From NCBI GenBank assembly GCA_028285065.1, contig JANQQG010000006.1, forward strand, positions 1 to 32,935: a stretch of 32,935 bases of DNA, written 5' to 3'. Both the position numbers and the translations under genes were made by a program. Of the stretch, positions 1 to 32,935 are shown piece by piece; position 1 is the stretch's first letter; every line of letters starts with the position of its first letter. Source of the DNA: Phycisphaerales bacterium. Lineage in GTDB: Bacteria > Planctomycetota > Phycisphaerae > Phycisphaerales > UBA1924. The notes beneath the pieces are model-generated. The model saw only the letters and a list, made by a program, of their open reading frames with translations. It did no database searches and had not been told where the DNA came from.

Positions 1-1130
1 GCCGCGACGAGGGCGCAGCGAAGCACGGCTCGTCGGGCGAGCTCGGGCGAACCCGCGCCCAGGTACTGACCCGCGAGGGTCGCGGCGGACATCCCCATCG
101 CGAAACCCATGAGGAAACTCATCGCCTCGATGCGGACGGCGATGATGTGCGCGCCAAGGAAGCCCTCGGCGCCCAGCATGCCGACCATCAGGATGACGGC
201 GAAGTTGCCGAACCACATGCCGGTGGTCTCGAAGAAGTTCGGCAGCCCGAGGCGCACGAGGCGGCGCATCGTCGTCCAGTGGGGACGCACGCGGCGGCGC
301 ATCAGGCGGATCCCCCACACGCCGCGCCCGGCCATGACCAGGATGATCACGCTCCCGACGAAGTGCGCGACGACGGTCCCGAGCGCGATCCCGTTGATGC
401 CGAGGTCGATCGAGAGCGGGTTGGCCAGCAGCGTGACCGTCTCGACGGTCGCGGCCCCGTCGGTCCCGACGACGTCCTTGACGACCTTGAGGTCGACGCC
501 CGACGCGAGCCAGCTCACCAGCACGTTGATGATGTTGACCGCGATCCAGGCGTACAGCGGGCGCCGCGAGTCGCCCGCGCCGCGCGCACAGGCGGTTACG
601 GCGATCAACACGGCCGTGAACGGAACGCCCGCGGCCGTCACGCGCAGATAGGCGACGAAGGCGTGACCGCCCGCGGTGATTCCGGGCGCATCGGGCGCAC
701 TGAAGAGCAAGAGCGCGATCGTCGGCGCGAGTAGGTAGACCCCGATCGCGATCAGGATCCCCGTCGATCCGGCGAGGAGGATGGTCTGACCCAGGGCCGC
801 GCTCGCGACGGCCATCCGTCCCTTACCGACGGAACGCGAGATCAGTGCGGTCGCGCCGACGCCGACGGAAACGCCGATGAGGCTGAGGAACCAGGTCATG
901 TACGACGCGCCGCCGATCGCGTCGGTCTCGGCCGAGCCGACCTGGGCGGCCAGGTACGTGTCGGTGAGCCCGACCATCGAGAGCAAGAGGTTCTCGATGA
1001 GGACGGGCCAGGCGAGCACCCAGATCGCTCGGTTCATGCTCAGGCCGGCGAGGCGCCCGGAGGTCAGGCGTCCGTCATCGGTCAGCAGCACGCGCTTGGC
1101 GGGCGCTTCGTTGGCGGGCTCGGGGCTCAC
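1..1130 (-). CDS. MATE-family multidrug/Na+ efflux transporter (3' end beyond window)
   Basis: Reading the minus strand from GTG at 1130 gives 376 open residues that run off the left edge, so the C-terminus is missing. The protein is a polytopic membrane protein. It opens with a short polar stretch and then a helix carrying WPVLIENLLLSMVGLTDTYL, the usual first MATE helix (a Pro in the helix, then a D-T-x-x-x motif). A second half-repeat begins near residue 290 with LGLPNFFETTGMWFGNFAVI, matching the two-fold repeat of MATE transporters. MATE proteins export cationic drugs or metabolites using Na+ or H+ gradients. The GTG start is forced: an in-frame TGA lies four codons upstream, and a GGGAG sits about 12 bases before it. 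The gene lies 57 bases downstream of the B12/GTPase gene on the same strand and may share its transcript. Substrate and coupling ion cannot be read from the sequence. Confidence 0.9.
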   Translation of the reverse strand, partial: MSPEPANEAPAKRVLLTDDGRLTSGRLAGLSMNRAIWVLAWPVLIENLLLSMVGLTDTYLAAQVGSAETDAIGGASYMTWFLSLIGVSVGVGATALISRSVGKGRMAVASAALGQTILLAGSTGILIAIGVYLLAPTIALLLFSAPDAPGITAGGHAFVAYLRVTAAGVPFTAVLIAVTACARGAGDSRRPLYAWIAVNIINVLVSWLASGVDLKVVKDVVGTDGAATVETVTLLANPLSIDLGINGIALGTVVAHFVGSVIILVMAGRGVWGIRLMRRRVRPHWTTMRRLVRLGLPNFFETTGMWFGNFAVILMVGMLGAEGFLGAHIIAVRIEAMSFLMGFAMGMSAATLAGQYLGAGSPELARRAVLRCALVA

Positions 1131-1187
1131 GGGGGACGCTCACTCCCGAGGGTGCGCGATGAGAAATGCAAGGGGCGAAGCGGTGTC

Positions 1188-2345
1188 TTAGGTGAGGAGG
1201 AGGTCGAGCAGCTCGGGCACGCCCTGGCCGCGCGTTGCGACGGTTTCGCGGATCTGGCGCTTCCCGGCCACATCGCGCAGATCTCGGACGAGGTCGTTCT
1301 CGCCGGGGTGGTCGGCCTTGTTGCAGACGAAGAGGTCGGCGATCTCGAGGATGCCGGCCTTGTCCATCTGGACCGAGTCACCCATGCCGGGCGTGAGCAC
1401 GACCATGGTCTGATCGACGTGGTCGCGGATGCGCGTCTCGTTCTGTCCGGCGCCGACGGTCTCGACGAAGACGGTGGTGTAGGTGTCCTCCGGCTTGTCG
1501 GAGGCGCCGCCGATGAGTTCGACGATCTCGTCGAGCCCGTGGTAGTCCTCGCCACGGATCGCGAGCGAGCGGTAGAACACGCGATCGCCGAGCGCGTTGA
1601 AGTCGACGCGGAGGCGGTCGCCGAGCAGGGCGCCGCCGGTGATCGGGCTCTTGGGGTCGAACGCAACGACGGCGCAGCGACCGAGCGCCGGGTCCTTCTT
1701 GGCGCGCCGCGTGTGCTCGCCGACGAGCTGGGCCACGAGAGTGGACTTGCCGGCGCCGGGCGAGCCGGTCACGCCGATCACGCGGGTCGGGCGACGACGC
1801 ACCGCATCGGCGCGGACCTCGCGCTGCTCGTGCAGCAGCGAGATATCGCGCGCAAGCTGCGACGTCGGGTCACCTGAATCGACCGTCTGCGTGTACGCGA
1901 CGGTGCACTCGCGCACGGCGTCGACGATCTCCTGGAGGCCGGTGCCGGTCGGGAAGCACTGGCGCACGCCCATGGCCTTGAGCTTGGGGATGTCCTCCTG
2001 CGGGAGGATGCCGCCCATCAGGACCGGGACATCCTTGCGCCCGACCTTGTCCATCTGCTCCATCAAGCGCGGGCCGAGGGTCAGGTGGCTGTTGCTCATC
2101 ATGCTGGCGGCGATGAGGTCGCAGTCCTCGTCGCGGGCGGAGATGGCCAGGGATGCGGGGGTCTGCCAGAGCCCGGAGTAGATGACGTGCACGCCGGAAT
2201 CGCGCAGGGCTCTGGCGATCACCTTGACGCCGCGGTCGTGCCCGTCGAGTCCCATCTTGCCCAGCAGGATGCGGGGGCGGTGGTCCAGGTCGGCGCAGCG
2301 GTCCTTCTTCTCGAACTCACTGGTGGGGGTGCTCAGTGTGGTCAT
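1188..2345 (-). CDS. Cobalamin-binding domain fused to MeaB/MeaI-type GTPase chaperone (IcmF-like front half)
   Basis: This 385-residue protein has two parts. Residues about 24-150 form a B12-binding domain with the base-off motif DGHDRG (34-39, His36 the expected lower axial ligand) and the MGG turn (110-112); the middle motif is SMM rather than the usual S-x-L. Residues about 186-385 form a G3E GTPase with Walker A GSPGAGKS (194-201), TGGALLGDR (237-244), VETVGAGQNE (295-303) and NKAD (342-345). In coenzyme-B12 mutases the first part holds the cofactor and the second guards its loading and repair. The same order opens the IcmF fusion enzyme, which continues into a mutase domain; here the mutase is a separate gene at 4825-6528. 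Only about 40 residues follow NKAD, so the long C-terminal dimerisation arm of stand-alone MeaB is absent. GAGG lies just before the ATG. Domain calls are firm; the partner is inferred. Confidence 0.9.
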   Translation of the reverse strand: MTTLSTPTSEFEKKDRCADLDHRPRILLGKMGLDGHDRGVKVIARALRDSGVHVIYSGLWQTPASLAISARDEDCDLIAASMMSNSHLTLGPRLMEQMDKVGRKDVPVLMGGILPQEDIPKLKAMGVRQCFPTGTGLQEIVDAVRECTVAYTQTVDSGDPTSQLARDISLLHEQREVRADAVRRRPTRVIGVTGSPGAGKSTLVAQLVGEHTRRAKKDPALGRCAVVAFDPKSPITGGALLGDRLRVDFNALGDRVFYRSLAIRGEDYHGLDEIVELIGGASDKPEDTYTTVFVETVGAGQNETRIRDHVDQTMVVLTPGMGDSVQMDKAGILEIADLFVCNKADHPGENDLVRDLRDVAGKRQIRETVATRGQGVPELLDLLLT

Positions 2346-2517
2346 GCTGCCTCAATGATTGGCATCCAGTCGGGCTCGTGCCGCCCCCGGGATCGGGCGA
2401 TCTGGCCGAGCGGGGTCCGGGCGCTCTGGGACCGATGCGGAGCAAGGCCCCTCGACGCCAAACATGAGAACGCCGCCCAACGCAGCACGACGCTCCCGCG
2501 TGCATGAACGCAAGAGG

Positions 2518-2544
2518 TGGACAATCAGGATCAGACGGTACACT
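2518..2544 (+). promoter_or_regulatory. Possible sigma70-type promoter for the zinc-ribbon/DUF1294 pair
   Basis: TGGACA at 2518-2523 and TACACT at 2539-2544 resemble -35 and -10 hexamers. The spacer is 15 bases, slightly short. A start point near 2551 would give a leader of about 20 bases that includes the GGAG before the ATG at 2572. The rest of the 226-base divergent gap (2346-2571) shows no clear element for the minus-strand gene. Confidence 0.35.
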
Positions 2545-2571
2545 TCAAGGCCCCCCGGAGACCGCCCCGCC

Positions 2572-3369
2572 ATGACCGATGCTGCCCCGGCGAAGATCTG
2601 TGTGTTCTGTGGCCAGGACTGCGCGGGCAAGCCCCGCGCCAAGGACAAGCAGGGACGGTACGTCTGCAAGCCGTGCCTCAAGAAGCGCCAGCTCGAGAAG
2701 GACGCCGAGCCTGCCCAATCGGAGGGTGCGTACGACGTGGCGCCGGCGCCGAGCGCCGAGCCGAAGTCGGGCGATCCGCTCCTGGCGGCGATGCTGGACG
2801 AGCGGGTGTCTCAGGCGGGGCACGCGGCCTGCCCCGAGTGCGGAACGCTCATGCGCCCCGGCGCGGTGATGTGCGTGACGTGCGGGTACAACGCGGAGCG
2901 CGGCAAGTCGCTCAAGACCCGCGTGATGACGGAGAAGGCCAAGAAGGAGCGCCCGACCGTCTCGATCACCGGCGGGCACATCGCCCTTGGGCTGCTTGGC
3001 CTCTGGGTGATCATGGGTGGCATCGCGTTCGCCGTCGGATCACTGCCCGCCGTGCTCGCGCTGTACGTCCTTGCCGCCGCATCGTCGGTCGCCGGCACGA
3101 TCATGATCATCGTGCACGCGTTCCGCTCGGGCGAAACGGGCTGGGGGCTGGTCGGGATCCTCCAGTTCGTCATCCCCGGTGTAAGCCTCGCGTTCATCTA
3201 CTACGCGATCGTCTGCGACACCGGCGTCGGCAAGGCGCTCTACTGGATGGGCGCACTCGGCGGCGCGATCGCGGTGATCGTTGGCTTCGCCGTGCTTCCG
3301 GACTTTCTTGCTGAGATCGAGAACATGGCTGCCATGACGGTTTCCGCACGCCCCGTTCCGGTCGGATGA
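2572..3369 (+). CDS. Double zinc-ribbon, four-helix membrane protein of unknown function
   Basis: The 265-residue protein starts with a zinc finger-like segment (C10-x2-C13, C32-x2-C35), followed by an Ala/Pro linker. A second zinc ribbon follows (C87-PE-C90, C101-VT-C104 followed by GYN). Four hydrophobic segments come next at about 136-156, 159-183, 191-213 and 224-243. The cytoplasmic zinc ribbon followed by a small helical bundle is a common planctomycete layout; function is unknown, and protein-protein or nucleic-acid contact by the ribbons is only a guess. The ATG at 2572 was chosen over an upstream in-frame ATG at 2359 because the extra N-terminus is low-complexity Arg/Pro-rich and overlaps the likely promoter, while GGAG precedes 2572. 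The stop codon overlaps the next start as ATGA, so the two proteins are probably translationally coupled. Confidence 0.85.
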   Translation: MTDAAPAKICVFCGQDCAGKPRAKDKQGRYVCKPCLKKRQLEKDAEPAQSEGAYDVAPAPSAEPKSGDPLLAAMLDERVSQAGHAACPECGTLMRPGAVMCVTCGYNAERGKSLKTRVMTEKAKKERPTVSITGGHIALGLLGLWVIMGGIAFAVGSLPAVLALYVLAAASSVAGTIMIIVHAFRSGETGWGLVGILQFVIPGVSLAFIYYAIVCDTGVGKALYWMGALGGAIAVIVGFAVLPDFLAEIENMAAMTVSARPVPVG

Positions 3370-3653
3370 TCACCCTCGGCGTCATCGTCGCGCTCAGCAT
3401 CCTCGCCAGCCTGGCCGCCTTCATCGCGTTCTGGCGTGACAAACGGGCCGCGGGCGCGGGAAAGCGGCGCACGCCCGAGCAGACGCTGCTGGTCTTGTGC
3501 GCACTGGGCGGGTGGCCCGGCGCAACCCTGGCCATGCGTCGCTTCCGGCACAAGACCCGTAAGAAGGGCTTCATCGCGGGCGTGGTTTTCGGAGGCATCG
3601 TCCATGTCGGCGTGAGCGCCCTGATCCTCTGGAGCATGGCCGGTTGGGAATGA
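3366..3653 (+). CDS. DUF1294 family small membrane protein
   Basis: The 95-residue protein has an N-terminal helix (about 2-22), then FWRDKRAA, R-TPEQ-LL, a GGWPGA turn (about 49-54), RHKTRKKGF and a C-terminal helix (about 69-90). This order of motifs is the DUF1294 signature: D-K-x-x-A, then R-x-x-E, LGG-x-x-GA and RHKT-x-K. The family is found on its own or fused to cold-shock or other small domains, and its biochemical role is unknown. The start codon overlaps the preceding stop (ATGA at 3366-3369), which ties it to the double zinc-ribbon protein. The family call is firm; nothing in the sequence gives a substrate. Confidence 0.88.
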   Translation: MITLGVIVALSILASLAAFIAFWRDKRAAGAGKRRTPEQTLLVLCALGGWPGATLAMRRFRHKTRKKGFIAGVVFGGIVHVGVSALILWSMAGWE

Positions 3654-3901
3654 TTCGGGTCCTGGAGGGGTTGTTTCACTAACGACCTCCTTGCCCCCCA
3701 CCGCCCCTGGGGGCGCCACGCGGGGGCTGGGGCCTTTCCCGGCCCGCAAAGCCCGTCTACAGTTATCCGCAGGGGTTCGGGGGTCGATGTGAACACGGGA
3801 TCACCCGTGGGGGAAGGGGCGGGAACGCCCACAGGTCTGTTTGGCCGCGGGAAACGCCGGACCGGCACGAGGCCGGCCCGAGCAAGGAGATGCTGTAGCG
3901 C

Positions 3902-4126
3902 ATGGCGAAGGACGACGACAAGATCACGCTGGAAGGGACCGTCAAGGAAGCCCTCCCGAACGCGATGTTCAAGATCGAGTTGCCTGACGAGCGGAAGACC
4001 GAGGTGCTCGGTTACCTGTCCGGCAAGATGCGCAAGTTCCGCATCCGCATCCTCCCCGGTGACACCGTCACCGTCGAGATGAGCCCCTACGACCTGACCA
4101 AGGCGCGCATCACTTACCGACGCTAA
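3902..4126 (+). CDS. infA: Translation initiation factor IF-1
   Basis: The 74-residue protein is a single OB-fold of the standard IF-1 length. It has the family landmarks: I[16 protein letters not shown] near the start, [10 protein letters not shown] in the middle, I-LPGD-V-VE and the ending [16 protein letters not shown]-1 binds the ribosomal A site of the 30S subunit during initiation, together with IF-2 and IF-3. AAGGAG lies about 13 bases before the ATG. In many bacteria infA sits near ribosomal protein or secY genes; here it stands alone, with 248 bases before it and a GC-rich hairpin just after it. The assignment is secure. Confidence 0.98.
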
Positions 4127-4139
4127 GCGCGGCAGGACC

Positions 4140-4157
4140 CCCCCGCCCGCGCGGGGG
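4140..4157 (+). terminator. GC hairpin after infA
   Basis: A seven-base perfect stem (CCCCCGC at 4140-4146 with GCGGGGG at 4151-4157) closes a four-base loop, starting 13 bases after the infA stop. No T-run follows, so intrinsic termination is plausible but unproven. Confidence 0.5.
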
Positions 4158-4320
4158 CGAGCGGGCATGGGCTTGGGGGCTGGGAGAGTTTCCCAACCAC
4201 GACGATTGCACGAGACGCGACGGTTCGCCGGGCGCGATCGGTCTGTGTTTGCGCACGCGGCCCATGCACCCGAGCCCCCCGGCCGATCTTGAACTCGGAC
4301 GCAGGGGTACGAGGTGACCC

Positions 4321-4806
4321 ATGATGCCGAACCGCAGCAGCCGCAGCCGGGCCTTCACGCTGGTCGAGATCCTGATCGTCGTCGTGATCCTCGGGATCCT
4401 CGCGGCGATCGTGATCCCGCAGTTCACGTCGGCGAGCCAGGAAGCGGCGCGTTCGTCGTTCGTGACGAGCCTGAAACAGCTGGTGACGGCCGCGGAGCTG
4501 TACCGCAACAAGGAAGGCGAGTACGTCGCGGACTCGAGCTCGGGCGTGTTCCCGCCGGAGTTCGCGGAGTACGTGCGTGTCGAGGACTTCGAGTCCGGCA
4601 CACCGATCGGCGGGGTCTGGGACTTCGAGTTCGAGGACACCGCGGGCGTGACGAGCGCGGTCGGCGTGCACTTCAACGGCGACGGCGAGACGCGCGACGA
4701 CGCGTACATGGTGCAGATCGACGCGCTGTTCGATGATGGAGACCTCGAGGCCGGCGCGTTCCAGCGCCTGGCGGCGGGCAGGTACTACTACATCATCACG
4801 GAGTAG
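4321..4806 (+). CDS. Type IV pilin/pseudopilin-like protein with prepilin leader
   Basis: The 161-residue protein starts with a short basic leader and the class III processing site A|FTLVE at residues 11-16. A hydrophobic helix follows (ILIVVVILGILAAIVIPQF, about 17-35). Glu16 is the conserved fifth residue of the mature pilin. The residue before the cut is Ala rather than the usual Gly. The globular part is acidic, has no visible cysteines, and contains a D-G-D-G-type loop (about 120-123, NGDGE) that could bind calcium as in GspG pseudopilins. Such proteins are cut by prepilin peptidase and assemble into pili or type II secretion pseudopili. No other pilus or secretion gene is in the window, so it is an orphan here. 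GAGGTGA precedes the ATG; a second ATG directly follows. Confidence 0.88.
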   Translation: MMPNRSSRSRAFTLVEILIVVVILGILAAIVIPQFTSASQEAARSSFVTSLKQLVTAAELYRNKEGEYVADSSSGVFPPEFAEYVRVEDFESGTPIGGVWDFEFEDTAGVTSAVGVHFNGDGETRDDAYMVQIDALFDDGDLEAGAFQRLAAGRYYYIITE

Positions 4807-4810
4807 CTGC

Positions 4811-4824
4811 GCGGCACGTGCCGC
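4811..4824. terminator. Perfect palindrome filling the gap between two convergent genes
   Basis: GCGGCACGTGCCGC is a 14-base perfect palindrome. It lies exactly between the pilin stop (4804-4806, plus) and the mutase stop (4825-4827, minus). As RNA it would fold into a short stem on either strand, so a two-way termination role is likely. No T-run is present. Confidence 0.45.
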
Positions 4825-6528
4825 CTACCACTCCGGCCCACCCCCATAGCGACCGAAGACGTCCGCCATCGCCTGGACCATCTCGCCCAGCGTGCAGTTG
4901 GCCAGGGCGCCCTCGATGAGGTGCTCCATGACGTTCTCGTCGTTGCGGCAGGCCTCGCGGATCGTGTCCAGCGCACGCTCGACGCCGTCGGCATCGCGAG
5001 ACTTCTTGAACTTGGTCAGGCGCTCGAGCTGCTTGTCTTCGACCTCGTGGGAGATCTCGAGGATGTCGATCGGGCGCTGCTCGTCCTCGTCGCGGAAGGC
5101 GTTGACGCCGACGGTGATCCGGTCGCCGGCCTCGGCCTCCTCGCTGAACCGGTACGAGGCCTCGGCGATCTTGCGTCGGAAGTAACCGCGGTTGATGCCC
5201 TCGACGACGCCGCCGTAGCCGCCGGGCCAGGCGCCGCCGCCCATCTCGTCGATCTCCTCGAAGAGCTCGAGCGCACCGGCCTCGACGCGATCGGTCAGCG
5301 ACTCGACGAACCACGACCCGCCGAGCGGATCGACGGTCCGGGTGACACCCGTCTCGTACGCGAGGATCTGCTGCGTGCGCAGTGCGACGGTGACGGCCTG
5401 CTCGGTCGGCAGGCCGAGCGTCTCGTCCATCGAATCGGTGTGCAGCGACTGGCACCCGCCGAGCACGCCCGCCATCGCCTGGTAGGCGACGCGGACGATG
5501 TTGTTCAACGGCTGCTGCTCGGTCAGGCTGCACCCGGCGGTCTGCACGTGCGTCTTCATGTACCACGAACGTTTGTTCTTGGCGCCGTAGCGGTCGCGCA
5601 TCATGCGCGCCCAGATGCGCCGTGCGGCCCGGAGCTTGCAGACCTCCTCGAAGAACTCGTTGTGGCTGTTGAAGAAGAACGAGAGGCGCGGGGCGAAGGC
5701 ATCGATGTCCATCCCGCGCTTTAGGCACGCCTCGACGTACTCCATCCCGTCGCGGAGCGTGAACGCGAGCTCCTGAACGGCCGTCGAGCCCGCCTCGCGG
5801 ATGTGGTAGCCGGAGATGGAGACGGAGTTCCACTTGGGCAGGTGCCTGGCCTGGTGCTCGATGGTGTCCACGACGAGCTTCACCGACGCCTCGGGCGGGT
5901 AGATGAACTCGTTCTGGGCGTGGAACTCCTTGAGGATGTCGTTCTGGAGCGTCCCGCCGAGTTGCGACTGGTCGATCCCGCGCTGCTTGGCCATCGCGAT
6001 GTACATCGCCCAGATCACGGCGGCCGGGCCGTTAATGGTCTGGCTGACGGTGACCTTGTCGATGGGGATGTCCGCGTAGAGGCGGTGCATGTCCTCGATG
6101 GTGTCGATGGCGACGCCGCAGCGCCCGACCTCCCCCGCGGAGAGGACGTCGTCGGAATCGCGTCCCATGAGGGTGGGCAGGTCGAAGGCGGTGGAGAGGC
6201 CGGTGTTCGTGCGGGCCGCGGGGCCTTCCTCGCTGCCCTGCTCGAGGAGGTACTTGAATCGAGCGTTGGTGTCATCCGCCGAGCCGAAGCCGGCGAACTG
6301 ACGCATGGTCCAGAGTCGCGATCGGTAGCCCTCGGGGTAGAGGCCCCGGGTGAACGGGAACTCGCCCGGGAAGGAGATGTGCTGTTCGATGTCGCGGAGG
6401 GATTCGCAGGGAGCCGTGTGGTCCGAGCAGCGGTCGATGACCAATCCGGAGATGGTCACGCTGTGTGGGTCGATCCCGTCAAGGCCGGGGCCGGAGATGC
6501 TGGACTCGGAAGCAGAGGCAAGGCTCAT
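4825..6528 (-). CDS. icmA: Coenzyme-B12 acyl-CoA mutase large subunit, isobutyryl-CoA mutase type
   Basis: The 567-residue protein is a TIM-barrel acyl-CoA mutase substrate subunit without its own B12 domain. Landmarks are FPFTRGLYPEGYRSRLWTMR (57-76), the RDSDD segment near 123-127, DILKEF (197-202), SVSISGYHIREAG and NSLHT/ETLALPTEQ-like segments. Two positions tell the substrate: methylmalonyl-CoA mutase has Tyr in RQY-AGF and Arg in MVRN. Here these are Phe78 and Gln205, as in isobutyryl-CoA mutase. The hydroxyisobutyryl mutase Asp is not present (Ala114). The expected reaction is isobutyryl-CoA to and from n-butyryl-CoA, used in valine or butyrate metabolism. About ten extra residues lie near 99-108. 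The ATG at 6528 has GAGG upstream; an open extension to 6831 is rejected as noncoding. Its B12/GTPase partner is probably 1188-2345. Related pivalyl-CoA or isovaleryl-CoA activity cannot be excluded. Confidence 0.88.
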   Translation of the reverse strand: MSLASASESSISGPGLDGIDPHSVTISGLVIDRCSDHTAPCESLRDIEQHISFPGEFPFTRGLYPEGYRSRLWTMRQFAGFGSADDTNARFKYLLEQGSEEGPAARTNTGLSTAFDLPTLMGRDSDDVLSAGEVGRCGVAIDTIEDMHRLYADIPIDKVTVSQTINGPAAVIWAMYIAMAKQRGIDQSQLGGTLQNDILKEFHAQNEFIYPPEASVKLVVDTIEHQARHLPKWNSVSISGYHIREAGSTAVQELAFTLRDGMEYVEACLKRGMDIDAFAPRLSFFFNSHNEFFEEVCKLRAARRIWARMMRDRYGAKNKRSWYMKTHVQTAGCSLTEQQPLNNIVRVAYQAMAGVLGGCQSLHTDSMDETLGLPTEQAVTVALRTQQILAYETGVTRTVDPLGGSWFVESLTDRVEAGALELFEEIDEMGGGAWPGGYGGVVEGINRGYFRRKIAEASYRFSEEAEAGDRITVGVNAFRDEDEQRPIDILEISHEVEDKQLERLTKFKKSRDADGVERALDTIREACRNDENVMEHLIEGALANCTLGEMVQAMADVFGRYGGGPEW

Positions 6529-6858
6529 GGGCGAGGACCTCGATGGAGTACCGAACGAACACCGATCCAGAGGAGTGATCGGGCATCGCGTTTCGCGTGC
6601 CCCGGCGTCCAGAGCAGGACCCGCGGTGCCGAACGGTCGATTCACTGGAGTATAGAACGCCTCGGCGGGAAGCCCCGCCGAGCAGGTCCACCCCCTTTGG
6701 AGTGATGGAAACCCCCCAGAAACGCCGGAACTGGGGTCAATCAGGCACGTATGGTCAGGCGACCGGGCCAGTTCTGTGCCCGCCCGGGGCCCGCACTCGG
6801 CGGGCGCCGCGGAAACGCACCAACCCAGCACCCAACGCCCCCCTACGCGGAGGATGAC
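6529..6858. other. 330-base divergent intergenic region with two inverted repeats
   Basis: This gap separates the minus-strand mutase from the plus-strand sugar dehydrogenase and must hold both promoters. A TATACT-like hexamer on the minus strand (plus 6649-6654) is the best -10 candidate for the mutase, but no convincing -35 was found. Two hairpins occur. The first is a nine-base perfect stem at 6661-6682. The second is an interrupted stem with outer arms GAACTGG (6728-6734) and CCAGTTC (6768-6774) and inner arms GGTC and GACC. No cobalamin riboswitch core was recognised. Short ORFs here have poor codon use. Confidence 0.5.
6661..6682. repeat. Nine-base inverted repeat between divergent genes
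   Basis: CTCGGCGGG (6661-6669) pairs perfectly with CCCGCCGAG (6674-6682) across the four-base loop AAGC. It lies upstream of both divergent genes, so it could be an operator or a transcript hairpin. It has no T-run on either side. Confidence 0.6.
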
Positions 6859-8397
6859 ATGGCCAACCGTTCAACCACCCTCATTGGCGCCGCAGCGATT
6901 GTCGGCGCCGCGTGCACGATGCTCGCCCCGCAGACCGCGTCCGCGCAGTCGCTCGGGCTCGAGTTCGTCGTGGGCGGGATCTCGCGGGCCGTCGACATGG
7001 CCCAGGCGCCCGGCGACTTCGACCGGCTGTACGTGGCCGAGAAGCGCGGGCGCATCCGCGTGATCGACGGCGGCGTGATCCAGCCGCTCTCGTTCCTGGA
7101 CATCACGACGCGCGTCGGCACGTCGAACCAGCTCTTCGACGAGCAGGGGTTCCTCGGGATGGCGTTCCACCCCGACTACCAGAACAACGGGTTCATCTAC
7201 GTCAACTACACCAACAACGCCGGCAACACCGTGGTCGAGCGCTACACCGCAACGAGCCCCCTGTTCACCCCGTTGACCGGGTCGCAGATCGTCATGACGA
7301 TCAACCAGCCGTTCAACAACCACAACGGGGGTTGGATGGACTTCGGTCCCGACGGGTACCTGTACATCGGCACCGGTGACGGCGGCGCCCGCGACGACCC
7401 ATTCAACAACTCGCAGAACACGAACACGCTGCTCGGGAACATCCTGCGCATCGACGTCGACAACGACGACTTCCCGAGCGACCCCAACAAGAACTACGCC
7501 ATCCCCTCGACCAACCCCTTCGCCAGCGCCGCCGGCGCCGACGAGATCTGGGCGTACGGCCTGCGCAACCCCTGGCGCAACGACATCGACCCGGCCAACG
7601 GCAACCTCATCACCGCCGACGTCGGCCAGGACGTCATCGAGGAGATCAACCTCCAGTTCGCGTCCGCGCCGGGCGCAGGGCCCGGCGACGCGGGCTACGA
7701 GGGCGGGAAGAACTACGGATGGCGCTGCTACGAGGGCAACAACCTGTACATCACGACCGGCGGCTGCCCCGGCGCGGGCACGCTCGATTTCCCCAAGCAG
7801 ACGTACAACCACGGCGTCGGCCTGTCGATCACCGGCGGGATGATCTACCGCGGGTGCGCGATCCCTGAACTCGACGGGACCTACTTCTACGCCGACTTCC
7901 TGACCCAGCGCGCCTGGTCGATCAAGTTCGACGGGGCCGGCAACGCGACCGACTTCACCGTGCGCACCGGCGAGGTGCACCCGACGAACGGCGCGAGCCG
8001 CGTCTCCTCGTTCGGGCGTGACAACCTCGGCGAGCTCTACGTCGTCGACCACACGCTCGGGCAGGTCTGGCGCATCGTCGCCGACAACACCGCCGGCTTC
8101 ACCGCCGATGACTGCGACATGAACAACGAGCCCGACGCCTGCGAGATCGCCAAGAACCCGGCGCTCGATGCGAACAGCAACGGTATCCTCGACGTCTGCG
8201 AGGATGCCGAGTGCCCCTGCGATTGGAACGCCGACGGAAGCCTCAACGATCAGGACTTCTTCGACTGGGCCAACGACTTCTTCACCCAGACCGGCCCGCA
8301 GGGCAACTTCGACTTCAACGGCGACGGGAACGACAACGACCAAGACTGGTTTGACTTCACCAACTGCTTCTTCAACCCGCCGGCCGAGTGCCAGTGA
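6859..8397 (+). CDS. Secreted PQQ-type sugar (glucose/sorbosone) dehydrogenase with dockerin-like tail
   Basis: The 512-residue protein has a signal peptide (about 1-30, ending ASAQS). A six-bladed glucose/sorbosone dehydrogenase propeller follows, with QGFLGMAFHPDYQNNGFIYV, HNGGWMDFGPDGYLYIGTGDGG, NILRIDVDND, YGLRNPWRNDID and NYGWRC. The HNGG, GDGG and GLRNPWR motifs are those of soluble quinoprotein sugar dehydrogenases, which oxidise sugars outside the cytoplasm using PQQ and calcium. After the propeller come Asp/Asn-rich repeats (D-C-D-M-N-N type, about 419-451). A final module from residue 452 has two loops DWNADGSLNDQD and DFNGDGNDNDQD, each followed by an aromatic helix. That tail resembles a type I dockerin and probably sorts or anchors the enzyme. 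The ATG at 6859 has GGAGGAT upstream; the longer open frame from 6751 lacks a signal peptide. The exact sugar is not readable. Confidence 0.9.
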   Translation: MANRSTTLIGAAAIVGAACTMLAPQTASAQSLGLEFVVGGISRAVDMAQAPGDFDRLYVAEKRGRIRVIDGGVIQPLSFLDITTRVGTSNQLFDEQGFLGMAFHPDYQNNGFIYVNYTNNAGNTVVERYTATSPLFTPLTGSQIVMTINQPFNNHNGGWMDFGPDGYLYIGTGDGGARDDPFNNSQNTNTLLGNILRIDVDNDDFPSDPNKNYAIPSTNPFASAAGADEIWAYGLRNPWRNDIDPANGNLITADVGQDVIEEINLQFASAPGAGPGDAGYEGGKNYGWRCYEGNNLYITTGGCPGAGTLDFPKQTYNHGVGLSITGGMIYRGCAIPELDGTYFYADFLTQRAWSIKFDGAGNATDFTVRTGEVHPTNGASRVSSFGRDNLGELYVVDHTLGQVWRIVADNTAGFTADDCDMNNEPDACEIAKNPALDANSNGILDVCEDAECPCDWNADGSLNDQDFFDWANDFFTQTGPQGNFDFNGDGNDNDQDWFDFTNCFFNPPAECQ

Positions 8398-8446
8398 TCT
8401 GACCCAGTGGCGTTCCACACGCCACACGATCATCGACCAACAGCCC

Positions 8447-8485
8447 ACGCCCCGTCCTGGCCAGCCGCCCGGACGGGGCGTTTCT
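8447..8485 (+). terminator. Intrinsic terminator after the sugar dehydrogenase
   Basis: CGCCCCGTCC (8448-8457) pairs perfectly with GGACGGGGCG (8471-8480) over a 13-base loop, followed by TTTCT. The stem begins 50 bases after the stop codon and ends the dehydrogenase transcript before tRNA-Gly. Confidence 0.85.
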
Positions 8486-8562
8486 CATGGCAGCCTCTTC
8501 GCACGCAGCGTCCGCGTCATGAGCGCGCCGCCAGATCGCTCACGGGCTACGATGCTCCCGAC

Positions 8563-8635
8563 GCGGGCGTAGCTCAATTGGTAGAGCGTCAGCCTTCCAA
8601 GCTGAATGTTGTCGGTTCGAGTCCGATCGCCCGCT
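8563..8635 (+). tRNA. tRNA-Gly (anticodon TCC)
   Basis: The cloverleaf is complete. The acceptor stem pairs GCGGGCG (8563-8569) with CGCCCGC (8628-8634), with discriminator T at 8635. The D arm has GCTC and GAGC. The anticodon stem TCAGC/GCTGA closes the loop CTTCCAA, with anticodon TCC at 8596-8598. The T loop is GTTCGAGTC. The CCA end is not encoded. It reads GGA and, by wobble, other glycine codons. Confidence 0.97.
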
Positions 8636-8645
8636 TTGAACTCGT

Positions 8646-8969
8646 CTAGCGATCCCCGTCGCCCACGAGTTCCTCGATCAGCAGCCCAAGCGCGACCAGG
8701 GCCCCCCCCAGCACTAGCGCCCTGACGACCTTCCGCCCGACTTCATCGGGTTGGAAGTCGGAATCGGCCTTGGCATCCCCTGCAACCCGCTGATCGAGCG
8801 CCGAGAGCACCCCCGCGGCAACCCCGTCGATCGAGACCGGCCCGGCCGCCGACTCCCACCGGTGCACCGTGCCAGGGTGCACCGCGACCACCGTCGCGAA
8901 CTGGGGGACCGACAGGTTCAAGGCCTTGCGAATCGAGCGGACTCTCTCGCCATGGAGTTGGATCTTCAC
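8646..8969 (-). CDS. Helix-turn-helix regulator with C-terminal membrane segment
   Basis: The 107-residue protein from GTG at 8969 has an XRE-like helix-turn-helix at about residues 8-40 (ERVRSIRKALNLSVPQFATV, then VHPGTVHRWES). A variable linker follows, then a hydrophobic C-terminal helix (VRALVLGGALVALGLLIEEL, about 83-102). It probably binds DNA while tethered to the membrane. An ATG at 9014 would add 15 residues, but those codons are AT-rich in the third position, unlike the rest, and they overlie a promoter and operator. GTG is therefore preferred although its ribosome site is weak. It is divergent from the LRAT-fold gene and probably controls it, and itself, through the palindrome at 8973-8992. 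The HTH call is firm by motif; the membrane tether is inferred from hydrophobicity. Confidence 0.72.
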   Translation of the reverse strand: MKIQLHGERVRSIRKALNLSVPQFATVVAVHPGTVHRWESAAGPVSIDGVAAGVLSALDQRVAGDAKADSDFQPDEVGRKVVRALVLGGALVALGLLIEELVGDGDR

Positions 8970-8971
8970 TG

Positions 8972-8999
8972 TTGCACACTCACAATTGTGCAGTATAAT
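8972..8999 (+). promoter_or_regulatory. Sigma70-type promoter for the LRAT-fold gene
   Basis: TTGCAC (8972-8977) and a consensus TATAAT (8994-8999) are separated by 16 bases. The next gene starts at 9039 with GAGAGG before it. On the opposite strand TATACT (plus 8992-8997) overlaps the same -10 box and could serve the divergent HTH gene. Confidence 0.75.
8973..8992. promoter_or_regulatory. Operator-like nested palindrome inside the divergent promoter
   Basis: TGCACA (8973-8978) and TGTGCA (8987-8992) form a perfect inverted repeat eight bases apart. A second perfect palindrome, CACAATTGTG, lies at 8981-8990. Both sit between the -35 and -10 boxes, where a bound repressor would block the promoter. 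The adjacent HTH protein is the natural candidate to bind here. Confidence 0.6.
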
Positions 9000-9038
9000 C
9001 GCTGTACTATTCATCGACGCTATTGAGAGGATACCTGA

Positions 9039-9455
9039 ATGAGCACCCTGGAACCAGCCGGCCTCCGCCCTGGCCAGCACATCAGAGTCAGGCGGAGCTT
9101 CTACACCCACCATGGCGTCTACATTGGTGTCTTTCGAGGTCGGGCGCTCGTCGCCGAACTCGCGAAGCCAGGAGACGGCGGAAGGGTGCGACTGGTCAGG
9201 CTGGCGGACTTCGCACAGGGCGCGCCGATCGAGATCGTCTACCACCCGGACGCCTGCTCACCCAAGCAGGTCCTCAGCAACGTCCAAGCGGCATTGACGA
9301 GCGGGGCCCCTGCCTACGACCTGCTCGACTGGAACTGCGAGCACTTCGCCACTTGGTGCCTGACCAATCGGACCGCCAGCGCGCAGGTTGATGGCCTGAG
9401 GCGGGCCGCCCTCTTGCTGGCCGGATGTTGGGTCGTCTTCAAACTCGCCGCTTGA
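9039..9455 (+). CDS. LRAT-domain (permuted NlpC/P60-fold) protein
   Basis: The 138-residue protein has the LRAT-family layout: an N-terminal strand and HHGVYIGV (24-31, His25 the likely catalytic base), then NCEHFATWC (99-107, Cys100 the likely nucleophile). A hydrophobic C-terminal segment follows (ALLLAGCWVVFKLAA, 124-138) that could anchor it in a membrane. In animals this fold gives lecithin-retinol acyltransferase and H-Ras-like phospholipase/acyltransferases; bacterial members are largely uncharacterised and act by a Cys thioester on lipids or amides. The ATG has GAGAGG nine bases upstream and a strong promoter with a palindromic operator. The divergent HTH regulator also ends in a membrane helix, suggesting a membrane-linked pair. 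The fold call is firm; the substrate is unknown. Confidence 0.85.
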   Translation: MSTLEPAGLRPGQHIRVRRSFYTHHGVYIGVFRGRALVAELAKPGDGGRVRLVRLADFAQGAPIEIVYHPDACSPKQVLSNVQAALTSGAPAYDLLDWNCEHFATWCLTNRTASAQVDGLRRAALLLAGCWVVFKLAA

Positions 9456-9564
9456 TGGGTCCGGCGCCGCAACGCGGCACTGGCGCGGGGTGGTTCCCGA
9501 ACACCGCCGCAATCGGTTCGATGCCTTTGGCTGGGCGACGGGCGCGAGTAGGCTCGTTGGAGCG

Positions 9565-10563
9565 ATGCCACGTCAGCCCGTCACTCTGCTCGCCCTTGTA
9601 GTCGTCCTCGACGCTGCGGCGTGCGTCGCCGGCGCCGGCCCCTCGGACATCGCCGATCTGACCACCTGGACGCTTGTTGAGGATCCGGCCAGCCCCTCCT
9701 TCGGCTCCACGGTCGATTCGCCGACCTCGATCACCCTCACAGCCGCCGATGCCTCTCCGGGCGTCGTCCCGGCCGGGACCGACATCGGATACCAGTCCGT
9801 CGACGCCGATACGGCTGCACTCTCGACGTCCGGCTTTGCGTTCGATCCGGCCGCCAGCTTCTCCGTCGCCATCGACTACGACGCCGACTTCACGGGTGCG
9901 AACGCCGGGCTGAGCTTCGGCTTCGGAATCGGTGAGGACGGCTCGGGCGTGAACTCCGCGGGCGTCGCGTTCGTCACGCAGGACGGGCTGCCAGCGCCGA
10001 TCCCCATCGCGGGGCCCGCGGGCGGCGCGGCACGCGTCAATGACTCCACCGTCGCGGGGCTGATCTTCCCGCCCGTCTCGGCAAGTGCGTCGAGCCTCGA
10101 GGGATCGATGCATGCCGCGTACGACGCGGACACCGGCGCCATCACCGTGGGCATCGGGCCGACGGGAGCGATCGCGCCGACGAACACGACGACGTTCGCG
10201 TCTTCGAGTGTTCACGACAACTGGGCCGGCGTCGACATGCTGGTGAGCTTCTTCATCCGCAGCGACACGGTGAGCGTTCCGATCTTCGGGACCGTCTCAA
10301 CGCCGTGGAGTGCGGGGGAGGGCGCAGTCGTGTTCACGAACCTGCGGGTCACCTCGGGTGCGGCCCGTGCGATCGCGGGCTGCCCGTGCGACTGGAACCA
10401 GGACGGCGATCTGAACGATCAGGACTTCTTCGACTGGGTGAACGACTTCTTCAGCCAGGCTGGCCCGCAGGGACAGTTCGACTTCAACCAGGACACCTTC
10501 GAGAACGACCAGGACTGGTTCGACTTCACCAACTGCTTCTTCGGACCACCACCGGGGTGCTAG
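9565..10563 (+). CDS. Secreted protein with dockerin-like C-terminal module, core function unknown
   Basis: The 332-residue protein has a hydrophobic signal peptide (about 1-24). A Thr/Ser/Ala/Gly-rich region follows of alternating polar and aliphatic residues that looks like a beta-sandwich (about 30-265). The dockerin-like module starts at residue 273, with CPCDWNQDGDLNDQD and the second loop DFNQDTFENDQD. The protein ends PPPGC. The second loop has Thr-Phe where the others have Gly-Asn or similar, so it may bind calcium less well. No catalytic motif was recognised in the core; lectin-like or structural roles are possible. The ATG at 9565 was chosen because it places the signal peptide at the N-terminus; GGAG is close before it. 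An upstream GTG at 9490 gives a poor leader. Transcription may continue from the LRAT gene 109 bases before. Confidence 0.8.
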   Translation: MPRQPVTLLALVVVLDAAACVAGAGPSDIADLTTWTLVEDPASPSFGSTVDSPTSITLTAADASPGVVPAGTDIGYQSVDADTAALSTSGFAFDPAASFSVAIDYDADFTGANAGLSFGFGIGEDGSGVNSAGVAFVTQDGLPAPIPIAGPAGGAARVNDSTVAGLIFPPVSASASSLEGSMHAAYDADTGAITVGIGPTGAIAPTNTTTFASSSVHDNWAGVDMLVSFFIRSDTVSVPIFGTVSTPWSAGEGAVVFTNLRVTSGAARAIAGCPCDWNQDGDLNDQDFFDWVNDFFSQAGPQGQFDFNQDTFENDQDWFDFTNCFFGPPPGC

Positions 10564-10689
10564 TGCCCCCAGGGGCCCTGGGATGATCCCCTCACCTCCC
10601 CTCGACCCCCCACAATCGCCTCAGAACGCCCATCTGACTGGCCGATGCAAGAGTCTGCGGCCCATCCGCGTTGTAGAATCACAGCGTCC

Positions 10690-11103
10690 ATGCAGCACTC
10701 GCTCCCAACCCGCCTGCTCGTCTGGCTGACGATCCTCGCCCTCGGCGCACCCTACGCCTGGGCTGGCTCGTGCTGCTGCGCTCAGGGCGAGACGGCAACG
10801 AGCGAGGTGCTGGTCGAGGCGCAGGTGGACGAAGCCCCCAGCGTCGCCCGCTGCGGGCTGTGCTGCTCCGACAAGGCCGATGCCGCGAGCGACGAGGGCG
10901 AGAGCGATCAGGAGCCGGGTGAGCGGTGCCCCGGCTCGTGCGACTGCACGAACTGCTTCTGCTGCGGGGGCAAGCCACTCCTGGCTCGCCAACGCACGCT
11001 GCTCCCGAAGCTCTCGAGCCCGCCCCGAGCGGCTCCGGAGACGCTGAAGGTGCTCCACCCCGTGGATGACGCCGACAGGCTGCTCCGCCCGCCACAAGCC
11101 TGA
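10690..11103 (+). CDS. Small secreted cysteine-rich protein at the head of an export operon
   Basis: The 137-residue protein has a signal peptide (about 1-23, LLVWLTILALGAPYAWA). The mature part holds clustered cysteines: CCC near 25-27, CGLCC near 56-60, and CPGSCDCTNCFCC near 80-92. The middle is acidic and the C-terminus basic and Pro-rich. Twelve cysteines in such a short mature chain suggest metal binding or several disulfides. No named family was recognised. It lies 75 bases before the membrane-fusion adaptor on the same strand and likely belongs to that transport locus. The last gene of the locus also encodes a Cys-cluster protein, so thiol or metal chemistry may be the common theme; this is inference. 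ATG at 10690 is preferred to 10645 because the signal peptide then starts properly; no strong ribosome site is visible. Confidence 0.65.
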   Translation: MQHSLPTRLLVWLTILALGAPYAWAGSCCCAQGETATSEVLVEAQVDEAPSVARCGLCCSDKADAASDEGESDQEPGERCPGSCDCTNCFCCGGKPLLARQRTLLPKLSSPPRAAPETLKVLHPVDDADRLLRPPQA

Positions 11104-11178
11104 GTGTGAATGCCGTAGGACCGGTGCGCGCGCTGTCGCGTGCGCACCCCAAGGCCGCATCCACTCAGGAGATCCCCC

Positions 11179-12777
11179 ATGTCCCCACATGCCCCCGCGC
11201 CGCAGGCGTCGGGAGACGCGCCGGCGCGAACGATCCGCCCGCGGCGCACGATCCGGCACATCGTCTTCCCAGCGCTCGTCGCGCTCGGCGTCGGCATGGT
11301 GCTGCTTGTGAGCGCACGGAGCGTGCTCCGCGGCGCGACGCCGGTCAGCGTCCGGCCCGTGCTGTTCGCCGCGACCGAAGCGCCCGCGACCGAGCAGTCG
11401 AACGCGACAGAGGGCACGCCGCAGCGTCGCGGGACGGGCCAGAGCGTGCAGGCGCCCGGGTGGCTGGAGGCCGACCCGTTCTTCATCGCTGCCGCCGCGC
11501 TGGCCGACGGCATCGTCGATGAGATGCTCGTCCTCGAGGGGGAGCGCGTTGAGAAAGGACAGGTCGTCGCTCGGCTGGTCGCTGATGACGCCGAACTCTC
11601 CCTGCAGCGGGCTGAGGCCGAGCTTCGCGCCGCCGAGGCCGCCGTTGCGCTGGCGAAGGCGAACGAGACGGCCGCTCGCACGGACTGGGAGCACCCAGTG
11701 GAGCGGACGCGAGCCGTGGGCGTCGCCGAAGGGGCGCTGGGGGAGACCGAGGGCGAGCTTGCGCAGCTCCCGTCGCTGGTTGCGGCCGAGCAAGCGGTGC
11801 TAGAGCGCCTGCGTGAAGAGTTCGATCGCCTGAACGAAGCCGCACGAACGGGGGCGGCCAATCCGATCGAGGTCGTGATCCTGGCCAAGCGTGTCGAGGC
11901 TCAGGCATCGGGTGTCGAGGCGTTGGCGGCCCGCGGGGCGATTCTCGAGGCCAAGCGTGAGCGCCAGAAGGCCGAGCTTGCCGCGGCCCGCGAGAACGCG
12001 GAGCTCCGGATCATGGAGCGCCGCGCGCTGGACGCGAGCATCGCGAACCTCGCCCGCGCCGAGGCGGATCTCGCCGAGGCGCGTGTCCAACTCGCGGAGG
12101 CCGAGCTCCGCATGGAACGGATGACGATCGTCGCGCCGATCAGTGGCTTCGTGCAGCGTCGCCTGAAAGTGCCGGGAGACAAGGCCATCACGATGATGGA
12201 CAGTCCGCACTCGGCGCACCTGTTGCACCTGTACGACCCGGAAAAGATCCAGGTGCGCGTCGACGTCCCGCTTGCCGATGCGGCACACGTCTTCGAGGGC
12301 CAGTCGTGCCGGGTCGTCGTGGATGTGCTTCCTGACGCGACGTTCGCCGGCGAGGTGACTCGCATCACGCACGAAGCGGACCTGCAGAAGAACACCCTGC
12401 AGGTCAAGGTCCGAGTGATCGATCCCTCGCCGCTGCTGCGCCCGGAGATGCTCACACGCGTCAAGTTCCTCGCCGATGGGCAGGCGGGCGCGAACGCTGA
12501 TCCCACGCCTACGACGGCACCGGCGCGGCCCGTCCTCGTCTCGCTCGACTGCATCGGGTCCGATGGACGAGCCTGGGTCATCCGCGATCGTCGCGGGGAA
12601 CGCGGCGTCGCCTCGCCCGTGACCATCACCATCGACGAAGAACGCGGGGGCTGGGCCCTCGTCCGCTCGACGGAGCTCACGCCGGGCGACCTGCTGGCGA
12701 CGACCGACATCGAGCTGAGCGAGGGCGAGCGGGTGCGTGTACGTGCCGCCGAGGTGAACGGGAGGGATGCGTCATGA
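11179..12777 (+). CDS. Membrane-fusion (HlyD/MacA-type) periplasmic adaptor of an ABC exporter
   Basis: The 532-residue protein has one N-terminal transmembrane helix (about 26-47). A split biotinyl-lipoyl domain follows: first half VDEMLVLEGERVEKGQVVARL (about 115-135), second half APISGFVQRRLKVPGDKA (about 319-336). Between them lies a very long Ala/Glu/Arg-rich coiled-coil hairpin (about 135-315). Beta-barrel and membrane-proximal regions follow. Such adaptors bridge an inner-membrane ABC transporter to the periplasm or outer membrane, as MacA does for MacB. AGGAG lies seven bases before the ATG at 11179. The stop overlaps the ATPase start as ATGA (12774-12777), giving tight coupling. No outer-membrane TolC partner is encoded in the window, so one elsewhere would be needed if export reaches the outside. 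Confidence 0.88.
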   Translation: MSPHAPAPQASGDAPARTIRPRRTIRHIVFPALVALGVGMVLLVSARSVLRGATPVSVRPVLFAATEAPATEQSNATEGTPQRRGTGQSVQAPGWLEADPFFIAAAALADGIVDEMLVLEGERVEKGQVVARLVADDAELSLQRAEAELRAAEAAVALAKANETAARTDWEHPVERTRAVGVAEGALGETEGELAQLPSLVAAEQAVLERLREEFDRLNEAARTGAANPIEVVILAKRVEAQASGVEALAARGAILEAKRERQKAELAAARENAELRIMERRALDASIANLARAEADLAEARVQLAEAELRMERMTIVAPISGFVQRRLKVPGDKAITMMDSPHSAHLLHLYDPEKIQVRVDVPLADAAHVFEGQSCRVVVDVLPDATFAGEVTRITHEADLQKNTLQVKVRVIDPSPLLRPEMLTRVKFLADGQAGANADPTPTTAPARPVLVSLDCIGSDGRAWVIRDRRGERGVASPVTITIDEERGGWALVRSTELTPGDLLATTDIELSEGERVRVRAAEVNGRDAS

Positions 12778-13475
12778 CGTTGATTGAGTGCCGCGACCTG
12801 ACGCGGGAGTACCGCAAGGGTGAGAACATCATCCGCCCGCTGGACGGGCTGGACCTTGACGTCCCGCACGCCGACTTCCTCGCGCTCATGGGACCCAGTG
12901 GGAGCGGCAAGACAACGCTGCTCAACCTCATCGCCGGGATCGACTCGCCCACGCGCGGATCGCTCACGATCGATGGGCTCGACATCTCGACGCTCTCGCG
13001 CGGCAAGCTCGCCGCCTGGCGCTCGGACAACGTCGGTTACGTCTTCCAACTCTACAACCTGGTTCCGGTGCTCACAGCCTTCGAGAACGTCGAGCTTCCG
13101 CTGTTGCTGCATAGGCACTCCCGGCGCAAGCGCCAGCAACTCGTCAGTGAGGCGCTCGAGCGAGTCGGCATCGCGGACCGGCACGACCACTTCCCGCGCC
13201 AGCTCTCCGGCGGGCAGGAGCAACGCGTCGCCATCGCCCGCGCCATCGTGACCGACCCGCCGATCCTGGTCGCCGACGAGCCGACGGGGGACCTCGACAA
13301 GCCGAGCGCCCATGCCGTCATGCAGCTGATCCAGCAGCTCAACAGCGAGCTGGGAAAGACGATCATCATGGTCACGCACGACCCGCACACGACGGAGTAC
13401 GCCAAGCGGACGCTGCACCTGGACAAGGGACGCCTCGTCGAGCAAGGCCAGCTCCTGGAAGGAGCGCCCGCATGA
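12774..13475 (+). CDS. ABC transporter ATP-binding protein (MacB/LolD type)
   Basis: The 233-residue protein is a complete nucleotide-binding domain. It has Walker A GPSGSGKT (40-47), a Q-loop at FQLYN (91-95), signature LSGGQ (144-148), Walker B ILVADEP (164-170) with the catalytic Glu, TGDLD as D-loop, and the switch His in VTHD. The A-loop region and FQLYNLVPVLTAFENVELPL are typical of the MacB/LolD/FtsE group, which powers type VII ABC machines that push periplasmic cargo rather than carry it across the membrane. Both ends overlap neighbours by ATGA, consistent with one operon with the adaptor before it and the permease after it. Assignment is secure at family level; the cargo is unknown. 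Confidence 0.95.
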   Translation: MTLIECRDLTREYRKGENIIRPLDGLDLDVPHADFLALMGPSGSGKTTLLNLIAGIDSPTRGSLTIDGLDISTLSRGKLAAWRSDNVGYVFQLYNLVPVLTAFENVELPLLLHRHSRRKRQQLVSEALERVGIADRHDHFPRQLSGGQEQRVAIARAIVTDPPILVADEPTGDLDKPSAHAVMQLIQQLNSELGKTIIMVTHDPHTTEYAKRTLHLDKGRLVEQGQLLEGAPA

Positions 13476-14623
13476 ACCCGCTCCGGTTCCTCCCGCTCAT
13501 CGTCAAGCAGGTCACGCGCCACCGCGTGCGCACGATCCTGACGGGTCTGGGCATCGCGATCGCGATGTTCCTGTTCACGTCCGTCCAGGCAATGCAGCAG
13601 GGCGTCGAGCGCGCCACCCGCGCCACCGCCGACGACACCACGCTCGTCGTGTACCGCAAGGACCGCTTCTGTCCGGCCACCAGCCAGCTCCCGCAGGACT
13701 ACCAAGCCAGGATCGAGCGGATCGAGGGCGTCGAGAGCGCCGTGCCGATCAAGGTCGTCGTCAACAACTGCCGCACGAGCCTCGACGTCGTGACATTCCG
13801 CGGCGTGCCGAAGGAGGACTTCCTCCGCGAGCGCGAGGGCATGCTCGAGCTCATCTCTGGCTCGATCGAGGACTGGAAGCGGCGCACTGACGCGTCGCTG
13901 GTTGGTGAGACGCTCGCGACACGACGTGGGCTCAGCCCCGGCATGACGTTCGATGCAGCAGGGATCACAACGTACGTCGCGGGCGTGATCCGGTCAGAAG
14001 ATCCGCAGGACCAGAACGTCGCGTACACGGCTCTGGAGTTCGTGCAGCTCGCCGGGCGCGACCAGCTGGGCATCGTGACGCAGTTCAACGTCAAGGTTCG
14101 CGAGGCGGCCCTGCTCGACCCGGTCGCTGAGTCCATCGACAAGATGTTCCGCACGGCGCAGGAGCCCACGGCCACGTTCACCGAGAAGGCGTTCGTCCAG
14201 TCCATCGCGGATGACATCATCGAACTCGTCGGCTTCGCGAACTGGCTCGGGCTCGGCTGCCTGCTGGCTGTCTTGGCACTCGTCGGCAATGCGATCGTGC
14301 TGAGCGTGCAGAGCCGCATCGCCGAGCATGCCGTCTTGCAGACGCTCGGGTACCGGGGGCGGTTGGTTGCGGGTCTGATCATCGGCGAGGGCGTGCTGAT
14401 CGCGATCGTCGGCGGGGTTGTCGGGGCCGCGGGTGCCGTGATGGTGGCGTCGCAGGCGGGGCTGGCGCTCTCGGTCGAGGGCCAGTCGATCCCGATCACC
14501 GCAGGCTGGGGGCTCATCCTGACGGGCCTCCTGATCTGCGGCAGCCTCGGCGTGGTGGCGGGACTGGTGCCGGCGGTTCAGGCGTCGCGTCGCGAGATCG
14601 CCTCTTGCTTCAGGGCCGTGTGA
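13472..14623 (+). CDS. FtsX/MacB-type ABC permease, subunit 1
   Basis: The 383-residue protein has an N-terminal helix (about 16-36) followed by a large periplasmic domain (about 37-245) that includes a GVPKEDFL segment. Three more helices follow near 255-280, 300-325 and 345-375. This 1+3 topology with an extracytoplasmic domain is the FtsX/MacB permease plan. The periplasmic part has CPATSQ near 68 and NNCRTS near 93, two cysteines that could form a disulfide. It starts within the ATPase stop (ATGA at 13472-13475). A second permease follows 10 bases later, so the transporter is probably a heterodimer of two permeases with two copies of the ATPase, unlike MacB where ATPase and permease are fused. 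Confidence 0.9.
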   Translation: MNPLRFLPLIVKQVTRHRVRTILTGLGIAIAMFLFTSVQAMQQGVERATRATADDTTLVVYRKDRFCPATSQLPQDYQARIERIEGVESAVPIKVVVNNCRTSLDVVTFRGVPKEDFLREREGMLELISGSIEDWKRRTDASLVGETLATRRGLSPGMTFDAAGITTYVAGVIRSEDPQDQNVAYTALEFVQLAGRDQLGIVTQFNVKVREAALLDPVAESIDKMFRTAQEPTATFTEKAFVQSIADDIIELVGFANWLGLGCLLAVLALVGNAIVLSVQSRIAEHAVLQTLGYRGRLVAGLIIGEGVLIAIVGGVVGAAGAVMVASQAGLALSVEGQSIPITAGWGLILTGLLICGSLGVVAGLVPAVQASRREIASCFRAV

Positions 14624-14633
14624 GGGAGAACGC

Positions 14634-15812
14634 GTGAGACAGCTGCCCTTCGAGTACGCGTTTCGGAACCTCGGCAGGAGCCGTGTGCGCCTCGTGGCAT
14701 CGCTGGTCGGCTCCGCGCTGGTGGTCTTGCTCATCCTGGCTGCCGGCGGGTTCGTGCGCGGGATGCAGCTGACGCTGACGCAGGAGAGCGCGCTGCACGA
14801 GAACGTGATCCTGCTCGGCATCGGGAGCGAGGAGGCGCTCGAGCGTTCGCAGATCGACGCGAGCGTTGCCTCGATCGCCAGCGCCAGCGTGCGCGGGATC
14901 CGCAAGGAAGGCAACGTCGAGTTCGTCTCCCCCGAGATCAACATGGCCCTGCCCGTGCGCACGCACGAGGGCGCTGAGGAGGACCGACCCGCGGTCATGC
15001 GCGGCGTGCGCCCGGTCGCGCTCCTGGTCCACCCGGAAGTCGAGATCATCAAGGGGCGCCCGCCACGCGCCGGTGAGGACGAGCTGATGGTCGGTTCGCT
15101 TGCGGCGACGCGCCTGGGACTTCCCGATGAGCGTGTTGACGTCGGCCGGACACTGCACTTTGACAGCCGCGACTGGACGATCGTCGGTCGGTTCAGCGCG
15201 CCGAGCACGGTGATGGACGCGGAGATCTGGCTCCCGCTGACGGATCTGCAGATCGCGACCAAGCGCGAGGCCTCGGTCTCGAGCGTCGTCATCACGCTCG
15301 ACCCCGAACGCGGGTCGTTCGCCGACATCGAGTTGTTCGCCAAGAGCCGCCTCGACCTTGAGATCGCGGCCCTGCGAGAAGCCGACTACTACAGCTCGAT
15401 CGCGGCGTTCTACCGCCCGATCCGCATCATGATCATGATCACTGCCGCGTTGATCGCCCTGGGCGGGCTGCTCGGGGGTCTGAACACGATGTACGCGTCG
15501 TTCGCCGCGCGCGTGCGCGAGGTGGGGATGCTCCAGTCGCTGGGCTTCACGCGTCCGGCGATCGTCCTGAACCTGACGGAGGAGTCGGTCTTCGCGAGCG
15601 CCTGCGGGATCCTGATCGGCTCCGTCATCGGGCTTGCGCTGCTCGACGGGCTGGCCGTCCGATTCTCGATGGGCGCGTTCGCGCTCACGCTCGATGCGCC
15701 GGTGCTGCTGGCGGGCGTCGCGGGCGGGCTGCTGGTCGGCTTCATCGGGGCGGCCCCACCGGCGATCCGGTGCCTGCGTCTGCCCATTCCAATCGCACTC
15801 AAATCACACTGA
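14634..15812 (+). CDS. FtsX/MacB-type ABC permease, subunit 2
   Basis: The 392-residue protein repeats the plan of the preceding gene. It has one N-terminal helix (about 21-42), a periplasmic domain (about 45-260), and three C-terminal helices near 262-290, 315-340 and 355-380. Between the helices is VREVGMLQSLGFTRPAIVLN, the coupling loop that contacts the ATPase in FtsX permeases; the first permease has an equivalent segment. The start is GTG at 14634 with GAGGGAGA just before it, ten bases after the previous stop. Together the two permeases should form the membrane part of the exporter. Confidence 0.9.
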   Translation: MRQLPFEYAFRNLGRSRVRLVASLVGSALVVLLILAAGGFVRGMQLTLTQESALHENVILLGIGSEEALERSQIDASVASIASASVRGIRKEGNVEFVSPEINMALPVRTHEGAEEDRPAVMRGVRPVALLVHPEVEIIKGRPPRAGEDELMVGSLAATRLGLPDERVDVGRTLHFDSRDWTIVGRFSAPSTVMDAEIWLPLTDLQIATKREASVSSVVITLDPERGSFADIELFAKSRLDLEIAALREADYYSSIAAFYRPIRIMIMITAALIALGGLLGGLNTMYASFAARVREVGMLQSLGFTRPAIVLNLTEESVFASACGILIGSVIGLALLDGLAVRFSMGAFALTLDAPVLLAGVAGGLLVGFIGAAPPAIRCLRLPIPIALKSH

Positions 15813-15857
15813 CACCTGCACACACCGAGACACCATCCGATGACCAAGGAGTTTCCC

Positions 15858-16367
15858 ATGAAGACACGTTTCGCAGTTCTGATGGCCGCCTGCCTCGCCC
15901 TGTGCGCCTGCTCGAGCGAGAAGGGTGACAGCCCGTCGAGCGGCTCACCGACCTGGATGCTAGCGGACATGCCGGCCGATGCCGTCGAGGTCGCGGCGCT
16001 GAAGCAGACCGCTGCGGAGGGTGATCGCGTCGTCGTCCGCGGGCGCATCGGGGGCTCCGTCAAGCCGATGAGTGTTGACTCGGCGGTCTTCATCATGATG
16101 GACATGGCCATTCCCACCTGCTCGGAGAAGGACCACGACGGGTGCCCGACCCCGTGGGACTACTGCTGCGAGACGCCGGAGTCGAAGCAGGCGAACAACG
16201 CCACGGTCCAGCTCGTGGACGCGTCGGGGCGGACGCTCGCGATCGACCTCAAGGAGCACGGTTTCAAAGAGACGGACGAGATCGTGGTCGTCGGAACCGT
16301 CGATGCGCGCCCAAGCGAGGCCGTGCTGATCATCAAGGCCGAGAAGATCCATCGCGTTGCCGGCTGA
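15858..16367 (+). CDS. OB-fold-like lipoprotein with Cys-rich PWDYCCE motif
   Basis: The 169-residue protein has a lipoprotein signal peptide with a lipobox at LCAC (15-18, Cys18 the likely lipidated residue). The body resembles an OB-fold: GDRVVVRGRIGG (56-66), FIMMDMAI (79-85), ATVQLVDASGRTLAIDL (115-131), TDEIVVVGTVD (139-149), then LIIKAEKI. In the middle lies a cysteine cluster C88-x7-C96-PTPWDY-C103-C104-E. Similar Cys-cluster proteins occur in planctomycetes, but the function is unknown to me. AAGGAG lies seven bases before the ATG. It follows the second permease by 45 bases on the same strand, so it probably acts with the exporter on the periplasmic side. Metal binding by the four cysteines is possible but not shown. 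Confidence 0.7.
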   Translation: MKTRFAVLMAACLALCACSSEKGDSPSSGSPTWMLADMPADAVEVAALKQTAAEGDRVVVRGRIGGSVKPMSVDSAVFIMMDMAIPTCSEKDHDGCPTPWDYCCETPESKQANNATVQLVDASGRTLAIDLKEHGFKETDEIVVVGTVDARPSEAVLIIKAEKIHRVAG

Positions 16368-16369
16368 GG

Positions 16370-16389
16370 CTTCGCGCGTGAGCGCGGAG
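16370..16389 (+). terminator. Tetraloop hairpin directly after the export operon
   Basis: An eight-base stem (16370-16377 with 16382-16389, one G-T pair) closes a GTGA loop of GNRA type. It begins three bases after the lipoprotein stop. No T-run follows, so its role as terminator or as a 3'-end stabiliser is uncertain. Confidence 0.5.
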
Positions 16390-16564
16390 TGACGGTAGGA
16401 GCGGGTCGGCATGCCCCCGGAACATGGCGTTCGTAGGCCGCATCTTCGTCCTGCGCGATCGCTCCGCGCATGCAAATGGGTGATCTTGGTACTCTTGTGA
16501 CCCAGCACGGCGGGCTCCGGCGCGGAGCGCGCCCGATCGGAACACGATTCGGAGAGACCCCCTC

Positions 16565-16960
16565 ATGTTGACCATGCTCACGGCGCTTGCTCAGAACTCA
16601 GGCGGCGGCGGCGGCATCGCCGCGATCCTGGTGCTCCTCATCTGGCTCGCGATCATCGTCCTGGTGATCGCCGGGCTCTGGATGACCTTCTCCAAGGCCG
16701 GACAGCCGGGCATCCTCGCGATCATCCCGATCGTGAACCTCTACTTCCTCTGCAAGATCGGTGGGCGCCCCGGATGGTGGGTGATCCTCTTCCTGATCCC
16801 GATCGTCAGCATCGTCATCGCGGCGATCGTCTCGATCGACGTCGCCAAGTCCTTCGGCAAGGGTGTGGGCTTCGGGATCGGGCTGTGGTTGCTCGGCCCG
16901 ATCTTCTACTGCATCCTCGGCTTCGGCAGCGCCCAGTACCAAGGACCGGCCGCGGCTTAG
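16565..16960 (+). CDS. DUF5684-type small membrane protein
   Basis: The 131-residue protein has a short Gly-rich start and a long helix (about 17-42). Next comes the motif FSKAGQPGILAIIPIVNLYFLCKIGGRPGWWVI (residues about 43-75), then two more hydrophobic segments (about 73-95 and 102-122). The KAG-x-P-x-x-x-IP-x-N-x-Y segment is the hallmark of the DUF5684 family, whose role is not known; members are often next to signal peptidases or on their own. GGAGAG lies ahead of the ATG; a second in-frame ATG lies three codons later. The 197 bases upstream hold only the hairpin at 16370-16389 and no clear promoter. It is followed after 15 bases by a zinc-ribbon membrane protein, likely in the same transcript. 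Confidence 0.82.
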   Translation: MLTMLTALAQNSGGGGGIAAILVLLIWLAIIVLVIAGLWMTFSKAGQPGILAIIPIVNLYFLCKIGGRPGWWVILFLIPIVSIVIAAIVSIDVAKSFGKGVGFGIGLWLLGPIFYCILGFGSAQYQGPAAA

Positions 16961-16975
16961 GGCCGGGCACCAACG

Positions 16976-17695
16976 GTGGCACGGCACCTGCCCGAACCAG
17001 AGCTGCTCGACCACCCCAATCACTGCCTGCGCTGCGGGTATGACATCGAAACACTGGCCGCACCCGGGCACTGTCCCGAGTGCGGCCTTTTCTATATGAG
17101 CCAGGCCGTCGCGTTGTGCGGAACGGTCCAGACAGCCCGCGCTGCGACACCGCTGTGGCGCAAGCTGCTGTGGGCCTTCGTCATCATCGACGCGATCGTG
17201 ATCAGCCAGGGCTTCGGCGTCATGCTGTTCATCGTGCGCGCCTACGCCCTTTTCCTGGGCGCGGTCGTTGCCCTCATCGGGGCCGTCACGCTCCTGCTCC
17301 TCACAGGCAAGGGCAGCGCGTCCAGCGATGTCGAACGTCTGATCTTCGTGCCCGGCGGGGTGGGGCGCACACGCTTCAAGCAGAGCGACGACATCGGTGA
17401 GACCAACCGTTTCATCGAGTTCGAGGGACCGGTTCAGATCGAGCTCAAGCCAGTCAGCGACGTCTGGGCACGCGTGCGTGTCCGGCGCGTCAACCCGAAC
17501 GGCACGGTCGGCGCCCGCCTGCTCGACGCCGGAGTGCGATGCCCGAAGGCGATCCGGGGCGAGGTCCGCGGCGCGCTCCAACGCGCTGCCGACGGGAGCG
17601 GGCCGGCGCCGGAGCACCCCCCCACCGCCCCGCCGACTGCGCCCCCCACCTCACCACCAGCCGACTCCGAGCGGGCGCAGGCCAACGGGGCGTGA
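16976..17695 (+). CDS. Zinc-ribbon membrane protein with Pro-rich tail
   Basis: The 239-residue protein begins with a zinc ribbon (C17-LR-C20-GYD, C33-PE-C36). Two hydrophobic segments follow (about 62-82 and 85-112), then a soluble domain (about 120-205) and a Pro/Ala-rich tail (about 205-239). The C-x2-C-GYD...C-PE-C ribbon is very common in planctomycete membrane proteins and marks many unknown proteins in these genomes. The start is GTG at 16976, 15 bases after the previous stop; no strong ribosome site is visible. It ends 18 bases before the convergent DoxX gene. The function is unknown. Confidence 0.75.
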   Translation: MARHLPEPELLDHPNHCLRCGYDIETLAAPGHCPECGLFYMSQAVALCGTVQTARAATPLWRKLLWAFVIIDAIVISQGFGVMLFIVRAYALFLGAVVALIGAVTLLLLTGKGSASSDVERLIFVPGGVGRTRFKQSDDIGETNRFIEFEGPVQIELKPVSDVWARVRVRRVNPNGTVGARLLDAGVRCPKAIRGEVRGALQRAADGSGPAPEHPPTAPPTAPPTSPPADSERAQANGA

Positions 17696-17709
17696 GGTGC
17701 GCTTGCACC
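17696..17709. terminator. Short hairpin in the gap between convergent genes
   Basis: GGTGC (17696-17700) pairs with GCACC (17705-17709) over a GCTT loop. It directly follows the plus-strand stop and lies four bases before the minus-strand stop. It is short and lacks a T-run, so termination is only a suggestion. Confidence 0.35.
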
Positions 17710-17713
17710 GGGT

Positions 17714-18136
17714 TCAGCCCTTGCGTCGCTTGAGCTCGAAACCGACGGTCGCCCCACTGGCAAGCAGCGCGACCACGGCCAGCGGGAACATCGCACCCGC
17801 ATCGCCCTCCATGCCGACCGGGCCGACAACGTGGCTCCCGACCGCGCCGAGCATCAGCAGCACACCGAGTGCGCCGCCGAAGAGCGCCGTTCTGGGAATC
17901 AGCAGCAAGACGATCGCGATCGCCTCGCCGACGCCGATGCCGAGAACGGCCGTCTTGCCGCCGTAGTCGGCGAGGGCGTCGACGAGCATGCCCGCGTTGC
18001 CGGTGAACTTCGGGATCGCGCCCATCGCGAAGATGCCGGCCGCGACGAGCCGGGCGACCCAGCTCCCGATCAGCAGGCCCTTGCCCGGTGATCCGGTCTG
18101 GGTGGCGGCGGGGGCATCGGTCGTTCCATTAGACAT
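17714..18136 (-). CDS. DoxX family membrane protein
   Basis: The 140-residue protein has four hydrophobic segments (about 20-42, 56-76, 80-100 and 112-130). The DoxX start motif is R-x-x-x-A-x-I-F-x-x-G-x-x-K-F (28-43), followed by G-x-x-E-A-I-A-I-V-L-L-L. DoxX-like proteins are small quinone-related or redox-linked membrane proteins with varied roles, such as subunits of quinol oxidases or partners in oxidative stress. CAGGAG stands before the ATG. It lies 66 bases downstream of the unknown secreted protein gene on the same strand and may be co-transcribed. The family call is good; the role here is unknown. Confidence 0.85.
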   Translation of the reverse strand: MSNGTTDAPAATQTGSPGKGLLIGSWVARLVAAGIFAMGAIPKFTGNAGMLVDALADYGGKTAVLGIGVGEAIAIVLLLIPRTALFGGALGVLLMLGAVGSHVVGPVGMEGDAGAMFPLAVVALLASGATVGFELKRRKG

Positions 18137-18202
18137 CGCACGGCTCCTGATTGGGGGCGTCTCCGCCGGGTGAAGAGCCGTGGGCCGGGTCTTGTTCCCG
18201 AA

Positions 18203-19345
18203 TCAGCGACGTCGTTCGCGCAGACGCCGATCGAGGAGGGCCACGTCGGCGGCCAGGCGCCGGAACCGGTCGTTCCCGCCCACCTTGTAGGGCGGAACAC
18301 TCACGTTGCCGTACTCACTGGCGCCGCGCAGGACGCTCCGGTAGTTCTCCTCCGTGTCGTCCCCGAGGAACTTCGGGAGGTACCAGGCGAGGACGAGCCC
18401 CTCGAAGCGGTCGAGCCTCATCGGCGTGCCGTGCCCCTTCGGGGTCTCGAGGCCCGGGCGGAACGCGACACCGAAGTGCGACCAGTAGGACGCCGCGTCC
18501 TCCTGCTCGGCGATGGGGACGGCCTCGGTCAAGACGCCGACGCCCTGGCTCGAGAGCATCTGCGCGACGATGGCGGACTGCATCTTCGTGCGGCGTGACC
18601 GGAACTGCTGCCCTTCGATCGGGTTCGCGCTGGGCGTCTTCTCCGCGTCCGGGTGGAAAGGGTCGAACCACTGCGAGTGATCGAGACAGACATAGACGCG
18701 ATGCTTGCTGCGCAGGAGCTCTCGACGCTTGGCGACGTCGACGAAGATCTTGACGACGCGCGCGAGCTCGACGTCGGAGAGTTCGCGGTCGTCGGCGGTG
18801 CCGATATGGAAGATCACATCGTTGGGATAAGCGCCCCAGGCCTCGACCCAGTCATCGAAGAGGAACGAGAAGCGGTCGTCGTCGAGCGCGTCGATGACAT
18901 CCTCGAAGCGGAACGCGGTCGTGACCTCGAGCTTGCCGCGTTCGTCGGCGGTGCGCACCCAGGGAGTCGAGCCGAACGGGTTGCGGATGATCGCGGGCGG
19001 GTTGCCGGCCGGCGCGAGGAAGCTGCCGATGTACCACGCCCACCCGCCGTTGATCATGCCGGCGTACTTCGTGGCGGGGCGCCGTCCCTGCTCGGGCCTG
19101 TGGTCCTTGGGGTCGAGGCCGATCCCGCGGTGGTAGGCGAAGTCGGTGGAGGTGGTGCCGATGTTGTCCCACCACCAGAGGCGTGCCGTCCCGCCTATCG
19201 GGCGAGCGGGACGCTGACGCTCGAGGTCGCGCACGCCGGGCTGGGCGGCTGCGTCCGCATCCGGCATGGGCACGGCACTTGTTCCCGCGCCCACCCCGAT
19301 CAGCAGCATGAACACCGAAGCGACGACTCCGTGACGGATCCGCAT
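18203..19345 (-). CDS. Secreted protein of unknown function, possibly glycosidase-like fold
   Basis: The 380-residue protein has a signal peptide (about 1-26: MRIRHGVV then a hydrophobic core). The mature part begins with a Pro/Arg-rich stretch, then LWWWDNIGTT, YAGMINGGWAWYIGSF, FRFEDVIDALDDDRFSFLFDDWVEAWGAYPNDVIFHIG, RVYVCLDHSQWFDPFHPD and a C-terminal LVLAWYLPKFLGDD. Long alternating segments with conserved-looking Asp, Trp and His suggest an alpha/beta barrel enzyme, but no family was recognised. Planctomycete secreted proteins of this type often act on polysaccharides; that is only context. ATG at 19345 (with GGAAGGGAA upstream) gives the best signal peptide; the open frame continues to 19396 with another ATG. 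A DoxX gene follows on the same strand. Confidence 0.72.
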   Translation of the reverse strand: MRIRHGVVASVFMLLIGVGAGTSAVPMPDADAAAQPGVRDLERQRPARPIGGTARLWWWDNIGTTSTDFAYHRGIGLDPKDHRPEQGRRPATKYAGMINGGWAWYIGSFLAPAGNPPAIIRNPFGSTPWVRTADERGKLEVTTAFRFEDVIDALDDDRFSFLFDDWVEAWGAYPNDVIFHIGTADDRELSDVELARVVKIFVDVAKRRELLRSKHRVYVCLDHSQWFDPFHPDAEKTPSANPIEGQQFRSRRTKMQSAIVAQMLSSQGVGVLTEAVPIAEQEDAASYWSHFGVAFRPGLETPKGHGTPMRLDRFEGLVLAWYLPKFLGDDTEENYRSVLRGASEYGNVSVPPYKVGGNDRFRRLAADVALLDRRLRERRR

Positions 19346-19468
19346 GGCGATTCCCTTCCCAAGTGAGTGCCGGGCCCGCGAAGCGCCCGCTGACACACAT
19401 CCTTGCAGATGGGCGGCAGGGAAGAGGCCGAAGCGGTCGGGAAAGTGCGCGGATGTGCGCCCATCTCA

Positions 19469-19499
19469 CGCGCCCGATACACCACGTATCACGGGCGCG
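19469..19499. repeat. Twelve-pair inverted repeat (bulged hairpin)
   Basis: CGCGCCC (19469-19475) pairs with GGGCGCG (19493-19499), and GATAC (19476-19480) pairs with GTATC (19486-19490), over a five-base loop. Only two bases (19491-19492) are unpaired on the right side. It lies 124 bases upstream of the minus-strand secreted protein gene, in a region with no other features. Confidence 0.65.
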
Positions 19500-19851
19500 A
19501 CGTGCCCAGAGGTGTCCGCCGTTCTGCAGATTCGGCGCACCCCTGACCAGCCCCGTGATCCTCGTCGAAGGTGGAGCGCTCGACAGCACCGAACGAGCGG
19601 AGGCAGAACGTCGGACGACGCCGAGCGGGGGCGCGGACCTTGGTCGGCCGACGGCTGGCTCAGCAGGTACCCCATCCGCGCGAGCCAGTGAGTCGGCGGG
19701 CACACGGGCCCCCGGGCCATCCGGACGCCATTCAGGCGATCCCAGGCGGGAGCTCGCGCCCGCTCGTGTACGGTGCGGGACCCCCGTCCCGGGGACCCTC
19801 GAATCAGAATTGCACGGGAACCCGCCAAGCCCAGCGAACCGGGCGTTCACC

Positions 19852-19879
19852 TTGACCGATGGTGGGGCCTGGATACCCT
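19852..19879 (+). promoter_or_regulatory. Promoter of tRNA-Asn
   Basis: TTGACC (19852-19857) and TACCCT (19874-19879) are spaced by 16 bases and end 47 bases before the tRNA. The -35 box matches the sigma70 consensus at five positions; the -10 box is weaker. Confidence 0.6.
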
Positions 19880-19926
19880 TGCCCCTGGAGTCGGGAGGCT
19901 GCTCGCGGCCTTCGTCCGATCCCGAT

Positions 19927-19998
19927 TCCCCGATAGCTCAATGGTAGAGCGAGCGGCTGTTAACCGCTAGGTTGTAGGTTCGAGTCCTACTCGGGGAG
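19927..19998 (+). tRNA. tRNA-Asn (anticodon GTT)
   Basis: The acceptor stem pairs TCCCCGA (19927-19933) with TCGGGGA (19991-19997); the discriminator is G at 19998. The anticodon stem AGCGG/CCGCT closes the loop CTGTTAA, with anticodon GTT at 19959-19961. The T arm has GTTCGAGTC. CCA is not encoded. It reads AAC and AAT. Confidence 0.97.
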
Positions 19999-20006
19999 CT
20001 TCCCGT

Positions 20007-20044
20007 CAGGCCCGCGTCGATGTGATGCGGGCCTGTTCGTTTTT
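20007..20044 (+). terminator. Intrinsic terminator of tRNA-Asn
   Basis: CAGGCCCGC (20007-20015) pairs perfectly with GCGGGCCTG (20027-20035) over an 11-base loop, followed by TTCGTTTTT. This is the clearest intrinsic terminator in the window and isolates the tRNA from the downstream peptidase gene. Confidence 0.9.
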
Positions 20045-20202
20045 GGAGCGTGTGCCCGATCGGGTGCCGGCTCCCCGAGATGTCCACGGGCAGGCTCGCC
20101 GCTTCGCCGGGACACGGGCGCAACGATTCGATCCAGCGGCCGCGGCTAAGGCGCACGATTGGCTCGCGCATGTTGGGGCGGTCACTGGCCGAGGGTCCAC
20201 CG

Positions 20203-20964
20203 ATGTTTGGTTTCTTCCGACGACGACGACGCCCCAAGCTCAAGAGCACCCCCCTGCCCGACGCCTGGTGGGCGATCATCGACAAGCGCGTCCCGCTCGT
20301 GCGCGACATGGACGGCGCCGATCGGCGTGAGCTCGGAGGGATCGTCCAGATCCTGCTGGCCGAGAAGCGATTCGTCGGCCTGAACGGGCTCGAGATCACC
20401 GACGAGATCCGCGTGACCATTGCCGCCCAGGCCGCGCTGCTGCTCATGCACCGCGAGACGGACTACTACCCCACCCTCAAGACCATCCACGTCTACCCCC
20501 ACGGGTACTTCGCCCCGACCACGCGGCGCAACCCCGACGGGACCATCACCGAGGGGCGCCAGGCCCGCCTGGGCGAGTCGTGGTTCCGCGGCTCGCTGGT
20601 GCTGTCATGGTCCGACGTCGTGCACGGTGCCGCGATCGACGATGACGGCCGGAACCTCGTGCTGCACGAGTTCGCGCACCAGCTCGACGGCGAATGGGGC
20701 GGGATGGAGGGCGCCCCCGCGTTGAGATCGGCCTCCAGCTACCGCGACTGGGCGCGCGTGCTCGGAGGCGAATACGAGCGGCTCATCCAGGACATCCACC
20801 GAGGGCATCACACGACGATCGACGCGTATGGCGCGACGAACCCGGCGGAGTTCTTCGCTGTCGTCACCGAGCTCTTCTTCGAGCGTCCCGGAGCACTCAA
20901 GCGCGACCACCCGGAGCTGTACGGACAGTTCGTGGGCTTCTACGGGAGGGACCCGGCGGGCTGA
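20203..20964 (+). CDS. mtfA: MtfA-type zinc metallopeptidase
   Basis: The 253-residue protein has a basic start, then the helical MtfA body and the zinc motif HEFAHQLD (155-162; His155, Glu156 and His159). A second region YGATNPAEFFAVVTELFFERP (about 207-227) supplies the third ligand-side Glu. MtfA in Escherichia coli binds the glucose repressor Mlc and has aminopeptidase activity; the family is wider than that pathway, so a link to sugar uptake is not implied here. The length agrees with the family. ATG at 20203 has GAGGG seven bases before it; an in-frame ATG at 20170 would add eleven residues, and a longer frame from 20050 looks noncoding. It follows the tRNA-Asn terminator and ends 28 bases from the convergent DUF1801 gene. 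Confidence 0.9.
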   Translation: MFGFFRRRRRPKLKSTPLPDAWWAIIDKRVPLVRDMDGADRRELGGIVQILLAEKRFVGLNGLEITDEIRVTIAAQAALLLMHRETDYYPTLKTIHVYPHGYFAPTTRRNPDGTITEGRQARLGESWFRGSLVLSWSDVVHGAAIDDDGRNLVLHEFAHQLDGEWGGMEGAPALRSASSYRDWARVLGGEYERLIQDIHRGHHTTIDAYGATNPAEFFAVVTELFFERPGALKRDHPELYGQFVGFYGRDPAG

Positions 20965-20992
20965 ACACGAGCCGCCACGCCTGAGCCACCGA

Positions 20993-21427
20993 CTAGAAGC
21001 ACTGCTCACCGGGTAGAGCCGCCGCCTGCTTGATCCAACTGGCGAGCAGCGCCTCATCGAGCAGCTCACCCTCGAGGATCTTGAAGTAACGCACCGCCGG
21101 GTGCTTGGAGTCGATGGGGGGCGGCGGGTCGAGCGATGCACCGTTGTGGAACGTCAGCTTCACGTACTTCGTGAAGCAGTACAGACTCAAGAACCAGCCA
21201 CGTCCCTCGATACCGTAGAACGGGCAGTTCCAGCGCACCGCCTTGCGGACATCCGGTACGAGCTTGACGACCAACGCGTCGAGCTGTCGCCCGATGGTGC
21301 TCTTCCACCCGGGCATGGCCGCGATGTAGTCCTGCACCGGCGCATCACCGTCGGCCTTGGGGATCTGCGGATTCCCGCCGGAGAGCAGCTTCGGTCCCCT
21401 GGTCCTGTCGGTTGGCTTCCCGGTCAT
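20993..21427 (-). CDS. DUF1801 (YdhG-like) family protein
   Basis: The 144-residue protein has a variable N-terminus. The DUF1801 core follows: VQDYIAAMPGWKSTIGRQLDALV (about 31-53), KAVRWNCPFYGIEGRGWFLSLYCFTKYVKLTFHNGASLDP (about 62-101), then AVRYFKILEGELLDEALLASWIKQA near the end. The W-N-x-P-x-Y-x-x-x-x-x-x-x-x-x-x-Y-x-K-Y-x-x-x-x-F core is typical. The family adopts a small alpha/beta fold related to bacterial YdhG; its function is not established. GGGGAGA precedes the ATG at 21427. It lies 52 bases downstream of RidA on the same strand and may be co-transcribed with it. Confidence 0.87.
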   Translation of the reverse strand: MTGKPTDRTRGPKLLSGGNPQIPKADGDAPVQDYIAAMPGWKSTIGRQLDALVVKLVPDVRKAVRWNCPFYGIEGRGWFLSLYCFTKYVKLTFHNGASLDPPPPIDSKHPAVRYFKILEGELLDEALLASWIKQAAALPGEQCF

Positions 21428-21479
21428 CGTCTCCCCATCGATGCGCCTCGATCATGGAGCACCGCCTCGCTCCTCTTGG

Positions 21480-21872
21480 CTACGTGGTCGCCGTCGCCTC
21501 CGCCTCGATCTCGACAAGGAAGGCTGGGTCGATCAGCCGCGCGACCTCGACCATGGTCAGCGCGGGGCGGTGCTCGCCGAAGAACGCGCTGTGGGCACGC
21601 CCGAACTCGTCCGCGCGTGAGATGTCGGTCACATAGAAGCGTGTGCGGAGGATGTCGGTTCGCGTTGCCCCGAGCTGGCGGACGGCACCCTCGATGATCT
21701 CGAGTGCGCGTGCCGCCTGAGCCTCGGCATCGCCCGGCGCGAACGGCGCACCCGCCTCGTCGAGCGCCACGGTGCCGGTGGTCACGATCAGGTCGCCGGC
21801 ACGGACGGCCCGGGAGTACCCGTAGCGTCGTTCCCACTCGTTGCCCGTCGAATGTGCGGCGTCGATCGGCAT
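21480..21872 (-). CDS. RidA family protein (reactive imine/enamine deaminase or relative)
   Basis: The 130-residue protein has the RidA/YjgF fold. It shows YSRAVRAGDLIVTTGTVALDEAGAPF (about 19-44), AQAARALEIIEGAVRQLGATRTDILRTRFYVTDIS (about 51-85), then EHRPALTMVEVARLIDPAFLVEIEAEA at the end. RidA trimers hydrolyse 2-aminoacrylate and other imines made by PLP enzymes. The catalytic Arg of true RidA (in the PARST-type motif) is replaced: the segment reads RPALTMVEV, so this is probably a paralogue with another or unknown activity. GAGGAGGT, a strong ribosome site, precedes the ATG. It is divergent from the secreted esterase, 76 bases apart. Confidence 0.88.
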   Translation of the reverse strand: MPIDAAHSTGNEWERRYGYSRAVRAGDLIVTTGTVALDEAGAPFAPGDAEAQAARALEIIEGAVRQLGATRTDILRTRFYVTDISRADEFGRAHSAFFGEHRPALTMVEVARLIDPAFLVEIEAEATATT

Positions 21873-21948
21873 GCGGGGGCACCTCCTCGGCCAAGCCTAC
21901 TGCGAAGCTGACCCGCGCGGTATCGTGGGTCGCACGGAGGAGACCCCG

Positions 21949-23034
21949 ATGAGCATCCGATCCACACTGAGCCGTCTCGTGATCGCGGGCGCCGTCGCCG
22001 CGTTCGTCCAGCCCGCATTCGCCCAACGTGACACACCCGAGGAGGCACCGGTCGTCAGGGTCGTCCTCCTCGCCGGCCAGTCCAACATGGTGGGCCACGC
22101 GAGCACGGAGTTGCTCGAGTCGCAGGCAACCGCTCCCGAGACCAGCGACCACTACGACCACCTCCGCGATGAGAACGGGTGGATCGAGCGCGACGACGTG
22201 GTGATCAAGTTCCTCGATCGGAGCGGGCCGCTGACGATCGGCTACGGCGCACGTGGGCACACCGGCCTCGAGCTCGAGCTGGGGTGGATCCTCGGGGACC
22301 ATTTCGACGAGCCTGTCGTGCTCGTCAAGGCCGCCTGGGGTGGGCACTCGCTGTACGAGCGCTTCCGTCCGCCGTCGTCGGGGCAGGCGCGCGAGTCGTT
22401 CATCCAGGAGAAGCTCGAGGAGGCACGCAAGCGGGTGCGCGAGCGCAACGAGAAGGAGGGGCGCACCGACCCGATGCCGACGCGCGATGACATCCTCGCG
22501 TCCTACGGCTCCTCGTACCGTGCGATGCTCAATGAGATCCGCCCCGTCCTCGACAACCCCGGGAGCGTCTTCCCCGAACTCGCGGGCGCGCGCGCCGAGT
22601 TGACCGGGTTCGTCTGGTTTCAGGGCTGGAACGACATGTGGGGGCTCGGGCCGGAAGAGTACGAGACTAACCTCGAGCACCTGATCAACGACGTGCGCTC
22701 CGAGCTGGACGCACCGGACCTGCCCGTCGTGATCGGAGTCATGGGCCAGAACGGGTCCGAGGAACCCAACGAGCGCATGCGGAGCGTCCAAGACGCTCAG
22801 TTGGCGATGAACGACAAGCCCGAGTTCGATGGGACGGTCCGTGCGATCCGGACCGACGAGCTCGTGGACAAGGAGGCCGAGCGCCTCTTCGAGGGCTGGG
22901 AGGATCACCGGGACGAGTGGGCCAAGGTCGGCTCGGACTATCCGTACCACTACTACGGGAGCGGGATCTGGTACGGGCGCATCGGGCGCGCCATAGGCGA
23001 GGCCATGCTCGAGCTCATCGATCAGGAGGACTAG
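21949..23034 (+). CDS. Secreted SGNH-type esterase (sialate O-acetylesterase-like)
   Basis: The 361-residue protein has a signal peptide (about 1-25, ending AFA-QR). The first catalytic block is LLAGQSNMVG (about 39-48, Ser in GQSNM the likely nucleophile). The middle has VLVKAAWGGHSL and FVWFQGWNDMWG (about 220-231). The end has YPYHYYGSGIWYGRIGRAIGEAML, which carries the expected catalytic His. These blocks match carbohydrate esterases of the sialate O-acetylesterase/CE6 group, which remove acetyl groups from sugars outside the cell. Planctomycetes carry many such enzymes next to sulfatases, and a sulfatase lies about 600 bases beyond the end of this gene. GGAGGAGA precedes the ATG at 21949; the upstream open frame from 21841 overlaps RidA and is rejected. 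The exact acetylated sugar is unknown. Confidence 0.85.
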   Translation: MSIRSTLSRLVIAGAVAAFVQPAFAQRDTPEEAPVVRVVLLAGQSNMVGHASTELLESQATAPETSDHYDHLRDENGWIERDDVVIKFLDRSGPLTIGYGARGHTGLELELGWILGDHFDEPVVLVKAAWGGHSLYERFRPPSSGQARESFIQEKLEEARKRVRERNEKEGRTDPMPTRDDILASYGSSYRAMLNEIRPVLDNPGSVFPELAGARAELTGFVWFQGWNDMWGLGPEEYETNLEHLINDVRSELDAPDLPVVIGVMGQNGSEEPNERMRSVQDAQLAMNDKPEFDGTVRAIRTDELVDKEAERLFEGWEDHRDEWAKVGSDYPYHYYGSGIWYGRIGRAIGEAMLELIDQED

Positions 23035-23141
23035 GTCCCAGGCCCCGCCCAGACACCTATGCGTTCCTGTGGACCGGCAACCCGGGCGATCACCACGCGA
23101 CGGAGCAGCGCACGCCACCTAAGGGGTCATTGCGGCGCGTG

Positions 23142-23163
23142 GGGCGCGCGGGGCCGCACGCCC
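23142..23163 (-). terminator. Strong GC hairpin after the globin gene
   Basis: On the minus strand a nine-pair stem with one G-T pair closes a four-base loop, 14 bases after the globin stop at 23178. It lacks a T-run. It also lies 108 bases after the convergent esterase stop and could serve both. Confidence 0.45.
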
Positions 23164-23177
23164 GCCGAAGACGTGCC

Positions 23178-23588
23178 CTAGAACAGTCGCGACGCCATCG
23201 ACGCCGCCATGCGCTGCGCTGCCACGTTGAACGCGAAGTGTGCATCCGCGTGGATCACGGCGCGCACGGCCTCGTCCCACAGTCCGAGCCAGTGCTGAAA
23301 CTGCTCGGGCGCGAGGTCGGGGATCTGCGCGTGCGCGACGAACGGACGTCCCGCGTACCGACCGGTGCGCAGCACGACCGAGGACCAGAAGTCGTACATC
23401 TTCGGCAGGTGCGCATCCCAGTCGTCGACGTGCGCTTCGAAGACCGGGCCGAGCACACCGTCGGCGCGGATCGTCTCGTAGAACGCGTCGACGAGACGCC
23501 GGATGTCCGCTTCGGAGACGACGGCACTCAGGTCCGAGGCCGCCATCGGCTCACCCAGCGGGAGCGGAACGTTGGAAGCGTCTGCCAT
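23178..23588 (-). CDS. Group III truncated hemoglobin
   Basis: The 136-residue protein has the group III globin pattern: LVDAFYETIRADGVLGPVFE (about 32-51), W-DAHLPKMYDFWSSVVL (about 57-73), R-YAGRPFVAH-QIP (about 77-90, His86 the likely proximal haem ligand), and FQHWLGLWDEAV (97-108). Group III globins bind O2 or NO and may protect respiration or handle reactive nitrogen species. GGAG precedes the ATG at 23588, and the longer frame to 23834 overlaps the sulfatase and is rejected. It begins 22 bases downstream of the sulfatase stop on the same strand, so it is probably in the same transcript. Sulfatase maturation does not need a globin in any known scheme, so the link may be simple operon sharing. 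Confidence 0.88.
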   Translation of the reverse strand: MADASNVPLPLGEPMAASDLSAVVSEADIRRLVDAFYETIRADGVLGPVFEAHVDDWDAHLPKMYDFWSSVVLRTGRYAGRPFVAHAQIPDLAPEQFQHWLGLWDEAVRAVIHADAHFAFNVAAQRMAASMASRLF

Positions 23589-23610
23589 GGACGTTGCTCC
23601 GATCGGCCTA

Positions 23611-25074
23611 TCACCCCGCTCCGCCCGCGCCCCCTCGCTCTCGGCGCCGCGGACGATCCGGGCGCTCACCCGTCCCCGGACGCCCGTCGCGGGTCTCAGT
23701 CGGGCGGGATGGATCATACGCGCCGTTCGGCGTCGGCAGTGCAGCCTCGACCTCCTCGAGGTACGCGTCCAGCATCCGGCCGAGCTCGCGGGCTCGCGCC
23801 GGGAGCCCCGACGACAGGTCGTTGCGCTCGCCAATGTCCTTGCTCAGATCGAACAGACGCTCCTCGCCCGTCTCGAAGAAACGGATGAGCTTGTGCTCCC
23901 CAACCATGATCGCGGCATGCGGCGTCTCCCCGCTCTGGTAGTGCGGGAAGTGGAACACAATTCCCTCGCGCGGACGTTCGACCCGCACGCTCGTTCCGGT
24001 GAGCACCGACGCGATGCTCCCGCCCTCGACGACCTCACGCACACGAGCCGGCAACTCGTCGATGCCGGCCCACTCGGCGAAGGTCGGGTGGAGGTCCTGC
24101 CCGATCACGGGAACGTCGCACCAGGAGCCGGCCTCGATGCCCGGCCCGCGCACGATCAGCGGGACGCGGATCCCACCCTCGAAGACGGTCCCCTTGCGTC
24201 CGGTGAGCGGGCCGCTCCGACCCGTGCCGCCGCCCCCGCCGTTGTCCGTCATGTAGAGCACGTACGTGTCGCCGGCGATGCCCAGCCGATCGATCGCATC
24301 GAGCACGCGCCCAACGCCCGTGTCGAGGTCCTCCGTGAGCGCGGCCCGTTGCGCCTGGCGTCCACGCAGCCCGCGCGCCTCGTACTTCTCGATCGAGGTC
24401 TTCAGCGCGTTCTGCGGCGCGTGCAGCGCATGCCAAGAGAGCTGGAGAACGAACGGCTTGCCGGCCCCGTGCGCTCGCTCCATGAACGCATCGGCGCGCT
24501 CCGCCATCCCGAAGATGTCCACCGGGTTCGGGTCGGTGAACTTCGGGGCGGCTTCGTTGCCCAGATTCCCGTCGCTCACGTCGAACCCGTGACGCTCAGG
24601 GCCGCCGCCATCGACGTGCCACTTGCCGAAGTGGGCCGTGGCGTAACCGGCCTGACGCAAGAGCTCTGCGTACGTGAAGTCCTCGGCGGGCAGGGAGCGC
24701 GCGCTTGTCGGAGGGATGAGCTTGGGGTTGTCGCGTGCGCGCAGGGACGGGCCGGCCTTCGTCCAGCCGAGGGCCGCCGGGCTGCGACCCGTCAGGAGGC
24801 TGGCGCGCGTCGGCGAGCAGACGGGCGACGGCGCGTACGCACGGCTGCAGCGCACACCCTCACGCGCCAGCCGCTCGATGTTCGGTGTGTCGATACCCGA
24901 GCTCCGCGAGCCGGCGATCTCGGGGTGCATGGCCACGCCGAGCCCGTTCCAAGACTGGTCGTCCGCGAGCATGAACACGATGTTCGGGCGCGAGGGGCTC
25001 TCGGCCTCGACCTGCCCGACCGCTTGCGACGCCACTGCTGCGAGCCCGAGCCCGATCGTCCACATCCACCTCAT
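23611..25074 (-). CDS. Secreted sulfatase (arylsulfatase A-like)
   Basis: The 487-residue protein has a signal peptide (about 1-24). Sulfatase hallmarks follow: RPNIVFMLADDQS (29-41, Asp38 and Asp39 metal ligands), the activation motif CSPTRASLLTG (86-96, Cys86 converted to formylglycine), GKWHVDG, and TDNGGGGG followed by GRKGTVFEGGIRVP. Sulfatases hydrolyse sulfate esters; planctomycetes carry many and use them on marine polysaccharides. The Cys-type site needs the maturation enzyme (anSME or FGE), which is not in the window. The C-terminus ends in a long Arg/Gly/Pro-rich tail (about 455-487) with no known role. The ATG overlaps the stop of the four-helix membrane protein (ATGA at 25071-25074), so the two are coupled. 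The natural substrate is unknown. Confidence 0.94.
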   Translation of the reverse strand: MRWMWTIGLGLAAVASQAVGQVEAESPSRPNIVFMLADDQSWNGLGVAMHPEIAGSRSSGIDTPNIERLAREGVRCSRAYAPSPVCSPTRASLLTGRSPAALGWTKAGPSLRARDNPKLIPPTSARSLPAEDFTYAELLRQAGYATAHFGKWHVDGGGPERHGFDVSDGNLGNEAAPKFTDPNPVDIFGMAERADAFMERAHGAGKPFVLQLSWHALHAPQNALKTSIEKYEARGLRGRQAQRAALTEDLDTGVGRVLDAIDRLGIAGDTYVLYMTDNGGGGGTGRSGPLTGRKGTVFEGGIRVPLIVRGPGIEAGSWCDVPVIGQDLHPTFAEWAGIDELPARVREVVEGGSIASVLTGTSVRVERPREGIVFHFPHYQSGETPHAAIMVGEHKLIRFFETGEERLFDLSKDIGERNDLSSGLPARARELGRMLDAYLEEVEAALPTPNGAYDPSRPTETRDGRPGTGERPDRPRRRERGGAGGAG

Positions 25075-25571
25075 GCTTGCTCCTCGTGCCGTCGCTCCCC
25101 CACCACTAAGGCGTGCTGCGCCTCACCGGGCTCAACGCCCCACCGGGCGCCGCGATTGCGGACGCAGCAGCCGACGCAGATCGCGATCAGCAATGCGAGC
25201 TTGAGGACCTCGAGGGCGACGTACACGTGGTGCACGTTTGACGGCGTCGGGTCGGCACCGTCGATGATCTCGCCGACGCGGATGTCGAGGATGGGGCGGA
25301 GCACCAAGTGCTCCCCCAGCGAGATCGCGCAGACTCCGATGACCAGGACCAGAGCAGCCCGGTCCGCCTTGACTGCGCTGGCGAGCAGCAGGAGCCCGAA
25401 CGCCAACTCCACCCATCCGAAGACGATGAACGTCTGACGCCCCACGTCGAGGAGCTGCCCGATCGGCACGGTGGGCGCGAGGAACTTCGCGGGCGTTGCG
25501 ATGAAGACGACGCCAATCAGGACGCCCGCGTACAGCAAGGCGACCGGGCCGGGGCGGAGCCAGCCGGGCAT
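25071..25571 (-). CDS. Four-helix membrane protein of unknown function, coupled to the sulfatase
   Basis: The 166-residue protein has hydrophobic segments near 8-26, 46-66, 70-92 and 117-140. The C-terminal tail is basic with CVGCC near 133-137 at the membrane edge. Between the third and fourth helices lies LRPILDIRVGEIID then PTPSNVHHVYVALEVLKL, with a paired His (HH) and Glu-x-x-Lys that look conserved. This is a TMEM205/DUF4149-like plan, but I do not claim the family. ATG at 25571 has AAGGAG seven bases before it, better than the ATG at 25604. The stop overlaps the sulfatase start. The function is unknown; a role in sulfatase export or sulfate handling is only suggested by the coupling. 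Confidence 0.72.
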   Translation of the reverse strand: MPGWLRPGPVALLYAGVLIGVVFIATPAKFLAPTVPIGQLLDVGRQTFIVFGWVELAFGLLLLASAVKADRAALVLVIGVCAISLGEHLVLRPILDIRVGEIIDGADPTPSNVHHVYVALEVLKLALLIAICVGCCVRNRGARWGVEPGEAQHALVVGERRHEEQA

Positions 25572-25733
25572 GGAGCGCTCCTTCCGAAAGCCCACGCAGG
25601 GCAAGGCATCCTACCACATCCCTGCCAGGCACCACGCAAGGCGGCCGATCGGGTGAACGCCGAGCACAAGTATGGTGGAACAACGAAGGAGGTCAGGTAG
25701 GATTGACTCGACCGTCCCCGCGATGGAGCCCAC

Positions 25734-26054
25734 GTGAAGATCCCGCTGTTGCTCGCGACCGTCACCTCGACCATCGTCATCGGCGCTTCGGCGACCGCCG
25801 GCCCGGGTGACGTGACGGTCATCGCCCGCTCGGGCACGCCCATCTCGACGCCGTGCATCCCGATCGTCAACGCCTGCCCCGCGGACTGGAACTCCGACGG
25901 CCAGGTCAACGACCAGGACTTCTTCGACTTCGTCAACGACTTCTTCACGCAGACCGGCCCGCAGGGTACGTCCGACTTCAACAGCGACGGCAACCAGAAC
26001 GACCAGGACTGGTTCGACTTCGTCAACGCGTACTTCCCGCCTGGCGGGTGCTGA
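25734..26054 (+). CDS. Minimal secreted protein consisting mainly of a dockerin-like module
   Basis: The 106-residue protein has a signal peptide (about 1-22, LLLATVTSTIVIGASATAG), a short linker of about 25 residues with one Cys, and then the dockerin-like module from residue 48 to the end. The module carries CPADWNSDGQVNDQD and DFNSDGNQNDQD and ends PPGGC. There is no room for any other domain. It may be a free docking module, a competitor or capping piece for the system used by the larger tailed proteins, or a remnant of a longer gene that lost its catalytic part. The start is GTG at 25734 with GGAG six bases before it; no earlier in-frame start fits better. It is 36 bases upstream of the zinc-ribbon protein at 26091 and may be in the same transcript. 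Confidence 0.72.
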   Translation: MKIPLLLATVTSTIVIGASATAGPGDVTVIARSGTPISTPCIPIVNACPADWNSDGQVNDQDFFDFVNDFFTQTGPQGTSDFNSDGNQNDQDWFDFVNAYFPPGGC

Positions 26055-26090
26055 CCACCACTGCTTGCATCACCGATGTAACCTGGGTCC

Positions 26091-27389
26091 ATGGCCCTCG
26101 TGATCTGGATCACATGGGGTGTGCTCGCTCCGCTGTGCGCGTGGCTGCTGTGGACGGGGCTCCGCGGCGACCGGGCGCGTGGCAGGAGGCGCTGCCGCAA
26201 GTGCTGGCACTCGATGGACGGGCTGCCCGAGCGTGAGGAGGGCGGGTGGGTTTGCCCGGAATGCGGCAAGGTCGCGCAGGCTGAACGGGTCATGCTCCGT
26301 CCGCGGCGTCGGCGCTGGCGCGTAGGGCTTGGGCTGCTTCTGCTCTTCAGCGGGACGTATGGGCTGATCGTCTACGAACGGCGCGAGGAGGGGTGGTCGG
26401 CGTGGGTGCCGAGCACGTTCGTCGTGCTCATCTACCCGCGCGAGCACGGCGCCGATGAGCAACCCTGGCGCGCGTGCGCGAGCCTGATCCGCACCCGCCT
26501 CGCGACCGAGCGCCTGGGGTCGTTGCAGTACCGCATCCTCGCCTGGCGCATGCTCGACCTCACCGACGAGGGCGTGTGGGACTTGATCCGGGTCCGAGAC
26601 GTGTGGGCGCGCGGCGAGCCGATCGCGATCTCGGTCGACTGGCCTGACTTCTCCGCCGGGGTTCTCTGGGAGTCGGTCATGGTCAAAGACCTGGTCTGGT
26701 ACGACTTCGGAGTCGGCCTCTCCGGCTGCCGTTTCCACCAGAACCGACATACCGGCGGCTCACTCGATGTCCCCGGCGATGCACTGCTCGACGCGGCGCA
26801 CGGCGACTGGACCACGCTGACTCTGAACGTCGAGGTCAAGATCGGGCGCGGCTGCGACTCGCCATACGAGTACACGAAGGTCAAGCACCTGAGCCGCACC
26901 CACACGATCAGGCTGATCGATCGCGAAGAGGCGTTCAACGGCGGCATCATCACGCCGGTCCGTGATCCCGCGATCGATCGCTGGCTGCTCGACAAGATCC
27001 ACTTCACGTACGGCGTTGCGACACATGGGGGTCGCTACGTCTCAACCTCCTCGCTGGAGATCTACGACGACGAGAATCCTCATGACCTCTGCTTTGCGTA
27101 CGACGCGGAGGTCTACGACGAGAACGCCCGGTTGATCTACCACGCGACGGTGCCGCCATGGGTCCGTGGAACGACCTACGCGACCCCCGAGGAGTACGCA
27201 GCCTTCAAGGCGCGGCTCGCGCCCACCGGCGCGGGGCGCTGGCGGCCCCAGGGGCTCACACTGCGCATCGTCCCGCGCCCGGATCTCGCCCTGCGCGTCT
27301 TAGAGCAGGATCGCTACTGGGTCCCGGCCACGGAGACGGGGTTCATCGAGGTGCCGCTGGCGGAGCACTTCCGGGCATCGCGCTGGTAG
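26091..27389 (+). CDS. Zinc-ribbon membrane protein of unknown function
   Basis: The 432-residue protein has a first hydrophobic helix (about 3-23), then a zinc ribbon (C35-RK-C38-WHSMDGL, C55-PE-C58). A second helix (about 78-96) is followed by a large soluble domain (about 97-432) that is probably extracytoplasmic. The soluble part is rich in Trp, Tyr and charged residues, with no recognised catalytic motif; it has the look of a sensor or structural domain. This ribbon-between-two-helices layout is common in planctomycetes. The ATG at 26091 follows the minimal dockerin-like gene by 36 bases. RecQ starts 50 bases after its stop, so the three genes may share a transcript. I cannot name the family. 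Confidence 0.78.
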   Translation: MALVIWITWGVLAPLCAWLLWTGLRGDRARGRRRCRKCWHSMDGLPEREEGGWVCPECGKVAQAERVMLRPRRRRWRVGLGLLLLFSGTYGLIVYERREEGWSAWVPSTFVVLIYPREHGADEQPWRACASLIRTRLATERLGSLQYRILAWRMLDLTDEGVWDLIRVRDVWARGEPIAISVDWPDFSAGVLWESVMVKDLVWYDFGVGLSGCRFHQNRHTGGSLDVPGDALLDAAHGDWTTLTLNVEVKIGRGCDSPYEYTKVKHLSRTHTIRLIDREEAFNGGIITPVRDPAIDRWLLDKIHFTYGVATHGGRYVSTSSLEIYDDENPHDLCFAYDAEVYDENARLIYHATVPPWVRGTTYATPEEYAAFKARLAPTGAGRWRPQGLTLRIVPRPDLALRVLEQDRYWVPATETGFIEVPLAEHFRASRW

Positions 27390-27439
27390 GCCGCCGCTCC
27401 TGGGTTCAACACACCGACAGACCCGCTACCCTCCACCCC

Positions 27440-29353
27440 GTGACCCCCGACGACCTCACCCCCCCGGCCGCACCCACCACCACCGACCCCATCCACGATG
27501 CCGTCAAGCGGGTGTGGGGGTACGACGAGCTGCGTCCGCTCCAAGAAGCCGCGATCCGCGCGGGCGTCGAGGGGCGCGACTGCTTGACCGTCCTGCCGAC
27601 CGGGGGCGGCAAGAGCCTCTGCTACCAGGTCCCGCCGCTCGTGACCGGCAGGGCGACCGTCGTCATCAGCCCGCTCATCGCGCTCATGCGCGATCAGGTC
27701 CGAGGGCTGGAGCTCAGCGGCTACCAGGCCGCGGCCTTGCACTCGGACGTCGACTGGGCAGACGCGAAGAACATCGAGGAGCGCCTCGTCACGGGCGGCG
27801 AGGACGGGCTGGACCTCGTCCTGGCCGCGCCCGAGCGTGCGCTCACGCCCGGGTTCTGCACGCTGATCGGACGTCTTGCGCAGTCCGGACGCCTCGGCGC
27901 GATCGCCATCGACGAGGCGCACTGCATCAGCCAATGGGGTCACGACTTCCGCCCCGAGTACCGGCAGCTCGCCGAACTCCGGCGCATCGCCGGCGGCGCC
28001 GGCATCGGCGTGCAGGCATTCACGGCCACCGCCACTCCGCGTGTGCGCGAGGACATCGCCAACCAGCTCGGGCTGATCGAGCCGGAGGTGCTCGTCGGTG
28101 TGTTCGATCGGCCCAACCTGACGTACCGCGTGCGCGCGCGGAGGGACGCCGCCGAGCAGGGCGCCGAGGCGATCCGGGCGATGCACGCCAAGGGTGAGGG
28201 CGGCGGCGCGATCGTCTATTGCCTCAGCCGCAAGGACACGGAGAAGCTCGCCGCCGAGCTGGTCTCGATGCGGATCGACGCCGAGGCGTACCACGCGGGG
28301 CTTTCTCCGAAGAAGCGCCACGACGTCGAGCAGCGCTTCACGAACGAGACGCTGGACGTGGTCGTCGCGACCGTCGCGTTCGGGATGGGGATCGACCGCT
28401 CGAACGTGCGCCTCGTCATCCACGCGACGATGCCCAAGTCAGTCGAGGCGTACCAACAAGAGACCGGTCGGGCCGGTCGCGACGGGCTGCCCGCCGAGTG
28501 CCTGCTGCTGTATTCGCCGAGCGACGGCTCCCGCTGGTCGCGCTTGATCGAGCGGAGCGGGGCCGAGTCCGGCGCAGATCCCGGCGCGACTCGGGCGCAG
28601 CTCGAGCTCGTCGAGCAGATGCGGCGCCTGGCGAGCTCCATGCGCTGCCGCCATGCGCAGCTCTCCGAGCACTTCGGCCAGGCGTACGAGAAGGACGACT
28701 GCGGCGCATGCGACGTCTGCCTCGGAGAGACACGGGCCGAGGCGGACTCGGTCAAGATCGCACAGATCCTGATGTCCGGCGTTGCGCGCACGGGCGAGCG
28801 CTACGGCGCGGGGCACGTGGCCGACGTCGTTCGCGGGGCGCAGACCGAACCCGTGACCAGCCGCGGGCACGACCGGCTGAGCGTCTTCGGGCTGCTCAAC
28901 GACCGAACGCGCCGCGAGCTGATGTCGCTGCTGGATCAACTCGTCGCGGCCGAGGCTTTGGTCGTCGGCGAACACCGGGTGCTGCTGTTCGGCCCGCGCG
29001 GGGTCGGGGTGATGCGCGGCGAGGACGAGGTTGCCCTGGCCGTCCCGCTGGGAACGCGCAGCACCCGGCGCGAGCGTGGGCGTACGCGGGCCGCGGCCGA
29101 CGCGAACGCGCGCCCGCTCACACCCGACGAGAAGGAGCTCTTCGAGCGCCTGCGCGGGCTGCGGCGCGAGATCGCCGAGGAGCGCGGCGTGCCGCCCTAC
29201 GTGGTGTTCTCCGACGCGACGCTCCGCGAGATGTGCCGCGAAAGACCGACCAGCCGCGAATCGATGCTGGAGGTCAAGGGCGTCGGGCGGAGCAAGCTCG
29301 AGGCGTTCGGCTCGCAGTTCCTCGAAGCGATCGCGGATGCCCCCGCGCCCTGA
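27440..29353 (+). CDS. recQ: ATP-dependent DNA helicase RecQ
   Basis: The 637-residue protein has the full RecQ order. Walker A is PTGGGKSLCYQVP (53-65). The DEAH box is IDEAHCISQWGHDFRPEY (157-174), followed by FTATATPRVREDI and the second helicase lobe with YQQETGRAGRDG. The RecQ zinc motif is CRHAQ then C-GAC-VC, followed by a winged-helix part and a C-terminal HRDC domain (about 560-632, FERLRGLRREIA through VKGVGRSKLEAFG). RecQ unwinds DNA 3' to 5' in recombination repair and restart of stalled forks. The start is GTG at 27440; the open frame continues upstream to 27158 inside the preceding gene, which is out of frame and rejected. The ribosome site is weak. Length and domains match the E. 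coli type. Confidence 0.95.
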   Translation: MTPDDLTPPAAPTTTDPIHDAVKRVWGYDELRPLQEAAIRAGVEGRDCLTVLPTGGGKSLCYQVPPLVTGRATVVISPLIALMRDQVRGLELSGYQAAALHSDVDWADAKNIEERLVTGGEDGLDLVLAAPERALTPGFCTLIGRLAQSGRLGAIAIDEAHCISQWGHDFRPEYRQLAELRRIAGGAGIGVQAFTATATPRVREDIANQLGLIEPEVLVGVFDRPNLTYRVRARRDAAEQGAEAIRAMHAKGEGGGAIVYCLSRKDTEKLAAELVSMRIDAEAYHAGLSPKKRHDVEQRFTNETLDVVVATVAFGMGIDRSNVRLVIHATMPKSVEAYQQETGRAGRDGLPAECLLLYSPSDGSRWSRLIERSGAESGADPGATRAQLELVEQMRRLASSMRCRHAQLSEHFGQAYEKDDCGACDVCLGETRAEADSVKIAQILMSGVARTGERYGAGHVADVVRGAQTEPVTSRGHDRLSVFGLLNDRTRRELMSLLDQLVAAEALVVGEHRVLLFGPRGVGVMRGEDEVALAVPLGTRSTRRERGRTRAAADANARPLTPDEKELFERLRGLRREIAEERGVPPYVVFSDATLREMCRERPTSRESMLEVKGVGRSKLEAFGSQFLEAIADAPAP

Positions 29354-29427
29354 GGGCAACAAGGCAGGTCGAAGCGCATCTCGGCGCCACGCAGCGCAGG
29401 TCGGGAGACTCGGGTTGCGCGCTCATC

Positions 29428-32400
29428 TCAGCTGCATGCCGGCGCCGGGTTGAAGTACGCGTTGACGAAATCAAACCAGTCCTGATCGTTCTGGTTCCCA
29501 TCGAGGTTGAAGTCGAAGTGTCCCTGCGGACCGGCCTGGTTGAAGTAGTCGTTGACCCAGTCGAAGAAGTCCTGGTCATTGAGGCTGCCGTCACCGTTCC
29601 AGTCGGCGGGGCAGAACTCGGGGATCCCCTCGCAGCCGTAGACCCCGACCCCGTTGAGGGTGAACCCACCGGCGCTGTCGATCTGGCCTAACACCGCGAA
29701 CGCTTCATCGCCCATTGTTCTGAGCGAAACGACCTCGGCTCGGCTGACGCCGGGCCCGCCATCGACAACCTCCCACGCGGCGCCGACCGAACCAGGATTC
29801 CCCAGGGCGGCCATGCCGTTCGTCGGCGTGAGGATCCCGCCGCAGTTGATGTGATCGAACGTACCGAGGGCGTAGATGGTCCCGCCGGGCCTGTCGTTGA
29901 GGTAGCCGATCGCGTCGACATCACCCGGGCCGCAGGGCCCGGCGTGGCCCTCCAAGGTGAGCCCATCCCACGAACCGACCAGGCCCGCGGCGAAGAAGAT
30001 CCGTGAGCCGAGTGACCCGGCACTGAAGACTTGTGCATCGGTGATCGGTTCCAACGCGGAGTTGGCGTTGTCGACCCCGTTCCATTTCGCGCCGTCCCAT
30101 GAAGCCAGCCGACGGATCGGCCTGATGTCGATCCGCTCGAGGCTCAGCGAGTAGCAGACGACCGATGCGCCGTGGGCCGGGTCGACGATCGACTCGAGCC
30201 GCCCGATGGAACCCTCGGCGCCGACCGGGATCGCGACCTCCGACCCGTCGTAGGTCAGTAGGCCAAACACGGGCCCGAGATCTTGCATCCACTCCGCGTC
30301 CGTGCTCATCCACAAGACCGGCCCCGATCCCTGGTCAACCACGGTTGCCGCATGAAGGCTGTACTGAGAACCGAGGCCGATGTCGACAAAGTGCCAGTCC
30401 GCGCCGTCGAATCGCACGACGGCGTCGAGGCTGCCGCTCAAGCTCGGGCCGGTGTTCCCGACGACGTGCAGCTCGCCGTTGAACGTCACGACATCCCGCG
30501 CCGAGGCGCGGAGCCCCCCACCGACTGGCGCGACCACACCGGCGGCGTCGATCCTGGCGATGCTGTGCTTGTTCTCCCCGGGGACCGGGCGGTAGAACTG
30601 GAAGCCAACCGCGACCAGTTCGGGTCCCGCGCCGAAGTCGAAGACGCTTACCGAATCGACCTCACCCTCGAACACGCCGAGCGACTGCCATGAGACACCG
30701 TCCCAAGCCTGGATCGGGGACAGGTGATGATCTCCGGCGACGATCAGCCTGGTCTGTGATCCATCGTTCCAGGAAAGCGCGTCGTTGATGCCGCTGAAGA
30801 GCAACCCCCCGCCGAGCTCCTCCCACGTCGAGGCGCCCCACCTTGCGACGTAGTCCGTCCCCAGAACCTGGACGTTGCCCAGGATGTGCAGAGCGCCGGC
30901 GTGGACGACCATGCGATGTGCGGACGCCACGGACCCACCAGGGCCGGTCGCGAGCACCGTCGAGTACGGCGCCCAGGCGCCCGAATCGAGCACGTGGATC
31001 GAGGTGCCGCCCGCGCTGTTCATGAGCCCGTACACCTTCGACCCGGTCCCGTCGTCGAAGGCAACGACGTCGACAAGGTCATGCGATGCCAACGGCGGGT
31101 ACTGCTCCCACCCGGTCGGCGTGACGATGGCCACCTGGTCGGCGATCACCCCCGCGTTCTTGGAGAAGGCCCCGGCGATGTAGAGGCGCTCACCGGCGCC
31201 ATCGTCGTACCCAAGGATCTCGGCGACATCGGCATCGAAGCCACCGCCGAGCTCGACCCAGACACCGCTGTCCAGACGCTTGACGTGCCAGTTGCGTCGC
31301 GCCTCGGCATCGAGGGCTGCGACCGCGACGTAGAGGGCCCCACCGAACTCTCCCATCGCCGCGACGTCATCGCCCGGCGCAAGCGCGGGCAGAGCGACGA
31401 GGTTGGTCCCATCGAAGGTCGCGATCCCCGTTGCCGGCGCTCCGTCGATGCTGTCGAACTCGCCCGCCATCGCGACCTTCATGCCCGATCCGTCGTCGAA
31501 CGCGGTGAGGTGCTCGATCTGGGGCGGGTGAGAGGAGTTGCTCAGGCCGAGCCTGTGCCCGATCGGGATCCACGAGGCCCCGTCCCAGCCGATCACGCCG
31601 GGCGAGATCACGGTCCCTCCACCGCCCGCGTCGAAGTCGCCCCCGAGGAAGAGCGTTGGCCCCGCACCCAAGTCGGTGACAACACCCGCCTCGACGTTCC
31701 CCCCGCCGACCAGCGTGTTGTCCAGCCCGCGCCAGGACGTGCCGTCGTAGATCGCAACGCCATCCGGCAATGTGAACTCACCCGTCGCAACCAGCACGCT
31801 GTGCCCGTTCAGCGTCGTTGAGGCGAGCCCACGCACCGGGGCATCGAACGGCGACGCAACGGCGTGGTAGCTCGAGCCATCCCACTTGGCGATGTACTGG
31901 CTCGCCACGCCTCCGGCCTGTGTGAACTCTCCGGCGAGGAACAGTGCCTCGCCCGTACCGTCGTCGAAGACCTCGAGGTCGTGGACCACACCGTCGGTCC
32001 CCGTGCCGACGTGGCCGAGGCTCCCGTTGGTCACGCGCGCCATGTTGTTGACGAAGAAGATGGTCGGCGGTCCGCCGGTGACGTGCTGGAAGTCGCCTGC
32101 GATGTACAACTCAGGCCCATTGCCCCCGCCCGAATCGAAGACCTCGAGCCTCAGAGTGCCAGCAAAACCGGCCGAGATCGAGAAGTACCTTGCCCACTCG
32201 GTCCCGTTCCAGCGCGCAAGTCCGCTGAACGTCTGGCTGGCGGTATCCGTGATGCCCCCCGCGACGTACATCGCGGTGCCGGTACCGTCGTCGTAGGCGA
32301 TGAAGCCTGAGGCGCCGTTGACACGTGCTCCGGATGGGAGCTGGCCGACGTCCTCCCACGACGTGCCGTCGAACCGTCTGATGCTCTCGTCCGGGTTGTC

Positions 32401-32892
32401 GAAGTCCCCTCCGATGTAGAGCTGCTCGCCCGAGCCATCGTCAAAGACGAACATCTCTCGGGGCGTTCCCTCGAACGCCCCTGTGCCAGGCACGTCGGAC
32501 CAGGACCCACCGAGATTCTCACGCACCGCCATGTCGCCGTTGCTGAGGCGGCTTGCGGCGTACAGACGTTCGCCGCCTCCGTCACCCGGATCGAACATGG
32601 CCATAGCGATCGGCCACGAGCTGGAGCTTGGCATGAAGTCTCCGACCGAAACCAGTGCGTTCCCGTCGTACTCGATGATCCCCGGCGGTTCATTCGGGGG
32701 GCTGAGCTGGATCGGCCCCGCGAAGAAGAGGCGAGGGCCCGTCGTCGAATCGAACGGATACGCCGAGGTGCCCGCGAGCGAGCGCGTCGCCAGGAACCGC
32801 GGGAGCCAATCCGGATCGCACTGCGCGCCCGCCTGCCCAACCACTCCGCATGCACCGATCGCGCATGCCGCCGTCCACACAAGCTTCTGCAT
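29428..32892 (-). CDS. Large secreted beta-propeller-type repeat protein with dockerin-like tail
   Basis: The 1154-residue protein has a signal peptide (about 1-24, ending QAGAQ). It then has many copies of a repeat of roughly 45-65 residues with the shape FDDGTG-x-x-LYIAGEF, IAxWDG-x-SW, G. Repeats are visible through most of residues 60-1080 and suggest one or more beta-propellers or a beta-solenoid. The last 61 residues (from 1094) are the dockerin-like module with CPADWNGDGSLNDQD and DFNLDGNQNDQD, ending PAPACS. Such large repeat proteins are typical of Phycisphaerae and probably act at the cell surface, in binding or as structural parts. GGGAGG precedes the ATG at 32892. No enzyme motif was found. 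Function is unknown; the tail groups it with the other three tailed proteins. Confidence 0.85.
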   Translation of the reverse strand: MQKLVWTAACAIGACGVVGQAGAQCDPDWLPRFLATRSLAGTSAYPFDSTTGPRLFFAGPIQLSPPNEPPGIIEYDGNALVSVGDFMPSSSSWPIAMAMFDPGDGGGERLYAASRLSNGDMAVRENLGGSWSDVPGTGAFEGTPREMFVFDDGSGEQLYIGGDFDNPDESIRRFDGTSWEDVGQLPSGARVNGASGFIAYDDGTGTAMYVAGGITDTASQTFSGLARWNGTEWARYFSISAGFAGTLRLEVFDSGGGNGPELYIAGDFQHVTGGPPTIFFVNNMARVTNGSLGHVGTGTDGVVHDLEVFDDGTGEALFLAGEFTQAGGVASQYIAKWDGSSYHAVASPFDAPVRGLASTTLNGHSVLVATGEFTLPDGVAIYDGTSWRGLDNTLVGGGNVEAGVVTDLGAGPTLFLGGDFDAGGGGTVISPGVIGWDGASWIPIGHRLGLSNSSHPPQIEHLTAFDDGSGMKVAMAGEFDSIDGAPATGIATFDGTNLVALPALAPGDDVAAMGEFGGALYVAVAALDAEARRNWHVKRLDSGVWVELGGGFDADVAEILGYDDGAGERLYIAGAFSKNAGVIADQVAIVTPTGWEQYPPLASHDLVDVVAFDDGTGSKVYGLMNSAGGTSIHVLDSGAWAPYSTVLATGPGGSVASAHRMVVHAGALHILGNVQVLGTDYVARWGASTWEELGGGLLFSGINDALSWNDGSQTRLIVAGDHHLSPIQAWDGVSWQSLGVFEGEVDSVSVFDFGAGPELVAVGFQFYRPVPGENKHSIARIDAAGVVAPVGGGLRASARDVVTFNGELHVVGNTGPSLSGSLDAVVRFDGADWHFVDIGLGSQYSLHAATVVDQGSGPVLWMSTDAEWMQDLGPVFGLLTYDGSEVAIPVGAEGSIGRLESIVDPAHGASVVCYSLSLERIDIRPIRRLASWDGAKWNGVDNANSALEPITDAQVFSAGSLGSRIFFAAGLVGSWDGLTLEGHAGPCGPGDVDAIGYLNDRPGGTIYALGTFDHINCGGILTPTNGMAALGNPGSVGAAWEVVDGGPGVSRAEVVSLRTMGDEAFAVLGQIDSAGGFTLNGVGVYGCEGIPEFCPADWNGDGSLNDQDFFDWVNDYFNQAGPQGHFDFNLDGNQNDQDWFDFVNAYFNPAPACS

Positions 32893-32935
32893 CCGAGCCT
32901 CCCATCGAGTCGCCGCGGGGCAACGTCCCCCGTCG

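Follow-up and report, generated by a model that had tools for sequence, protein, structure and literature searches.

Dockerin-only secreted proteins have been described for Clostridium thermocellum, where double-dockerin proteins without any other domain occur (Chen et al. 2019, 2024; section 11 of the review PMC12484212). According to that section, expression of double-dockerin proteins has been confirmed in transcriptomes and proteomes. In type I dockerins the two ends are clasped by ring stacking, as described in the relevant part of PMC4728124. For planctomycetes, a hypothetical 'planctosome' of Nemodlikiaceae has been outlined, and in the part of PMC6461901 that deals with it planctomycete dockerins are thought to be active outside cellulose breakdown. 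Our literature searches returned no paper that uses the term 'GC-type dockerin' and none that pairs a dockerin with PEP-CTERM.

The gene considered here is located at 25734-26054 of the window, by which we mean the whole analysed stretch of 32,935 nucleotides. Its predicted product shares with the C. thermocellum proteins, as portrayed in section 11 of PMC12484212, the character of a secreted dockerin-only protein, but those have two modules and belong to a cohesin-rich cellulosome, whereas this protein has a single module and the search of its genome detected no cohesin. The 'planctosome' model as presented in PMC6461901 includes cohesins as well, and none was found in this genome. With the GC-type dockerins of NCBIfam family NF041540 the protein has in common a C-terminal two-loop module of secreted proteins, with cysteines at both ends of the module; the siblings in this genome carry a passenger, while this protein carries none. 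We regard it as an additional member of a known domain family with an uncommon architecture. Its features are as follows.

25734-26054, plus strand: open reading frame with a GC-type dockerin only; GTG start, TGA stop, 106 residues
25726..25729, plus strand: GGAG, probable ribosome-binding site from the sequence, 5 nt 5' of the GTG
25734..25799, plus strand: predicted signal peptide, residues 1-22, with an AxA-type end (SATA, then G), from translation and hydropathy
25800..25874, plus strand: linker, residues 23-47, with the odd Cys41, from translation, alignment and GC3
25875..26051, plus strand: GC-type dockerin module, residues 48-106 (Cys48 to Cys106), from NF041540, the model and PDB fold matches
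25884..25919, plus strand: first calcium-binding loop, D51-D62, from translation and alignment
25974..26009, plus strand: second calcium-binding loop, D81-D92, from translation and alignment

The frame extends just nine open codons upstream of the GTG, and because these hold no alternative start, GTG would be the sole start if the gene is real. The signal peptide was called by eye together with a hydropathy scan; residues 1-22 (VKIPLLLATVTSTIVIGASATA) contain one lysine and a hydrophobic stretch before the SATA and the glycine. Both calcium-binding loops are complete in the translation (D51-N53-D55-G56-N59-D62 and D81-N83-D85-G86-N89-D92) and follow the pattern D-x-N-x-D-G-x-x-N-x-x-D. A 67-nt internal direct repeat (25884/25974, 78%) spans the loop regions of the gene. 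The first-pass annotation had described the protein as almost only a docking module, and this is confirmed, as 59 of the 84 mature residues belong to the module; its wording that the whole mature protein is the module is slightly overstated, since a linker of 25 residues remains. A promoter scan restricted to sigma-70 found no promoter-like site near the gene, scans for RNA families and terminators detected nothing, and no tandem repeats were detected. Upstream, GAAGGAGG at 25685-25692 is a strong Shine-Dalgarno-like sequence which, at about 40 bases 5' of the GTG, is too distant to serve it. A frame of 21 codons from an ATG at 25672 (25672-25737) overlaps the GTG with its end.

The module matches NF041540 (dockerin_GC) over the complete profile (positions 1-67 of 67) with an E-value of 1.8e-5 and 25 bits, below the curated cut-off of 29, and the match to Pfam Dockerin_1 (E 0.086) is below its cut-off as well. 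Siblings from the same genome also score below the NF041540 cut-off (18.5 bits for L059, 28.3 bits for L085), and therefore this cut-off misses the sub-type to which the module belongs. As read from the alignments, the low score seems to be caused by a longer inter-loop spacer (GPQGTS-like), which most siblings have as well. The C-terminal position is as in the family, with the protein ending in PPGGC. An AF2 model, computed from this protein and 50 sibling modules, has pLDDT values of 93-97 across the module and helices at residues 60-72 and 90-100, which gives the two duplicated calcium loop-helix motifs of the type I dockerin fold. All ten of the best Foldseek matches in the PDB are to dockerins, though with modest E-values (0.11-2.1); VIA Z reaches at most 5.5 over 58 residues when the model is compared to PDB dockerins. 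A profile search of PDB sequences gave two weak matches, both to chains of 65-71 residues from cellulosomal enzymes. With the type I cellulosomal dockerins (6kgf, 2vn5, 1ohz) the module thus shares fold and loop pattern at an identity of about 18-27%. It differs in how its ends would be held together: the ring-stacking clasp described for type I dockerins in that part of PMC4728124 would be replaced by a cysteine clasp, and no cohesin was found in the genome.

The source genome (2.8 Mb in 262 contigs, 87% complete) holds 71 modules at E<=1e-3, including the one described here. Among the 69 of these which could be mapped, 25734-26054 is the only complete frame that consists of a signal peptide and a module only. 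Other module frames of similar or shorter length are cut by a contig end or comprise half a module, and the next complete short module protein has 147 residues, with a cysteine-rich stretch ahead of the module. Siblings in the window include the following.

29428..32892, minus strand: secreted propeller-type protein of 1154 residues; its module at 29443-29637 is the closest at protein level
6751..8397, plus strand: protein of 548 residues with a C-terminal module at 8209-8388
9490..10563, plus strand: protein of 357 residues with a C-terminal module within 10282-10560

The module at 29443-29637 is 81% identical over 54 residues to that of 25734-26054, and an inverted match of 163 nt (83%) links the two genes. 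A local duplication from this neighbour was considered and rejected: the two modules share a DNA identity of 0.827, which is just the median value for a module and its nearest neighbour and indicates no special link. In the tree, both modules group with C104:948 (support 0.905). The passengers are varied and include a propeller-like protein, an FG-GAP/ASPIC protein and a serine-protease match far below its cut-off; the protein at 6751..8397 has a weak glucose/sorbosone-dehydrogenase match, also below cut-off. A Pfam scan left eight of ten passengers without a match at E<=1e-5. The named genome collection yielded three loci, all within long proteins and two of them from a MAG titled Longimicrobiales, and one passenger in a MAG of this collection is annotated as 'choice-of-anchor B'. 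We take this name to suggest that the module replaces other C-terminal anchors. The two loci from the Longimicrobiales MAG (L101 and L102; JANQNV010000149.1 and JANQNV010000163.1) have dockerins very similar to those of the source genome, and the title or the binning may be wrong.

Cysteines and profile scores were compared for 67 of the 71 modules, leaving out C175:197 and C220:6639, which lie outside the fetched DNA, and the incomplete C106:9025 and C61:6799. A cysteine occurs at most 14 residues after F101 in 59 of the 67. Cys48 and this cysteine are both present in 56 modules and both absent in 8, with 3 discordant cases (Fisher 2.5e-8); positions 50 and 99 are both cysteine in 35 modules and both another residue in 31, with a single discordant case (Fisher 2.7e-18). 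As the modules are paralogues, both Fisher values are too small. The covariation pattern indicates that two disulfides are likely in the family, one as an outer clasp and one between an inner pair of cysteines. This would explain the 'GC' ending structurally, as one half of a clasp and not as a sorting signal. The protein encoded at 25734-26054 has the outer pair only (Cys48-Cys106), the inner pair being missing, and the third cysteine of the mature protein, Cys41, is unpaired if the outer two form a bond. L006 (C91:13678), whose module ends directly after NAYF and has neither of the outer cysteines, is one of eight modules of this kind in the genome.

The reading frame has a GC content of 0.54/0.47/0.96 at the three codon positions. 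GC3 is 0.957 in the signal peptide and linker and 0.966 in the module, compared to 0.84-0.94 in five other genes of the window; the gap ahead of the gene has an overall GC content of only 0.63. In leave-one-out profile scoring the module ranks 6th among the 67 of its genome. The seven paralogues closest in dN give values of 0.14-0.17 for dN and 0.29-0.61 for dS, in a comparison of paralogues and not of orthologues. The frame shows no apparent sign of decay. An intact start, signal peptide and pair of loops had been cited against decay from the outset, and codon bias and profile rank agree with this.

The N-terminal 47 residues have no convincing match in 163 genomes of the family. The best one outside the source genome has an E-value of 0.009 and was taken as probably due to chance. 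Thus, orthologues of similar length, which the first-pass annotation had proposed to look for in related genomes, did not turn up, nor was a longer protein found that shares the N-terminus and of which the gene might be a truncation. This is a weak test for orthologues, as the genus is represented by this one genome. With no orthologue found, short or long, truncation and new joining are not distinguishable. In a synteny comparison with 19 recQ loci of relatives, of which four span 14-15.5 kb and the remaining ones about 3.4-4.9 kb, recQ was the only one of seven window genes to be matched. As far as the present data reach, the gene appears to be lineage-restricted.

The module itself is widespread, occurring at least 30 times in 11 of 14 genomes counted. 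Four relatives have 373 modules together (109 in G160, 103 in G007, 30 in G108 and 131 in G013). We read 36 of their 39 module frames of up to 300 residues (leaving out C33:85936 of G013 and two contig-end pieces of 35-41 residues, C23:104567 of G160 and C15:16355 of G007); lengths were measured from stop to stop, so that a short gene within a long frame could escape. One of the 36 is passenger-less: L107 of G160 (C22:87887-88342, minus strand) has a signal peptide, a linker and a module, the second loop of which is degenerate. This gene sits between two other dockerin genes. Of the other frames read, some are cut off at contig ends, some lack a signal peptide, one has a stop in its module and the rest carry a passenger. 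A further genome, G010, has 111 matches, and among the matches listed three short frames were read (L125-L127), none of them module-only. Module-only proteins are thus rare, with 25734-26054 and the one imperfect case from G160 in the genomes surveyed. A class of mini-proteins recurs in which a signal peptide and a GC-type dockerin flank about 50 residues that show an IGQ...GG.F.LSGGFW-like pattern (L055, L056, L057, L058, L108, L120, L122, L125 and L128).

That the module docks proteins to a partner had been the premise of the earlier functional ideas, and for this genome it is so far unsupported. A search with the cohesin profile PF00963 gave nothing at E<=1 in any of six genomes, namely the source genome and five module-rich relatives (G160, G108, G079, G007 and G013), although these carry from 30 to 150 or more modules each; with the source genome at 87% completeness, a cohesin could have been missed there, as could a strongly diverged one. 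PF00963 matches were obtained for 15 of the 163 family genomes at E<=0.01, nine of them above the cut-off, and therefore the search is able to detect cohesins in this family. Judging by their translations, several of the cohesin-positive proteins terminate in loop-helix repeats of their own. Since the usual docking partner was not found in the source genome, terms like 'dock', 'compete' and 'cap' have so far no molecular basis.

We consider it somewhat probable that 25734-26054 is an intact gene of the large GC-type dockerin paralogue family, whose product can be exported but carries no passenger; a dedicated role is not required. An acidic mature protein of 84 residues would be exported; it would then fold, binding two calcium ions, and a Cys48-Cys106 disulfide would close its ends. 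Judged by kinship, it may bind whatever its siblings bind, occupying the same site on the cell surface or in a complex as an empty plug without cargo. Its origin within the lineage is probably recent: either a signal peptide and a module were fused, or a passenger was lost. We call it young because no orthologue was found and the genus comprises one genome, so that the age rests on absence. The recurrence of signal peptide, linker and module in L107 could mean that such proteins are useful, and this counts against the explanation which we favour, as does the NF041540 score below its cut-off. The initial interpretation is supported in part. Since neither a partner nor an orthologue was found, the protein is better seen as a recent offshoot without passenger than as an established regulator, and any regulatory effect is speculation.

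Rather doubtful is the alternative that an internal in-frame deletion removed the passenger from a larger dockerin protein and that the gene is a remnant on its way to being lost. Eleven of the 67 modules (this one included) have a cysteine aligned with Cys41, several of them behind a longer cysteine-rich stretch, and Cys41 may be the left-over of a cysteine-rich passenger, or else a means of dimerisation. Broken modules do exist in relatives, such as C25:9588 of G013, which is interrupted by a TAA, and, separately, a module piece of 90 residues without signal peptide. However, neither a degenerate loop nor a stop is found in 25734-26054, its profile score is among the top ranks, the linker has coding bias as well, and among the family genomes no longer protein sharing its N-terminus was found.

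About equally doubtful is a dedicated free dockerin, which would compete for, cap or buffer the sites of tailed proteins, or would act as an adapter joining two of them, perhaps as a Cys41 dimer. The intact, canonical module with its own signal peptide and ribosome-binding site would fit this role, as would the second passenger-less protein in G160 and the three mature cysteines, one of them unpaired given a Cys48-Cys106 bond. However, the degenerate second loop of the G160 counterpart, and the negative searches for a conserved orthologue in the 163 family genomes and for a cohesin in the source genome all speak against it. Furthermore, a single gene would require high expression to act against about 70 siblings, and the sigma-70 scan detected no promoter-like site.

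A more far-reaching proposal, which we regard as improbable, is a large display system at the surface of these bacteria, in which dockerins with a disulfide clasp would fasten 30 to more than 100 secreted proteins to a receptor other than a cohesin, with the free module filling or capping this receptor as a secreted regulator, possibly bridging two sites as a Cys41-linked dimer. Finally, a chance open frame can be dismissed: although the high-GC window is rich in long spurious frames (161 ORFs of at least 80 residues) and a frame of 258 residues runs antisense to the gene, the latter has no Pfam match at E<=1, and module homology, fold, codon bias and signal peptide all refute this reading as far as sequence allows.

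The passenger-less module offers a natural minimal probe for finding the partner of this widespread module. Genus g2 has very few modules (4 in G001, none in G002 and 1 in G003) while other genera of the family have more than 100 (G010, G014, G160 and G013 among the genomes), a distribution which is useful for analysing partner co-occurrence.
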